Positions 1 to 64,000 of a stretch of 64,000 nucleotides of DNA are shown one piece after another. The translations under genes were made by a program, and so were the position numbers. The notes beneath the pieces are model-generated. The model did not search any database. It worked only from the letters and a program-made list of their open reading frames with translations, and was not told the origin of the DNA. The DNA comes from Coemansia sp. RSA 487. Its lineage: Eukaryota; Kickxellomycota; Kickxellomycetes; Kickxellales; Kickxellaceae. The stretch is taken from NCBI GenBank assembly GCA_027577595.1, contig JANBRJ010000036.1:87585-151584 (forward strand), in the 5' to 3' direction. Position 1 is the first letter of the stretch. Every line of letters begins with the position of its first letter.

Positions 1-2
1 GG

Positions 3-1103
3 GGTGACATTTTATTTGTCAGACGCGGCCTAACAGATATAGGTTCTATGAATTGGGAAACGCCGTTGACTGTTACAAACCAGTATAAGGTTGGAAATGA
101 CTGCAAATATGATTATAATTTCAACACAAATGAAAACGACCTACTTTGTTCAAACACAACAACACATCCTCCGTATACATATTTGACAAACTGCGCTGTT
201 CCATACGGATCGGTTGAAGTATACATTTCAGGAAAAACATACGTCGCTGGTATTTACGTGTATACAGCTTTATTATCAGGCTGGGCTACCTGTACATTGC
301 AAAAAGGGCAAAACAGCATATATTTATTACTTGCCGACTATATTGCGTTTGCTTCCAAAGTTCTTGGCCGCTCTATAAATTATTATCCCAACAGCGGTGG
401 TATCGCCCCTCAATCGGATCCAGGGTACAGCATGACGAAATCCAGTTCTTTATTTATTACGAGAGCTATATTTGGTGATCTCTACGTCAATCAATCAAAG
501 GCGACAATAAGCAGTAGCAGCTCAAGCATGGCGGAGAGCACCAGCCAAGCTCCGAATTCCTCAACCTTTAGTTCAGACTACCAAAGCAGCGACAAAGAAG
601 CTGGTGTAACTAGTGGCGTGGACACTGTTTCTATCTATGCCTCCATATCTAGTTCAGAGATACTATCAACTACATTCAGCAACACTGGAGAAAATTCAAG
701 CGACAATCGAGATAAAGGCTCAAAAAAGGTTATTATTATCGGTGTAGTTTGCGGTGTGCTTGGCGGTTCAATTCTAACATACGTATTATGGTTTCTTTAC
801 AAAAGATGGAGAAAGGCTCACAGAAATATCTACAGAAATAGCGAGGCACGGATCGACATGCAAGGAATGCTTGTTGTCGACTCTGCCTACAATTCAATGC
901 CAGCATCCATATATATGCCCTCTACACCAGTGATACAACGCCTTGCACAAATACCATCTCCGTTAAGATCCAGCGCATCTATGTTAGCACCTATTAGTAG
1001 ATTTGACAGAGAGAGCCTCGAGAGCTTGGAGCAAGGACCATCACCATTATACGCACCCACTTTTCCATCATCGTCAATATGTAAACGACAGAGTTATTCC
1101 TAG
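3..1103 (+). CDS. Trypsin-like pseudoprotease membrane protein, copy A (5' partial)
   Basis: The reading frame is open back to the left edge: the codons before the first ATG (base 48) encode a stretch matching the same part of the copy at 6238-7761 (GD-I/V-x-F-x-RRGL-x-DI), so the gene starts outside the window and base 48 is not its start. What remains is the second half of the trypsin-like ectodomain, with the conserved Cys-Ala-x-Pro-Tyr-Gly-Ser segment where an active S1 peptidase has GDSGG, a Ser-rich stalk, one membrane helix at about bases 727-800, a basic KRWRK stop-transfer and a cytosolic tail. The tail ends near SPLY, a degenerate form of the PPxY motif of the other copies. It most resembles the 6238-7761 copy. 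Catalysis is unlikely by family comparison; the ligand is unknown. Confidence 0.8.
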   Translation, partial: GDILFVRRGLTDIGSMNWETPLTVTNQYKVGNDCKYDYNFNTNENDLLCSNTTTHPPYTYLTNCAVPYGSVEVYISGKTYVAGIYVYTALLSGWATCTLQKGQNSIYLLLADYIAFASKVLGRSINYYPNSGGIAPQSDPGYSMTKSSSLFITRAIFGDLYVNQSKATISSSSSSMAESTSQAPNSSTFSSDYQSSDKEAGVTSGVDTVSIYASISSSEILSTTFSNTGENSSDNRDKGSKKVIIIGVVCGVLGGSILTYVLWFLYKRWRKAHRNIYRNSEARIDMQGMLVVDSAYNSMPASIYMPSTPVIQRLAQIPSPLRSSASMLAPISRFDRESLESLEQGPSPLYAPTFPSSSICKRQSYS

Positions 1104-1629
1104 ACTTTCAATAGATGTTTTATAACCTAGTACATTAATATTTCAACACAAAAACATAATATTTTTTCTACGAGAAAGCATTCACGCAATGATAATAAAA
1201 GACGGAAAATGTGCACTACTTTTACATGTGTTTTTTTTACAAAAAGCATTCTACAAAGCCAAGGCTTTCTAAAAAACGAAATATGGTCTCTTTTAGATTG
1301 AACTACATCTGTCCTTAGTAGATATTGATTTTTCATTTTCTGAAATACGAAGCTGAAAGGGCGTGCTTTCTTTTTGGCTACTCCATTGCTTCTTTGCATC
1401 TTTATATATTTGAGAAACCCATTTCCTTTAAGCCTTTTCACAAGTCATTTGCCTTGTTAAGCAACGGTGAAATTTGCAATATACACGCCAGTCTCTGTAT
1501 ACTTGGCATAGGAAGGACACATCGTCACCGCCATAGTGGGCCCACAATGAGATGTTTGCATATGCTATAGTGGTTTATTTCTGCAACAAGTCTCGAATTT
1601 TAAAAGAAAAGTTTATTAGACAGATGATC
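1104..1629. other. Convergent 3' intergenic region
   Basis: AT-rich space between the stop codons of two convergent pseudoprotease paralogues. The short open frames here have no recognisable product. Nothing else is visible. Confidence 0.5.
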
Positions 1630-3129
1630 TTATTGCTTTTTGAATATAGATTTCCTCTTGTCTCCGCTATTTGTCAATGGCACATCATCGTCATATACTG
1701 GAGGCTGCTCTGAATGAGGTACGCCCATCATATTGGCACCAGCTTGGCTCTGGATCCGCCCATAGTAGGGACTGTTGTCTACAGCTACTTCATCCATATG
1801 TGCCATTGTTGCTCTGGAAACCGGATCCTCAATTGATAGCTTCCGGTTCTTATTCCATTGCCTAAACAGATAGAACAACCCTGCAACAAGAATGACTCCT
1901 CCGACAAATGCTACAACCACAGCAATGATAATGGTCTTGTGATTTGACTTGTCATTGTCGTCATCCTTCTCGCTTGGTGAGGAACCAGTAGCATCCTCAG
2001 ATAAACTTTCTGTATTCGACTCGTTATTGAATTCTAGACTGCTGGCATCGTCTTCACTAAAACTACCCTCATCATCGGAGTCAAAAGACGACTGTAACAA
2101 ATCCTTTGATGACATGTTGCTATCGGACGCTGATTCTGATGATAATGAAGATGATGATGTGAATGTGCCTTGATATTTAAAATAATCACCGCCGACGAGA
2201 CTGACAGTGCTCTTATCTGATGTACCAGGAGTTTTTAGCGTGTAACTGATGTCCAGCTCTGGGGCTATTTCATCGGTATGGGGGTGATAGTAAAACATAT
2301 GTGGGTCGATATTAGTAGCAGCGAATATGATCCAGTCCGACATCATTACGTAATAGTTGCGTACGGTTCCGGAATTACATAAACCATCGTCCCCAGCCTT
2401 TCCACTGACCGATGAGTAGCTGTAGAACCCAGCAAGATACAGAGTATCGTTCATATACGTGTACACAGTGCCGTAAGGAATATCACAAGGCGAAAGGTAG
2501 CTGTCAGGCGAGGGCACTGTGCTTGCGGAGCATGTAAAATCGTAAGAGTTTGTGTTATAAAGAACCGACATTGAGTCGCAGTTAGGGTCTTCTGCCGGCG
2601 GGTTCTTGGAAACTTCAGGATCCTTCCACGTCATAGAGTCCAGGTCGGTTATAGCGCTTCTCGAGTAAACCATATCGCCCCAGTAAAGCTCGCGCTTGAT
2701 TGCTATAGTATTGTTCCAAATTATATCCTGTCCTTTGTTGAATTGAATTACGGCAATGTTGTTTGCTTTTGTAGATGAGTCGTATTTAGGATGTACGGTG
2801 ATGCCATATACTTCATATTTGCCGGCCTTTCCATCGATGCCGTCATCAACATAAGCATCGTAGCTAGTTGAGGAGTTGAGATTAAGCCCGTTTGTGTAGT
2901 CCAAGCAATCAGCGCTAACAAGCGCGGCCAGGTTGGTAAATATCCCTAGCTCGCAAGACGTAATCTTGCCGTTCTTCGCCAGGATACCTCTTTTAATTGT
3001 CTTTAGGTCGCTGGTGACATCGCGTGTGGAAAGATGGGGCAACGAACTTGCTTCTGTAGGCTGGCTACAATGTAAAAGTATACTGCCGATGGCAATACAT
3101 ACGAACAATCTAGCTCGGGAAAAAGGCAT
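1630..3129 (-). CDS. Trypsin-like pseudoprotease membrane protein, copy B
   Basis: 499-aa type I membrane protein. Residues 1-27 look like a signal peptide. Residues about 44-300 have the layout of a chymotrypsin-fold (S1) peptidase with six well-placed cysteines (C59, C75, C184, C200, C215, C251). All three catalytic positions differ by motif alignment: the TAAHC motif reads VSADC (Asp74 for His), NNDIA reads ANNIA (Asn124 for Asp), and C-x-GDSGG reads CDIPYG (Tyr219 for Ser). An acidic Ser-rich stalk (320-395) precedes a membrane helix (about 398-421), a basic RQWNKNRK anchor and a tail with PPVY at 476-479, a WW-domain docking motif. I infer a surface receptor or scaffold rather than a protease. 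It faces copy A tail to tail. No intron is evident. Confidence 0.85.
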   Translation of the reverse strand: MPFSRARLFVCIAIGSILLHCSQPTEASSLPHLSTRDVTSDLKTIKRGILAKNGKITSCELGIFTNLAALVSADCLDYTNGLNLNSSTSYDAYVDDGIDGKAGKYEVYGITVHPKYDSSTKANNIAVIQFNKGQDIIWNNTIAIKRELYWGDMVYSRSAITDLDSMTWKDPEVSKNPPAEDPNCDSMSVLYNTNSYDFTCSASTVPSPDSYLSPCDIPYGTVYTYMNDTLYLAGFYSYSSVSGKAGDDGLCNSGTVRNYYVMMSDWIIFAATNIDPHMFYYHPHTDEIAPELDISYTLKTPGTSDKSTVSLVGGDYFKYQGTFTSSSSLSSESASDSNMSSKDLLQSSFDSDDEGSFSEDDASSLEFNNESNTESLSEDATGSSPSEKDDDNDKSNHKTIIIAVVVAFVGGVILVAGLFYLFRQWNKNRKLSIEDPVSRATMAHMDEVAVDNSPYYGRIQSQAGANMMGVPHSEQPPVYDDDVPLTNSGDKRKSIFKKQ

Positions 3130-3788
3130 CTTATTACAATAAAAGGAATAACAAAATAAAAGTTGTAGAAAAGCAAGAGATGTAGATATAAAACGCTTTG
3201 AAAAGCACTAATGAACCCTGTACCCACTCTCGTTTTTTTGCCTTTTTGAGTTTAGTTTCTCCTTGTATCCTCAAAAATGGAAATTGTTGGTGGTCTGAAA
3301 ATGCATATACAAAGAAGTGGAAACCATTTAAATCTGCAGAAAGGGGAAGGCAAATCCACGGGAATTGTCTGATTGCCAATGCAAGCCAGAAAGAGCCACT
3401 CTTTTGGCTCTGCAAAGACATGCATTAGCTTTCGTTAAGGAAAACAAGCCAAAAAAACCTGAACGACAATATCAGATTCCACTCCAAATTAATTTAGAGC
3501 TTAATTCGACATTGCAAGTATCCTTTTTTCCAAACACGCGAATGGAATGGCTTAATGGTTTCTTTGGCAATAATCATTAAATAATTTTATTAGGCAAGAA
3601 AAAAAGGGTTGTCCTTTTTTTTTGCTTTTAAAAACCATCAAGGCGCAAAAATAAAACTACCAACCACAGCCAGTTTTTTATCGTTGCTAATAAAAAAGCA
3701 TTTTTCAAATACACAAGATTTTCCCTTTTTCGAGTAGCAAGGGGGGGAGGAGAAGCCGAGCTGGGCAGACACAATCTGGGCAAAAAGA
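3130..3788. other. Intergenic: promoter of copy B
   Basis: Upstream region of copy B and 3' flank of the LPMO gene. T- and A-rich runs are present; a TATA-like element (TAGATATAAAAC, plus strand 3182-3193) does not obviously serve copy B. No gene is supported. Confidence 0.4.
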
Positions 3789-4913
3789 TCAAGCCCAGTC
3801 GCAGAGGATCGAGTTGTTGAATGGCTTGCAAGCAGTTTTGGCTGGGCAGCTGATCACAGCCGACCATGTGCCCCAAACACACGCCTGGTAGCCAGCACCA
3901 TCGGACGTGCATGCAAGGGTGCCGTGGGTGCAGGAAGCCGACGAGCCTTCATCTGCGGTAGACTCAGGAGCTGAACCGCCGTCAGTAGTCGACTCGACAG
4001 CAGGGGCATCCGTGGTGGGCTCAGGAGCAGAGTCGTCAGTGGTGGGCTCAGGAGCAGCAGGGGCCGACGAAACAGGAGCCTCTTCACCGACAGGCGAGCT
4101 CTCGCTCTGAACCATGTGGGCCACGGGTGCTACGGATGTGGTCTCGTAGACAGCAGAAGAAGTCGTGGCTTCGTAGACGGCAGGGGTTGTGGTCTCAGCA
4201 GCAACAGGAGTCGCAGAGTACGTGCCATTACCGCCAGACGAAGAGCCGCTAGGCGAGACGGTAACCATCGGCGCATCCTCGTAGTAGTTGAGGCCAGTGT
4301 CGTAGTTGCCGTTGAACGCAGGAATAGTCGGGTAATTGTCATGGTCTGCAATGACCATCTTTTTACCAGTGTACGATGAAGAGCTGGAGCCGGTAATGGC
4401 GACGTCGGCGCAGTTCATGTAGAACTCGCGGTTGCCGATGGCATTGACCCACGACCACGCAAAGACGACGCTGTCGGAGTTGGGCAATTCCTTGGGGAGC
4501 GTGAAGGTGTACTGAAGAACCTCGGGACTGTTGCTAGTGCTCGGTCCGTTGAAGAAAAAGTACTTCAGAACCTCGTAGACAACAGCGAATGTCTTCCCGC
4601 CGTCGTAGGAAACAGAGAACTGCGCGTGACCACCGCCATGAGCAGCGTTGTTTTGCAAGAACTGAACAGTGACAGACTGGCCCGCGGTCCAAGTGGCGAC
4701 AGGCGATGGCCATGGCGTATTAGACTTGCAAAGAACCGGCGAGGAAGGGTCGATGGGGTTCTTGATGTTGTAGTCCCAGCTGGCGCCGGCCGGAAGGGTC
4801 GTAGGCTTGTTGACGCACCAGGGGTTGAAGCGCGGGCAAGGGTCTGTCATGGTCATGTGGGCTGAGACCGATGCAACAAGGGCGGCGGCAATGGCAGAGA
4901 ATTTGAGCAACAT
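3789..4913 (-). CDS. AA11-like lytic polysaccharide monooxygenase with CBM19-like module
   Basis: 374-aa secreted enzyme, predicted to cleave chitin oxidatively with copper. The start is the ATG at 4911-4913; the longer open frame begins at TTG. Residues 1-18 are a signal peptide cut before His19, which would form the copper histidine brace. His92 in an A-H-GGG segment is the likely second ligand, and Tyr165 in NREFYMNCA the axial tyrosine; these match the AA11 pattern (HxxM N-terminus, HGGG, SYDGG, NRE-x-YMNC). A long Ser/Thr/Pro/Glu linker (about 230-325) leads to a six-cysteine module in the last 47 residues (C-x6-C-x9-C-x10-C-x5-C-x8-C), similar to CBM19 chitin-binding domains. A TATATA box lies near 5029-5034, about 115 bp upstream. 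AA11 assignment is by motif; chitin as substrate is inferred from the family. Confidence 0.85.
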   Translation of the reverse strand: MLLKFSAIAAALVASVSAHMTMTDPCPRFNPWCVNKPTTLPAGASWDYNIKNPIDPSSPVLCKSNTPWPSPVATWTAGQSVTVQFLQNNAAHGGGHAQFSVSYDGGKTFAVVYEVLKYFFFNGPSTSNSPEVLQYTFTLPKELPNSDSVVFAWSWVNAIGNREFYMNCADVAITGSSSSSYTGKKMVIADHDNYPTIPAFNGNYDTGLNYYEDAPMVTVSPSGSSSGGNGTYSATPVAAETTTPAVYEATTSSAVYETTSVAPVAHMVQSESSPVGEEAPVSSAPAAPEPTTDDSAPEPTTDAPAVESTTDGGSAPESTADEGSSASCTHGTLACTSDGAGYQACVWGTWSAVISCPAKTACKPFNNSILCDWA

Positions 4914-6237
4914 TTTTCTTCTATGGACAGATGTATCAACGGCTGAAACAAAAGGCGACTGAGGAGAGAGGGGTGGCAAAGGGAACAAGTAAGCTTCTAG
5001 CTAAAGGAACGTTTAATACGGCCAGCGTATATAGTTGCAAGGAACTAAAAAGAGAAAAAAGAGGTATTTATGAAAAATGAGAATGAGAACAGGAGCTGCT
5101 ACTGAAGAGAAAAAAAAAGAGAAATTTGAAAGCGGTTCCTCCAGATCACGTTGCCTTTATACCGAATAGACCGGGGTGTCGCAGTTTGGTTTGAATTGGC
5201 AAACCGAGCTATTTGTTTGGCGGTTTACAATGAGAAAATTACAGACCACAAGTATCTGCAGCGATTGAAAATTTTCTCAAGTAATGTGATGAACGATTGG
5301 CCAGGCACTATCGCTGGCTCATTACAAATGTAAAAGTGGAAGGTAGATCCTAGATGCAACATAGTGGCCATTCCTTATTTTTAGATCTTGTCCATTGCTG
5401 CGCTTTGTTGCATTTCGCATGCAGCTTTACAGCTGCCTGCATCGATATGAGCAGTTTATTCCGCTTCTGACAAAAACATTATTCTCTCAGTCTTCCTTTT
5501 TCAGCGAAAGCGTGACCAAAAAAAAATTCAATGACTTTGTTCAGTGTGGCCCTACTTCCCAACGGAGAACCGCTTCTCACTTTGCTCTGAAAACGTTTCA
5601 GAGTTGGGAAAACAGACAATTGCTGCGACTGATAGAAGGCTTATCAGTCAGATGTGCATATGGCTCATTGGATATATATCCAGATTGGGGAGGTGGGTTT
5701 TTCTTTTCAATCCCGAATCGCGTCTATGTTTTTACGAAAGGCAAAAGCCATTCTGTTCCAAGAAATTCGACAATTGAAAGAAAGCCCATTTCTGATAAAA
5801 TACAAAATCATTATAATAGCAGATATCTTGCTGGCTGAAGATTGTCAATTCCGCAAATATGTAAACACGACCTGCTGTTAAAATGATCTGCCTTGTCTTT
5901 TGGTGTCTCAAAACCTGATTAAAACATGTACAATGACATAAATGAGCGATTATTTGCAGAAACCATAAAAGTGAAAAACAGCCATTCAGTTGGCCTTTCG
6001 AGACGAATTGTCAAACAGTGAATGGCCAGTGACTGTTTCTCAGCGACATGATCCAGACCCGCAATGTGAGCGATCAGAAAGGATATGCATAAAAACAGCC
6101 TTTCCATTTTATCTTTTTTAAACACCATACTGTATGCTCTCTATAACATATAAGTACATTTTTACTAAATAAAGCTAAAGGTGTAAAAGCTGCTAGTCAG
6201 CCGCTGATGTACTTGGTGTTGACGTTATTTGTGCTGG
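4914..6237. other. Intergenic: LPMO promoter and 3' flank of copy C
   Basis: 1.3 kb without a convincing gene. The LPMO promoter occupies the left part (TATA-like sequence near 5030). An open frame at 5419-5838 (plus) has no recognisable domain or homologue and is not annotated. Confidence 0.4.
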
Positions 6238-7761
6238 TTATCTTGGTGCTGTTGTCGATATCCGTGTGTTGGGTTCGTATAGCGGGGGCAGATCATAGTC
6301 CAGATCATCGAAAATGTCTCTGTTAAAGTGATTGGTAGGCGGTGGTTGTGTAGATGGAGTCGGTCCCGATTCGACGAGCGAGTGTGTGGATGGCATTGAT
6401 GGAGCATTATTTGAATCAATAACAAGCATCGTTTGCATGTACATTTGCGCGTCCTTGTCCTTGTATACGTTCTTGTGCGATCTCTGCCACCTCTTGTAAA
6501 AGTACAACGATAAGCATGCCAAAATTATACCACCAAGTGTCCCGCAAACAGCTCCAATGATTGCATTCTTCTTTGAAGATGCGCTTCGGTTGCTGCTTGC
6601 GCCAGTATAGCCATCTTGATTCATGTCCGATCGATCTGCAGTGCTGTAGCCTTCATCATCACCATCACCATTCTGCTCCTTTGCAGTGTTTGTAGCCGAA
6701 CCATTAGAGCCATTTTGGGCTTCAGTGCCAGTTACACTGCGAGTTGAATCGCTCTGAGGCTTATCGCCGCTGGTTTCAGTACTACTTACAGCCGAAGAAG
6801 CTGGTGTACTTGAGCTGCTATCGTCAACCACCACATCGTTTTGATTTGCGTAAAGATCCCCGTCCAAAAATGTAACCCCATTGTCTGGTGTGGCTGGCGG
6901 TGACATGCTATATCCTGAATCTGATTGAGGCGATATGCCACCGCTGTTTGGATAATAACTGATCGAACGACCAAGCACCTTGGATGCAAACGCAATATAA
7001 TCGGCCAGTAGTATATAGCTGCTAGCTTGCAGGAAACGCAATGTGCATTCTATGTTTGTCCCCATTAACACGGTGTACGCGTAGAGACCAGCGACATACA
7101 CTTTCCCCGAAATGTACACACTGACAGACCCGTATGGAATGGCGCAGTTTGTCAGGTATGAAAGTGGTGCGTTGGTGGTTGCGTTGGAGCAGAAAAAGCT
7201 GTTTTCATTCGCTTTGAAAACATGCGAATTGTACCCGCATGAATTTGTTGTATCCAAGTTGTTGAGTGTAGTCATCGGTGTTGACCATTCCATAGCATTT
7301 ATATCTGCTAGACCACGTCTGGCAAATACAACGTCACCCCAGCTGCTCCCTCGGTTTATTGCAATGGAGTTTGACCAACTTGATGATCCGCCTTTGTTGA
7401 ACTGTAGCACAGCTATAGGGTTGGTATTTGTGTTGGCATCGTAATCTGGATGTACGGTTATTGAATAGACTGTGTATTTGACAGGAGTTTTGTCGATTCC
7501 TGCATCCAGATACACCTCGTACTTGGTGTTTTTATTAACGCTGCTTCCTGAAAAGTCGAGACATGGAGCTGCTACAAATGCAGCTGTGCTATCAATAACT
7601 CCGAGCTCGCAAGAGCTTTGTTTCCCGTTTTTAACAAGTACTCCGCCTTTAGTGCTTGAAATATCAGATACAGTGTCGCGAACGGCAAAAGCCCACGTCT
7701 TTGACGTCAAGAGAGTTGTGACGAACAAAATTGAAATGTAAAAATACAGTAACGAAAACAT
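6238..7761 (-). CDS. Trypsin-like pseudoprotease membrane protein, copy C
   Basis: 507-aa paralogue. A signal peptide/anchor at residues 1-25 precedes an S1-like ectodomain (about 38-290). Substituted triad positions: AAPC (Pro66 for His), TNPIA (Pro115 for Asp), C206-A-I-P-Y-G (Tyr210 for Ser). A Ser/Thr/Asn/Gly-rich stalk is followed by a membrane helix at about 400-422, KRWQRSHK, and a tail containing DYDLPPLY, with the PPxY motif at 492-495. Pro at the His position makes enzymatic activity implausible. It is transcribed divergently from copy D across a 1.16-kb shared promoter. It is closest to copy A, sharing the GRSI-x-YYPNSGGI segment and the juxtamembrane tail. A receptor-like or adhesion role is inference. 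Confidence 0.85.
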   Translation of the reverse strand: MFSLLYFYISILFVTTLLTSKTWAFAVRDTVSDISSTKGGVLVKNGKQSSCELGVIDSTAAFVAAPCLDFSGSSVNKNTKYEVYLDAGIDKTPVKYTVYSITVHPDYDANTNTNPIAVLQFNKGGSSSWSNSIAINRGSSWGDVVFARRGLADINAMEWSTPMTTLNNLDTTNSCGYNSHVFKANENSFFCSNATTNAPLSYLTNCAIPYGSVSVYISGKVYVAGLYAYTVLMGTNIECTLRFLQASSYILLADYIAFASKVLGRSISYYPNSGGISPQSDSGYSMSPPATPDNGVTFLDGDLYANQNDVVVDDSSSSTPASSAVSSTETSGDKPQSDSTRSVTGTEAQNGSNGSATNTAKEQNGDGDDEGYSTADRSDMNQDGYTGASSNRSASSKKNAIIGAVCGTLGGIILACLSLYFYKRWQRSHKNVYKDKDAQMYMQTMLVIDSNNAPSMPSTHSLVESGPTPSTQPPPTNHFNRDIFDDLDYDLPPLYEPNTRISTTAPR

Positions 7762-8919
7762 TATTAGTTAAAGAACAAAGGGACCATATAAATAAATAAA
7801 AGGCCAACAGAGCAGAAACAAAAATACAATAAACGGACCATTTAGGCGAAGATAATCCATGAATAGCTCTCCTCGTTTTCAAAGAAAAGCGCTCTTATAA
7901 GCTTCTTCGAAACGGATACACTTTTCAATTCCCACTCAAAAAAACTCTTTAAGAATGATTTTCCCTGGAAACTACAGCCAAAGTTTCTTTGTACCTGTTT
8001 TTTTTTGGCAAACGGATTTACTATTTAGTGAACATTTGCCTTTGTGTGCATAATGTGTGATTTTCTGCTTTCGCTCAATTTTTGCTACATAGAAAGGGAA
8101 GCGTTTCCATTTGAAACCAATTTCCGGTTCGATAGCAGTTTCCAATATCCTTCGTTTATACCTTTTCTCCACACACCAGCCAGAGAAACGGAAACAGTTA
8201 ATTTAATCACAAACGGTCTTGGAACCGGTCTCGCATCAATGGCTCCCCGCTAATTAGCAATGACTTTTTTGTTCAGTGTCCATTTTTGGTCCAGTGCACT
8301 GCATGTAGAAACCAACCTTTTCTATGCAAGTGAGCTACTTGTATAGATGCAAAGTGGTGGTTCAATAATGTCATGTAGTTTGTGCAATCACAACAACAAA
8401 CTTTTAATCACGTTTGCCAACAACATTTGGTAAAAACATCACTTGGAACAGTGCCATGTCCAGTGGTTATTTTAGGCTTTTGTTATTTAAAGGCAAGCTC
8501 CTATAAAGTTTTCCAGAAAAAGAGAATTATTTCCATATGTTTTTACTCATACAGGAACTAGGGTATAAATGACAGCAACATCGTCTTCAGTTGAGAGTGA
8601 AAGTGTGCAAGGCTTGGTTATCGATTTGCACTACGCGCGTTTTCCAATTTCTGCTTTTTAGACTTGTGTGTGGCTCGAAGCAAGAAAAGATATTTTGACA
8701 AGGGAAAGAACAACTGCATGCACCCTTTTCACACGAAATTGACATTTTTTTCAGCCATTTGCCATCTTGGCTGCAAGTACATTTAGGCACCTTTCTTCTC
8801 TTTAGTATCTGATTGTTGGTTCAAATAACTTTTTTTTCCCTTTTCTGTTTATCTCCTCAATCACCATCAGCACACCCTTTTGTTCTCTATTGTTTACTTT
8901 TTTAATCACTGGCAGAACA
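7762..8919. promoter_or_regulatory. Shared divergent promoter region of copies C and D
   Basis: Intergenic region between two head-to-head paralogues. It contains TATA-like stretches on both sides (for example around 7790-7800) and pyrimidine-rich tracts just before the copy D start. No gene is supported inside. Confidence 0.4.
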
Positions 8920-10359
8920 ATGCTCATTAGTTGCGCTCGTTCGATTTGCTATTCCCTGCTATTGCTTGCGGAGATGGCATCAAGCACAAGCGTCAAGCAA
9001 AGTCCTACACGACGTGACATCAGTGCACAAATTGCTGGAATGAAGGGTGGAATATTGGTAAAGGATGGTAAACAAACGTCTTGTGAGCTCGCGGTGCTGG
9101 ACAGCAAGTCGTCAATAGTCAGTGCTGACTGCCTAAATTATTCAGGCGGAAGCATAGACTCTAGCGTCAACTACGAGGTGTATCTGGACGATGGTATTGA
9201 TGGAAAGGCGGCCAAGTATAGTGTGGATAAGGTTTCTGTCAATCCAAACTACAACGCAACGAGTCTGGCCAACAACTTGGCAGTTCTCCAGTACAATTCT
9301 GATAGTACGGACACGTGGAACAACACTGTTGGCATTGGTCGTGACACATACTGGGACGGGCTGATATTTGTGCGTCGTACGCTTTCCGATATTGGACAGA
9401 TGGAGTGGGAAACGCCGGTCATAAACAGTACGCTTGAAGATAATCAGGATATTTGCAAGTCAATGTCGGTGCTTTTCGAAGCAAACAACATTGACTTTGA
9501 ATGTAGCGATCAGTTGATAGACGCGCCAATAACGTCTCTTGCTCTCTGTCAAGTCCCCTTTGGATCGGTGTACGCGATAATAGGCGATGGTATTTATCTT
9601 GCAGGTATATACAGTTACACGGCAACATACCAAGGTTCTGGTAACCTATGCTCCACAGGATTCAAAAGCAGCTACTACTTGTTACTCTCAGACTATTTGA
9701 CATACACATCGAACGTGATCGGCAGTTACCCCGCCTTTTATCCACTGTCAAACGCGACGTTCCCAAACACAAATGCATATTACGCCATGGACGAACCTAC
9801 AGATACGCAAGACTCTAACTACCGTGTAACAGGCGGCGACTATTACTCCCTCCAAGGCGACAATCTCAATCAGGCCTTATCGGCTCACTCTGAGGGGATA
9901 TCGTCGGATGGATTGCTTTCTGAAACAGAAACCGATAGTGGCAGCTCTAACTCATCAGATCAAAGCCACGACTCGGGTAATAACGGGGGACAGCCCAATA
10001 AAACCGCAATCATTGCTGGTGTTTGCGCCTCAGTTGGCGGTATTCTACTTGCATGCTTAATGTTCTTCCTGTATCGTCTTTGGAAACGTCGCAATACCAA
10101 CAAGGTAGATCCACTTACGCAGGCTCAAATTCGGGATATGCTTGAAACCGACATTGGAGGCACCGTTGTGCAGCCAGCTAATACGGGAAGAGGGAGCAGA
10201 GGTGGAGACATAGCTGTCGCACCCATGCTTGATTACGATTTGCCGCCAATATACGATGATCCTCAGCCAAACACTGCCACTGCTGCATTGGATGTTTCAA
10301 ACGGCACCAACTCTGACTATTCAAAAGTATACGTGGATAATAAGAGACATGCAGATTGA
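8920..10359 (+). CDS. Trypsin-like pseudoprotease membrane protein, copy D
   Basis: 479 aa from the ATG at 8920, which gives a short signal peptide (MLISCARSICYSLLLLAEMA); an in-frame ATG at 8890 would add ten residues. The ectodomain has the S1-like order with substituted triad positions: VSADC (Asp70), ANNLA (Asn119), CQVPFG (Phe214). Potential N-glycosylation sites are frequent. A Ser/Asp-rich stalk leads to a membrane helix starting near NKTAIIAGVC, then RLWKRR and a cytosolic tail with DYDLPPIY; the PPxY motif is at 442-445. The DYDLPPxY segment is shared with copy C although the surrounding tails have diverged, which points to selection on the motif. Function is unknown. Confidence 0.85.
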   Translation: MLISCARSICYSLLLLAEMASSTSVKQSPTRRDISAQIAGMKGGILVKDGKQTSCELAVLDSKSSIVSADCLNYSGGSIDSSVNYEVYLDDGIDGKAAKYSVDKVSVNPNYNATSLANNLAVLQYNSDSTDTWNNTVGIGRDTYWDGLIFVRRTLSDIGQMEWETPVINSTLEDNQDICKSMSVLFEANNIDFECSDQLIDAPITSLALCQVPFGSVYAIIGDGIYLAGIYSYTATYQGSGNLCSTGFKSSYYLLLSDYLTYTSNVIGSYPAFYPLSNATFPNTNAYYAMDEPTDTQDSNYRVTGGDYYSLQGDNLNQALSAHSEGISSDGLLSETETDSGSSNSSDQSHDSGNNGGQPNKTAIIAGVCASVGGILLACLMFFLYRLWKRRNTNKVDPLTQAQIRDMLETDIGGTVVQPANTGRGSRGGDIAVAPMLDYDLPPIYDDPQPNTATAALDVSNGTNSDYSKVYVDNKRHAD

Positions 10360-10918
10360 AGGAAACAGCAGCCTGTTTTTAAAGATAGAAACTCATTTTA
10401 CTCGATGTATACTACAAAAACCAAATGTTAAAAGTAAAAAGTTACGCTTATAACACCAATGGCTACAGGTTATTCATAGAAAGTATCGATGAAGATGTTA
10501 ATTCCAAGCATGGGTGAGTGCCACATTCATATCAGATCTTGTAGATGATTTACACAAGTGGCAGACACACATCTTGAGCCTGCCTCATGGAATGTTGAAT
10601 AGTACGTAGACAATATCTCTAGTCTTTGGCAATGGTGTTTTCTTTTCCATCATCTACATTTGCGTTACAAGATCAGCATATGTATCTTCCCACAACAAAA
10701 AGAACGATACATGAAGGTATATCCAAAAGGTCATGCTGGATGGATAAAACAAGCCACTGACTGCATCTTACAGCTACTCTGCTTTTCAGCTCAGCAAATT
10801 CTGTCATCCATATTATAGTTTTGCTTTTGTTATTGCTTTCAATTCTTGCATTAATAATATCGTTCTCTTTTTTTTTACTGACGCTTGACCTTGAACTACG
10901 TCTGACTAAACAAGCGCT
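10360..10918. other. Intergenic region
   Basis: AT-rich space upstream of the 10919 gene, with a T-rich stretch at 10865-10880 just before its start. No gene is recognised. Confidence 0.4.
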
Positions 10919-11470
10919 ATGGACGAACAAGTGTATGAGCTCTCCTCAGGAGAGATTGTCCAATATCCCTCGTTCGAGTACCAGACGCTGATATACCACG
11001 TGTCTGACTTTGAGTTTGTCAGCAAGGATATGTACCCACCGCCAATGCGCGACACTCCTGTAATGGTGCAGCTTGTCAAGATGGAGAGCGTGGACAACAT
11101 AAATGACATTGTCCAAGACTACCTGCAAAACAGAAGGGAGTGCAACTATCCGAGCATGATGGTGCTCCATGACAACACTTGCGATGTCTATATCCTCGGA
11201 CAGCACTTTTTGAACCATTACGGTATCCATCCTATCGAGGAAGGCGATGAGATATCCATGGACTTTTGGATCGCCAGGTTCAGATACCACAAAAGCATGA
11301 TTGCGCACGCAATAACCGACTGGGCAGTGCAGGACTACCACCAAATGATAGAAATCATGTCTGAAAGAGACGACATCCCAACCGAGTCTGTCGGAAGAGT
11401 GGATGGAGGAACTATCGTTGGTAGTGCCGAATGGAGCTGTGATGATTACGAGTGCCCTGATTGTGTGTGA
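10919..11470 (+). CDS. Hypothetical acidic protein, 183 aa
   Basis: An uninterrupted ATG-initiated frame with a balanced, acidic, globular composition; Tyr, Asp, Glu and Met are abundant. There is no signal peptide, membrane helix or motif that I recognise. The C-terminus is Cys-rich (CDDYECPDCV), which could bind a metal or form disulfides. It lies alone between the pseudoprotease cluster and RPB4, with large intergenic regions on both sides. It is probably a real lineage-specific gene, judged by amino-acid composition and length, but no function can be given. Confidence 0.6.
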   Translation: MDEQVYELSSGEIVQYPSFEYQTLIYHVSDFEFVSKDMYPPPMRDTPVMVQLVKMESVDNINDIVQDYLQNRRECNYPSMMVLHDNTCDVYILGQHFLNHYGIHPIEEGDEISMDFWIARFRYHKSMIAHAITDWAVQDYHQMIEIMSERDDIPTESVGRVDGGTIVGSAEWSCDDYECPDCV

Positions 11471-12746
11471 CCTTTCATAAACTGGCTTAATAATAGCATC
11501 CCAATTTCACTGTGGAATCAATATCTATAAACATATTTCGCCAGAGAAATACGCGAAAATTCTACATCAGCTACTAGGTAATTACTAAAATTACATGCTT
11601 TTATGAGGTGTGGATAAAATATAGCGCTTAATACGGATGCCTAGCGTATTTGAATGATCCCAACTTATTTATGAAACTTGGGAATATCTGTTTAGTTTTT
11701 GAAAATTTATATCCTAATTCTACCCCAGCATTGGGAATCTTGAAATGTTTCCTAGATGGTGACCCTTAATGAAAAAAAAACGATATTTTTTTTAGCCATG
11801 AAACTACTTTCTTTCCAAAAACAACTTTAATATATGAATAATAGTTGAATGCGTACATTATCCCAGACATATAAAAGAGACACCCAAGCACTATTGTTAA
11901 AGGTTTGTCCTCCACATCGCCTTGCATCAACACGATTACATCCACCTCTACAAGTCGCAAGTATCGACTTTCAGTGAAATTAAACGTTCAAGCACAAATT
12001 TCCATCTACAGCACATAGATAGTTTAGTCGCATTTTATAAGCAATTTTTAATACCAATGCCTAAAGGAAAATATCCAGGCACTACGAACGGGCCCTATGT
12101 TCCACGCCCAGTAACTCCACCTGGTACTACTCCCCCCCGCCCCCTTCCTCCTAATCCCCCACCTACTCCTCCTTAATTAAATTTGAGAAGCACAAACTAG
12201 AGAGTTTTCGACACATCAAAATAAGAATGGAAGCAAAATGAATAACTAATGCTTCATGTTTCGAAAAAAAACAGAAATTATACTACTTTTCGATAGTACA
12301 ATATAAAAGACAATCGGCCAAGTTTTCATACCACGGAGTATGCGCATGATAGAAATATCGTAAATGCAGTATTTTCTTTTTCGAAATTGTAATAGGAATA
12401 ACATCACCTTGTAGCAGTTAAACCCAAGCTCCATCTCCTTTCAGAAACACCGATAGTTATGCTCAGTACATGCATGTCAGCAATGTTCTCATAACATATG
12501 GATTTAATCGCACGCAGTGCTTTGTAAACCACTGACATTCTAATAACGGTTATGAGGAAAATAGAAAGTAAGAAAATGTGAACCGAATTTTTGACAACAG
12601 AAATGTTTTTAAATTATCATGTGACCTTGGCCCATATAACAAGAAAGCTCAGAAATGGCTACAAAGCTCACAAATTTTGAATAGCTTTTTTTTATGCTTT
12701 AGAACCGTCGAAACCCAACACTCATTTTTTATATCCATTAAACAAA
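11471..12746. other. Intergenic region, mostly empty
   Basis: 1.3 kb of AT-rich sequence holding the RPB4 promoter at its right end. The only suggestive element is the short proline-rich frame at 12057-12176, listed separately. Confidence 0.4.
12057..12176 (+). CDS. Possible small proline-rich peptide, 39 aa
   Basis: An ATG-started frame whose second half is nearly half proline (TPPGTTPPRPLPPNPPPTPP). The bias is stronger than expected from AT-rich intergenic DNA, so it may be an exon or remnant of a Pro-rich secreted protein. There is no signal peptide in the frame, and the upstream extension to 11922 lacks an ATG. It could equally be chance; low confidence. Confidence 0.2.
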   Translation: MPKGKYPGTTNGPYVPRPVTPPGTTPPRPLPPNPPPTPP

Positions 12747-13169
12747 ATGATTAGAAACAGGACACAGCCACGGCAACAACCAGAGGGTGAGCTTGATGCA
12801 GGCAAACTGGAGTTAGGTGAGGATTTCCAGGACGCCGAGTGCCTTCTGATCTCGGAGGTCAAAGTACTATTGGAAGCGCAATACGAGGGCCGTAAGGACG
12901 ATAAAGATCTATCGGGGGTGTTTACAAAGACGCTCGAGTATGTGCAAAAATTCAGTCGCTACACAAACAGGGATACCATTAAAGAGGTGCGTGCTCTTTT
13001 GAAGCCAACGAATTTGGAGCCGTTCGAGTGTGCGCAGCTGGGGAACCTGTGTTGCAGCGAGTACGAGGAAGCCAAGTCGCTTATCCCGAGTATTGGCGAT
13101 AGGATCAGCGATGAGGATTTGGATTCGCTGCTCAAGCAGATGGACAGTTTGAAAAAGTACCAAGGATAA
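12747..13169 (+). CDS. RPB4: RNA polymerase II subunit RPB4
   Basis: 140-aa subunit of the Pol II stalk; with RPB7 it forms the dissociable module that contacts nascent RNA. The family signature is clear: an N-terminal segment (GEDFQDAECLLISEV), the central YVQKFSRY with a following ALLK, then FECAQLGNLC and a C-terminal helix pair ending DSLLKQMDSLKKYQ, typical of RPB4 orthologues. Length matches fungal and animal RPB4. The nearest neighbours are uL22m downstream in tandem and, 5 kb away, RPB5. No intron is needed. Confidence 0.95.
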   Translation: MIRNRTQPRQQPEGELDAGKLELGEDFQDAECLLISEVKVLLEAQYEGRKDDKDLSGVFTKTLEYVQKFSRYTNRDTIKEVRALLKPTNLEPFECAQLGNLCCSEYEEAKSLIPSIGDRISDEDLDSLLKQMDSLKKYQG

Positions 13170-13554
13170 AAATAGAAACAATTATCGTTTTTTAATGCGC
13201 AGAGTGGCGAATACATTAAAGTGCAAGAAAAACTGAGAAAAATAAAGTTATAAACAAGCCAATAGATCAGGCACTGTGTCCGTTATGGACGGATGACAGG
13301 TATATGGTGGAATGGTGCCTGGTGTCTTGGATACTAGCACCGTTTGGCTGATTTGTGAGTCGTAGATAATCAAGGGACAAAACAAAACACGAGATCAGCA
13401 GATTAACAAACGGATCAGATCAGCAGCGTTATCATATACATGAAAAAGGTTTGTGAATCGATTTTATCCCCACTGTCTTTTCTCCCTTTTTTTTCATTTC
13501 GATTTGCTTAAACTTTATACATTTTCTTAAAAAAATCAGCGTTTGGGTTGGAGA
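13170..13554. other. Intergenic: RPB4 3' end and uL22m promoter
   Basis: 385 bp between two tandem genes; T- and A-rich stretches lie just before the uL22m start. Nothing else is seen. Confidence 0.4.
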
Positions 13555-14319
13555 ATGTTTAATCTATCTCGGACACTCGACCGGCTTGCTGTGTCACGGC
13601 ATGTTTCAGCCCAAATGATAGCATCAGCAGGACACTGCAGTGTAAAACCGACGGTATGCAGAACGCTTCACAACAGCAGCAAAGCACTCAAAGAAGAAGA
13701 AAAGATAGTCGGGAGCGATAGCAAGCAAGCCAGCGCATTCGACATAGTGGAAGAAGAAATTAGCAAGGATAGAGACCACAAGCGCGTGGATATCGGTAAA
13801 GGAAAAGGAACTGTGCGTATCCGCGAATACACTTACAGCACTACCAACTTTCACGTGAGCCCACGGAAGCTCCGACTGCTAGCCAACCAGATCACCAAAC
13901 AACCTGTGACTGAGGCAATCCGGCAAATGGAGTTTTCAGCGAAGAAGGCAGCCACCAAAATCAAGAATTCGTTGGTGTGGGCGCGCAAAAACGCAGTGTT
14001 TCAGAAGCAAATGAACCCAGATAATATGTTTATCAAGTTAGTGCGTGTCGGAAAAGGCCAGAACAAGGGGAAGCGGCTTGATCCCAAGGCTCGTGGGCGG
14101 CACGGAATCATTAGGCCACCGCGCGCTCACCTCAAGTACGTGCTGTGGGAGAAGCAGCCTGAAGAGAAGCCGGTGGCACGTAACGCTGTCGAGCAAGCGT
14201 TGCTGATTGGCAAGCGCGGCAAGCGCGATGTCAAGGGGTTCAAGATGACCAACAAGGTGTGGATGCCGTTGAGGGAAAGGCAGTCAGTGATTAATGCCAA
14301 ACCGTTCTATAACTGGTAA
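13555..14319 (+). CDS. MRPL22: Mitochondrial large-subunit ribosomal protein uL22m
   Basis: 254 aa from the ATG at 13555; the longer frame to 13543 begins with TTG. Residues 1-50 are basic, rich in Ser/Thr/Arg and poor in acids, as expected of a mitochondrial presequence. The uL22 domain covers about 95-225: a VSPRKLRLLANQI segment, an alpha-helical KKAATKIKNSLVWAR stretch and the beta-hairpin loop region with KGKRLDPKARGRHG that lines the exit tunnel. It acts in mitoribosomes. It converges with SF3B3, with 48 bp between the stop codons. Confidence 0.9.
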   Translation: MFNLSRTLDRLAVSRHVSAQMIASAGHCSVKPTVCRTLHNSSKALKEEEKIVGSDSKQASAFDIVEEEISKDRDHKRVDIGKGKGTVRIREYTYSTTNFHVSPRKLRLLANQITKQPVTEAIRQMEFSAKKAATKIKNSLVWARKNAVFQKQMNPDNMFIKLVRVGKGQNKGKRLDPKARGRHGIIRPPRAHLKYVLWEKQPEEKPVARNAVEQALLIGKRGKRDVKGFKMTNKVWMPLRERQSVINAKPFYNW

Positions 14320-14367
14320 TATTTTTCCTTCACGCCATAGGATTTTTGAAGTTTATAAATGATTAGG

Positions 14368-17300
14368 TTAGAAGGCAAATAGAGATCGCATATCGTCTAG
14401 TTTTTTGAAAATGTCTTGTTGCGAGCGGCCGACGTCGTCAGCGATGGCCTGGCGCGTGTCGTGGTCCAGGGCGTAGAAGCGCTCGCATAGATCGCCATCG
14501 ATGACACTACGGACAGGTACAAAGGCAGATCGATATGTCGTGTGGTCTCTACCCGAGATGGGCGGCGCACGCGACCTGATGCTGAGCTCCAGGGTGCGGA
14601 ACAGATCCACGTCGCTGCGGGACACAAGGGGGATCGATGCGCACAGCGCGCCAAGTAGGGTCGAGTACAGGATGACGGGTCGCGCACCGGGCGCCAGGGC
14701 ACACGTGGTCAACGAGGTGACGATGTCGCCAGCATGGAAGTGGATGGGTGTGTCCCAATGGTTTGCAGCGGAAGAAATAGAAGACGTAGTTTTCTGGCGG
14801 CTCAGGAGCTGTGCGCCCGACGGGTCGGCGTCCAGCGCTCGCGCAACGTGCTCCGGAGCGCGCAGCGCAAATAGGTTCCCAAACTTGTCGCCCGCAACCA
14901 CGGTGTCGCCGTCGTCGAGCACGTGCATGCATGTGATGTAGCGCGGCATCGTATCGTCAACGATGGCATGGAATGTGCGCGACGTATGGTTAAAGGTGAC
15001 CAGCTGCACCGACTCCTGCACATCGGCAACAAACACGCGTTCGGCAGCCGACGGGTGCACACGCAGGGCACATATAGTGTGCGGGGCAACCAGCGTCTGT
15101 GCCTTCTGTAGAAGCCGCTTGGCACCCATGTCATAGAGACGCAGAGCGCGGCCAAGCGCAACCAGCAGCATGCCGCCGAATTGGACTAGCGCCTGCGGGA
15201 TCTCATCGACGGGCGTTTCGTGCTCCAGCTCCAGACGTGTGGCGCCCTCGATCCACCGGTACATGCGGATCGATGCGCTCAAGCAGGCGCGCGGGCGAAG
15301 CGTCATGTTGCGCACGCAGCCAACGGCAAGGAACGTCTGGGCGTCGTTGACAGCAAAGCGCACGTGCGCGGCGGAGATAGCGGCCTCTCCGGGCGGGAGG
15401 CTAATGACATCGGTTGACTCGCCATCGAATGGATTGAGCACACGGACCAGCGACGCCCAGCTTCCATCCGGACTCGCAGGCGTGTGGTCAGTCTCGATAA
15501 CAGCAAAGTGGCGGGATTCTGGGTGGAGAACAAAGGCGCGCGGCGTATGTGTCAGCGGAATTGTTGCGTAGTTAAAGGTTGCGTCGGGCCGCTCGATCGC
15601 TAGGATACGCAGCGTGTCGCCGGTCACTGCAACGATTCCGCCTTGGGGACACTGCTCGGACACAAAGCCCGTCGCATCGTCTAGCGCATCGTACGACAGC
15701 GGCGTAGTTTGCACACGCCCGCCATGCACATGGCTGACCCACGGTGCCGACGACAATGCAAGGACCGTTGGCGCTCCACCCAGCTGCGCTCCCGCACGCA
15801 GCCGCACCGCTTGCGTGCCGACGACGCGCATGCGTGTGTCGCCCAGCCCGCCCGACATTGCATCGACGGCTGCACGCACAAGCATCCCGTTCCTCAGCCC
15901 TGCATACAGAACAGGCGTCTCCGTCTGGTCGGCAACCGCCACAGAACACGCCACATCCGCCGTCGCCTGTACGCCTATCGCCTCTAGTCTCCGCTGCGGA
16001 TCCAGCGAGAACACGCGTACCGTACAGTCCTCGCATCCAACTGCAACGAATGGCGCGCCAAGGCGCCCGGCTGCCACCGGTGCCAGCGCCAAACACGTAG
16101 CATCGCTGCCGGCCACCAGTCGATCCTCGTGCTCGCGCAGCGCTCCCATCTGCTCATCCATTTCAAAGTACACAGCGTGTCCGCCGGTGCGCGCCAGCGC
16201 AACCACCACCTGGCGCGTATTGGCGGCAGCGTGGCTGATCTCTCGGTTCTGCGGCGGCCGCCACTCGCGCACCCGCCCGTCTGCCAGCACGTGGCGCACG
16301 GCGCGCGGCGTCACTTGGACGATGCCATTTCCAGCCATTGCGTGGACGCACAGCGTCGGCGAATCGCCCACTAGGCCAGAGTCCGTCACCTCGGTGACCT
16401 CCTCAGCAACCGACAGCACCAGCGTCGCATCCAGAAAACTTACCACTATGTACTCATCCACCGCATCTTCGCTTCGTTTGCGCAGCGCCCACACGCCTGT
16501 CGGTGTCCCCGGAAGCTCCGATACCGCAAGCTCCGATACCTCCAGCCCGTGCCGCACAATCTTCAGCGCAGACTGCGCCCGGCTCCCGCACAGCGCGTAA
16601 ATCTGCGGCGCATCCTCCTCCGCCAGATTGTGCACTTGTGCCGACACTACGGGGCTGATGCTCTCAACCTCGTCCACCAGCGCCAAACTGGCCAGCTCCT
16701 TGTGCAGCTCAAACTCCTGCTTACTTTGATCTTCTTCTTCGTCTTCGGTGCCTAGATTCTCGAATTGGAACAGCTGGTGGTTTCCGCCTGCACTCGTTGC
16801 TGCAAACAGGAACCCAGCGCGAAGGATCGCGATGCTACTTGCCGGCGTAATCGTATCAAAATATCCGATCGCCACATGCTCGACCGATTCGCCTGTAACA
16901 TCCACAGATATCTTGTACAAGTCGCCCAGGTCGCCTTGCGCAAGGATGAAAAACGCATTCTTCATCCTGTGTACTGCACTAGCGATTATGAATGGTGCTG
17001 CTCCAGCATCGATAGCCCTACGCGGGATTGTCACTACCTTCGGCTCGCCTGCTATGTGTCTGAACTCCACTTGGCCTTCAGAACACACAAGGACGCCAGA
17101 CGGTCCGTCGGTGCCGCCAGGAAGGGCAATCAGCCGGTTGGCCGTCCAGGGAACCTCTGTGCTCCATTTGCGTACCACGTGGTTCAGCCCCAGATCCACT
17201 TCGTAGTACACCAGGAGTTTTTTCTTCTTCCCCTCGACACCATCCTCGTGGCTGACCTCCAGTGCAGCAAACACTGGGTTCTCGTACCCGACATCCACAC

Positions 17301-17814
17301 CTACCACGTCAAAGCACACCGTGTGCGGCCGGTTAGCTTCGAGCGGCGACGCAATTGCCACATTCGCTTCGGAATCACGCGACACGATATACACAAGCTT
17401 TGCCCGTTCGACCGCCGCCACCATCACGGCACGGCCCCTGGGATCCGTAGCCACATACTGCCCCGCTATGAGCCGACGCAGCCCTGTGCGTCCGAACTCG
17501 TGGTACTGAACCACCGAGAATCTGCACTTCTTTGTGTCGTACTCGATGATCGCTATGGCTCCAGTGTCAGACCCCAGAACTACGTAGTCTCTGTTGCCGC
17601 CTGTCAGCCGGAACGCCGCAATACTGCGTATCCTGCAAAACATATCCTCGCTGTGTACTACCGTTATCTTTCCCGTAGTTGTGTTCGGCCGCCATAGCTC
17701 GAGACACTGTTGTCGCGCAACTATTATTTCCTGGTACTTCTCGCCTGAAAAGTGGCCCAGAATCGATGCGGTTATTGCCGTTGGTGTTTGCAGTGACAGA
17801 TTATAAAGAAACAT
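14368..17814 (-). CDS. SF3B3: Splicing factor 3B subunit 3 (RSE1/SAP130)
   Basis: 1,148-aa U2 snRNP protein, part of SF3b, which helps anchor U2 at the branch point. The start is the ATG at 17812-17814 (MFLYNLSLQTPTAI, the usual N-terminus of the family); the open frame runs on to a TTG at 17886. The N-terminus through residue ~250 is strongly diagnostic: GHFSGEKYQEIIVARQ, LELWRP, then a DYVVLGSDTG region and YHEFGRTGLRR. The remainder forms the beta-propellers and C-terminal CPSF_A-type domain, ending with a helical DDVGRSQQDIFKKLDDMR tail. Length is slightly under the human 1,217 aa. The coding sequence is GC-rich compared with its flanks, and long antisense frames within it are shadows. 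Confidence 0.95.
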   Translation of the reverse strand: MFLYNLSLQTPTAITASILGHFSGEKYQEIIVARQQCLELWRPNTTTGKITVVHSEDMFCRIRSIAAFRLTGGNRDYVVLGSDTGAIAIIEYDTKKCRFSVVQYHEFGRTGLRRLIAGQYVATDPRGRAVMVAAVERAKLVYIVSRDSEANVAIASPLEANRPHTVCFDVVGVDVGYENPVFAALEVSHEDGVEGKKKKLLVYYEVDLGLNHVVRKWSTEVPWTANRLIALPGGTDGPSGVLVCSEGQVEFRHIAGEPKVVTIPRRAIDAGAAPFIIASAVHRMKNAFFILAQGDLGDLYKISVDVTGESVEHVAIGYFDTITPASSIAILRAGFLFAATSAGGNHQLFQFENLGTEDEEEDQSKQEFELHKELASLALVDEVESISPVVSAQVHNLAEEDAPQIYALCGSRAQSALKIVRHGLEVSELAVSELPGTPTGVWALRKRSEDAVDEYIVVSFLDATLVLSVAEEVTEVTDSGLVGDSPTLCVHAMAGNGIVQVTPRAVRHVLADGRVREWRPPQNREISHAAANTRQVVVALARTGGHAVYFEMDEQMGALREHEDRLVAGSDATCLALAPVAAGRLGAPFVAVGCEDCTVRVFSLDPQRRLEAIGVQATADVACSVAVADQTETPVLYAGLRNGMLVRAAVDAMSGGLGDTRMRVVGTQAVRLRAGAQLGGAPTVLALSSAPWVSHVHGGRVQTTPLSYDALDDATGFVSEQCPQGGIVAVTGDTLRILAIERPDATFNYATIPLTHTPRAFVLHPESRHFAVIETDHTPASPDGSWASLVRVLNPFDGESTDVISLPPGEAAISAAHVRFAVNDAQTFLAVGCVRNMTLRPRACLSASIRMYRWIEGATRLELEHETPVDEIPQALVQFGGMLLVALGRALRLYDMGAKRLLQKAQTLVAPHTICALRVHPSAAERVFVADVQESVQLVTFNHTSRTFHAIVDDTMPRYITCMHVLDDGDTVVAGDKFGNLFALRAPEHVARALDADPSGAQLLSRQKTTSSISSAANHWDTPIHFHAGDIVTSLTTCALAPGARPVILYSTLLGALCASIPLVSRSDVDLFRTLELSIRSRAPPISGRDHTTYRSAFVPVRSVIDGDLCERFYALDHDTRQAIADDVGRSQQDIFKKLDDMRSLFAF

Positions 17815-18135
17815 TTTGTTGTTTTGACTCGGGCTTGCCTCCTTGGAGTTTGTTCGATAAAAAATATTAAAGCAAAGGCGAATCAACCCTGTTGTTGCAT
17901 TTATATGTTTTTTTCTGCACTAAAACAAGTACGCTTACTTCTTCATATTGATAATATGGGGTTTGCAATTTCTATACTCTTTGGCTTTGATTTTTCTAAT
18001 TGTGATCTGATCGTGCAAATATTTCGGATCAACTTAGAGATATTATTCTTGACAGTTTGTGTACTTTTTTTTTTATTTCTTTTTCGCTCAACACTTTAAA
18101 ATATTTTTCTTTACTATTCTTTTACCAGCATCACA
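17815..18135. promoter_or_regulatory. Divergent promoter SF3B3 / RPB5
   Basis: 321 bp between head-to-head start codons. Long T tracts precede the RPB5 start (18060-18120). The compact spacing suggests a shared bidirectional promoter; no core motif is certain. Confidence 0.45.
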
Positions 18136-18894
18136 ATGGACGATACACGCGATGTTACCAGAATGTGGCGGGTCTACCGCACTGTCCACCAAATGTGCAA
18201 AGACAGGGTGAGTGCCACAGCAAATTGAATCTTTCTTGAAAGAAATGCGAAAATGAGAGTCCATTATAATTGAATATAAAGTGCTTATAGTCTGCCCTTA
18301 CTAAAATGTCACTATCAAAAATGTACCCCTTAAAAGGTGTAGAATTACCTTGTTGCAAACAGCGACCTGGATCGCACGCTTGACCAGTTCCGAGCAGAAT
18401 ACGCGCCGTCCGGCCGGATCGACCGCACACGGCTGACCTTTGTGGTGCAAAAGAAGGACGACCCGACCAACCAAATGTTCGTTTTCTTCCCCGAAGAACC
18501 CTCTGTGGGCGTCAAACCCATTCGCGAGTACATTACGCGTATGACCAAAGAGGCTGTGCATAACTGTATCATCATTTACCGCAAGACAATGACTTCGCGA
18601 GCAAACACTGCCATTGCCACCGTATCAAGCAAATATCGGGTCGAAAAGTTTGAGGAGGCTAACCTGCTGGTCAATATTACCGAACATGAATTAGTTCCGC
18701 AACACAAGGTGCTTAACGATGAGCAGAAAAAGGAGATCCTTAGGAGGTATAGGCTCAAGGAAACCCAGCTGCCTCGGATTAGCAGCGAAGATCCCGTGGC
18801 TAGGTACTATGGAATGGGTCGTGGTCAGGTTGTGCAAATAATTAGGGCCTCCGAGACTGCCGGCCGCTACGTCACGTACCGTATTTGTATGTGA
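18136..18894 (+). CDS. RPB5: RNA polymerase subunit RPB5 (RPABC1), two exons
   Basis: Subunit common to Pol I, II and III. Exon 1 is 18136-18207 (24 codons, starting MDDTRDVTRMWRVYRTV and ending at KDR), exon 2 is 18343-18894 (183 codons). Joined, they give 207 aa, close to the human 210, and the join reads DR-NYLV where other RPB5 proteins have DRGYLV. The rest is textbook: QMFVFFPEEP, LLINITEHELVP-like (here LLVNITEHELVP), LPRI-x-x-x-DPVARYYG, GQVV-x-IIR-x-SETAGRY. The exon join is at phase 0. It is the only clear coding intron in the window. The gene is divergent from SF3B3. Confidence 0.95.
18208..18342 (+). other. Spliceosomal intron of RPB5
   Basis: 135-bp intron with donor GTGAGT and acceptor GTGTAG. 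A TTACTAAAATG stretch about 35-45 bp before the acceptor resembles the TACTAAC branch site. Splicing restores the conserved RPB5 N-terminus in phase 0. Confidence 0.85.
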
Positions 18895-20067
18895 TCATCG
18901 TCTAGCTATCTTTTAGTTGTTGAACAGCTTCCTTCCTCCTCTTTTAGAGGAACCTTCTAACTTTTCTTCATTAAAAGAAGAAATATCGCTAGTCATTTGA
19001 GAAAAATTTAAGAAAATGTTGTTTTCTATGTGTGTTTGTTGTTCATTCCTTTGTTGTAGCTTTTATGTTACTACAGCATGAAAATTCTACCACACTTGTT
19101 TGGCACTTGTCTTTTTATTTTGCTTGTACAAAGCAAACGACTATTCTCTTTTTTTTTTTACATCCTGCACACCTTTTTGTTGATGGCTAAGGGCTAATAA
19201 AATATATAATCAGCTAGAAAAAGCAATTTGATTAGGCTGCGGAAATCTGAGTAAATGTAAACAAGCTCTTGAAAATAACTTTTTATTGCTTTCTTGTTTC
19301 TTTACTTTGAATTGCAGCTCTTTTTTATTACTCTCTTTCCTGTATAAACATCAAACACAATCTAATTTTAACACATTTGCAAAATAACTACCGGCTAGGG
19401 CAAACATTACATATCTGACCAAAACACAACTACCACCAAAAGAAGGAACCCCAGGAACAAGACTGAGCAGAGATCCTTGGTGAATTATAGTGCTAGTGGC
19501 AGCGATAGTAAGTACTAGCTCTGCCAGTGCAACATCACAAATACTCTTGCCTTTCTGAAGTGTATCAATCTATTCATGAAAACCCTTGACTATTACTCGC
19601 AAAAGGCCTAAAAGCGTGTTTTGACTCGTCAAGCACAAATTGCATCAAACAACTTCTTTCAAAAAATGGAAACTATTGCTGAGGCAGAAACGGCGGACCA
19701 GAACTAGTACTTTTTTTTATGGACATTTGATGCTATGAGTTTTATTACTAGTTCGGCGAACTATATTACTACGCACGATTTATTGAAAATATAAGACATA
19801 CAAAATTGTGAACTTTTCTGCTAATCGTCCAAGAGTTCGGAAAGAATGTACGCTGTACTGTTGTCTGTTGAACCCCTGGAGCCATGAGTATCAGCAACAT
19901 TTATAAAATCATATCATTTCGAAAAGCAGCAACCGAATTCTTCCCATTATTATAATGTGTTTTCTAACGCAATTACGTTCATGCACCGAACCAGCATTGT
20001 AGTTTTGATTTGTTTTTAAATTTAGCACCCATCTATGGTTTACAGCTTTTTCATTATATTCCAAGTT
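18895..20067. other. Intergenic region
   Basis: 1.2 kb of AT-rich sequence after RPB5. Poly-T and poly-A runs are frequent (for example 19148-19160). I see no gene, tRNA or repeat that can be supported. Confidence 0.4.
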
Positions 20068-21755
20068 ATGTCTATCTTATCGCCCTTTCAGCAACTGCCG
20101 TTGCATATTTCTATGTCAATTGCTCAGCATTATATTAGGTTACAATGCCAACTTACCACTAATGAATCCGCATGTGAAGCGAATGCAACGGAGAGTATAA
20201 AGAACGCATGGCTTGTGCTCTACGACATTTGCTATTAAGTATTTGTATGAAAAAGTGTCTATGAAACTGAAAATGAATCTCGACCAAAGCAAATTCGTAT
20301 CAATACTGCTCGAGTACAATATCACCGAGAGACGTTCAGAGCTATGCCCCTTTGTTAGAACAGTCAATATTGAAATCGACGATATCGCTGAGAAAGCGAC
20401 CGAAAAGCAGCACCAGGACCTTGAACGAATTTGGCCCAACGACTTGACATTTCCAAAAGTGCAGTCATTGATTGTTACCATTTGTGATAAACCGAGCACA
20501 GATACCTCAAGCTGTGCGGGAAATGACACATACTTTAACTGGATTGTACAGCGTATACGATCATCGCTGCCAAACCTTCGAGAGTGGGATGTATATTTTG
20601 GCCTAGGTAGAAAGCTTTCAATGGGCGCACCGATTCTGCTTTCTGGGGAGTGTAAGACAGAGCTGTTTTTATCTTCACTCTTTAGAAAAGTGAGGTGGAA
20701 CAAAGACAAAGACCCCGACTCCGAGTACATGATCAACCACAGTATTCTTAAGCAAAATATCCCAGAACTTACCAAGTTTACATGTGGCATGCATAATGAT
20801 GACGAGTTTGATAAATGGATCGCGGTAAAGTCGGCTGCTTCTTTGGAGTTACTAAGGCTTTACGGAAGCCATTCAAATGTTGTTAGCAAATATATGTTTG
20901 ACAACTCTGGTTATCCGGTAGTGTATTCTAAATTTAAATCGTTGTGCGTCATGGATTGCGCCAATAAAAATGGCGAGCTCGAGGTAGATAAGTCGGTAGC
21001 TCAAGTCGGTAGCTCCGTTCCTGGTACTTGAATGTCTTACATTGTATTCAAGCTGTGCATTCGCGGATAACACGCTGTCCAGAAGTAACAATGGCACGTT
21101 GAAAAGTTTGCTGATTACACTTGATAATGAATATGTTGGTATTTTACAAAGATTCAAGGTGTTTTCCGATAGCCGATACTCAAAGCTCAGCTACCTTAGT
21201 ATTAGGCTTGATGAAAGGCCCGATTTGGCGCTATGTGCCGATGATTTTACGAAAGTTTGTTTTGGGCTTCTTTCACCGGCAACACAAACTTTGTCTATAG
21301 ACATCAATGTTTTGTACCAACATATCGTCAACGCCATTCCTACATGTCCTTACTTGGAGAGCATACAGATTCTTTCTTTTGAGAGCTCTACGTTCAGCTT
21401 GCTTGAAATGTTTAATATTATCAAGCGCTTCAAGGGTATGACATATTTCACCTGTTGCTTCAGTGGAATTAATCCAGAGATTGGTACAAGGCAAGACAAA
21501 ACTATTCCTAATTGCTTGTGTTCAAAATATTATCCGCTTAGTCATCATCTCAAACGTTGGCATTTGGAATATCCACCTAGTGTTTCTATCGAGGCCAAAG
21601 TGGTTTCAGCAGTTGCACTTGCTGTTGTATGCCCTGGGTTTACTTTTGTTGATACACCCTCCAAGAGTCTCATAGAATATAGAAGCGAGCTTGGAAAATT
21701 GCTCGACACTGGCTTATACAGTAGACACGCCAGAAGGATAATGGGGCTTTTCTAG
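20068..21755 (+). pseudogene. Decayed F-box-like family gene, copy 1 (two frameshifts)
   Basis: The gene starts at the ATG at 20068 (MSILSPFQQLPLHIS, an F-box-like N-terminal pattern) and reads in three successive frames: to about 20238, then about 20213-21031, then from about 21020 to 21755. The first break lies where the related copy at 23874-24579 has eight or so extra residues after a shared LYD-x-x-Y motif, so it is probably a deletion. The second is an exact 13-bp tandem duplication (20990-21002 and 21003-21015), which shifts frame by one; the amino-acid sequence is continuous if only one copy is read. The product would have been roughly 560 aa, probably with irregular leucine-rich repeats (LSIRL, LSIDIN, LESIQIL). 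F-box/LRR identity is inferred from pattern only. Confidence 0.65.
20990..21015 (+). repeat. 13-bp tandem duplication causing a frameshift
   Basis: AAGTCGGTAGCTC occurs twice in direct succession inside decayed copy 1. Thirteen bases is not a multiple of three, so the second copy shifts the reading frame and leads to the TGA ending the frame at 21031. Confidence 0.9.
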
Positions 21756-22128
21756 TTACAAATGAAATATTTAGTAGTTGCGTTTTTTAAAACAGTATCC
21801 TTATTTTGAAGTTTTGAAAGCTAAGAGTTGATTTTTTTTAATTTTACACACCGCCCTTTCTGAATAAAAGCCGTATCAATACTCAAGCTAAGTGACAAAG
21901 CAATTACAGAACAAACATGAGCACATGACATTAATTATCTGTTAAAGAAATGCACTTTTTGCTAGAAAAGCTTGATTTCTTTTTACCGAGCCATATCCAA
22001 AAGTCACAAGGCGAAAAGTAGAAAAAAAAATATGTGGAACGGAGTGTTTTTTGATTTATAAAACATCAACCTTCGCCCCGTATCTAAATTATATTGTATT
22101 ATCATATACCACCCAATTCAGAACAAAT
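21756..22128. other. Intergenic: P450 promoter
   Basis: 373 bp between decayed copy 1 and the P450 ATG. It holds a TTGATTTATAAAAC TATA-like stretch at 22051-22064, about 70 bp before the start codon. Confidence 0.45.
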
Positions 22129-23721
22129 ATGTGGAAGGAACTTTTCGCTTGTGTAGCTACTGTGTTAGGTGCTCTATCTGCGCTTCTGCCAGAGTACCAC
22201 ATTATTTTGCCAAACAGTCTACTGATACTATGCGCTTGGTTGGTTGCAAAAAGCATCCAGCGTTCGTATTTAACTGCTTTGTGGAAGCTGCCTGGCCCGC
22301 TACTAAACTCGTTTACCAATCTGCCATTAAAGTACAACATTGCATGTGGAGCATATCATCAGTACACGGAGAAGCTACATTCAAAGTATGGCCCGATCGT
22401 GCGAATTGGCTACAACCAGGTATCTGTAAGCGATCCATCCGAACTCAGGCGTATCCTATCCACGCATGATTTCCCCAAGGGCTCCTTCTACAAGACGATG
22501 CAACAGATGTTCCCAAGTACATTTACAACTACGGATCCGACATTCAATAAGATTAGGCGAAGGCAGCTTGGAAATTCCTATTCTCTACCATCAGTCCGCC
22601 TTTACGAGGACAAAGTGCTCAAACATGGCGTTCTTTCTCTTGTTGCACTGTGGGACTCGCAAATAGCGTCTTCGCCAAACAGAGATAAAGCCTTGGTTAA
22701 CTTTCATTGCGGCTTTCATGGTATGGCATTTGATATCATCGGAGTTCTGGGCTTTGGAAAGAGCTTTGACATTCTGTCAACCGGAGACACGAAAATGATA
22801 GACAGCGTCGCCAAGTTCGTCAAATTGGGTGCTATTACATCATGCATCCCATTCGGCAATCAGATAAAATGGCTGCTTGGAGACTGGGTCAATGCTGGCA
22901 GGTACGTGCTAGCAATCATCAATGACACAATCGAGAAGCGCAAGCAAGAAAACTCAGTGTCGGATAGTATGGGCAGGAAAAGCAGCGGAAATAAACATGT
23001 CGATATTCTGCAAAGACTTGTCAACGCCCGCGATCCATTTACTGGCGATTTCATTGACAACGAGTCATTAAGGGCCGAAGTTTTGATCATGCTGCTTGCG
23101 GGTACAGATACCTCAAGCAACACGCTCAGTTGGACTATACTTTGCTTACTGCATCATCCAAACGTTTACGAAAGACTGAGGATGGAAATCCGGACGGCAT
23201 TTCCTGACAAGAACACGACAATATGCTTTGACATGGCCAGAAATGAACTTCTTTATTTAACAGCTGTCATTTACGAGGCAATGCGACTCTATCCTGCTGT
23301 CGCTGGATACATGCCTCGTGCTGTTCCTGAGCGTGGTGCACATGTGATGGGCGGAAAGTACTTTTTACCGCAAGGTACTGAAGTATGCGTATCTCTTTTT
23401 GCTTGTCATCGCAGCAATGAAACATGGACCAGCCCCAACGACTTTGATCCAGAACGCTTCATGGGGCCAGATTCCGAAGAGCGTATCAAGGATGTATTGT
23501 CTTTCAGCTCAGGCGTACGTATTTGTATTGGTCGCTATCTTGGATTAGTCGAGCTGTACACAACACTGGCAAATCTAATTCTAAGATACGACTTTAAACT
23601 TCCCGATGAAAAACAAAGTACATACGGCTCGGTGGATCAAATACCTGGCAAGTCCTTTTTCATCTATAAACCAAAGAACGCAGATAAAGATTGCCGGATG
23701 ACTGTATCTCCAGCGAAATAA
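22129..23721 (+). CDS. Cytochrome P450 monooxygenase
   Basis: 530 aa from the ATG at 22129 (a TTG at 22051 only extends the frame). An N-terminal hydrophobic anchor, roughly residues 5-45, suits an ER-bound P450, followed by a KLPGPLLNS proline hinge. Hallmarks: I-helix AGTDTSS at about 324-330, ExxR as EAMR at 383-386, FDPERF, and the heme loop FSSGVRICIG with the iron-ligand Cys466. All key residues are present, so the enzyme should be active. The substrate cannot be read from sequence. It lies in the same orientation between two decayed copies of one gene family, a context suggesting a duplicated, rearranged block. Confidence 0.95.
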   Translation: MWKELFACVATVLGALSALLPEYHIILPNSLLILCAWLVAKSIQRSYLTALWKLPGPLLNSFTNLPLKYNIACGAYHQYTEKLHSKYGPIVRIGYNQVSVSDPSELRRILSTHDFPKGSFYKTMQQMFPSTFTTTDPTFNKIRRRQLGNSYSLPSVRLYEDKVLKHGVLSLVALWDSQIASSPNRDKALVNFHCGFHGMAFDIIGVLGFGKSFDILSTGDTKMIDSVAKFVKLGAITSCIPFGNQIKWLLGDWVNAGRYVLAIINDTIEKRKQENSVSDSMGRKSSGNKHVDILQRLVNARDPFTGDFIDNESLRAEVLIMLLAGTDTSSNTLSWTILCLLHHPNVYERLRMEIRTAFPDKNTTICFDMARNELLYLTAVIYEAMRLYPAVAGYMPRAVPERGAHVMGGKYFLPQGTEVCVSLFACHRSNETWTSPNDFDPERFMGPDSEERIKDVLSFSSGVRICIGRYLGLVELYTTLANLILRYDFKLPDEKQSTYGSVDQIPGKSFFIYKPKNADKDCRMTVSPAK

Positions 23722-23873
23722 GCACCAATGCATTTTTGGTAGTTCGATTTTAAAATACAAACTAGGCTTTAAATATATACTTTCCAGTTATGCTGGTGTA
23801 CTTTAAATTCTATGTAATTGGTAAGAACTACATAGTTTCAAACTTGGAGTAGATCGTAAAAAGTGCAAACCAG

Positions 23874-24579
23874 ATGTCATTATTGTAGTTTCCTATATAC
23901 CGCATATTGCCGAGAAATTGCTCGCTATTATATTGGCTTACAACACAATCTCGCCATTAGTTCTTCCAAGTTAATTGATATTGCGGAGAGGACGAGGATA
24001 GAATGGTTTGTGCTACACGATGTTAGCTACTCTTGGAGGGTGCTTACTCTTGGACAGCTCTACAGAAAAATAAGTTTGGAATTGACAACAGGCATCAACC
24101 AAAAAACATTCGCCACTGAGCTTCTATTGTGCGACATTACAGATAAAACTTCAGATATTTGTTCCTGCGTGGAAAAGGCATGCATTGTAATCAATGACAT
24201 TGTGGAGAAACCAAATGAAGAGCAGCTCCAGCTTCTTGATTTGATTTGGCTCAAGGGTCCAGTATTTCCAAAGGCATGGATTCTGACCATACACATAGGC
24301 GATAAACCGGGTACAGATGCAGCCGGAAGCACAGATGAAGACATATCTTTTTTACCTGGAAATATCGTTTCACAACACTGCCCACTTAGTCATGGATTTA
24401 AATACTGGCATGTAGGTTATATTTTTGATAGTCAGCTTAATTCTGTAGCATTTTCGGCAACGGTGCTTTCCAATCTATGCTCTAGTTTTTCATTCGTCAA
24501 TATGAATTCCTCCAGAGCTTCAGAGTTCAGCAGCGAGCTTGAGCTTGAGCTCGATCTCAGCAGTAGAGAAGTACAATAG
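23874..24579 (+). pseudogene. Decayed F-box-like family gene, copy 2 (stop, frameshift, internal deletion)
   Basis: Paralogue of the gene at 20068-21755. The ATG at 23874 is followed by a TAG after four codons, and the conserved N-terminus (xLP-x-EIARYYIGLQ) continues in another frame from about 23910. The following segment aligns well with copy 1 (WFVLHDVSY, EKP-x-EEQLQLLDLIW, GPVFPKAW, GDKPGTDAAG). The frame then jumps from the GDKPGTD region straight to the PLSH-x-x-K-x-WH region near the C-terminus, so a middle part of some 270 residues is missing. The end is a repetitive ELELEL stretch. The frame lacks an in-frame ATG and is judged non-functional. Confidence 0.6.
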
Positions 24580-24885
24580 AGGCACTGAAACGATAAGGCG
24601 GCTTTTTTGGCTTGTAGTTTCACTTTTACTTGTTTCCTTTTCAGTATCACAAATAGTATTAAAGCAGATGAAAAGGCTGGCTCAAAGCAGTTCTTTAATG
24701 TAATGTAAAATGCTGGCCTAAAAGCAAAGCCATTCAAAACATTGTGCTTGAATGCAAAACTGAATACAAAATTGATTACATAATCTGATCAGAATCGATA
24801 ACTGTTGGGGGTTGTCCTTGGTCTGGATTTTTGGAAACCTTTGCAATCTTCTTGTTCACTAGCACTCTTATGAAATAACCAATTA

Positions 24886-25092
24886 ATGTCCTTTTTAAAG
24901 AGAATCGGTCCACCTCTGGTTGCCAGCGGCGCAGGCGTGGCAATTGCGTATTATACGTTTCAGCCTATCCTCAAAGAGAACTACATTGAGCAAATGAAGA
25001 GACGTGAAGAAATAGACAAGTATCTCGAGGAACGCCGAAAGAAGAACGCGCAAGAGGAGCAGCCACAAGCACAAAAGAAAGTTACCGAATAA
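24886..25092 (+). CDS. Small membrane protein, possibly SMIM20/MITRAC7-like
   Basis: 68 aa. One hydrophobic helix (PPLVASGAGVAIAYYTF) is followed by P-x-L-x-x-x-x-Y-x-x-x-Q and a highly charged C-terminal helix (KRREEIDKYLEERRKK). This layout, with a short N-terminus, one helix, then Pro and Tyr spaced as in animal SMIM20/MITRAC7, suggests a mitochondrial inner-membrane assembly factor for cytochrome c oxidase. The similarity is short, so this is tentative; other tiny respiratory-chain accessory proteins have the same shape. It converges with the SRA1-domain gene. Confidence 0.55.
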   Translation: MSFLKRIGPPLVASGAGVAIAYYTFQPILKENYIEQMKRREEIDKYLEERRKKNAQEEQPQAQKKVTE

Positions 25093-25165
25093 AGCACGCT
25101 TCCTTTTCTTAGAGAGGTCTATTTACTATTTTTTTCGCAGTCTGTATAAAATAAAACAAAAAATT

Positions 25166-25938
25166 CTAGTTCTTTTGCAGCAATTCGATAACACGTTTTA
25201 TTCCAACCAGCCACTTGAGCTCACTAGTGTGTGTTTCAGCTTGTAGCAGGTCCCTGTGTGCGTTGGCAGCGGCATTGAGCTTACGGGAATCAACGAGTAA
25301 GGCGATAGAGCAGACGGCTGCCACCAATGTCCCGTCGACAGAGTCGAGGCGGTCATCCATCAGCGCCAAGCGCTTAGTGGTGTCCTCAACCATGCGCCGG
25401 ACCATCGGGGCTGCATCAGCGAGATCGATTGCATCGACGGCTCCGTGGAGTACACGTTTGATCAATAGTATCTGGTCTCCGCAGTCCTCAGGCACAGGGT
25501 CCATCGGGTCTGCTGGACCATCGGCATCCTCCTCATCGCGGTTCTCGATGACCATGAACGACGATGCGTCGGATCCACCGATCTCCGACGGCGTTACCAC
25601 CGTGTCGGCAGCAGGTTTCGGCCGCTGTGACTGTTTCTTGAACACAGTGGTTGGCGGGTCGTTCCAGTGTCCCGCATCTGCGTGACCGCCGCTTGTAAAG
25701 TCCGTGTATATGGATGTGGAGGACGCTGCTTTGCGCTCCAGCTCGACCCGGCTTCGCAAGCTGGTCATCGATGCTGTGCTGGTGGGCGGTAGGCTTCGTT
25801 TGAACGATGCAGATAGAGGTGGTGGAGGGGGGAGCGGCTGTTTTTGCTCTTCTGATGCGTTTATCGTTTCAGTTGCTTCGGCTGCTTCAGTTGCTGTTGA
25901 CAATGCATTGTCGGTTGCTGCTTCGGGCGACGCTGGGT

Positions 25939-25977
<39 letters not shown>

Positions 25978-26026
25978 GTATCTCTTCGGCTGATACAAGC
26001 CTTTTTATAAACGATAAGAGGGGCAT
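25166..26026 (-). CDS. SRA1-domain protein with polyglutamine tract
   Basis: 286 aa. The N-terminal 165 residues are low-complexity: nine consecutive Gln at about 20-28, Ala/Thr/Glu-rich stretches and a P-rich QPLPPPPPL. From about 185 the sequence is helical and ends with NAAANAHRDLLQAE followed by LKWLVGIKRVIELLQ, the signature of the SRA1/Sec31 C-terminal domain (PF07304: a five-helix bundle with a terminal W-x-VGIKRLI). In fungi this domain commonly ends Sec31; here it stands on its own without the WD40 part, so it is more like animal SRA1. Its role (RNA binding, transcription or coat assembly) cannot be resolved. Confidence 0.75.
25942..25969 (-). repeat. CAG/GCT trinucleotide repeat (polyQ)
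   Basis: Nine uninterrupted GCT units on the plus strand, encoding the glutamine run of the SRA1-domain protein. It is a candidate length-variable microsatellite. Confidence 0.9.
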
Positions 26027-26855
26027 TTGGAACTTTAAAATGTATAATTAAGGAGTGAAAAAATAGAGGGACGCTAAAGAGAAAAGAGGTCTTATTTTTA
26101 GTGCACACTCTCCATGCTGCATTTCCCATTTTTTTTCACAGTGCTTGTTTGTTTGGCAATAAAAGTGTGGGGTAAAAGTGGGAGAAAAAAGAAAGGCAGT
26201 GAAACCATTGGAATCCGTGTGTTTAGATCCCCTAACTCTCAGATCAGGCCACCCCAGAGCGCCTATATAAACGGCTGCCATCACTTTTGTTTGCTTTAGG
26301 TTGGGTGGGTTTAATTCCCACCTGTGGCTCTTTGGGAGAACCTTTCAAGGTTGCAGGGCGCGTTGTGCTTATTTAGGCGGGTTTCAACTATTTAGACCAA
26401 TCTGCCCCTTAAGGTGGATTTTAAGTCTGGCCGGAGCTAAAGCAGAAAAGGCGCGGAAGTGTCCGCTTGGAGTCTGGTGTTTAGGCATTGGCACGCTGGC
26501 GTAGGCCTGGGCGTGCTCAAGGCCATTGAAAAGCTGGGTAATGCGTGAGGCTGGAAACAGAGCAACGAAAACCGGCTGCACTAGTTCAGTCAAGGGACTG
26601 CATTTCTGTCTTCGCTACTGCCTCTGGTTTACTGGGCTGGCCGGCCTCTGCCACTTGCAACTTTTTGCTCTTTTTTTCTGATGTGTTTCGTATCGTGCGT
26701 TGGATGCGACATTTGGAGTTACTGCCAGCATGTATTAGTTTTTTTATCTAGTAAAATTTTTTGAATGAATAAAAGAATGTCGTATATATCGATATGCGAT
26801 TAGAAAGAAAAACACTGTTTCTTTAGCGCCAGCTTCTATATATATTTTTAAGGAT
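26027..26855. other. Intergenic region with TATA-like elements
   Basis: 829 bp. A CCTATATAAACGG TATA-like element near 26261-26273 has no gene close downstream; GTATATATCG near 26780 lies about 75 bp before the 26856 gene and is its likely TATA box. The middle is GC-richer than other spacers but holds no supported frame. Confidence 0.4.
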
Positions 26856-27566
26856 ATGAAGGTTAAAAGTGTAATATACGCATTAGCTGCACTGCCAGCA
26901 ATGGCAGCGGCTACAACTACAGCAGGGGTGGTGGATATCAAGGCAGACGAAAACGGATGCACAATCCCGTTGCCGTTTGGTGGGTCAATAGTGGTAGCAC
27001 GACTTCCGTTCTTCCTGTCGCTGCCATTGTGGGGCAAAATGACGAAGACCCACATGCATGAGCCAACGCCATTGCCACCACCCGCACACGCACTAACGAC
27101 ATTGCCTGTTTGCGATGCCAGTGGTGCAGAGTTTTACCCAAGCGACTGTATCCCCCCGGCACAGTCATCGGAAGCGCTGGCGAAACGAGGAATTCCAGAT
27201 CCATTGGATACTGCGCCTTATCGCTACAGGGACGATGAGGAAATGCCGTGGGCTGAACAGGATTCGGAGTTTGATGGCCTTGATACGCGTGCTCGGTCAA
27301 TGGCGGGTGGTACCTCTGAGGAAGAGTATGAGGAGTCGTACGGATGGACCGGGGGGATCCATTATCCGGCAGAAACGCCAGCACTGCCGGTGCCAAGAAA
27401 CGATTACACTGAAGAATACAACGAGTGTGTGACAGGTATGATGCGGTGCACAAGTGGAAGACGTGCGTTTGATACTTGCGTGCATGGCAAATGGGGCACG
27501 ATCCGCAAATGTCCGCAAGGAACAAAGTGTGCTCCAGTGCCTGAAGATTCTATCGTCTGTGCGTGA
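26856..27566 (+). CDS. Secreted protein with CBM19-like chitin-binding module
   Basis: 236 aa. Residues 1-19 form a signal peptide. The middle is low-complexity and acidic, with a dibasic Lys-Arg (110-111, in EALAKR) placed like a Kex2 cleavage site, so the mature protein may start at Gly112. The C-terminal 46 residues (191-235) carry six cysteines spaced C-x6-C-x9-C-x10-C-x5-C-x9-C, nearly identical in spacing to the tail of the AA11-like LPMO at 3789-4913, with the shared G-x-W after the third Cys. I infer that it binds chitin. No catalytic domain is present, so it may be a wall-associated or chitin-masking protein. Confidence 0.7.
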   Translation: MKVKSVIYALAALPAMAAATTTAGVVDIKADENGCTIPLPFGGSIVVARLPFFLSLPLWGKMTKTHMHEPTPLPPPAHALTTLPVCDASGAEFYPSDCIPPAQSSEALAKRGIPDPLDTAPYRYRDDEEMPWAEQDSEFDGLDTRARSMAGGTSEEEYEESYGWTGGIHYPAETPALPVPRNDYTEEYNECVTGMMRCTSGRRAFDTCVHGKWGTIRKCPQGTKCAPVPEDSIVCA

Positions 27567-28041
27567 CGTTCTTCCTAAAAGATATATAGGGGTCTTTCTT
27601 GATTTCTTTAATGCTTGGGTCAATGACGTTATTGCGCCTATCTCAATATGTGACATGGTTTCTGGTTTGTAATTTTTCATTTTGCAGGAGAGAAGAAGGG
27701 ATACGTTTGCGCAGCTTAGTTGGGATTTCTTGGCATGTCTGAAGCATCTCGCAAAAATAGTTTGACAGAAGCTAAAATCAAGCGGAGTTTCTGGGGGAGG
27801 GAAGACAAACAACAATAGTTTAATTTCTAAAGTGCCAAGAGCCTTGCTATGTTCTGGACTACCTCAAGAAAGCTGGGCTCCGGTTTTTTCTTCGACGGGT
27901 ATATAAGGACGAGCAGAAGTTGACCTAATCACCATGTTTTACATACTCCATCAACAGCAACAATAATAGTTTTTTCTTTTCTCAGCAACCACTTTGCAAC
28001 ATTTACTAGTTTATCCAAGCAATTTTAATAGCAAACCCACA
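27567..28041. promoter_or_regulatory. Promoter of the 28042 secreted-protein gene
   Basis: Contains a strong TATATAAG box at about 27900-27907. A ten-codon upstream frame starts at the ATG near 27931 and could dampen translation, unless removed: CTTTTCTCAG at about 27975-27985 also looks like a 3' splice site, so a 5'-UTR intron is possible. Confidence 0.5.
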
Positions 28042-28716
28042 ATGAAGCTCAACATCGCATCCACCATCGCCGTCGCTGCATCTTTCTCGACTGCCGCCAT
28101 CGGCGCGCCCATGTCCACAGCCACGGTCGAACCAGCCACGGCAACCCACGATCTGCACACCTTTACTGACGAGTACGGGTTGACTCTGCTTATCGACTAC
28201 GGCAACACCGCATACGTTGGACTGGAGCTCGGGCTCCCAGGAGTTGACGGCATCTACGCCGCCAACGGGCCACAGCAAACGGCAAGCGGCACGGATACAT
28301 GGGTTGATGTACACGACGGTGTAGAGGCAGTCATCGATTACGCTCACCCAAACCATTACACCGTCTACGATTCTGCGCACAGCCCAATCGCCACCATCAG
28401 CTACGAGCCGGATACAGCGTCAGCCCCCGAATCGACTGCTCCGCCGCACTATCTGATGACCTTCGCTAACGGCAACGGAGAAGTATTGCTGGTTGACGAA
28501 GCTGTTGACAATGCAGGGATCCTCGAAGCAGGCATCCCGGGCGTCGACGGCGTCTACATGGTGCCAGCCGGAGGGTTCCCTGTAGGCGAGGGAACCGGAT
28601 TGGAGACATGGGTCGATAGCGCGGATGGAATCCAAGTTGTTCTCGATCGCGCAGACCCGAACCATTACACCGTATACGATGCCAGTGGCAGCCCTATCCA
28701 AACTGGCGGTTTCTAA
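28042..28716 (+). CDS. Secreted protein with two tandem ~80-aa repeats
   Basis: 224 aa from the ATG at 28042; the frame to 27994 starts with TTG. A signal peptide ends near residue 21 (AIG-A). Two homologous units follow at about 39-117 and 138-219. Each begins with a T-F-x-[DN]-x-x-G-x-x-LL-[IV]-D segment, contains GxPGVDG-[IV]-Y, then TWVD-x-x-DGI/V, and closes with PNHYTVYD-x-x-x-SPI. The proteins are acidic and free of cysteine in the repeats, suggesting a beta-rich extracellular fold. I do not recognise the family. Its stop codon is 19 bp from that of WDR6, on the opposite strand. Confidence 0.75.
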   Translation: MKLNIASTIAVAASFSTAAIGAPMSTATVEPATATHDLHTFTDEYGLTLLIDYGNTAYVGLELGLPGVDGIYAANGPQQTASGTDTWVDVHDGVEAVIDYAHPNHYTVYDSAHSPIATISYEPDTASAPESTAPPHYLMTFANGNGEVLLVDEAVDNAGILEAGIPGVDGVYMVPAGGFPVGEGTGLETWVDSADGIQVVLDRADPNHYTVYDASGSPIQTGGF

Positions 28717-28735
28717 AGTGTTTTTTCCTTCTTAT

Positions 28736-31700
28736 TTAGTCTTTTCTTTTTGTCAAATGAATGATCTCTATGCCTATACCGACTATAACAACGGATACGT
28801 GTGAGGAGGCGTTGACAATGGCCATTGCCGCAGGGTCGGCTACTTGCGTGCAGCCCATGTGCTGTAGCTCCAGACCATCAGTAAAGGACCAAATGGCCAG
28901 TCTCTGGTCTGTAGCCAACGAGCAAACGCGGCATCCACCGACAAGCGCAACATGCTGGACCGCCGAAGCATGCGCGCTGGCGCGACGAGCTACTAGCCGC
29001 AGCGCACCAGGGTCCAGGGACTCCCATATGGCTACGCTGCCATCGTCTCCGCCCGTAGCTACCGTCACGCCGTGGATATCGCTTGTTACATCGATGCTGT
29101 TGACGCCTGACTGGTGCACATGCTCCTGAAGTAGCGCTGGCGGACCAAGGTCGCTTATCTGTGGGTCGCTGTTGTCTGTATCGCTAACAAACCGAGTGAC
29201 ATCCCAGAACGCCAGCTGTCCATTAGTGGCACCGCTTACAACCCACCAAGTGTCCATCTTCGACCCGTCTTTGATTATTGGCATGCGAAACGAGCTCAGC
29301 GACAAAACGCAGTGGCTGTGCGTCCGATTAGCGTCGTGCGCAGCACACACGAAGCGCCGGCGAGCGATGTCCAGACGCCATAGTCGGATCGATGCGTCCG
29401 AGTACGCAACAGCAACGAATGCTCTGCTAGCAGCGCAATCTCTTTTGACCACTGTAATATCCATGACCCGCGAGTCGCAGTCGTCAAGAAGAAGAGGGGC
29501 CATCGCATGCTCCGTCAGCTCAAGAGTTATTGGATGGATGTGCCAGCACCGCAGCTCGCAGCCACCACCGCCGGTGAGCAAATAAGCGTCCATGGATCGC
29601 ACGCATCGGATGGCCGATGTATGGCGGCGCGACTCGCTTGCAAGTTGCCATTGGCTCCCGTGGTGCTTGTGGAGCCGCAAGGACCCGTCGTCACCACCCG
29701 TGGCTACCAAGAAATGGCCGTCGTTGGTGGCTATCGCGGCAACCCCTCTTGTTTCTGTCGAACATCCACCAGCAGCCAAGCCCCCTTTGGTCGATGGAGA
29801 AGCCAAGCACTCTAGAGGAAACTCGTGTGTTTTGAGCTGCGATCGCATGATGAGGCCGATCCGGATGCCTGCAGGCGTAACCAGCATCTGCCACTGCTTG
29901 GAGCCGCCCGCACAGACCACCGAAAAGAGAAGCTCGCCATTTGGAGAACACCCGTTTCCCAGATCCATGGCCAACAGCCGTTTGCCGTGGAATGCCACAG
30001 CTATAAGTCTGTTGTGGTGCCATTTTAAATGCTCCACCCATCCGGGGGTTAGTCGGTCGCTGCGCACCCTAGTAACCACGACTCGCAGGTTATTTGACAG
30101 TGTTCCAGTCTGGGCGGCTTTCAGCTGTGCTACACTGGCACGCCACGTCTTGCCTTCTGTCAGGACCATCGGCTCCAGAGGAGTGCTTTGGGCCTTGACG
30201 CGCACCGAAAACCGTTGCACTAGGCCGTCTCGCCCGCCTGTCAGCACCGCGCACGCTCGACCACGATCCTTGGCGACTGCACTGTCGTCCACGCAATCGG
30301 TGTTAGCAAAGGCAACTGTCGATAGCGTGTATTTGCCGTGCGCTTGGTGCCAGCACACGCATGGCATAAGCAAACGAGCGTCTGAAGGAGGATCCAGCCT
30401 GCGGTATTCGCTGGCTGCACATCCATTGTCCCCAACAGATAAACCAAAGAGGTCGAACAAGTACAGTCCACCGTTGATGGATCCTATTGCCGCCCACTTG
30501 CGCTCCCTGTTGATTGCAGCCGACGCCAGGCGGCACCCCCGAGGCAGAGCAAACGTGGCCTTCACGGTCCACACGCAACCACCGTCTGCGAATGCTACGA
30601 CAGACCATACGACGCTTGCACCAGAGGAATCGGTGGTTATCAGATCAAACACGTTGTCTCCAACACTTGATATGATAAGACGCTGGACGCTCGACGTGTG
30701 CAGCTGGGCCACATGCAATGTGTTTGGGTTGGTCAGGTCTTTGGATGCCGATATCAGAACTGTTCCGTCGCGCATCCCAACAGCTACCAGATCCCCGTCC
30801 TCAGAGCATGAGGTGATCGAGTATCCATTTAGCGCATCGCTTGCGTAGCATGTGGCCCACGAGCCGTCACTGCGATGGAGTAAAATGTACCCAGATTCTG
30901 TGGCGAGGATCTCGGAGCCCCGCCCAGTTAGCGCAAACCCGAGCGCACGCTCTGGGCGATGGGGAGTGTGCAGTGGAGACAACCCCCCACCAATATACGT
31001 GTGCAATGGAGGCAGCGCAACAGTCGTCAATAGCTCGGGTTTCTCCACTCTTCTGGCCAGCGCCGTACGTATATCCCAGAGCCGGATGGACCCATCGGCT
31101 CCCCCACTGGCCACCACGGTGGGGCCGTTGCTTGGGCTGGATGCTAGCGACCATACGTTTTTCTTGCATTGGCGCCACGAATCCACAGCTCCTTCACTGG
31201 TCCACACCCTACATGTGCCGTCCTCCGATGCGCTGACTAGCAAATCATCCTGGAACAAGCAGGTCCATATGCGCGCTTGGTGTCCAAACAGCTGTTTCCT
31301 AGTAACGCCGTCTGGCGCCCGAAGGTCCCAGACAACGATTGTTCTGTCATCCGATACAGATGCTATCCTGCTTCCGTCGTTACTGAACCGTACGCCAAAC
31401 ACAACGCCCTCATGGCCTATTAATCTGTGAACGATTTCTTCTCGCTTGACATGCCATACGAGTACTTGGTTGAATACGGTGCCCGACGCTACCACCAACG
31501 AGTCTACAGTGCAGCCATGGAACGCAGCGCCATAGAGGATACACCGTTCCGCACATTGCACCCTATATACTACGGCTCCTGCATCCTGTGGATCGCAGAT
31601 CAGTACCTGGTTATGCGCAAGCGCCAGCGCCGCAAGCAGCCTACTTGTTCCTTCCGACTCGTAAACCCAGTGCGCTGCTTTGATCCAGTCCTCGGTCTGG

Positions 31701-32002
31701 TATAGCTGTTCTACCTTAATATTTGCAACGGTGTTGTCAATGTCCAAAGTTACTGCAACTATTGCCCATGACTTTGCTCCGTACACCAGCGCACGGTGCC
31801 GATCTGCTGTTATTGTGGATGTTTGGTGTATGTGGATCCCGTGGATTCGAACGCCAAATGAAAATACGGGTTCCCATCCGATGCGTTTCTGCGAAACAGT
31901 GTTGTATACGCATAGCCATCCGCCACTGGATGTCAGTAATACTTTGTCAGAAGCAAACTCTAATGCGGTAACCGGAAGCTGCCTAAACACTGATTCAAAC
32001 AT
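28736..32002 (-). CDS. WDR6: WDR6/TRM734-like WD40 protein
   Basis: 1,088-aa multi-propeller WD40 protein. In yeast and animals this family partners the tRNA 2'-O-methyltransferase Trm7/FTSJ1 to modify the wobble base. The most diagnostic part is at about 145-235: AERCILYGAAFHG, then VASGTVFNQVLVW and HRLIGHEGVVFGVRFSNDGSR-x-ASVSDDRT-x-x-VWDL, which matches WDR6 better than general WD40 proteins. Further WD repeats end in typical VW, LW and IW dipeptides through to the C-terminus. The start is the ATG at 32000-32002. It is divergent from TANGO6, with 346 bp between start codons. Confidence 0.85.
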   Translation of the reverse strand: MFESVFRQLPVTALEFASDKVLLTSSGGWLCVYNTVSQKRIGWEPVFSFGVRIHGIHIHQTSTITADRHRALVYGAKSWAIVAVTLDIDNTVANIKVEQLYQTEDWIKAAHWVYESEGTSRLLAALALAHNQVLICDPQDAGAVVYRVQCAERCILYGAAFHGCTVDSLVVASGTVFNQVLVWHVKREEIVHRLIGHEGVVFGVRFSNDGSRIASVSDDRTIVVWDLRAPDGVTRKQLFGHQARIWTCLFQDDLLVSASEDGTCRVWTSEGAVDSWRQCKKNVWSLASSPSNGPTVVASGGADGSIRLWDIRTALARRVEKPELLTTVALPPLHTYIGGGLSPLHTPHRPERALGFALTGRGSEILATESGYILLHRSDGSWATCYASDALNGYSITSCSEDGDLVAVGMRDGTVLISASKDLTNPNTLHVAQLHTSSVQRLIISSVGDNVFDLITTDSSGASVVWSVVAFADGGCVWTVKATFALPRGCRLASAAINRERKWAAIGSINGGLYLFDLFGLSVGDNGCAASEYRRLDPPSDARLLMPCVCWHQAHGKYTLSTVAFANTDCVDDSAVAKDRGRACAVLTGGRDGLVQRFSVRVKAQSTPLEPMVLTEGKTWRASVAQLKAAQTGTLSNNLRVVVTRVRSDRLTPGWVEHLKWHHNRLIAVAFHGKRLLAMDLGNGCSPNGELLFSVVCAGGSKQWQMLVTPAGIRIGLIMRSQLKTHEFPLECLASPSTKGGLAAGGCSTETRGVAAIATNDGHFLVATGGDDGSLRLHKHHGSQWQLASESRRHTSAIRCVRSMDAYLLTGGGGCELRCWHIHPITLELTEHAMAPLLLDDCDSRVMDITVVKRDCAASRAFVAVAYSDASIRLWRLDIARRRFVCAAHDANRTHSHCVLSLSSFRMPIIKDGSKMDTWWVVSGATNGQLAFWDVTRFVSDTDNSDPQISDLGPPALLQEHVHQSGVNSIDVTSDIHGVTVATGGDDGSVAIWESLDPGALRLVARRASAHASAVQHVALVGGCRVCSLATDQRLAIWSFTDGLELQHMGCTQVADPAAMAIVNASSHVSVVIVGIGIEIIHLTKRKD

Positions 32003-32348
32003 TCCCTAAAGATTACTGCTAATTAGCCAATGGTTGGTTTGAGAACGTGTGTTTATCAGATTGCTTAGTTAGTATATCTTTATTTTTTATTTTTTATTTT
32101 TATTCGAGTGTACGTGGTTTTCCTAGATATGCTTTTCGATTCATCCGCTCTCTATTCAAATGGTATTATGGCAAAATCATGTTATTTTTTGTACACCCCA
32201 TATCGTGCCACTTTACCCACATTCTTTTGTATAAAGTACAAGTATTGAAACCAATGGCTATATTATTCTTGCTTTCTCAAGCTCATTGTCAAGGATAAAA
32301 ACAATTGCGTATCAAGGCTTTGGATATATAGTTATTACTTTAAAAAAA
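32003..32348. promoter_or_regulatory. Divergent promoter WDR6 / TANGO6
   Basis: 346 bp between head-to-head ATGs, T-rich near 32080-32105. The sequence is AT-rich, unlike the GC-rich coding flanks. Core elements cannot be placed with confidence. Confidence 0.4.
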
Positions 32349-35300
32349 ATGGCAACAAATTTTTCGCCCGACTTTCCTTCGCTTTCAGAGCTCTCGGATC
32401 TTGTCACGTTTACACTGGATACAATCAAAGATGCAGTAAAGCGACTCAGCAAAGGAGGTGTATCCAAGGATCACCAAGTACTTGCATCGTTACCCACACA
32501 ACTACCAATGCTCCCCATTCTAATGCATTTAGAAGCAGTCCAACAAGAGACGATTGTTTATTACAACAAGAGTCCTCAAGACAGTATAGCCCCTCAAGAG
32601 AGAATACCTGATGCCCTGGGCTTACGTGACCGCCAACTGATCGTCCAAGCCATCGATCTGTTTGTTATATTCGAATTGTATCCACGGTTAGCACCTGGCG
32701 TGGGTATCCCATTGGACAAGCGTGTTAAATCGGAAGCGGTCTCGCAGGTACTGCAGGCTCTCCAGCAGCGATCTCTTTTTTCTCAAGTAAACCAAGAGGG
32801 TGGTGTGTGGGCGCCGTCCAAAGACACTGACTTGGAGCAAATCGTTCTGCGGCTGACGGATATCGTCGCTCGACGTATCCGCGGCGATGTGGCATCCGTG
32901 TTGGTTGAAAAAAACGTACCAGACTTGCTACCTGCACTCCTACAACTCGCTTACGCACCATTGCCACCTATGCATGATGGCGAAAGGAAGCCGGTGTTTT
33001 GGATGCACGAAAAACACATGGTGGTTGCGCAAGGAGAGCGGCGAATCGAGTTGCGCAAACGGTTTACGAGGCTATTCGACTCGTCTAGTCCGTTTGTGCT
33101 GCTGGAAGTGTTGACAAGTCTGCTGAACGCTTCGCTGGGAACACGGTCCAAATGGTTTCGCACCCTGTGCGGCAGGTTTCTCAGCCGAGTGCTAATGAGA
33201 CCCCAAGGTGTATATGTTTCGGTTGAGTTTATTGCTGGGAACGACGACGAACTAAACACAGAGAAACTCGAGCGGATCGCCAACCTTTTGCTTACTCCGC
33301 CAGCAGGGATGGACCGATCAGAGTACTATGCCAAAGTCGTGCCGCAAATAACTGCAATGGCGGTCCCTGCTGATTCATCCGATACGGGGGAGTTTGAAAA
33401 CGAGGATGCGAAACAGATGGTCGACTACATAATGGACAAGGCAGCTTCCCAGGAACGTCTAGTGCAGGCAGCAGTCTACGCGTTGCAAAGATTGGCTGAC
33501 AAGGACCCCAAAGCGTTTGTGGAATACGCGGCAGATCCACTTTTATTGCCGATCAGAAGGTGGTTTGATGAGCGGCTCGAAAAACCAGACCAGCAGTTAG
33601 ATGATCCCATATCCCGTGGCCTTGGATCCTTTAAGCTTACGAAGCCTAATCACCCGGTGAAGATCCAAGTGATCGAAGATGCAGCTAGCTTACCACCAAC
33701 TTCCACTAGTACACCGCCCGTCGTGTCATCGGCAACCGCGTTGCAAAAGGCATTGGCTGGGATCCAACAGCTCATGCTTGTGCACGGCTCGCCGTCTGAA
33801 CCACAGTTGCTTTTGGAAAAGCTCGTTGTGCCTGTATTTGCACCGCTTGTCCACTGGTACGCATACGAATCTACCACGCAACAACAAATCAAGACTGCTG
33901 ACGATAGATTAAGTGTCGCAGAGATCTTACGTGAGATCGTAGTAACGACTTTGGCTAGCATGCCGCACGGTGCTTCGGTTGCGATGGTTATTGAGCTGGT
34001 CCAGCATGTGCGAGACAGTGCTAGTGGTGGTTTTGCGGAAGATAGCAGCGATTCAATGGACTGGCCAGTATTTGATCGAACAGGCATTAATACAAAAGCT
34101 AATACAAGGCTTGTATGGCGTTCTTGCTTAGCATCCCCTTCTGAGCAGGATCAATCGCATGTGCCAGTTGATGGGCTTCTGGATATCCTTGCGGATAGCA
34201 GATTAAGCGGGCTCGTCGGCGATCTGTTCGTGACACTACTGCGCGAGCAAGAGGCATTGATGGAGCTGGTGCGCGGTGCATCCGGCGACGCTTCTTCGTC
34301 TAGCAATGTGAGTGGAATTCGAGGGTTGACGCACAAGTGGTGGCTTGTGTCGCAAACCACAATGTCGATAATCGAGCGGTTTGGGCCCTCAGTTCTCTCA
34401 CGACACACGGACGTCCTGGCCTTTATTCTCAATGTTCTTGACCGATATATGGACGACGCAGTCTCTGGCAGTGGCGAAGAAAAGAGCGGTGGCAATAAAG
34501 AGCCGCTGGAGTCGCTGGAGTCGCTGATGCAGACACTGGATGTGGATGAATCGGACACCGATAGTAAAGTGGGCGGAACGGAGATCGTCATGCTTGCATT
34601 GATGCTACTGGGCCAGCTGATGAGCGCCAGCGAGGAGAAGACATTTGCTAAAGGCGATATGGATTTGTTTGATGCTCCGTCGCTCAAATTGTTGCGCACG
34701 ATCCAGGGCCAGATCAAACAGATAAGCAAAGACGGAAGGATCGTGCGTGCTGTGGCGCAGATTGCTAGTGCTGTGCAGATGCAAGTGACCTTGGTGCTGG
34801 CGCTCCAGGGAGCCAATGCCAATGAAGCGGATTCTCAGTCGGAGGAGCCTAGCACCGATGTGTCACGGTTCAATGCGGCGCTACGTGACGTGCACGATGA
34901 GCTGGTGCCGGTCCAGGCGCATGGGATCATTGAGCTGCGCAGCATGGTTCTTGCCAAATCGGGAGCTGTGGTCGATAGCAAGGAACGCCTGGGTGCGGTT
35001 ATAGACGTGTTTGTGGACAAGATAAAGTCGGCCGACAGTTTTGTGTACCTCAACGCTGTGCGCGGACTGTCTGCATTGGCCGATGCGCACGGACAACGCT
35101 TCGTTCCGCGACTAATAGAAATGTACTGCGCTAATGGTGGCGAGTTTTCGCTGGACGAGCAGCTGCGTGTGGGCGAAGCGCTACTGCAAAGTATCCAGCG
35201 CGCAGGTGAAATGCTGCCCGAGTATGCGCCGCTGCTTGTCCCGCAGCTTCTTGCGATGGTCCAGAACGCTGCTGGTGCGGGAAAGAGCGAATCGGAGGAA

Positions 35301-35654
35301 GCGGTGGTGCGTGTGCACTCGGCGCTATCGATCCTTGCAACTGCCGCACAGACCAGCGCACTTGCGTTGAACCGCTGGATGGATCTAATCGCTGCCACAG
35401 TCGACGGCATCCTTATTGCCGAGCCCGATGCGGTGGAGCTGCGCCGCGCAGCCATCGTCTTCTGGGTATCGCTTCTGCGCGGGTTCGGTGCGCGCCTGGT
35501 AGAGATGGTTGATATGGACATCTTGCGCCAAATGCATCGCACTCTTCGCCGCATCAGCGACTCCGATACCGAGGATGAGTTGACGCAGATGCATGCACAG
35601 GTGGGGATTGAGGAGCTTGGTGATGTTGTCAAAAGTCACTTATTCTTGCCGTGA
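32349..35654 (+). CDS. RTP1: TANGO6/RTP1-like HEAT-repeat protein
   Basis: 1,101 aa from the ATG at 32349 (the frame upstream starts at TTG). It is almost wholly helical. The C-terminal third carries the family signature: HDELVPVQAHGIIELR, a DVFVDKIKSADSFVYLNAVRG stretch, LSALAD and later YAPLLVPQLLAM, typical of RTP1/TANGO6. In yeast Rtp1 assists assembly and nuclear import of RNA polymerase II; in animals TANGO6 affects Golgi organisation and RNA polymerase II levels. The N-terminal half is less conserved and includes an acidic loop (about 720-760). It converges with the gene at 35768-36901. Confidence 0.85.
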   Translation: MATNFSPDFPSLSELSDLVTFTLDTIKDAVKRLSKGGVSKDHQVLASLPTQLPMLPILMHLEAVQQETIVYYNKSPQDSIAPQERIPDALGLRDRQLIVQAIDLFVIFELYPRLAPGVGIPLDKRVKSEAVSQVLQALQQRSLFSQVNQEGGVWAPSKDTDLEQIVLRLTDIVARRIRGDVASVLVEKNVPDLLPALLQLAYAPLPPMHDGERKPVFWMHEKHMVVAQGERRIELRKRFTRLFDSSSPFVLLEVLTSLLNASLGTRSKWFRTLCGRFLSRVLMRPQGVYVSVEFIAGNDDELNTEKLERIANLLLTPPAGMDRSEYYAKVVPQITAMAVPADSSDTGEFENEDAKQMVDYIMDKAASQERLVQAAVYALQRLADKDPKAFVEYAADPLLLPIRRWFDERLEKPDQQLDDPISRGLGSFKLTKPNHPVKIQVIEDAASLPPTSTSTPPVVSSATALQKALAGIQQLMLVHGSPSEPQLLLEKLVVPVFAPLVHWYAYESTTQQQIKTADDRLSVAEILREIVVTTLASMPHGASVAMVIELVQHVRDSASGGFAEDSSDSMDWPVFDRTGINTKANTRLVWRSCLASPSEQDQSHVPVDGLLDILADSRLSGLVGDLFVTLLREQEALMELVRGASGDASSSSNVSGIRGLTHKWWLVSQTTMSIIERFGPSVLSRHTDVLAFILNVLDRYMDDAVSGSGEEKSGGNKEPLESLESLMQTLDVDESDTDSKVGGTEIVMLALMLLGQLMSASEEKTFAKGDMDLFDAPSLKLLRTIQGQIKQISKDGRIVRAVAQIASAVQMQVTLVLALQGANANEADSQSEEPSTDVSRFNAALRDVHDELVPVQAHGIIELRSMVLAKSGAVVDSKERLGAVIDVFVDKIKSADSFVYLNAVRGLSALADAHGQRFVPRLIEMYCANGGEFSLDEQLRVGEALLQSIQRAGEMLPEYAPLLVPQLLAMVQNAAGAGKSESEEAVVRVHSALSILATAAQTSALALNRWMDLIAATVDGILIAEPDAVELRRAAIVFWVSLLRGFGARLVEMVDMDILRQMHRTLRRISDSDTEDELTQMHAQVGIEELGDVVKSHLFLP

Positions 35655-35767
35655 ATAGAGTTTGGCGTTTGTGGGAAAATATATATTTAGCTTTTTTGTA
35701 TTTTTAAAGCATGCGTAGAAGAGTATAGCAAAAGGAAAAGGAGGGGGAGGAGGGAATGAGATGTTGT

Positions 35768-36901
35768 TTATTTGTAGCGCCTTTGGGACCTGCCCCAGTT
35801 GCTGCTGAACGAGATTGCTACAGGAGTCGCCGGCGTCCTTATTGTTGTGCTTCTACCAAGCTTGCCATCAACCGGGAGGGTGTTGGAGAACTGCGAGCGC
35901 TTGACAAACTTTGGCGCGCCCCAGTTGCTGACAAGGCTTTGGGCGCTTGGTCTGTTTGCCTTGAGCCTGCTGAGCCGCGAAATAAGCGATTTGTTCCTGT
36001 TCTGGTGGTTCTCCTCCTCATCGTCGTCGTCGTCATATGATATGTCAAGCGCAAGATTCGTCAGGCTTTTGGAGGCACGCAGCTCTGGCGAAGCCGGTCT
36101 TGAATGTTGCTGCTGCTGCTGCTGTGGTTGGTCGGTGGTTTTGTTGTATCGCCGCGATGACATTGGGCGCGTTCTGCTGCGAATGCCGCCAAGACTCTTC
36201 TTGGCCTCTTCCTGGACAATGGCTGGTTTTGGCGACACAACAGTGACGGACTTGAACTGCTGCTGGTGGGGGACGCGCCTGTTCTCCATGCCTGGCGGAA
36301 TGATGGTGACCGAGGATTTTATCTTAAGTGCCGTTTTGGTCGGCTGCTCGCTCACGTGCACAGGGTCAGCAGCCTCAAGGTCGCTGGCGCTGCTTGCATT
36401 GTTCCTGTGGTTGTAGAAGCACTCGTCGCCCTCGTCAATTGTGTTGATAACCGTTTTCATGGTTCCTGGTGTCACTGCTTCCACTGAGGAGGAGGAAGAT
36501 GCCATTGATGACGTGCTAACAGTGCGCGAATGCCCGTCCCCTGAAGGGTCGTCGCTTCTGCTACTGCTGTTCCCAAGCTCTTTGCTGGAAACAAGAGGTG
36601 CGATGGCTGTGCTGGCCTCGCTGAGAACAGGCGATGGCGACTCTTCCTTTTGCGCCTTCTTTTGGCCCAGCTTTGGGAGACGCGATTCTTGGAAGAACTT
36701 CTGTGCGCCGGCTGATGCAGGCGGTGGGCTGTCGTCACTGCTGGCCTTTTGAACTTCTGCAAAGTTCTTGGGCAAGCGTAGACGGGCGCGGGGTGCTGGC
36801 TTGTTGTTTGTGTTGTTGGCCGACCCGTGCGTCTGCTCTATCCATCGGATACGGTCCACCACGGACGACCTCTTATTGCTGGTTGGCGAGCTGACAGACA
36901 T
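35768..36901 (-). CDS. Hypothetical disordered Ser-rich protein
   Basis: 377 aa from the ATG at 36899-36901; the open frame upstream to 36979 adds only a hydrophobic stretch read from UTR. The protein is mostly low-complexity: polySer, polyGln (six or so Gln near 295) and an acidic DDDDDEEE run. Short ordered islands are an N-terminal SSVVDRIRWIEQTHG, a central KSSVTIIPPG, and two SNWG motifs near the C-terminus (VSNWGAPKFVKR, SSNWGRSQRR), flanked by basic residues. The pattern suggests a scaffold or regulatory protein with short linear motifs. No family is recognised. Confidence 0.65.
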   Translation of the reverse strand: MSVSSPTSNKRSSVVDRIRWIEQTHGSANNTNNKPAPRARLRLPKNFAEVQKASSDDSPPPASAGAQKFFQESRLPKLGQKKAQKEESPSPVLSEASTAIAPLVSSKELGNSSSRSDDPSGDGHSRTVSTSSMASSSSSVEAVTPGTMKTVINTIDEGDECFYNHRNNASSASDLEAADPVHVSEQPTKTALKIKSSVTIIPPGMENRRVPHQQQFKSVTVVSPKPAIVQEEAKKSLGGIRSRTRPMSSRRYNKTTDQPQQQQQQHSRPASPELRASKSLTNLALDISYDDDDDEEENHQNRNKSLISRLSRLKANRPSAQSLVSNWGAPKFVKRSQFSNTLPVDGKLGRSTTIRTPATPVAISFSSNWGRSQRRYK

Positions 36902-37455
36902 TGTTATCGATAAAAAAAGGTGTAGGAGATACCAAACGAAACAAACAAAAAAAGGAGTGGGAAGGAGAAAAGGAGACAACCTGTTTTCTTTTATTCAGTG
37001 AATCCTTTCTTTCTTTCCTTTTTTTTTGCCCGCGTGGTTTGGTGCATTTTTTTTTGTTTTTAGCGATTCCCAAAGCAGCGATCGACAATGGTTGATGCGC
37101 TCTTTATTCTTGTATGTTATTTATTCTTTTTATCAGGAATACAAACACAAGATTCACAATCAATCAAAAGGGGTTAGAAAAGAAAAGTGGGGAAGGCAGG
37201 GACCGCGGTCTCACTCTTTTCCCGTTTCCAATTTACTTTCCGTCCGTTTCCTAAAAACCCTAAAAAATGCAAATGCCATACTTTTGCTGTAAACTCTAAA
37301 ACACAGCCTGCTCTTTTCTATGAGGCGGTAGTTGGAATGAAAATCAGCTCATGTACATTGACGGATCACAGTGTATCTAGCCTTTGCTTTTGTTTATTAT
37401 AAACCACCCTCTTTAAATGCAAAATTGAGCAAAGAAACCCTCAAGAAACGCACTA
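36902..37455. other. Intergenic region
   Basis: Promoter of the 35768-36901 gene (poly-A and poly-T tracts at 36905-37060) and the 3' flank of the first tandem small gene. No gene is supported. Confidence 0.4.
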
Positions 37456-37836
37456 CTACAAGTCGTTAAAAAACAGGACGCAGCCTACATCTTGGGCAGC
37501 GTTGCGCAGCTCACACTCGAACATACCCAACCAATAGAGCTTACCACGAGACAGGTATGTACGAAACGTGATGGTTCGCACAAATGTTCCGGATTGAATT
37601 TCGGGAATCAGCATAGCATGCGGACCAGCAATTGAAATGCTGTATGCATTTTTGTTAAGAAAAACTATGCAAACGCCGTGGCTACATACAGGGGTAAACT
37701 TATTGTATTCGTGCTCTTCCACACAATAGAATTTTTTGAAAGAGTGCGGCCCAATCGCAACCCATGGGCAGCCAGAGACATCAATTGCGTATCGAACGAG
37801 TACTATTGCATCAGAGTTGTTGTAGATGGTGTACAT
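37456..37836 (-). CDS. Tandem-array small protein, member 1
   Basis: 126 aa from the ATG at 37834-37836, chosen because all four members then start with a short segment leading to N-N-S-[DN] and have nearly equal lengths (124-126 aa); the frame upstream to 37896 is not shared. Conserved features are the N-terminal YNNSD, an [IV]-x-P segment near residue 30, a central hydrophobic VCIVFLNK strand, SISIAGPHAMLIP, and a C-terminal LG-x-x-x-x-E-[LI] region. No signal peptide or membrane helix is present. The alternation of short hydrophobic strands suggests a small beta-sandwich. Family and function are unrecognised. Confidence 0.7.
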   Translation of the reverse strand: MYTIYNNSDAIVLVRYAIDVSGCPWVAIGPHSFKKFYCVEEHEYNKFTPVCSHGVCIVFLNKNAYSISIAGPHAMLIPEIQSGTFVRTITFRTYLSRGKLYWLGMFECELRNAAQDVGCVLFFNDL

Positions 37837-37904
37837 GATGAGAAAAAGGCAGAGTTTTGCAGCCTGCTTAGTTTGTTTAATGAACTGTGATTTCAATTGC
37901 CATC

Positions 37905-37947
37905 TTATATACGTTGACTGTGTCGGTGATTATTTCGTGTTCTTGAA
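37905..37947 (-). promoter_or_regulatory. TATA box plus TTCTTGAA palindrome of member 1
   Basis: TTATATACG (plus strand 37905-37913; TATA on the coding strand) lies about 70 bp upstream of the ATG, and TTCTTGAA (37940-37947) lies 26 bp further upstream. The same arrangement occurs before the other three members. TTCnnGAA is the core of a heat-shock element. Confidence 0.6.
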
Positions 37948-38348
37948 TGGCTGGAAGTAAAATGACATGTTTAGAATGTCTTCAATTCACGAATTGTCAA
38001 ATTCGCATGGCTATACTGTATATAATCAAGACAATTAGTAACAGCCTTTCCTGACCCGTTAAAATCTGTTCACTTTTTTTTGGAACAATCAAACCAAGAG
38101 AAATTCGAGTAGTGGAGTTGTTAGAATAAAAGCAGTACACGAATGATTCCATTTCAAAATAAGAAAAATATTACGAGTCAACTATCACAAGTATAGATTG
38201 TCCAAGATCAACTATTGCACTAAAGGGCCTCCAATACAACTGAAACACGGGCATCGCTAGAATTTAGTGCCGGATCTTTGAGACGATTTGATTGTTTTAT
38301 TTCAAAAGCAAAAGAGAATGAAAGTGCTGTCTATTTTATGAGAAAACA

Positions 38349-38729
38349 CTATTGCTCAACAATCTCTAAAACATAGCCAGCTATTTCGGCAGCACCTAGA
38401 ATGTCGATATGACACCGATTAAACACATCTATCACATCGCAAGTTATACTTTTAATGAACGGGATGGCTTGTACGGGCTCCTCTGAAAGACAATCAGGAA
38501 ACAGAATAGCATTTGTATTGTCAATAAGTATGCTCCAGTCCACTACGTCGAGGAACACTACGCGCATGCCCAGATAGCCTATCAGTATAAGCAAATTGTA
38601 ATTGCGCCCATTATCAAGTTGAATGTATTCGAATCTGCCTGGATCAATAGTAGTCCATGGGTTATTGCGCTCATATGTCACAAATTTGGTGAGTATCGCT
38701 TGATTTGAGTTATTATCGACACGGAACAT
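38349..38729 (-). CDS. Tandem-array small protein, member 2
   Basis: 126 aa from the ATG at 38727-38729 (MFRVDNNSN). It aligns along its length with the other members: the NNSN motif, TTIDPGRFEYIQL (compare TIEANDWENFEF in member 4), LLILIGYLGMRVVFL, and NAILFPD where the others have TILIP. It is the most divergent copy in its C-terminal third. Intergenic spacing and orientation match a tandem duplication. No known domain is recognised; a cytosolic protein is likely because no export signal is present. Confidence 0.7.
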   Translation of the reverse strand: MFRVDNNSNQAILTKFVTYERNNPWTTIDPGRFEYIQLDNGRNYNLLILIGYLGMRVVFLDVVDWSILIDNTNAILFPDCLSEEPVQAIPFIKSITCDVIDVFNRCHIDILGAAEIAGYVLEIVEQ

Positions 38730-38805
38730 AAAGAGAAAAAGGATGTGTTTTGGTATCATAGCTGCTTGCATGGTGGTCTACGACTATAGTTGGCCAAACA
38801 TCGTT

Positions 38806-38847
38806 TTATATACGCTGATTATTGAAGATAAAAAGTTTGTTCTCGAA
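38806..38847 (-). promoter_or_regulatory. TATA box plus TTCTCGAA palindrome of member 2
   Basis: TTATATACG at 38806-38814, identical to member 1, and TTCTCGAA at 38840-38847, 25 bp further upstream. The middle two bases differ from the other copies while the TTC/GAA half-sites are kept. Confidence 0.6.
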
Positions 38848-39144
38848 TTGTTATAAATAGAATCTGTAAACGCAAGACTCCTGCTTGGATTAATCTATTA
38901 CAGAATTGGCTTCTGGCTGACGGTGGTATTGAGTTCATTTTCAGCATATTGCAGCGTTGCTGGTAATCGATATGTCGCTGTCCATAATCCTAATAAGTTA
39001 ATATCAGTAGATGTATTAGCCGCGATTAAACGAGTCATTATTGACAAACAACACGGGATCACTATTCTCGTTACATTTCTATTATCAACTTACTCTATAA
39101 AAAACTGTTAAAATAGAAAAGTAAACTTTAATGTGAAATAAAAC

Positions 39145-39522
39145 CTACTCTGTGAAAGCTATGTCACAGCCTATCATTGCGGTAACGCTTAGCATGTTGA
39201 TTTCACATAGGCTCAACAAGTCGGTTTCACCAACAGAAATCCATCTACTGAACCTGGCAACTTGCAGAGTCAGGCCTGATGGAGCGTTGGGGATTAGAAT
39301 GGTCTGTGCCGCAGAGATCTCAATATCCCATTCCAGTTCGTGGGCAGCCTTTCTGTGTACTCCCAAATGGCATACAAGGAATGGAATGCTAAACTGGTGG
39401 TTTTCGGGAAATCCAAACCGCTCGCGATGGTTTGGTTCAATGGGAGTACATTGGCCTCTGTTATTGTTAGTCGCAAGTCGGGCAAGTACTAGGAAATCCG
39501 AACTATTTTCAATTGTAAACAT
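39145..39522 (-). CDS. Tandem-array small protein, member 3
   Basis: 125 aa, starting MFTIENSSD. It shares with member 4 an NSSD/NNSD start, TPIEPNHRERFGFPE (TIEANDWENFEFPD), an HLGVH/RLGVH motif, a W-[DG]-[DI]-I-E-I segment, TILIP and a C-terminal aromatic-rich end. Members 3 and 4 are the closest pair. Composition is near neutral, with one His-rich turn. Function is unknown. The plus-strand frame over the same bases is a shadow. Confidence 0.7.
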   Translation of the reverse strand: MFTIENSSDFLVLARLATNNNRGQCTPIEPNHRERFGFPENHQFSIPFLVCHLGVHRKAAHELEWDIEISAAQTILIPNAPSGLTLQVARFSRWISVGETDLLSLCEINMLSVTAMIGCDIAFTE

Positions 39523-39602
39523 GATGGGCTAATAAGGAAGTATTTTCAAATACAACGGGGGTAAACAAGATACTTTTGCTGTATTTCAAAAAGGCACATC
39601 TC

Positions 39603-39651
39603 TTTAAATATGTGTGCTGCGTTGGCTATCGAAGTTAATTTGATTCTTGAA
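39603..39651 (-). promoter_or_regulatory. TATA-like box plus TTCTTGAA palindrome of member 3
   Basis: TTTAAATA at 39603-39610 (TATTTAAA on the coding strand) and TTCTTGAA at 39644-39651, with the flank GATTCTTGAATGG resembling that of member 1. Order and spacing (33 bp) match the other copies. Confidence 0.55.
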
Positions 39652-40084
39652 TGGTTAAAAATAAACTAAAAACTATAAAAGGACTGATTCGTAGGGTCAG
39701 TTGCTAACTGCGCTATTCGGGTATCAAATGACTTGAAGCTGGTTGCTTCCGTTGTAATTAATAATTTAATTCGTATGCTGCCTTGCGAAACAGCAAACAG
39801 TCAGGTTTTTCCCGCCCAAGCTCTAGATAAAATTACTAGAATACACAAGTTGTTTGCCAAGTTTACATTCGCTTCTCCAAAGTAAGCTGTGTTTGCTCAT
39901 TGCTTCCGCCATGAGAAATGTAGGATAGGATAAAGAACGACATGAATTCACAAAAATTCATGAATTGAAAACAATTTCGTATCAATGAGAATAAAAGAAG
40001 CGTGCAGGCATCGTGGTCTCTTTTTTTATTTTTTAAAAAATGCCTCCTGTTGAATAAAGACAAAAATTTAAGAAATAGCTAAAT

Positions 40085-40459
40085 TTAGTCAACAAAATCT
40101 ACAGTATACTCGAATTCATCGGCCACGTCTTGAATGTCGGATTCCAGCAAACTACAACAATAGAGATCGCCACGAGACACTATTTTGCGAAACAAGGCGA
40201 CACGAAAATGCAATCCTGTCTGCGATAGGGGAATCAAAATAGTCTCGACCCTGGTGATCTCAATGTCCCCTTCCCATTCGTTGACAAACTCCAGATGCAC
40301 GCCCAAACGGTTTATCAAGATCAGTATGCCGCAAATGTATCTATCCGGAAACTCAAAGTTTTCCCAATCGTTTGCTTCGATAGTCATCCATTCACCGGGA
40401 TTGTTGTCTGTCACAAGCACAGCGAGTACCGCGAAATCCGAATTATTTCTGACCTTCAT
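40085..40459 (-). CDS. Tandem-array small protein, member 4
   Basis: 124 aa, starting MKVRNNSD. It has the shared N-terminal NNSD, the MTIEANDWENFEF segment, hydrophobic ILILINRLGVHLEF, the WEGDIEIT strand, ILIP, and an acidic C-terminus. It lies at the end of the array, next to the second LPMO gene and in the same orientation. No recognised domain. Confidence 0.7.
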   Translation of the reverse strand: MKVRNNSDFAVLAVLVTDNNPGEWMTIEANDWENFEFPDRYICGILILINRLGVHLEFVNEWEGDIEITRVETILIPLSQTGLHFRVALFRKIVSRGDLYCCSLLESDIQDVADEFEYTVDFVD

Positions 40460-40518
40460 GGTGAGTAAAAAATAATGGTTTTGGTACTTTAACCATTTGC
40501 AAAAGGTACATACGTTGT

Positions 40519-40575
40519 TATATATATTCTTTGCTTTTGCTGATTATAGAATGGATAATTTATTTTGTTCTTGAA
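40519..40575 (-). promoter_or_regulatory. TATA box plus TTCTTGAA palindrome of member 4
   Basis: TATATATAT at 40519-40527 and TTCTTGAA at 40568-40575, 40 bp apart, upstream of member 4. A TGATTATAGAATGG stretch between them recalls TGATTAT in the member 1 promoter. Confidence 0.55.
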
Positions 40576-40743
40576 TAGATATAAATAAAAAAGGAAGATG
40601 CGATAATGTTTAATTCACAAACTATCTAAATTATGTTTTTTGATACACGAATGATGATATAGTGATTAAATAAATGATTTCTCGGCGCTTGATTGTAATT
40701 TGATTGACTAGCATTTTAAGTCAGTGGCCAAGGCGCTATCAAA

Positions 40744-41976
40744 TCAATCAGTTCCCTCTTTATCTTTGCCAACATTTCCATCATCATCAACAAGCGTGGT
40801 ATTACCACCACCGTCAATAATGCTATTGTCATCGCTGCCACTACCACCATCCGTATAACCACTATTGCCATTTGCGTCATTAGCAGCATAATCAGCGTCG
40901 TCGTCATCACAGTCGACGTAATAATCATCGTTATCGTCATCGTCATTGCTACCGTCATTGGCAGCAGTTGTGCCTGTGTCCATTCCGCTTCGAGTTGTTG
41001 GAGATGTAGATGTTGAAATGGTGTCGACGCCATCTCCAGCTGTTGATGGCGTCGACACTGTTGATATGTTGATAATGCCTGATAGATCCAAAGGATCTGC
41101 ATCTGCTGCGGGATTAGCGAGCGTATCAGCTTTTCCTTGGGCCGAAGCAGACGCAGCTGTAGGGTTTGCATCAGCTTGTGAATTTATTGGCGGTACTGAA
41201 GACGTTTGGCTGTTGGTGTCTGCCTTGGTGCTATCACCACCATCGCCACCGCTGGAATTGACTAGGGCATTTCTAAAATTGTTATTGGTACTGCCACTTC
41301 CATTTGACGTGACAGTGATGTTTGCAGAGTTATTATACAGGTCAAGACCAGTGTCATAATTGCCATTGAAATCTGGAAGTGGTGGGTATTTAGAATGTCT
41401 GGCAATGACCGCCTTTGGGCCTGTATAGCCAGTTGAGCTGCTTCCCTTGATAGTGACATCAGCACAATTCATGTAGAACTCGTTGTTACCTATGGCATTT
41501 ACCCAAGTCCACGCAAACACTGCATGGTCGGTGGATGGCAAATCTGATGGCAAGCTAAAAGTATAATCGCGCACAGTGCTCTTGCCACCGTTATTTGGGT
41601 CACCAGTGTAGAAGCAGTACTTTAGTACTTGATGCAAGACAACAAAAGTGTTCCCGCCGTCGTATGATATTGACCACTGGCAGTGTCCGCCGCCATGTGT
41701 GGCGCTCCCATCGAATGTGACAGTAATGGACTGACCAGCAGTCCATGTAGCGCAGGGTGTTGGGTACGGGACGGTGTACTTGCACAGGGGCTGAAATTCA
41801 CCAAGCGGAGCAGTTAAAGTATAATCCACCTCCTGGCCAGTGGGAGTTTTCGGGCACTGCTTGCCTTTAGGCGAGTAGCGCGGGCATGGATCTACCAGTT
41901 CCATGTGTGCCTGTACAACAGACAGAAGAGTAACTATATATAGTATGAATATGTATACGAGATACATTTGTAGCAT
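40744..41976 (-). CDS. AA11-like lytic polysaccharide monooxygenase without CBM
   Basis: 410 aa. The signal peptide (1-23, ending VQA) would be cut before His24, the N-terminal copper ligand. His94 in THGGGHCQ and Tyr168 in NNEFYMNCAD complete the predicted copper site. The catalytic domain (about 24-230) parallels the enzyme at 3789-4913: both have DPCPR, ATWTAGQS, SYDGG, VFAW-[TS]-WVNAIGN and an FNGNYDTGL segment after the core. Instead of a CBM, the C-terminal 180 residues are low-complexity, Ser/Thr/Ala-rich then strongly acidic with Asp/Asn runs, ending without a hydrophobic GPI signal. A second in-frame ATG (41967) could also start it. Chitin is the likely substrate by family. Confidence 0.8.
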   Translation of the reverse strand: MLQMYLVYIFILYIVTLLSVVQAHMELVDPCPRYSPKGKQCPKTPTGQEVDYTLTAPLGEFQPLCKYTVPYPTPCATWTAGQSITVTFDGSATHGGGHCQWSISYDGGNTFVVLHQVLKYCFYTGDPNNGGKSTVRDYTFSLPSDLPSTDHAVFAWTWVNAIGNNEFYMNCADVTIKGSSSTGYTGPKAVIARHSKYPPLPDFNGNYDTGLDLYNNSANITVTSNGSGSTNNNFRNALVNSSGGDGGDSTKADTNSQTSSVPPINSQADANPTAASASAQGKADTLANPAADADPLDLSGIINISTVSTPSTAGDGVDTISTSTSPTTRSGMDTGTTAANDGSNDDDDNDDYYVDCDDDDADYAANDANGNSGYTDGGSGSDDNSIIDGGGNTTLVDDDGNVGKDKEGTD

Positions 41977-43097
41977 TAATTGTAATTAGTATAGGACAAT
42001 TTCTATGGTTAAAATAAAATAAGAAAATCGGTTTCTTTACTTTTCTCCCTATTCTTGTTTGTATAGAAAAAGCCATGGTATTCTTTTTTTTTGCTCGGAT
42101 TACGGTTTTATACAGATATTGCTTACCTATTTATCTGGAAATGGAAAACATCACATCAGTTTTTTTTTTCGCTCTATGAGATTGGCTTTCGGAATGTCAT
42201 TTGGATGGTACGGATTCTTCTTATCTAGCTTACACAAAGAGATACAAAAAGATGCTGATAAGTGGATATAGATACTTTTGATCCATGGAAACGTTCTGAA
42301 GCAGCTTTTGGATCCGAAAACACTAAGCAATTAGCATTGAAAGATAAATCTCTTATCTTTTCATCATGTGCTTTCTATTACCTATGTAGTGGTTTTCTAT
42401 TTTTCAAGAGTCAACCTTCAAGTTTATAATTCGCTAATTGTAGATTAATTATAAAAGCAGCTGATAGATGATGACAGGATAATGTTGTTGTCATCATATA
42501 AATGAGAATAATCACAGGGCTGGCCAAGTAGTTAATCGTTTTGTGCTAATAGCTGTGTCTAGCACCCAGTGAGTTATATCTTTGAAGACCAATGCAAGAA
42601 AAGCAAAGGAGTTCCGGCTAAAAGAGGCTAGCCTTTGGAAATATCAAAAAGTGAGACAGTCCCTATTTGCTAAAATTATGCAGTGGTTGTAAGGATATGT
42701 TTTTTTTACTAGTGTCACCGACAAAGGTAGAAAGTACTTTTCCAACAATAGTTATAAAATTTTAAAACTGTTTCATCACGTATGGACGCTTGTTGTTGAC
42801 TAGTAGTTTGTAATGCAATATAGTAGGAGCAGAATCATTTTTATCCAACGATTTTTAATTTGTACAAAAGTTGACATTTCTATAATAACAAAAGTGGTGA
42901 GAGGGATGTTTCCCGTTTAAAAGGAGAGGAAAACTCGCATTTGGAAGAAGGTATATATATTCAGTTTTGCACAAAAAAAGAGTTAGCAATGCAAAAGAAG
43001 CATAAAATCCGACCCTATATGTTATGAAAGAGTATAAATTGTGTGGAAACTCTCTCTAATTCTCTAATGACCGATGTTTTTAATGTAATTCATACGT
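41977..43097. other. Intergenic region with possible gene relic
   Basis: 1.1 kb with the promoter of the second LPMO at its left end. A possible P450-like relic (about 42170-42430, plus) is described in the findings. The rest is AT-rich and empty. Confidence 0.35.
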
Positions 43098-44159
43098 TTA
43101 GAACGCACGTGGCATGATAGGAGCACCCATGCGGAAAGCAGCGGTTGGCGTAATAGCAGCTGGATCTTCAATGATAGTAATAGTGATAGTGCTAAGGCTG
43201 GGGGGAGCAGCAGGCATCATTGGAGTGCTTGCTGTCACTGTGGCCGTTACAGGTGGAGGAGGAGCAATAGACGCCGGCTCCGCTGAGGTGGCGGTCACGA
43301 AGACGGTTACAATGCTTGGATTGGCAGGAGCAGGTTCAGGCGCAGCAGGCTCAGGCGCAGCAGGCTCAGGCGCAGCAGGCTCAGGCGCAGCAGGCTCAGA
43401 CGCAGCAGGCTCAGACGCAGCAGGTTCAGACGCAGCAGGCTCAGACGCAGCAGGCTCAGACGCAGCAGGCTCAGACGCAGCAGGCTCAGACGCAGCAGGT
43501 TCGGGCGCAGTAGATTCGGGCGCAGCAGATGACGACTCTTCGGGGCTAGCAGACCACGGCGACTTAGCGTTGGCAGTATGCGACTCATTGTCCGAGACGT
43601 TAACAGTTACACCAACATTGGCGGTGACGTTGGCATTGACACGGTCCTTGTCAGATTCTCCAGCGGCACTTTCGGCCTCGACTTGTCTCTTCTCGATATT
43701 GGCTGAGGAGTCGTCAGCCGCCGAGGAGTTGTCAGCCGCCGAGGAGCCACCAGCCGCCGAAGAGTCGTCAGTCGCCGAAGAGTCGTCAGCCGCCAAAGAG
43801 TCGTCAGTCGCCGAAGAGTCGTCAGCCGCCAAAGAGTCGTCAGTCGCCGAGGAGTCATCAGTCGCCGAAGAGTCGTCAGCCGGCTCGCTAGATTCTTCAC
43901 TTTCATCCGACGACTCGGGCTCTGTCGTGCTTGCCTCGGCAGCGGACTCGTCGGTTTCCTTGTTGGCTGCGGGGGCGCTGGACTCGGGAGATGCAGACTG
44001 GGAATCCGAAAGAGATTCGGTGGAAACAGAAACGGTGCTATCTACAATGGCCTCGGCAGAAATGCTGACTGAAGACTCGACAGATGTAGAAGCTGGCGAT
44101 GCATCTTGGCCGATAACGGCAATGGCGAGAAGAGCGAATATTCCGTATTTTGCAATCAT
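43098..44159 (-). CDS. Secreted Ser/Ala/Pro-rich repeat protein (wall or mucin type)
   Basis: 353 aa from the ATG at 44157-44159 (an upstream TTG only extends the frame). A signal peptide (MIAKYGIFALLAIAVIG) leads into a Ser/Glu-rich region, about nine hexapeptide units of the type ATDDSS/AADDSS, a dibasic EKR-QVE site (around base 43690) suited to Kex2 cleavage, a short Val/Asn-rich segment with several N-glycosylation sequons, then at least eleven pentapeptides PAASE or PAAPE. The C-terminal part is Thr/Val/Pro-rich (IVTVFVTAT, TATVTAS). Such composition is typical of heavily O-glycosylated wall proteins. No typical GPI signal is seen. The long open frame on the opposite strand is a by-product of the repeats. 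Confidence 0.75.
   Translation of the reverse strand: MIAKYGIFALLAIAVIGQDASPASTSVESSVSISAEAIVDSTVSVSTESLSDSQSASPESSAPAANKETDESAAEASTTEPESSDESEESSEPADDSSATDDSSATDDSLAADDSSATDDSLAADDSSATDDSSAAGGSSAADNSSAADDSSANIEKRQVEAESAAGESDKDRVNANVTANVGVTVNVSDNESHTANAKSPWSASPEESSSAAPESTAPEPAASEPAASEPAASEPAASEPAASEPAASEPAASEPAAPEPAAPEPAAPEPAAPEPAPANPSIVTVFVTATSAEPASIAPPPPVTATVTASTPMMPAAPPSLSTITITIIEDPAAITPTAAFRMGAPIMPRAF
43330..43510 (-). repeat. 15-bp minisatellite encoding PAASE/PAAPE
   Basis: About eleven or twelve near-identical 15-bp units (GCAGCAGGCTCAGAC type on the plus strand), in frame within the secreted repeat protein. Units differ mainly at the codon switching Ser and Pro. Confidence 0.85.
43700..43880 (-). 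repeat. 18-bp minisatellite encoding (A-x-DDS-x)n
   Basis: About nine to ten 18-bp units built on GAGTCGTCAGTCGCCGA-like sequence, in frame in the same gene. Alternation between ATDD and AADD units suggests higher-order duplication. Confidence 0.8.
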
Positions 44160-45470
44160 TTTTAACAAGTTTGCCGATTAACCGGTAAAAGATATTTTTT
44201 TGTTCTAGTAAAAGAAAAAGGTAGTTTGATGATATCTATTCAAGAGCAAAGCTATAGTTGGCTTAGAAAATAAAATGGCAATGGAAAGGCGACCAGAATG
44301 GCCGATTTAAATAGCCACGGTTCCCCACACGAACTATTGGATATTATAAAAAAACAAGTCAACTTCACAGCATGTCTGTTGTATTACTTTCAAATAGTTT
44401 GGTGCTCTAGAATAATTGGTAAAATTATAATTTGTTTGATATCCATCGGTATATTGACTGGTAGGAAGAGGTAGGTGGCTGTGTCTCGAATAAGAAAGCC
44501 AGAGTACTGCATATGTGGAAGCACTTTAAGTTGATCGATCTAGTTCCAGTTATGTCGCACTTGCAAACTGAATTTGTACCATGTAATTATGCGAAACTAT
44601 GTGTAGGTTCACTCACTGTAGTTTGCAATGCAAAATAAGGAACGCTTCCAGAACTAAAGCATTACACAAGAATATTGGCAATTGCCTGAAACCTCAAACT
44701 CCACTGATCATGCATGCATCCAGAGTCTAGAAAACAGACAATCTGATTTAATTGCCATAGTCGAAAATCCAATCTTATGATATTAAGGAGCGGCTGATTA
44801 TGATTAGGCGACGACAATTTTCTAATGTCCTGTGTTTACTGCTGTGCGTGTTTTGTGCGTGCATGGGGTTGACTAACTCACATAAGGAAAAGCGGTGGTG
44901 GTTGTTGCAAACGATGTTTGTTTCTTGGTTGAAAAGGAAAAAGAAGCAAAGCTAAAGAAGCCCTTTGACTGAGGGGGAGTCAAACAAACCATTGCTGCTG
45001 TTTCTGTTTTTGATTGAATTTTGGTTTCTGGTATCTTCTGTTTGACACTTTTGCAGACTTTCACGTCGTGAAAGCTTTGTCTTATGCAAATCTTCCTTTC
45101 TCCCAAATGGCGTTTCCATCTTTTGGATTCTCAGTTCGATTAAATCAGGAACTATTTATATATCTATTTATACAATTGCCTAGTGGTGTATTTTTGGGGA
45201 GGAAGGGGATATAAATAGAGCAAAAATACGAAAAATGCTCTTTTCCACCTGAGAATCTTATGATACTTTGTCCAACGTTCCGTATTAAGTGCCGAGCCAA
45301 AATTGAAAAGGTGGCTTTTTCTGAGCTTGGTTGATGGAAATGGAAAAAAGTATTTAATTGACCAGCATAAAGTCATTTTTCTCTCTGCCTTCTCTTTTTC
45401 TTCTCTTTTATTATTTCCAAATATTTACCATTATTTTTCTCCTTGGCATCTCTTTTTCACTCACCAAACA
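44160..45470. other. Intergenic divergent promoter region
   Basis: 1.3 kb between two genes for surface-type proteins transcribed away from each other. GGATATAAATAG at about 45207-45218 is a TATA-like element for the right-hand gene, about 255 bp upstream. No gene is supported. Confidence 0.4.
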
Positions 45471-46319
45471 ATGAGGCATGTTCGATGGGCCACATACCTA
45501 TTCCTAACCACAGCGTTCCTAACAACGCTATCGCATGGCGTTGGAGCTCAGGATACTACAACGCCTGCGGATGCAAACCCCACCGACAGTCCTACTAGCA
45601 AGCCATCAGACCCACCGACGTCATCGACCGAAAGTCCCACACCAACGACTTTGTCAAATCCTCCAACAACAACGACGCCTACACCAACTGATACTCCGCC
45701 TACAACGCACACAGACAGCCCCACACCCACACCCACACCAACTGATACTCCTACCGATGAAACGGTTACCTCCACATCCACAACAACTATCACGTCATTC
45801 CCCACATCAACGCCATCAACCTCGAACGAGCCATCCAGCGATTCGCACACACCAACAGCAACAGCACCAACGTCGCAAGGAGACACACAAGCAACTCAAG
45901 AATCGCATACTGGAAGGGAAGAAACGTCATCAAACGAGCCCACGCCCACAGACAGCACCACAGACTCTAGCGACAATGACAAAAGCGGAAGAAAGCTACC
46001 GTCAGGTGCTATAGCAGGCATAGTTATTGCTGCGCTAGTCATGATTGTTGGACTAGTCGCTGGGTACTTGTTCTGGCGGCGGCATAAGCAAAAGACGCAG
46101 TATGCGCAAAAGATACATTATGCGGAGTTTGTCGAATTCAATCCATCCGTTTCAAACAATAGGCTGTCGTCGCATTTACCGCCAGCCCCCTTTTATAACA
46201 CTGATGCTGGTGGCCCTGGCGCTTCGTCGTCGTCGTCAGCCGGGGTTCCTCAGCAGCACGGTTCCCGGCATGCGCATATCAATGATCCATCGCTTTTGCG
46301 TGAGCTCGATGAGGCCTAA
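45471..46319 (+). CDS. Type I surface protein, MID2/WSC-sensor-like
   Basis: 282 aa from the ATG at 45471 (upstream frame is UTR). A signal peptide (1-26, ending GVGA) is followed by about 140 residues of Thr/Pro/Ser-rich sequence (PTDTPP, PTPTPTPTD repeats), expected to be densely O-mannosylated, one membrane helix at about 180-202 (AIAGIVIAALVMIVGLVAGYLF), a strongly basic RRHKQK stop and an 80-residue cytosolic tail with polySer and a C-terminal LLRELDEA. The architecture matches fungal wall-stress sensors or mucin-like surface proteins, though no WSC cysteine domain is present. Assignment as a sensor is inference. Confidence 0.65.
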   Translation: MRHVRWATYLFLTTAFLTTLSHGVGAQDTTTPADANPTDSPTSKPSDPPTSSTESPTPTTLSNPPTTTTPTPTDTPPTTHTDSPTPTPTPTDTPTDETVTSTSTTTITSFPTSTPSTSNEPSSDSHTPTATAPTSQGDTQATQESHTGREETSSNEPTPTDSTTDSSDNDKSGRKLPSGAIAGIVIAALVMIVGLVAGYLFWRRHKQKTQYAQKIHYAEFVEFNPSVSNNRLSSHLPPAPFYNTDAGGPGASSSSSAGVPQQHGSRHAHINDPSLLRELDEA

Positions 46320-46423
46320 GTTTTTTCTTTTTGATATAAAAAGGAGCACAGGGGTGTTTCCTAAAGTGTCTCTTCATTCGACCTCTTAAAAACAATAATA
46401 AACTATGGAAATTGCTATTGCAA

Positions 46424-47347
46424 CTAGGATCTGTTACGATGCGCCTGACTAATGACTCTGGCGTTGGACCACGGGGCCCACGGCACCAGCCTGCTGGTTT
46501 TGACTTGGTACGCTTGGTACAGCGGGTACTTTGATCTGGAGATGGACTCGGTGAGCCCGACGGACACCCACAACAGCGCAACAAGAAGGGTGACGCCGCC
46601 CAAATACTCGCACGCGCCATTCCATACGCCCAGATCAACTCCTGTTGCTTGTGCACAGAACAGAGCAATGCATATCCAGAACGCTTGTTCGCAAAACACA
46701 TTTGGATGCCTGCTGTATTTCCACAGCCCCGCATGCACAAATCCTGCGCTGCATTCGACTAGCTGCTGGCGTTTACCGGTTTGGAACACATACTGCTGCT
46801 GGTCAGCCACCGCTTCACCCACAAGCAGCAGTGCCATTGATGGCACCAGCACGAGTTCTGCGACTGACCATTCCTCCAGCTCGTATGCCGTTATGTGGCG
46901 GACAGGCTTGGCCAGCATATACAGAAGCGTGACCTGGAACACCGAGATGAACAATAGGTTGAAAAGCTCCCATGCGATGGTTCCAAACTTGCTACGCACA
47001 ACAGCCCATCTATAGTCTTCTGCCCCACACGCATAGTCCCCACGACGTATGCTGTTGTACGTTAGTCGAAGCGACCACGCTAGCACAAGCGACTGAACTA
47101 TGTGTGCCTTGGGTCCTACCATATCCCAGGGCGTAAGCGCTGCCCAGTGCACTACAAGTAGTAGCGGGAACACGGGCCATAGTCGGTCAACTATCGAGTA
47201 GTTGCGTTTACCACTTGTAAGCAATCCTGCAAACGACAGAACCCAGCTACATGCGATGGTGGCCCAGAAGAACAGCCCCACTGAATCGTGCTCGTTTATG
47301 TCGAGTGGAAACGTGTGCAGTAGACACTTCATTTCACTAAAGCGCAT
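46424..47347 (-). CDS. DUF1295 / steroid 5-alpha-reductase-like membrane protein
   Basis: 307-aa multi-pass membrane protein. The C-terminal catalytic-like region has the family motif GLWKYSRHPNVFCEQAFW (compare GLWRYSRHPNYFGE), preceded by QQYVF and followed by SRSKYPLYQAYQ. The N-terminal part has NYSIVDRLWP, also typical of DUF1295 (PF06966), whose members are related to NADPH-dependent steroid and enoyl reductases and isoprenylcysteine methyltransferases. Substrate is unknown. Convergent with the MID2-like gene (104 bp between stops). Confidence 0.85.
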   Translation of the reverse strand: MRFSEMKCLLHTFPLDINEHDSVGLFFWATIACSWVLSFAGLLTSGKRNYSIVDRLWPVFPLLLVVHWAALTPWDMVGPKAHIVQSLVLAWSLRLTYNSIRRGDYACGAEDYRWAVVRSKFGTIAWELFNLLFISVFQVTLLYMLAKPVRHITAYELEEWSVAELVLVPSMALLLVGEAVADQQQYVFQTGKRQQLVECSAGFVHAGLWKYSRHPNVFCEQAFWICIALFCAQATGVDLGVWNGACEYLGGVTLLVALLWVSVGLTESISRSKYPLYQAYQVKTSRLVPWAPWSNARVISQAHRNRS

Positions 47348-47625
47348 TGAAATGAGCTATAGAGTAAACAAAAAAAGTAAAAGCAAGAAAATGTTTTTTT
47401 TTTTGCAAAAGGAAAAAGAGCAAGGAGTAGGGTTTTGGCGTGAGTACAAGGAAAAAGCTACACAAAGTGTTGTTCACGTGCCACATATTACCAAATACAA
47501 AATCCAGACTATGAAACATGCAAGGGTCCAAAAGAGGGGGGAAATGAATCGATTTTTATTTTTCTCCGGTCTCGTTCCTTCTTTTGCTTCCCAACAAGCT
47601 CACTCACTTCCATTTACTAAAAAAA

Positions 47626-47766
47626 ATGAACACTAAATACGCTATTTATTTCTTCTTTGGCCTTGTTGCATGCAAGTCAACGACGCCATCAACTCCACCG
47701 GTTATTGACCCACTGTGTCCGACCTACGATCCAAGCAACTGGGGCTGTGCCGGTGCTGGTCCTTGA
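47626..47766 (+). CDS. Tiny secreted peptide with a two-cysteine loop
   Basis: 46 aa from the ATG at 47626, in good context (AAAAAATG). Residues 1-15 (MNTKYAIYFFFGLVA) look like a signal peptide, leaving about 30 residues, Thr/Pro-rich at first and ending with a potential disulfide loop C-P-T-Y-D-P-S-N-W-G-C followed by AGAGP. There is no paralogue in the window. It may be a hormone-like or antimicrobial peptide, or the first exon of a longer gene; without expression data it stays a candidate. Confidence 0.45.
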   Translation: MNTKYAIYFFFGLVACKSTTPSTPPVIDPLCPTYDPSNWGCAGAGP

Positions 47767-47852
47767 ATAGCATTTTCTCCCATTTTGGGTTGATACTTTT
47801 AAAAATAAAAAGCGACATAGTATCCTGTTTTAATAAAAATACTAGTTTGATC

Positions 47853-49277
47853 CTAATTCTTTGGTGTTCTTTTCTTGGAAGTATCTGTCAGACCCAGATG
47901 CAAACGGTTGACAACTGATCCAAGCATAAACAGCGTAAACACGACTCCCGCAATAACCAGAGGCTTCTGCCAAAGCGAAGCTGCCACGTAGCTGTACGTA
48001 ACCAATATATTACTGTCTGCAGCATTTGGAGGCACATTGCGCCGCTCCACAACAACGACCGTACGCCCCGTCGAGTCAAAGTAGTACCAGAACGGCTGTT
48101 TCCGGACGCTATCGACCGACAGCGGAAGCTTGACATCAATGTTGGTTGCGCCCTCCGGAAGAACAACCCGTAGCTCGTATGCATCAATGGCGGTGTTTGG
48201 CTGCTCGGCCATCGCCACCGACAGCTCTTGCTCGGCAGACGCACAGCCAGCGATTCTGCCGATGAATGGGACTCTGAGAATGTATTTGGAGCCATCGGTC
48301 TTCAGGTATCCTGACAGAGGAACACTGTATCCGTGCCACCACGTGTAGTTCCATTGGCCAAGCAGCGGGTACCGGGGTTTGAGCAGCATAATCTTGAATG
48401 CCTCGGATGCGCTGCTACGACGGCGCACGCCAGTCACTATGGATGTTGATACGTTGCCGATCTCGTCCACCACGTACATTTCACGCGCATCTGCAGGCAC
48501 CTTGACAAGCAAGGTTTTGATAAAGTTGTCCCGGACCTTCATGAATTTTGACACCACTTGGCTCACCTTATCGAAGGCGCCGTCATTCTCCGGCGCGCGG
48601 TTCCGTAGCTGGTAGCGATCCAGGACATTGAGGTCGTTGGCCCAGTGGCTGACAAAGTACTCGCGCCGGTGGCTGATGGCCTCGAGTTGCTCGGCATTGC
48701 TCATAAACGATACCCTTTCAGTACCATTGGCTAGCGAGTTAAAGTAGGGACCAAGCGTAGTTGGCTTGCTACCCTTGGGCGGAACAACCGTTGTTTTCTG
48801 CTTCTTTGTCGCGTAAACCGAAGGCACCAAAGGCGAGTCCACGTACTCCCAGAACTGATCCGCCGTTTGCTTCACCTGTGCAGGCCGTGCTTCGACAATA
48901 TTCATAAATACAGTTTCGATGTTCAGGCTGATTTTCTCGCCCGGCTGAAGCGGCCTTTTCAGCGTGGCACGATACTTGTCCTTTCCTAGCTCGATTACGT
49001 CGAGCTCCTTGCCGCTCTTGCGCTCATTTACTTTGAGTGATGCCAAATGCGATGCTTTCTCGGGGGCCACCAGTACTGTGTACGTCTTGAATACCTTGCT
49101 TGCATGCTCGTTTTGCACTACCACGCCGATTTGTTCACGCACAAAGGGCAGCTGCTCAAGGTTGACTGTGCGAATCAGGTTTGTGTTGACTAGACCCGTA
49201 GCTGCCGTTACCGTGTGCGCAAAGGCGAGTGCACAGAGCGCAACAAGGCATGGAAAACGAATAGTCACCAGCCTCAT
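47853..49277 (-). CDS. OST1: Oligosaccharyltransferase subunit OST1 (ribophorin I)
   Basis: 474 aa from the ATG at 49275-49277, close to the length of yeast Ost1; the open frame runs further upstream without support. A signal peptide (1-25) is followed by the lumenal ribophorin I domain: NTNLIRTVNLEQLPFVRE, YTVLVAPEKASHLASL, then NIVEARPAQVKQ, a lumenal SHWANDLNVLDRYQLRNR region, and later QWNYTWWHGYSVPLSGYL with the conserved YFDSTGRTVVVVERRNVPP. One membrane helix lies near the C-terminus (about 436-458) with a short cytosolic basic tail. The complex transfers the glycan to Asn in the ER. Its head-to-head neighbour GTB1 acts on the same glycan. Confidence 0.95.
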   Translation of the reverse strand: MRLVTIRFPCLVALCALAFAHTVTAATGLVNTNLIRTVNLEQLPFVREQIGVVVQNEHASKVFKTYTVLVAPEKASHLASLKVNERKSGKELDVIELGKDKYRATLKRPLQPGEKISLNIETVFMNIVEARPAQVKQTADQFWEYVDSPLVPSVYATKKQKTTVVPPKGSKPTTLGPYFNSLANGTERVSFMSNAEQLEAISHRREYFVSHWANDLNVLDRYQLRNRAPENDGAFDKVSQVVSKFMKVRDNFIKTLLVKVPADAREMYVVDEIGNVSTSIVTGVRRRSSASEAFKIMLLKPRYPLLGQWNYTWWHGYSVPLSGYLKTDGSKYILRVPFIGRIAGCASAEQELSVAMAEQPNTAIDAYELRVVLPEGATNIDVKLPLSVDSVRKQPFWYYFDSTGRTVVVVERRNVPPNAADSNILVTYSYVAASLWQKPLVIAGVVFTLFMLGSVVNRLHLGLTDTSKKRTPKN

Positions 49278-49897
49278 CTTTCGTTTAATTGCTGAAGAAA
49301 AAAGAAAAGGAAAGCAAATTGAAGATAAATAAATAAAGAGCTGGGCGTTTTCAGCTTTGTTTTTAAACGTTTCAAAGCAAAGTAGCAACTGCTTATAAGT
49401 TTCTTGCTGGGAGGACTCGAAACCCCCCAAAGCCCTATTATTATTTACACGCCTTATTATCGCCCTATAAATGAACCCCACTCGCTAAAACAACTCGAAG
49501 AGAAGTCTGCCTCACAAGGAGAGGCCTCCCTCCTGAGAGGCGTCCATCGCCAGTGATAAAGGCGTAAGGCCGCTGCTTATGGCACCAGCAATAGCTGATT
49601 GTGATGATCTGGAGCGATACTCCCTCATGTATCGGGTTCATTTGGATCATGAATCACGGGACATAAAAGCCATGCCTGCCAAGCAACCAAATTGCTTTCC
49701 TTTGGTTTTATTCTTTTTATCAAATCAAAATACATCATAGCATTTATAGAAACTTCCCTTAATACTTAATAGCCCTTTCTCCCCCAGTCCAAAAAAAGAT
49801 ACTTCTATACAGCCTCATCTTTTGTGTACACCGCCTTTCTCTATTTTATTGTTTTTTTTTTTGGGAACTCGTACATCTCTTTCCAAGCTCTATAAAG
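49278..49897. promoter_or_regulatory. Divergent promoter OST1 / GTB1
   Basis: 620 bp between the start codons of two ER N-glycosylation genes. The centre (49469-49643) is GC-richer and full of short inverted repeats, unlike the AT-rich flanks; see findings. T-rich tracts precede the GTB1 start. Confidence 0.5.
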
Positions 49898-51775
49898 ATG
49901 ACGTTCATTCAAAGGGCAATGACCCTCGGGCTCTTGGTATACTTTAGCAATGCAGTAGCTTACGGCACCAGCAGTCAATTACGCGGAGTTGACCCCTCGC
50001 TTTCCTTTCGATACAAACCAAACAGCGCAGGAAACTTTGTCTGTCTCGATGGAACCAAAGAGATTCCATTCGACCGCATAAACGACGACTACTGTGACTG
50101 CTCCGACGGGTCCGATGAGCCTGGAACGTCTGCATGCAATAACGGATCATTCTATTGCGCAAACAAAGGTCATACTCCTGGCCGATTGAGCTCAACGCGC
50201 GTCAACGATGGTGTCTGTGACTATGACGTGTGCTGCGACGGGTCTGACGAATGGGGTCCCAATGCTGCTCAATGCCCTGATAAGTGTGCAGAAATAGGTG
50301 CTGCGTACAGAGCACAGACAGAAGCCGAAGCAAAAGCCCATGAATTGGGTATCCGCAAACGGGTCCAGATCGTCGATGCAGCGCGCCAAATGCGCATCTC
50401 CAAGCAAGCAGAGCTCGAAAGCAAGCAAAAGGAGCTTGATGAACTGACCACTCGCATGGACGAAGCAGAGCAGCGGAAGAACGAGCTGGAAGAGCTGCAG
50501 CGCGCAGAGAACGAGGCATCCGACAAATCGCGTGAGGCGCGCAAGCAGGCGCTGCAAGACGAATATCTCCCACATCTTATTGTGTACCGCAAAGCTCTGG
50601 CCCTCGAGCTACACAAAAGGCGCTCCCACCGTGATGCACTTATCTTGCTGCTACGCTCGGTGCGCGAGAAACACAACCCAGAGTACAGCGATGCGGCGGT
50701 AAAGGCGGCTCTCAATGAATATGCTACGTTCTTTGATGCGTATCCTTATATCGAGAGTGCGGCACTCGAGTACGCTGACGAGGATGAAAAGGCGCGCACT
50801 GAGCGCCAGCTGCAAATGGATCGCGAAAACGAGGCACATGACGATTTGTCTATCGAGGCCTGCAACGAGGCTATAGGCATCTTTGAGAATGAGCGCGAGA
50901 CCCTTACAGACGATATCGACATGCTGTTTGGGTTGCTGGACAAGCTGCGTGCCAACTACGACCGCAATTACCACGACTTGGCAATCAAGGCGGCCGATGT
51001 CGGGCTTGGCGAGTACGAGCAAGTGCGCGACCGCGACTTGGCTGCTATCAGCGAGCATAACATTGCCATTGATATCGACGCTGTGCGTGTGCGTGTGGCG
51101 GAGGCGCAGAAGAAGCACGAGGAGCTGGTTGCTTCGGATAGCCAGCCTGATGCTGGTGGCTCGGAGAAGAAGGAAAAGGAGGAGGGCGTGTCTGCCGAGC
51201 AGCTGTCGCAGGCACGCACTGCGTTCTGGGACCTGCAAAACGCCAAGGGCAAGCTCTCTGGCGAGGTCAGCAACTTAAGCGATCTTTTGGAAAAGGACCT
51301 AGGTCCCGAGGATGTCTTTTTGCCGTACAGCGGCGAGTGCTTCTCGCTCGACAATGGCGAATACACATACGAGCTGTGCTTACTGGACCGTGCGTCACAG
51401 GTAGGAAACAAGGATAGCGTGCGCCAAGGGCTTGGCTCGTTTGACGGGTTTGGCACTTTGTCGTCTGGAAATGAGAGCGGCAAAGATTACACGGCTATGA
51501 AGTTTACGGGTGGGACAAAGTGCTGGAACGGCCCACAGCGCTCGATTACTGCCAAATTCGAGTGTGCTGAGGACATTAAGGTTATTTCGGTAAGCGAGCC
51601 CGAAAAGTGCGAGTACCTGGCAAAGATGACCGGACCCTTTGCTTGCTCTCCTCTTCCTCCTACTCCTCCTTCCCCAGAAGCAATAGAAGGAGCTGAAAAA
51701 GCACCCTCAGCGGAGGAGGAGGAGACCCCCCAATCTAAAGACAATGTCGTGGACCATGGCCATGACGAGCTGTAA
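49898..51775 (+). CDS. GTB1: Glucosidase II beta subunit
   Basis: 625-aa ER lumenal protein. The beta subunit retains and targets glucosidase II, which trims glucose from N-glycans. A signal peptide (1-21) precedes two LDLa-type Cys/Asp motifs (DDYCDCSDGSDEPGTSAC and DGVCDYDVCCDGSDEWG), a coiled coil of roughly 300 residues rich in Glu/Lys/Arg, an acidic linker and a C-terminal MRH (mannose-6-phosphate receptor homology) domain with YELCLLDRASQ and CWNGPQRSITAKFEC. The last four residues are HDEL, the ER-retrieval signal, confirming lumenal location. NOP14 follows in tandem after 191 bp. Confidence 0.95.
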   Translation: MTFIQRAMTLGLLVYFSNAVAYGTSSQLRGVDPSLSFRYKPNSAGNFVCLDGTKEIPFDRINDDYCDCSDGSDEPGTSACNNGSFYCANKGHTPGRLSSTRVNDGVCDYDVCCDGSDEWGPNAAQCPDKCAEIGAAYRAQTEAEAKAHELGIRKRVQIVDAARQMRISKQAELESKQKELDELTTRMDEAEQRKNELEELQRAENEASDKSREARKQALQDEYLPHLIVYRKALALELHKRRSHRDALILLLRSVREKHNPEYSDAAVKAALNEYATFFDAYPYIESAALEYADEDEKARTERQLQMDRENEAHDDLSIEACNEAIGIFENERETLTDDIDMLFGLLDKLRANYDRNYHDLAIKAADVGLGEYEQVRDRDLAAISEHNIAIDIDAVRVRVAEAQKKHEELVASDSQPDAGGSEKKEKEEGVSAEQLSQARTAFWDLQNAKGKLSGEVSNLSDLLEKDLGPEDVFLPYSGECFSLDNGEYTYELCLLDRASQVGNKDSVRQGLGSFDGFGTLSSGNESGKDYTAMKFTGGTKCWNGPQRSITAKFECAEDIKVISVSEPEKCEYLAKMTGPFACSPLPPTPPSPEAIEGAEKAPSAEEEETPQSKDNVVDHGHDEL

Positions 51776-51872
51776 AAGCTGCTTGTATGGTTGGTGATCC
51801 GAAATTGATCAGCAATGATCAAATCAAAACCAAGTATTTTTTTAATTTTTTTTATTACACCTCTTGATGAGG

Positions 51873-51908
51873 CAAAAAAGAAAAAGAAAAAGAAAAAGAA
51901 AAAGAAAA
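51873..51908 (+). repeat. (AAAAAG)n microsatellite
   Basis: About five to six perfect AAAAAG units between GTB1 and NOP14. Confidence 0.85.
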
Positions 51909-51966
51909 TTACTTTTTCAGTTCTCTATGCTTCTTTAATGAATATTTATTAGTCTGATATACAAGA

Positions 51967-54642
51967 ATGGGGAAGAGCAAAGGAGCCAAGCAGTCTGCAT
52001 TGAAGCAGCTCCGGTCAGCACTATCAAAGGCCGGGATAACGGGACCAACAACTTCATCAAAGGTGCGCAAACAAAAGAAAAGCAAAGCGCCTAACGATCG
52101 AGGCCACAAGCTACAGGCGATCCAAGCAGCTTTTAACCCGTTCGAGATGAAAATAGACAAAACCAAGTTTGACGTCCTTGGACTCAAGCGCAAGACTCAA
52201 GTTAACATAGCCGTAGCACGGCAACGGGCGCTCGAGAAGCGTAAGAACACGCTGGGTCAAGAGCTCACTAAGCGTAACCGTGTTGGTGGCATAAGCGATC
52301 GACGGATAGGCGAAAATGACCCGACCATGAACCCTGAGGAGAAAATGATCCGTCGGTTTGCTCTCGAGAGGCAAAGAAGATCGACTACAAAGGGGTCCTC
52401 GGTGTTTAACCTTGAGGATACCAGCGACGTCGAGGGCGAGATCACTTCGCTGACTCACTTTGGGCGATCGATAGACGAAATCAACGAGTTTGGCGAAAAC
52501 AACGAAGAAGAAGCACTGGAGATGGACAATGCAGTGACGGCTGAGCATTTCGGCGGCACTGGTTTAGCAGAAGAGGATGGTGAGCCGGCTCGCAAGAAGA
52601 CAAAGGCTGAAGTGATGATGGAGGTCATTGCCAAGAGCAAGCAGCACAAGTACGAGCGCCAAATGGCTAAAGAGGAAGACGACGGGATTCGCCGTGAACT
52701 GGACAACGATTTCGAAAGCGTGCGCGCTCTTTTGTTTGCTTCGGGTGGCGATGAGAAGCCAATGCAGAAGGCCGTGGCTGAAGATATTAAAGACTCGGCC
52801 AAGGTCGACAAGTCCTACGATGCGCATGTACGAGAAATGGTCTTTGAGCAGCGTGCGCGCCCGCAAAACCGCCTCAAGACCGAGGAGGAGGCGGCGCGCG
52901 AGGAGATGGAGCGGCTTGAGCGCGCTGAGCGTCACCGCCAGCGTCGCATGGATGGAGTTCCGTCCGATACTGAACCAGAGTCGGACGGGGAGGAGGATGA
53001 GCTGGCTGCGTACAAAGCTAAGCAGAAGCGCTTGCCGGTTGCGGATGACCTTGGCGACGATTTTGCTAGAGCCGGAAGCGATGATGGTGAAGAGGGTAGT
53101 GGCGTGGATCTTGGTGGCGGATTGGAGGCTGCGCAGAGCGAAAGCGAAGAAGGAGACAAGTCATCTGACGAGGACGACAGCGACAGCGACAGCGGTGCTA
53201 AAGACGAAGCGAGTGCTCGCGCCGCTCCAGCCAAAAGGACCACCACGACTACGAGCAATGCCAGCAAGAAAGATACCGAGCTTCCGTTTACATTTGAGGC
53301 ACCGTCAGACTATGACGCGTGGGTGGAGCTGGCCGGCGAGTACTCGCTGGAGCAGCAGCTTGTGGTGATCCGGCGTCTGCGTGCGCTGTACCACATCCGG
53401 CTAGCACCGCAGAACAAGCAGAAGCTTGGCGACCTGGCAATCATCCTTGTCGACTACGTTGCGGTGCTAGCCCAGCAGGATCCACCGGTCCCCTCTCCTG
53501 TTGTTGACGAAATAGTCAAGCACATTGGCGAGCTTGCGCCAATCGACGCGGACCGTTTTGGCGAGCACTGCCGCATGCAAGTGATCGAGATCCACCAGCG
53601 GATTATTAATTCTATCAAAACATCCAGCCGGGAAGAGGCTCTTTCAGCATCGGATATTGCGCTGATGCGCGTGTTTGTTGCAGTGTTTTCGGCTTCCGAC
53701 AGATACCATTCGGTTGTCACTCCAATGCTTATTGCGATTGGCCAGTACCTTAGTCAGTTCACCTTTGCAACTCCCGCAAGCATTGCCGGAGCCCTTGTTC
53801 TTGTCGGCATTGTGCACGAAGCGCAACGCCTGTCCCGACGCCTTGTTCCCGAAGCGCTGAACTTTATGTATGCCGCGCTTGCTGCGTCGGTGTGCCGTGC
53901 AGACGATGACAGCGACTGGACTGGCCAGTACCCGCTGTCGCGCCGCCAGCGTCAAGCGTACAGCTCCCTTTTGTCAATCGGCATTTCCGACAAGTGCAAA
54001 AAGAAGGCGGTAGAGCCCATGCGCTGGCTGTGGCTCCTAACAAACAACAGTTCGTTTTCAGCCGACGAAAAGTACACTGTGCTGAATGCTTGCCTGCATC
54101 TGAGCCGGCGCTTCATTGACGCGTACTTTTCGCTGCCTGCATTCGTCGAGCTGTTTACGCCGCTCAAGGAGCTGCTAGCCAAAGTGTCCGACCGGCTGCC
54201 TAGCCATTTCAAACTGCATCAGGCGCCTAACACGGTGCTCAAAACTCTAACCGACTTGCAAGAGTACCTAGGCGAGCAGCTGGATCAGGCAATAGCCTTG
54301 CGGCACCCACTTAAGCTGCAATACCACAAGCCTCTGGCCATCGACTCGGTGGCTCCCAAGTTTGAATCCTCGTATAGCCTGGATGTGCACTACGATCCGG
54401 ACCGCGAGCGCAACGAGTCGATCAAACTGCGTCGCCAAGTCAACCGCGAAAGGCGCGGCGTTATTCGAGAGCTCCGCCGCGATGCGCAGTTTGTTGCTGG
54501 CCAGCGCTTGACCCAGCAGCGCGAAAAGGACGCTGCGTATGCGGAAAAGATGAAGAAGGCGTGGGGAGTGCTGGAAGACGAGCAAAGTCAGATGAAGAAA
54601 ATGGACAGGCAGCGGATAAAGGAAGGCAAGAGCAAGCTTTAA
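51967..54642 (+). CDS. NOP14: Nucleolar protein NOP14
   Basis: 891-aa component of the SSU processome, required for 18S rRNA maturation and 40S assembly. The N-terminus has the family pattern: NPFEMKIDKTKFDVLG, then ARQRALEKRKNTLGQELTKRNR-x-GG-x-x-DRR-x-GE, and PEEKMIRRFALERQR. An acidic/Ser-rich region (about 330-430) separates it from a helical domain that begins FTFEAPSDYDAW. The C-terminus has SLDVHYDPDRERNE, LRRQVNRERRG-x-IRELRRDAQFVA and a basic tail, all typical of NOP14. No introns are needed. Convergent with the SNG1-like gene, with 43 bp between stop codons. Confidence 0.95.
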   Translation: MGKSKGAKQSALKQLRSALSKAGITGPTTSSKVRKQKKSKAPNDRGHKLQAIQAAFNPFEMKIDKTKFDVLGLKRKTQVNIAVARQRALEKRKNTLGQELTKRNRVGGISDRRIGENDPTMNPEEKMIRRFALERQRRSTTKGSSVFNLEDTSDVEGEITSLTHFGRSIDEINEFGENNEEEALEMDNAVTAEHFGGTGLAEEDGEPARKKTKAEVMMEVIAKSKQHKYERQMAKEEDDGIRRELDNDFESVRALLFASGGDEKPMQKAVAEDIKDSAKVDKSYDAHVREMVFEQRARPQNRLKTEEEAAREEMERLERAERHRQRRMDGVPSDTEPESDGEEDELAAYKAKQKRLPVADDLGDDFARAGSDDGEEGSGVDLGGGLEAAQSESEEGDKSSDEDDSDSDSGAKDEASARAAPAKRTTTTTSNASKKDTELPFTFEAPSDYDAWVELAGEYSLEQQLVVIRRLRALYHIRLAPQNKQKLGDLAIILVDYVAVLAQQDPPVPSPVVDEIVKHIGELAPIDADRFGEHCRMQVIEIHQRIINSIKTSSREEALSASDIALMRVFVAVFSASDRYHSVVTPMLIAIGQYLSQFTFATPASIAGALVLVGIVHEAQRLSRRLVPEALNFMYAALAASVCRADDDSDWTGQYPLSRRQRQAYSSLLSIGISDKCKKKAVEPMRWLWLLTNNSSFSADEKYTVLNACLHLSRRFIDAYFSLPAFVELFTPLKELLAKVSDRLPSHFKLHQAPNTVLKTLTDLQEYLGEQLDQAIALRHPLKLQYHKPLAIDSVAPKFESSYSLDVHYDPDRERNESIKLRRQVNRERRGVIRELRRDAQFVAGQRLTQQREKDAAYAEKMKKAWGVLEDEQSQMKKMDRQRIKEGKSKL

Positions 54643-54685
54643 CACATTCTTTTTTGCTGGAATAATATTTGAAAACAACTTTTTA

Positions 54686-56074
54686 TTAGGATCCGAAAAG
54701 CGTGTATCTAATTTGGTCGACTGGCTCGTTGGTATCGTCTTCAATGCTGTACTCTTGCTCCATATCGGATACTGATTCTTGTTTGGCGATGGCTGGGCAT
54801 TTGTAGAATATGCTTGCTTTGAACCACCCAGCGTCGTCTGCAAACCCAGAGATCAGCCAGTATTGGCGCACCATGATAGCTGCCGAGTTTAAAAGAAACA
54901 TTGCTCCAGCTTCGCCTAGGAGAATGCCAATGTGCATCCCCAGCTGTGGATACGCGCCGCTCACAATGTACCGGAACAACGTGGCGCTGTTGTATCCAGG
55001 AACAGCCACGATCCAGCGCAGCGACGCTGGGACTAGCTCAAGCGCAACAGTGCTGGATACGCTGGTCGTGGTCAGCGTCAAGACAAAGATGAATGGTACG
55101 AAATCCGGTGGCAACAGGGTTATCCAGAAGAACAGCCATTGCGATGTGACAAGCAACGCTGCGTCAAACGTACCAAATATTGCGAGCACTCGGCCTGCTG
55201 TCATCGGTAGACCAAGTCGTTGGGCGTTGTATCCGCGTTCGCGGAACGCCAACACTGCTAGCGCGCAGAACAGCGAAAGCAGCGTGCTCCATGCCACCAT
55301 CAGCATGTGGAAGTATACGGCCAGATGGTGGTGGTTGACGCGGCTGTACATTTCGCCGCACGATAGTTTGACCAGGATTTGGGCAGCCAGGGTGCAGGCA
55401 ACTGACACAAATACCGCGTACATTGGCGCATATCTGGCGATACCGAATCCGTAAGGCGCCACATCAACTGTAGTGTATCCTACGGGAGAAATCAACGTAC
55501 TCAAACTCCATTCAGTGACGTTTCTGGTTGATGAAACATGGGCTATGGCGAACTGAGTAGTAGCGTACTGTGCTAGTGTCTCCAACTCTGGCTGCACATA
55601 CTTGCTCGATACAACCGAGTTTCGGCCCGACGATAAGAGAACGGTCATTGCCTCGGATGAATTGTAGCTGGTATCGTTTCTGGCTAAAATCGCACGCTGC
55701 AGCCTGTTGCTTGCGCCTGGGTTAATTACAAACGCACCCCATCGGCCACTTTTCCGAACATACTCCTTTGCTGTAGCAAGGGAATACTGTGGTCTGTTTT
55801 GATTAACAACCTCTAGCTTTAGCGTGTTTCGTTGTTGTAAAAAGTACGTAATTTGGCTACCTACGTATCCGTGATCCAGATCAATGACATCCAGTTCGAT
55901 TCTCGCTGCTGCATACACACCCATCTGATAAACGCATCCAAAAAATATTGACATCGTCACCCACAAGAGGACACTGTAGAACACGAGGATACGGACATAG
56001 TACATTCCATTTTGTCGTAGAGACCTGCGAAACTTTTGACTGGCAATATCAACACGCTGCTCCTCGCCATCCAT
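54686..56074 (-). CDS. SNG1: SNG1-like DUF3533 multi-pass membrane protein
   Basis: 462 aa. A cytosolic N-terminus, a first membrane helix (about 27-50), a large extracytosolic loop (55-210) with several N-glycosylation sequons, five further helices (about 210-410) and an acidic C-terminal tail give the layout of the DUF3533/SNG1 family (PF12051). The loop contains the family-like DLDHGYVGSQITYFL, GRWGAFVINPGAS and the segment VGYTTVDVAPYGFGIARYAP. In yeast Sng1 affects resistance to nitrosoguanidine; the molecular function is unclear. It is divergent from INTS3. Confidence 0.85.
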   Translation of the reverse strand: MDGEEQRVDIASQKFRRSLRQNGMYYVRILVFYSVLLWVTMSIFFGCVYQMGVYAAARIELDVIDLDHGYVGSQITYFLQQRNTLKLEVVNQNRPQYSLATAKEYVRKSGRWGAFVINPGASNRLQRAILARNDTSYNSSEAMTVLLSSGRNSVVSSKYVQPELETLAQYATTQFAIAHVSSTRNVTEWSLSTLISPVGYTTVDVAPYGFGIARYAPMYAVFVSVACTLAAQILVKLSCGEMYSRVNHHHLAVYFHMLMVAWSTLLSLFCALAVLAFRERGYNAQRLGLPMTAGRVLAIFGTFDAALLVTSQWLFFWITLLPPDFVPFIFVLTLTTTSVSSTVALELVPASLRWIVAVPGYNSATLFRYIVSGAYPQLGMHIGILLGEAGAMFLLNSAAIMVRQYWLISGFADDAGWFKASIFYKCPAIAKQESVSDMEQEYSIEDDTNEPVDQIRYTLFGS

Positions 56075-56514
56075 GCCCTACATAAAGCTCTGCATGCCCT
56101 GTTCTCTTTTTTTTTAGTTTGCTATTATTACAATAGGAACGAGTAACGAGTTTCTTTGAAATATAAAGAATGAAAAAAAAGGAAAGAAAGGTAGTCGTTT
56201 TATATTGTTTAAATGTATGGAAATTTCCGAGCCTCAACGCTCTTGGATGAAATTTTGCGGAAGTCCGAATAGATTCCCCATAAGCTGCAAATGCCGCGAT
56301 CGGTGATGTCTGTGCACAAAAACCGGGCCATTTGTCGCGCACTATCCCCCAAAAATATATTCGCAGGTTTAAAGTATATTTTGCTTTATAGACAAAAAGC
56401 AAAAAAAGCAGGAATCCATAAAAGTTCTGTTTATTTACTTTATATCTTTCCCCCCTTTCTTTGGCAAACCTATTTGGGTAGTGGTGTGAGGGGTCGCATC
56501 TTCAAACCATTGCT
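56075..56514. promoter_or_regulatory. Divergent promoter SNG1-like / INTS3
   Basis: 440 bp between head-to-head start codons, AT-rich, with poly-A and poly-T tracts. No gene is supported within. Confidence 0.4.
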
Positions 56515-59500
56515 ATGACGGACAACAACAACAACTCCGCTGGGTTGTTGGCAGGGGCAAACCCACCATCGCCATTACCGCAACAACCGCAACTTTTCCA
56601 CACGGAACCTATTGACGTCACCGAGCCATGGCAGCAGGAACTAGTCGACTGTTACTCACGGTTAATGGCTATGATATCCGGAAGACCGCAACTGCAAGTA
56701 CACGATATGTTGCAACAAAAGGCATCCGAGAGCATGCAATACCACTGTGAGCTGGTCAATGGCCTAGTGTATGCAATTATGACCAACGCCGAGACCAGCG
56801 CTGTGCACTTCCAGTACCTCAACATCGTTTCGCGCGACAGGTTTGCGCATGCGTTATCGCGATTGCAGCTAATAGCATCGGCGCCCAAATTCCCAAGGAT
56901 ACGGGCCGAGGTGCGGACGCAGCTCCTGTGGATAATGGAGGAAATGGTAAAAATGAACATGCCTGGTGTTGAGCAAGTTGCCATGACTCTGACGCGACAA
57001 CTACGGGGCGGAGACGTGTCTGCCGCTAATCTACGGCTGTGCCGGCAAATGCTCGATTTCTTGCAAAACAACTACGAGTGGCTGACGCGGCAGCCTATGC
57101 TTGTAGCCTTGGTGGCCTATGCGTATGGGCGGCTAATCCTTGACCACAATAGCCGGATATCAGAACAACAGCAACGGGAGCGCGAGAGCGCCTTTGTCGT
57201 GCGGCTGCTACGCGACCGCTTCATCGAGTGTGCGGTGATTGGGCGGGACCTTGTGCGTATGCTCCAGGACGTTGCCAAAATCTCAGTGTTCCGCGACCTG
57301 TGGCACGACTTGCTCTACAACCCACACGCGGTAAGTGCGCATTTTTCGGGAATCGAACAGCTGCTGCGCACCCCGACGCCCCGCATCTTCCTGGCAAACC
57401 GGCTGACCTTTGAAATGGAGAGCAGGCTTTTATACATCCTTGAACACCTCCCGGTCACTGCGTACTCGCGCAATCTAATGTGGTTTGTCCACCGGTACCT
57501 GAGTACACCCGAGTCGGAATCCATTTACAGCGACATTATCCGCTACATCGTCGGTGTGTTCCATCCGTCGAACATGGTGCTTGCGTCGAATATTGTACCG
57601 CGCTACGTGTTCCTTGGCATCTTGCTGCGATTCATCCGGTCCCAAGTAGTTGCTTCTAACGCCAAACTTGCGCTGTTCTACGACTGGCTCTTTTACGATC
57701 CCAAAGCTGACAACATCATGAACATTGAGCCCGGTGTGCTTATTATCGCCCGGTCGATCGACAAGTACGCCTATCTGACTGCATCGTTTCTCGAGTTCCT
57801 GGTGTATCTGTCAGACGCTTATATGCCATCTATGGCTGCGGATATCCGCAGCTCGATAGCGCAAGTGATGCAAGATGCGGTCGAAAAGGGCGTGATTCCG
57901 TCGCTGCTGCCTGTGTTTGAGCACCCGCGGGTGGATGCTACGGCTAAGCGGTATATGCACCAACTGTTTCCGCGGCTGGTTCCGCCTGTACCAAGCAGTA
58001 TGGGTGCTATTGAGCCCAAGTCGAAGGATGACGATTCGCCACTGCTACTGCCGCCGCCACAGCATGATTTTGGCAACACGCAGGAGGAAGCAGGGGATAT
58101 GGATCCAGTCGCAAAGATGTTCGATGACGATGATGGCAGCGACGGTGAAGCAGGACCGCCGCTATCGAGTATAGTAGAGGCAGTCAGTGTAGAACCTCTT
58201 GCAGAACAGCAGCCCGAGATTGACATAGCTATCGATGAGGAATTACCACTGCTTGTTGACATTGGCGATGTGCATCAAATCGAGAGCACGCAAGAGGCGC
58301 TGGACGATCCGTCGCTATGGATATTTGGATCAACGCTGCGCGACTTTGCTGCAACTATCGACGAACAGCCGGCTGTATCTGAAGATCAAATCAAGGAGAT
58401 TACTAGCATGTACGCGCAATCGGAAGCATCGTCGCAGTCGGTTGCACACATACTGTCAGCAGCACTTGTCGACGCAGAACTGGAGGATATTGAGACGCCG
58501 GGAGCAGCTAAAGACCATGACATCTTGTACTATATATTCGAGACGGCACGGCCGTTTTTCGCCGACATGTCATCTTCAACGGCGGAACCGCCGCGTCGAC
58601 GCATCGTTGAGCTTTTGGTGCGGCTGACGCAAACACGAGTCGATGTTGGATTCCGATGGCTGCTGTATAGCATTGCCGAGCTTGGCAGTGGCTCGGCGCC
58701 ATATCGGCAGTACGTTAGTGCCTACGCTCAAGGCACTGTACGCTTAGCGCTTGCACGCGACATGGGTGCGCTACAGGAGCGGTTTCCTGAGCATTTTTAC
58801 GCGGTACTTCCCACAGTGTATTCCGCGCTGCCTGATGAATTTATTGGCTCGCGTGCGATTATCAAAAGTGTGGTTGCGCTTATCGACCAGCCGCAAGTGT
58901 ACCGGTTGTGCATGCTCATTGCACGAGGAAAGCTGCGGCTCTTTGGTGGCGACAAGGGTTCGAAATTGGAAGCGCTAACCAGTACAATTGGTAGTGCGAT
59001 GGATGGCGATGATGCGTTTGAGCAAGTGTGCTTGTGGCAGTTGCTTGAGGCAGAGCTTGCGGGAAACTCTTCAGCCATAGTCCACGTTTCCCGATACATC
59101 TTGCTGGAGCACCGCTTGGACCCAACAAGCAACAGCGAGGCCGCCAATGGACTGCTGTCTCTGTTGCGGAGTAACCCACCAACACCCGATATCCTCACTG
59201 TTCTCGTCAAGTACACCTCTGCCAAGGGCTCTGCAGAAGAGCGTGTGGATTTTTGTGGCAGCATTCTTGTTGCGTGGTCATCGATGTTTAAGCAGCAGCT
59301 AATGACCTGTGTTTCTGCTGCGAACAAGAGTGTAGAGGAGCATGAGATTGATCTGCTGGTCACCAGGTTTGAGGGCCAGTTTTCCAGCGACAAACATACC
59401 GTGGCGCACGAGATAAAGAGCCAGTATCTTTTATCTATTATGCAGTCCAAGCTCCCAGCTGTCATTAGCAATGGATCGCCGCCTCGTGTGACTAAAAACA

Positions 59501-59775
59501 ATGGCAGCCATCGAAAGACTAGAAATGAGGGCAAGAAAACAAACAACGACGATAACACAAGTAGCAGCGAAGATAACACCAGAAAAAAGATCAAGCGGAA
59601 GAAGCGAGGGCATCAAAGAGGACGGCGGCAGAGACGCAACGTTGTTATTGCTTCAGAGGACGAGGAATCAGAGAGCGACGTACCTGTGGAGCCATCGGAA
59701 TCAGAATCAGCTCATTCGTCGCCAGTCATGTACTCTTCGTCCCTGTCGTCAATGTCATCCGATGACAACGACTAA
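56515..59775 (+). CDS. INTS3: Integrator complex subunit 3 / SOSS-A-like protein
   Basis: 1,086-aa helical-repeat protein. In animals INTS3 belongs to Integrator (Pol II snRNA and promoter-proximal termination) and to the SOSS single-stranded-DNA repair complex. The strongest match is at about 395-415: LALFYDWLFYDPKADNIMNIEPG, where human INTS3 has LFYDKEKDNIMNIEPA. Other family features are a conserved N-terminal region (PF10189-like), a PLFEHPRVD-type stretch (here VFEHPRVDATAK), the ILYYIFET region near 660-670, VGFRWLLYSIAELG, and LPDEFIGS. A disordered basic and acidic C-terminal tail (about 985-1086) also resembles the animal protein. Length matches (human 1,043 aa). Confidence 0.85.
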   Translation: MTDNNNNSAGLLAGANPPSPLPQQPQLFHTEPIDVTEPWQQELVDCYSRLMAMISGRPQLQVHDMLQQKASESMQYHCELVNGLVYAIMTNAETSAVHFQYLNIVSRDRFAHALSRLQLIASAPKFPRIRAEVRTQLLWIMEEMVKMNMPGVEQVAMTLTRQLRGGDVSAANLRLCRQMLDFLQNNYEWLTRQPMLVALVAYAYGRLILDHNSRISEQQQRERESAFVVRLLRDRFIECAVIGRDLVRMLQDVAKISVFRDLWHDLLYNPHAVSAHFSGIEQLLRTPTPRIFLANRLTFEMESRLLYILEHLPVTAYSRNLMWFVHRYLSTPESESIYSDIIRYIVGVFHPSNMVLASNIVPRYVFLGILLRFIRSQVVASNAKLALFYDWLFYDPKADNIMNIEPGVLIIARSIDKYAYLTASFLEFLVYLSDAYMPSMAADIRSSIAQVMQDAVEKGVIPSLLPVFEHPRVDATAKRYMHQLFPRLVPPVPSSMGAIEPKSKDDDSPLLLPPPQHDFGNTQEEAGDMDPVAKMFDDDDGSDGEAGPPLSSIVEAVSVEPLAEQQPEIDIAIDEELPLLVDIGDVHQIESTQEALDDPSLWIFGSTLRDFAATIDEQPAVSEDQIKEITSMYAQSEASSQSVAHILSAALVDAELEDIETPGAAKDHDILYYIFETARPFFADMSSSTAEPPRRRIVELLVRLTQTRVDVGFRWLLYSIAELGSGSAPYRQYVSAYAQGTVRLALARDMGALQERFPEHFYAVLPTVYSALPDEFIGSRAIIKSVVALIDQPQVYRLCMLIARGKLRLFGGDKGSKLEALTSTIGSAMDGDDAFEQVCLWQLLEAELAGNSSAIVHVSRYILLEHRLDPTSNSEAANGLLSLLRSNPPTPDILTVLVKYTSAKGSAEERVDFCGSILVAWSSMFKQQLMTCVSAANKSVEEHEIDLLVTRFEGQFSSDKHTVAHEIKSQYLLSIMQSKLPAVISNGSPPRVTKNNGSHRKTRNEGKKTNNDDNTSSSEDNTRKKIKRKKRGHQRGRRQRRNVVIASEDEESESDVPVEPSESESAHSSPVMYSSSLSSMSSDDND

Positions 59776-59886
59776 CTAACTGTTTGCTAAAAATAAGCTT
59801 GTATGGCACTTTTTGTCTTATTTTTTTTTAGAAACATGGTAGAACATTAGTCGTAGCAACATTTACACTTAATAGAAATGGCTATA

Positions 59887-61968
59887 CTACTCATCTTCGA
59901 GTTCGATCAGAATATCGTCTCCTCCAACAGTGGACCCTTGGGTCACATGCACTGCCTTGATTGTACCAGCCTTCGGCGCACGGAGCACATTCTGCATCTT
60001 CATTGCCTCGACCACAGCAACCTCAGCGCCCTCAGCGACTGTGTCACCCGGCTTGACAGCAACAGAGACGATGGTGCCAGGCATTGGTGCCAGAACCAGC
60101 TTTGACGTGTCGAGCGTCTCCTTCTCCTTCATGAACCGCATCAGCTCGCGCTGGCGAGGTGACAGGACATCGATATCGAATTTGGTGCCCATGAACTGCA
60201 CTCTGAAGCCCAGAGGAAGCGGATCGAGGAACTGGATAACAGTGCTTTCGTCATCAGCAATCTCGACAAACGGCTGGTCGACTGCCCACTTGATAGTCGG
60301 TGCTAGACTGACTGTAGCTCCGCCACTGCCTGCAAGCGTTGTGTTGATGTAGAACACGTTGGATCCGTCCAAAGCAATCCCATTCGACTCTGGGTCGACA
60401 GCTACTGAAACTGTGGCCTCCAGCTTGTCAACAGTGCCATCCTCTTGCAGATGAGGCAAAAGCACGACGTATTCACCAGCAACAACCGCACGAGCATCGC
60501 TGGTAGATGATGAGTTTTCGCGTGCCTGGCGGATCAGTGCCAATGCACCCGAAATCGACGCTAGCTTGACCACAGACTGCTCTGTCAGCCTGTGGCCCTT
60601 GAATCCTTGCGGGTAATGCTCGGCCAAGAACCCAGTGGAAGTGCGGCCACTGGCAAAGTCTGGGCTGGAAACAACGTCACGCAAGAGAGGAATGTTGTGC
60701 GTGACGCCCTTGATCAGGTAGCGATCCAGCGCATGGTTCATTGTGGCAATGGCGTCGGCTCGTGTGGCTCCATGAGTTGATAGCTTGCAAATCATCGGGT
60801 CATAGTACATTGAGATCTCGGATCCCTCGGTGATACCGCTGTCACAGCGCACGTCGCCCTGCTGGCGCCAGCTCACCGGCTCCTGGTACCTTGACAGGGT
60901 GCCAATGCTTGGGAGATAGTGCTCTGGGTCCTCTGCGTAGACACGCGACTCGATGGCCCATCCGTTGATTGCCACATCTGCCTGCTTGATGGCGAGCGGC
61001 AGCCCAGCGGCCGACCGGATCATCTGTTCGACCAGATCAAGTCCCGTAATGTACTCGGTGATTGGGTGCTCGACCTGCAGCCGAGTGTTCATCTCGAGGA
61101 AGAAAAAGTTTCGGTGCTTGTCGACCAAAAACTCGACGGTTCCAGCGCTATTGTACCCGACGTTTTGTGCAAGTGCAACAGCCTGCTCGCCCATACGACG
61201 CCGTGTGTCGGGATCCAAGTGCGTCGACGGTGCCTCTTCAATGACCTTTTGGTTGCGTCTCTGGATCGAGCACTCGCGCTCAGGCAGCCACAGAACATTG
61301 CCGTGTCCGTCGGCAATGATCTGGATCTCGATGTGCCGCGGCTCCTCGATGAACCGCTCAACAAGGATACGCTTATCTCCAAAGCTGCTCTGCGCCTCGT
61401 CGCTTGCCAGCTTGAACCCCTCGTGCACCTCCTGCGCTGTGCGCGCAATCCGCATGCCCTTTCCACCGCCGCCTGCCGACGCCTTGAGCATCACGGGGTA
61501 CCCGATGTCCTCGGCAATCTCGACAGCATGCTCGGCGTCGCGCACAACGCCGTCGTAGCCTGGAATCGTGTTTACGCCGGCCTCCTTGGCAATGATCTTG
61601 CTCTGGATCTTGTCGCCCATCGCCGCCATTGCGTATTCGCGTGGCCCAATAAACGCAACACCTGCTTCATCGAGCCGCTTAACAAACGATGCGTTCTCTG
61701 AAAGGAACCCGTAGCCTGGATGCACAGCCTGTGCGCCGCTTGTACGGATCGCTTCCATTATTGAATCGACGTTGAGATAAGATTGAGCCGATGGAGCTGG
61801 CCCGACGTTGTATGCCTCGTCTGCTTGCCGGACAAACAGTGCGCTGGCGTCGGCATCAGAGTAAACTGCGACTGTGCGGATACCTAGGCGCCGTGCTGTG
61901 CGGATGACACGGCACGCTATTTCGCCGCGGTTAGCGACGAGGATTTTGTTGAATAGCTTTTGCTGCAT
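59887..61968 (-). CDS. PCCA: Propionyl-CoA carboxylase alpha subunit
   Basis: 693-aa biotin-dependent carboxylase: biotin carboxylase domain (about 1-450), a BT linker domain (about 460-610), and a C-terminal biotinyl domain with the lysine in EAMKMQN (about residue 660). ATP-grasp features include KASAGGGGKGMRIA, RHIEIQI, ERECSIQRRNQK and EMNTRLQVEHP. Features typical of PCC rather than methylcrotonyl-CoA carboxylase or pyruvate carboxylase are PSAQSYLN, VNTIPGYDGVV, YQEP in the BC-BT region and GFKGHRLTEQS. It would carboxylate propionyl-CoA to methylmalonyl-CoA. The ATG at 61966-61968 leaves almost no room for a mitochondrial presequence. Convergent with INTS3, 111 bp between stops. Confidence 0.9.
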   Translation of the reverse strand: MQQKLFNKILVANRGEIACRVIRTARRLGIRTVAVYSDADASALFVRQADEAYNVGPAPSAQSYLNVDSIMEAIRTSGAQAVHPGYGFLSENASFVKRLDEAGVAFIGPREYAMAAMGDKIQSKIIAKEAGVNTIPGYDGVVRDAEHAVEIAEDIGYPVMLKASAGGGGKGMRIARTAQEVHEGFKLASDEAQSSFGDKRILVERFIEEPRHIEIQIIADGHGNVLWLPERECSIQRRNQKVIEEAPSTHLDPDTRRRMGEQAVALAQNVGYNSAGTVEFLVDKHRNFFFLEMNTRLQVEHPITEYITGLDLVEQMIRSAAGLPLAIKQADVAINGWAIESRVYAEDPEHYLPSIGTLSRYQEPVSWRQQGDVRCDSGITEGSEISMYYDPMICKLSTHGATRADAIATMNHALDRYLIKGVTHNIPLLRDVVSSPDFASGRTSTGFLAEHYPQGFKGHRLTEQSVVKLASISGALALIRQARENSSSTSDARAVVAGEYVVLLPHLQEDGTVDKLEATVSVAVDPESNGIALDGSNVFYINTTLAGSGGATVSLAPTIKWAVDQPFVEIADDESTVIQFLDPLPLGFRVQFMGTKFDIDVLSPRQRELMRFMKEKETLDTSKLVLAPMPGTIVSVAVKPGDTVAEGAEVAVVEAMKMQNVLRAPKAGTIKAVHVTQGSTVGGDDILIELEDE

Positions 61969-62511
61969 ATTTTGAAAGCAAATAATAGTAAAATATCTGA
62001 AAAGTAGAGGCGAAAAGGAGAAATGCGCTTTTTAATTCATAAAAAGAAATAAAGATAACAAAAGATGATTTCTTTCCCACGGTCTACAGAGCTCAGAGGG
62101 GAAAAAGCGCCCAAATTAACACGTGCTCCTCTTAATCAAGTTCGTTTTTCCACGCACTGCTGTGGTTTGCAAAACTAGTTGCATCGAATAAGAATGATGG
62201 GTACATGTCAAATGATGAAAGGTTTGCAGTGGCAATAGTAGTGCATTTTGCGTTTCAACAAAAGGTCGTTTGCGCAGGCGTGGCAAGTCGTTTGGGTCGG
62301 TTGGCTTTATGTTTGCACTTGGAAGCAAGAGGCGCAAACGGAGCTTTGTGGAGAAAGCTGTTCGCTACACACCTATTATTTCACACTAAAATGGACTAGC
62401 TTCTCGGTCTCTGCCTGTGCTTTCAATGCGGCTAGTTAACACTGATCCCAATATAACATAACAATCTGAAGAAATACCACCACTACCTTGAACAAGAACA
62501 ACAACTAAGCC
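61969..62511. other. Intergenic: PCCA promoter or hidden first exon
   Basis: 543 bp. On the minus strand a pyrimidine-rich tract ends in CTTTTCAG near 61997, like a 3' splice site just upstream of the PCCA ATG. No unambiguous exon upstream can be fixed. Confidence 0.35.
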
Positions 62512-63205
62512 ATGGACTCTTTGCCGGATGTAGATATATTGGAAGAAGACTGCCACTCGAATAAGGAGTCGGAGAACATGTTTGTACGCATGCGCATGTT
62601 GATGGATGCTTCATTGAGAAAGCCTTAAGCCGTTTCTGCTGCCAAAAAGAGAAAAGCCAATGGCAACAAGATCGGAATTAGTGAGCGTGTTGGCACATGG
62701 ACAGAGAGTATTTCCTGGCCTACATCTCAAATGTAATCGATGTACTGGATGTAAACATGAAAGGCCACTATCTTGTTTAGTACGAATAAAACTATATTCT
62801 TAAAACTGAAGAAGGAACCCCCGAGAAGAAAAGGTCTGTCTACCTGCGATGATATGGCATGCTGTTAAATAGTGGTAAACATACATCCGGTAATTAGATT
62901 TCGTATCACATCTTGTGATGGACAATGCTCCAATCCACACGCCATTAGCCATTCAAGACCTAATAGAAAATAGACGATACAAGTGTCTATATGTGCCTCC
63001 ATACTCACCCTTTCTAAATCCCATTGAGGAGCTTTGGTCCAAAGTAAAATCGGGTGTTCGCAGAACAGTGCTTACAACAGACGACAGACTCAGTGATAGA
63101 ATATGCAAGGCAGCCAACAAAGTGACAATAGCAGACTGCCAAGATTACATCAGACATTCCATGGCATTCTTCTCTCGCTGCAAAGACGGAGAAGCAAATC
63201 TTTAA
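62512..63205 (+). pseudogene. Decayed DDE transposase (Tc1/mariner/IS630-like) fragment
   Basis: The intact part (about 62919-63205, 96 aa or fewer) is the C-terminal half of a DDE_3-type transposase: VMDNAPIH with the second catalytic Asp, CLYVPPYSPFLNPIEELWS with the third acidic residue in NPIEELW, and KSGVRR. Upstream sequence from the ATG at 62512 is interrupted by a stop (TAA near 62626) and shows no intact catalytic N-terminus, so the element is broken and non-autonomous. No complete terminal inverted repeats could be identified. Confidence 0.75.
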
Positions 63206-63325
63206 ATCTTCTGTTTTGACAAGCAAAGCTTGTACTCAATTCTCTGATTGCTGTGGATAGCTTGAAAGCCCCTTCCTTCAGTTAAAATAACCAATGTTTC
63301 TGATTTTCTTTTGTAACTGTGATAA

Positions 63326-63358
63326 CGATTGGGCTCGCGAGTTGCCGAGCCGCCATCG
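63326..63358. repeat. Imperfect inverted repeat GGCTCG/CGAGCC
   Basis: GGCTCG (63332-63337) pairs with CGAGCC (63346-63351), and outer CGAT/ATCG extend the stem with small bulges. Confidence 0.6.
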
Positions 63359-63393
63359 CAATATAACTGTCTCATGTCGGAACAATCATATTG

Positions 63394-63422
63394 TTGGGAA
63401 GCATATATCGTATGCTTCCCAA
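63394..63422. repeat. Perfect 12-bp inverted repeat, 5-nt loop
   Basis: TTGGGAAGCATA and its exact reverse complement are separated by TATCG. It lies about 190 bp after the transposase fragment stop. Confidence 0.85.
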
Positions 63423-63796
63423 TTATCTAGTTCAGCTGTTGTAATGTTTGTACGGCTATAAAAGCTAGGCTGTTTATGAAAAATAGAGACGAGGGACTTT
63501 AGTTTCGTCTGCTCTCTTGATATTCTTGTGAAAAGTGATACTGATGTATCACAAGTGTTCCCAAGCAAGCTAAAGAACGAAAAGAGAATGTGTGCCCGAT
63601 TAAGAAAGGCAGCGTGATATTAATGACTCAACGTTAACCAATGCTATATAACGACCAAAGGGCGTTTGTTTTTCCTTTTCACTTTTGTTTCTCCTTGGCT
63701 TTCTTTTGACATTTTATTTCTTCCAGTAGCACCAAATACACTTTTCAACGCATATATTATATTAGCTATCTGCTCTTGTTTGCTCACCCATCTGCA

Positions 63797-64000
63797 ATGG
63801 ACAATGAGGATATATTGGACACAGGGACACGCGTTATAAAGTGCCCCCCTAAAATCTCTGGTGAATGACAGAAATGACATTACCAAGGTAAACGACTATG
63901 TCGTAGTGGCCAACACAGCCTCTGTGTCACGCTAGTGTGTTGTCATATGCAGGGCTGATTTCCATACAGATGGGTTGGGGCAACCACTGGTTGTGGACAT
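63797..64000 (+). pseudogene. Possible broken gene running off the right edge
   Basis: An ATG at 63797 opens a 23-codon frame that ends at TGA (63866). After a run of six C (63844-63849) the neighbouring frame looks coding (contains LVNDRND and VNDYVVVANTASVS) until a TAG near 63933, after which it remains open to the edge. This suggests a decayed gene, a sequencing indel in the C run, or an unrecognised intron. No family is recognised. Confidence 0.3.

Follow-up and report, generated by a model that had tools for sequence, protein, structure and literature searches.

What might a fungus use trypsin-like domains for, once their catalytic residues are gone and they are carried on membrane stalks? 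The question is raised by positions 1-10359 of a 64-kb window (the whole stretch of DNA analysed) from Coemansia sp. RSA 487, which hold four paralogues with open frames (A-D, Table 1), copy A being cut by the window edge. The proteins probably bind, rather than cleave, a ligand outside the cell. That ligand is most likely a protein or peptide, given that the head derives from a fold that binds peptides.

Table 1. Features of the pseudo-trypsin locus, in window coordinates. TM, transmembrane helix.
Feature	Position	Strand	Description
Copy A	<3-1103	+	5' end beyond window; ectodomain second half 3-488; Ser/Thr-rich stalk (43% S+T); TM ~726-803; 99-aa tail with SPLY
Copy B	1630-3129	-	499 aa; ectodomain ~2164-3042; stalk; TM ~1861-1938; tail with PPVY
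PPVY in B tail	1693-1704	-	residue 476
AA11-like LPMO	3789-4913	-	C-terminal Cys-rich module; between B and C
Copy C	6238-7761	-	507 aa; ectodomain ~6850-7689; stalk; TM ~6496-6570; tail with PPLY
PPLY in C tail	6277-6288	-	residue 492
Copy D	8920-10359	+	479 aa; ectodomain ~8992-9855; stalk; TM ~10000-10083; tail with PPIY
PPIY in D tail	10243-10254	+	residue 442

Paralogy and selection

An earlier note on this DNA had described four paralogues, convergent (A/B) and divergent (C/D). The copies and their orientations were recovered, and between-copy tblastn E-values of 2e-80 to 1e-25 establish them as true paralogues. The nearest copy to C is A (ectodomain identity 62% over 157 sites), and these four are the only family copies within the window. 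The N-termini of B, C, and D are signal-peptide-like (judged by eye in B and D).

The A-C ectodomain is under purifying selection: dN and dS are 0.318 and 1.267 by NG86 and 0.338 and 1.036 by YN00, and as dN is lower than dS, the protein is maintained. These are the only usable ectodomain values from the five of six pairs tried (A-B left out). Usable tail dN/dS values are 0.528/2.379 for A-C and 1.130/1.600 for A-D, the latter pointing to weaker constraint. The comparison of head with tail proposed in the earlier note does not rank the two, because the remaining pairs lack finite dS. A chance cluster of open reading frames is ruled out by the paralogy (E down to 2e-80), and pseudogenes are ruled out by long open frames (three full copies and partial A) together with purifying selection where measurable.

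Comparison of the ectodomain with the trypsin fold

In its first half, the ectodomain can be recognised as S1A (trypsin-like). All 27 matches listed for the profile of this half against PDB belong to S1A (best E 0.0026), as do 22 of 24 matches of the whole-ectodomain profile, and the real scores of the B, C, and D N-terminal halves against trypsin were reached by none of 300 shuffles in each copy. Two AlphaFold2 models, poor overall (mean pLDDT 40.1 and 39.1, with ten-residue means of 50-82 only at about residues 11-100), both contain the strand order and the three-residue helix at the H57 position of the S1A N-terminal beta-barrel. The earlier note had allowed for a predicted fold unrelated to chymotrypsin; none appeared, the 50 Foldseek matches listed for each model all being S1A by name (best E ~2e-5).

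In Pfam, a hand-filled consensus ectodomain has one match, Trypsin (E 0.0037), whose 17.6 bits, like the 13.2 bits of the B ectodomain, stay below the PF00089 gathering cut-off of 20.6; the C and D ectodomains have no Trypsin match there. Neither have the four full proteins searched singly, in Pfam at E<=10 or in NCBIfam, where only stalk/TM stretches are matched, in A and B; one such match is MapZ in B (E 0.00065), whose 18.6 bits fall short of the cut-off of 700. Against PDB, the sole single copy searched, D, has no match. Alignment of the whole ectodomain with one trypsin by hhalign gives E 0.00036, but with a probability of 37% and over 29 columns only.

The second half behaves differently. 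Its profile has one PDB match, which is not S1 (E 0.46), ten-residue pLDDT means are below 40 in both models, and the real scores against trypsin were reached in 12 (D), 209 (C), 188 (B), and 10 (A) of 300 shuffles. Of the S1 fold layout claimed in the earlier note, the N-terminal barrel thus stands by profile and Foldseek, whereas the complete two-barrel fold does not follow from a C-terminal half unrecognisable by sequence.

For this half, an S1 reading depends on how the cysteines are spaced and on the sequence in which weak motifs follow one another. The mature ectodomains of B, C, and D have six cysteines in common, the last four of them also present in A. Spacings equal or approach those of trypsin for 42-58 (16 vs 16), 58-168 (108-109 vs 107), and 168-182 (15-16 vs 14), and are longer for 182-191 (15 vs 11) and 191-220 (33-36 vs 24). 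Of the disulfide pattern described in the earlier note, cysteines for 42-58, 168-182, and 191-220 are present, their pairing being a prediction. When three short trypsin pieces were slid across the four C-terminal halves, shuffles often equalled the scores (11 to 437 of 500). The trypsin C-terminal 16-mer finds its best place at one aligned site in all four copies, weakly in each, and the 209-216 piece likewise shares an aligned site among B, C, and D. The 191-200 piece, round Ser195, fits best at the Cys191 anchor in just two copies, D and C, and its scores do not exceed chance (187, 350, 437, and 278 of 500 shuffles for D, C, B, and A).

Loss of the catalytic triad

In local alignment with bovine trypsin, His57 corresponds to Asp in B and D and to Pro in C, while Asp102 corresponds to Asn in B and D and to Pro in C; both columns are also changed in these copies in the global MAFFT alignment. 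The two alignments disagree in the C-terminal half. The local one, anchored at Cys191, places Tyr (A, B, and C) or Phe (D) at Ser195, whereas the global one sets this column elsewhere (Trp, Ala, Asn and, in D, Ser). The local alignment is preferred because it matches the cysteine spacings, and hhalign to the second half of trypsin, not significant in itself (E 0.18), picks the same C-terminal register. The reading of Tyr/Phe at Ser195 is accordingly as good as the Cys191 anchor. The loss of the triad proposed in the earlier note is borne out by His57 and Asp102 in the three full copies and, with this anchor, by Ser195 in all four, including Tyr in A. In addition, the local alignment has Pro for Asp194 in all four copies and changes at Gly193 and Asp189, and an IVGG-type start is absent in B, C, and D (that of A lies outside the window).

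That the proteins are still enzymes with a rearranged active site is exceedingly improbable. The weakly defined C-terminal half leaves room for this in principle, as does the Ser of D in the global alignment, but His57 and Asp102 are replaced under either alignment. Moreover, the D ectodomain (residues 25-312) contains no histidine, the nearest being His323 and His350 in the stalk, which rules out a Ser-His-Asp mechanism inside this ectodomain under any alignment; an intact triad placed elsewhere, which the earlier note had considered, was not found.

Asp189 of the S1 pocket is gripped by canonical inhibitors, as is the oxyanion region. As both are changed in the local alignment, it is very unlikely that the proteins are decoys that absorb protease inhibitors and so shield the fungus's own secreted trypsins. 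Such a role would agree with the decoy or cofactor function of some S1 pseudoproteases (PMC13194640) and with the generally multiple PnmB-like genes of Zoopagomycota, of which Linderina pennispora, with 21 hits, is an example (PMC8683493).

Stalk, transmembrane helix, and tail

Each copy combines a Cys-bearing ectodomain with a Ser/Thr-rich stalk (29-43% Ser+Thr), a single C-terminal TM helix, and a tail of 76-99 aa, stalk and helix being called by composition and hydropathy. The membrane architecture of the earlier note thus recurs in all four copies, with the tail presumably on the cytosolic side.

Three of the four tails (B, C, and D) contain an aligned PPxY motif, replaced by SPLY in copy A. 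These three tails are only 23-28% identical, yet the motif occupies one aligned place; all three coincided in 1 of 20,000 shuffle rounds. The motif constitutes a putative docking site for WW-domain ubiquitin ligases. The earlier note did not mention it, and it is new in this analysis.

Possible functions

The reading we favour, tentatively and with slightly less than even confidence, is that the proteins are type I plasma-membrane receptors whose pseudo-trypsin head sits on a stalk and whose turnover runs via an Rsp5/NEDD4-type ligase. The head would be an S1A trypsin-fold domain used, after the loss of catalysis, as a binding module, and the stalk, probably O-mannosylated, would extend it across the cell wall to the outside. 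The PPxY motif of the cytosolic tail might dock a WW-domain protein, most likely an Rsp5/NEDD4-type ubiquitin ligase, and the surface level (perhaps ligand uptake too) would be set by ubiquitin-driven endocytosis. It is more doubtful that they are fungal endocytic receptors, clustered and diversified by duplication, in which the dead-trypsin head binds a ligand and the motif couples its capture to Rsp5-type ubiquitylation.

Yeast Rcr1 and Rcr2, Drosophila Comm, and PRRG likewise combine one TM with a cytosolic PY motif able to recruit Rsp5/NEDD4, and Rcr1 interacts with Rsp5 via such cytoplasmic motifs (PMC5578492); here PPxY lies beside the TM in B, C, and D, not in A, on what is probably the cytosolic side. 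The same source describes Comm as relatively short and Rcr1/2 as similar in structure, with no pseudo-trypsin head in that description, while WW binding by the present proteins is putative. According to it, the role of Rcr1 in chitin deposition is independent of Rsp5 and the midline role of Comm is independent of Nedd4 binding (PMC5578492); having a PY motif does not by itself imply that a protein depends on the ligase.

The proteins also resemble Wsc/Mid2 sensors, which share a signal peptide, a Ser/Thr-rich, O-mannosylated ectodomain, one type I TM, and a short cytosolic tail of 92-120 aa (PMC6469404), compared with 76-99 aa here. As wall-integrity or mechanical sensors, they would use the stalk as a spring, the head to grip the wall or an outside protein, and the tail to signal to a Rho GEF, with PPxY for turnover only. 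Copy A has a Mid2 match (E 0.064, 13.5 bits against a Pfam cut-off of 23.2), but it is sub-threshold, spans only the compositionally biased stalk and TM, and occurs in one of the four copies. The head is S1-like rather than WSC, a domain absent from the Pfam search of all four, and four diverged heads suggest varied ligands instead of a single wall ligand, making such sensors unlikely.

The usual fungal adhesin is a wall protein held by a GPI anchor. Diverged paralogues clustered on stalks, with an AA11-like LPMO gene between B and C, could fit adhesins whose heads attach to the surface of a substrate, prey, or mate and whose tails serve trafficking only; but an adhesin needs less than single-TM anchoring plus a tail motif that three of the copies have retained, and this explanation is quite unlikely.

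Relation to known families

Under the receptor reading, the heads parallel animal S1A pseudoproteases (e.g., haptoglobin, HGF beta chain, protein Z, and insect SPHs), in which the trypsin-like fold is reused for binding after catalysis is lost (PMC13194640). The animal proteins are mostly secreted, with three of 13 honey bee SPHs possibly membrane-associated (PMC1761132), whereas the fungal head is followed by a Ser/Thr-rich stalk, a C-terminal TM, and a PPxY tail, and is recognisable by sequence in its N-terminal half only. PnmB-like fungal S1 proteases are a possible source family; PnmB is an active protease, in contrast to the triad-less, membrane-anchored proteins described here.

Trypsin-fold pseudoproteases are well studied in animals, and no membrane-bound S1 pseudoprotease family in fungi appeared among the papers listed by our literature search. 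Such families may have been overlooked, since a large survey of fungal serine proteases excluded likely inactive homologues (PMC5567314). If the receptor reading is true, fungi have independently made surface receptors from a protease fold, and the PPxY tail would be a simple link between head and uptake.

Short-pattern scans confirmed no relatives among 50 matches in IMG/VR and 26 in GTDB. A scan with bovine trypsin for bacterial S1A sequences, which failed as a positive control, likewise confirmed none among 28 matches. These negatives say little, given viral and prokaryotic collections, short patterns, and an unsuccessful control.

The neighbouring LPMO

AA11 enzymes act on chitin. The earlier note had placed a chitin-active LPMO in the cluster, and its AA11-like nature is supported by matches to three PDB entries (7p3u, E 1e-23; AA11 4mah, E 3e-15; AA11 9exj, E 9e-11); Pfam gives a sub-threshold AA9 match only. 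A functional link to the pseudo-trypsins is less apparent: within the window the pseudo-trypsin family is confined to positions 1-10359, and a paralogue of the LPMO (47% identity across 280 aa) lies ~36 kb away.

Gene family and domain layout

Four clustered membrane paralogues with a trypsin-like head and no catalytic triad had been described in the earlier note, and the description holds for copies A-D: the frames are open, the first half of the ectodomain (N-half, the first β-barrel of the trypsin fold; inside the window in B, C, and D) is S1A-like, and the triad columns are changed; the caveat concerns the second half (C-half, the second barrel). Paralogy is evident from tblastn (E between copies 2e-80 to 1e-25). 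Elsewhere in the window this search gave a match confined to stalk and TM at 45873-46091 (E 0.002) and another at chance level (E 0.90), but no fifth copy.

Positions of the gene family and of other features in the window
Feature	Position	Strand	Remarks
Copy A	3-1103	+	long open frame, start outside window
Copy B	1630-3129	-	long open frame
AA11-like LPMO	3792-4913	-	between B and C; His right after presumed signal peptide (by eye)
Cys-rich module of the LPMO	3792-3950	-	C-terminal
Copy C	6238-7761	-	long open frame
Copy D	8920-10359	+	long open frame
SRP RNA gene	26398-26616	+	Rfam RF01856 Protozoa_SRP, 95.6 bits, cut-off 65
Second Cys-rich module	27384-27563	+	ends another protein
Secreted-looking protein	27994-28713	+	two tandem ~90-aa units (by eye); Pfam nothing at E<=0.001
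LPMO paralogue	40747-41976	-	His right after presumed signal peptide (by eye)
Stalk/TM protein	45468-46316	+	Ser/Thr/Pro-rich stalk, single TM (by eye); Pfam nothing at E<=0.001

With domain borders drawn by eye, the full copies B, C, and D comprise a signal-peptide-like start (also by eye; only that of C passes the hydropathy threshold), an ectodomain of ~280-290 aa, a 48-93-aa stalk (Ser+Thr 29-43% over the four copies), a single strong hydrophobic helix, and a tail of 76-91 aa (99 aa in A). The ectodomains of A and C are the closest (62% identity over 157 aligned sites); the remaining five pairs share 30-40%.

Trypsin likeness of the ectodomain

No full-length copy taken singly is recognized as trypsin in Pfam or NCBIfam, nor is D alone against the PDB. 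A four-ectodomain profile matches 24 PDB sequences at E<=10, 22 of them S1A (TMPRSS2 15, tPA 4, protein C 3; best E 0.0098) and two non-S1A. All 27 sequences matched by an N-half profile of B, C, and D are S1A (best E 0.0026), although they stem from six protein kinds and are thus not 27 independent results, while the C-half profile has a single, non-S1 match (E 0.46). The N-half score against bovine trypsin was reached by none of 300 shuffles in B, C, or D. For the C-half, the corresponding counts out of 300 were 10 in A, 188 in B, 209 in C, and 12 in D. Hhalign aligns the whole family with trypsin over 29 columns, all in the N-half (E 0.00036, probability 37%). Against Pfam Trypsin, a hand-filled consensus ectodomain gives E 0.0037, under the cut-off, and the B ectodomain E 0.077; those of C and D are unmatched. 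Taken together, these profile, shuffle, hhalign, and Pfam results establish, at the level of sequence, the first barrel as trypsin-like; the second falls short of that grade.

The anatomy of the C-half speaks for an S1 reading. Cysteine spacings equal or approach those of trypsin for 42-58, 58-168, and 168-182, and are longer for 182-191 and 191-220. The last stretch of trypsin (Val227-Tyr228 to the C-terminal helix) finds its best site at one aligned place in all four copies, weakly in each (score reached by 47 (D), 41 (C), 184 (B), and 11 (A) of 500 shuffles), and hhalign picks the same C-terminal register (E 0.18). The best site of the Gly211-Ser214-Trp215 strand falls at a common aligned place in B, C, and D, not in A (57 (B), 363 (C), 35 (D), and 281 (A) of 500). 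The Ser195 piece scores at chance level in every copy, and its best site coincides with the Cys191 anchor in just two of them, D and C. A complete two-barrel fold appears likely.

AlphaFold2 models from four-sequence alignments have mean pLDDT 40.1 (D) and 39.1 (C), with ten-residue means of 50-82 at about residues 11-100 only. Foldseek returned 824 and 920 PDB matches at E<=10, of which 172 and 364 have E<=0.001; the best 50 of each are S1A by name (top E 1.8e-5 and 1.6e-5). Given query-normalised TM-scores of 0.23-0.28 and rmsd of at least 13 Å in long alignments, these matches represent the N-barrel, plus weak pieces of the remainder in D.

Catalytic residues

In local alignment with trypsin, His57 corresponds to D/P/D and Asp102 to N/P/N (B, C, D), Ser195 to Y/Y/Y/F and Asp189 to T/S/T/A (A-D), Asp194 to Pro in all four, and Gly193 to V or I. 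Global alignment agrees at His57 and Asp102 and differs at Ser195 (W, A, N, and S in D). In the N-half profile-TMPRSS2 alignment, the second N of the family 'anniav' occupies the Asp column of 'NNDIAL'. Independently of any alignment, the D ectodomain (residues 25-312) contains no histidine, the nearest being 323 and 350 in the stalk; B and C retain five and two, so their triad-loss argument rests on alignment. The IVGG start is absent from B, C, and D. Judged by what sequence can show, A-D are pseudoproteases, and the interpretation in the earlier note is supported in part.

Trypsin-fold pseudoproteases are a known kind; the fungal host and membrane layout are unusual. In the literature searched, S1 pseudoproteases are described in animals, and expanded sets of trypsin-like genes are described in Zoopagomycota and in fungi associated with insects; a fungal survey excluded likely inactive copies (PMC5567314). 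Among the papers listed there, none describes a fungal membrane-bound S1 pseudoprotease family, which is weak evidence of absence as most subscription journals fell outside the scope of the search. A-D would share the trypsin fold with the animal proteins and differ in being fungal and in layout, with a stalk and a predicted C-terminal TM helix behind the head and a PPxY tail in B, C, and D.

Tail motif and selection

One aligned tail position reads PPVY (B), PPLY (C), and PPIY (D), within LDYDLPP[LI]Y in C and D; the tails are otherwise 23-28% identical, and A has SPLY instead. Shuffled tails contained PPxY in 1.4% (B), 5.8% (C), and 1.9% (D) of 20,000 rounds, all three together in 1. As the copies are related, the common position indicates retention rather than independent origin. 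WW domains take PPxY as ligand. Yeast Rcr1 interacts with Rsp5 via cytoplasmic PY motifs (VPEY binds, PPSY cooperates), with animal parallels in Comm and PRRG (PMC5578492); according to the same source, Rsp5 is dispensable for the chitin deposition role of Rcr1, and Nedd4 for the midline role of Comm. With these precedents a WW-domain partner is likely, but the motif does not fix the consequence of binding. A putative link of PPxY to ubiquitin-driven trafficking in such proteins has no report in the literature searched.

The comparison of dN/dS between ectodomain and tail proposed earlier gave a partial answer: for the ectodomain, A-C was the one pair similar enough to use, the other pairs tried being saturated (A-B was left out). 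For A-C, ectodomain dN and dS are 0.318 and 1.267 (NG86) or 0.338/1.036 (YN00), and the NG86 tail values are 0.528/2.379, which point to purifying selection in both parts; the A-D tail gives 1.130/1.600.

Neighbouring genes

Position is the sole tie of the LPMO mentioned in the earlier note to the family. The two LPMO paralogues share 47% identity over 280 aa, and the distal one exceeds the Pfam LPMO_10 cut-off (27.6 bits vs 23). The stalk/TM protein matches B weakly, in stalk and TM only (E 0.002), probably a composition effect. The Cys-rich module of the LPMO matches nothing in Pfam at E<=0.001; presumably it resembles a CBM19-type chitin-binding module. Another protein ends with a module of this kind, the two being 37% identical over 46 aa (E 9e-11, single comparison).
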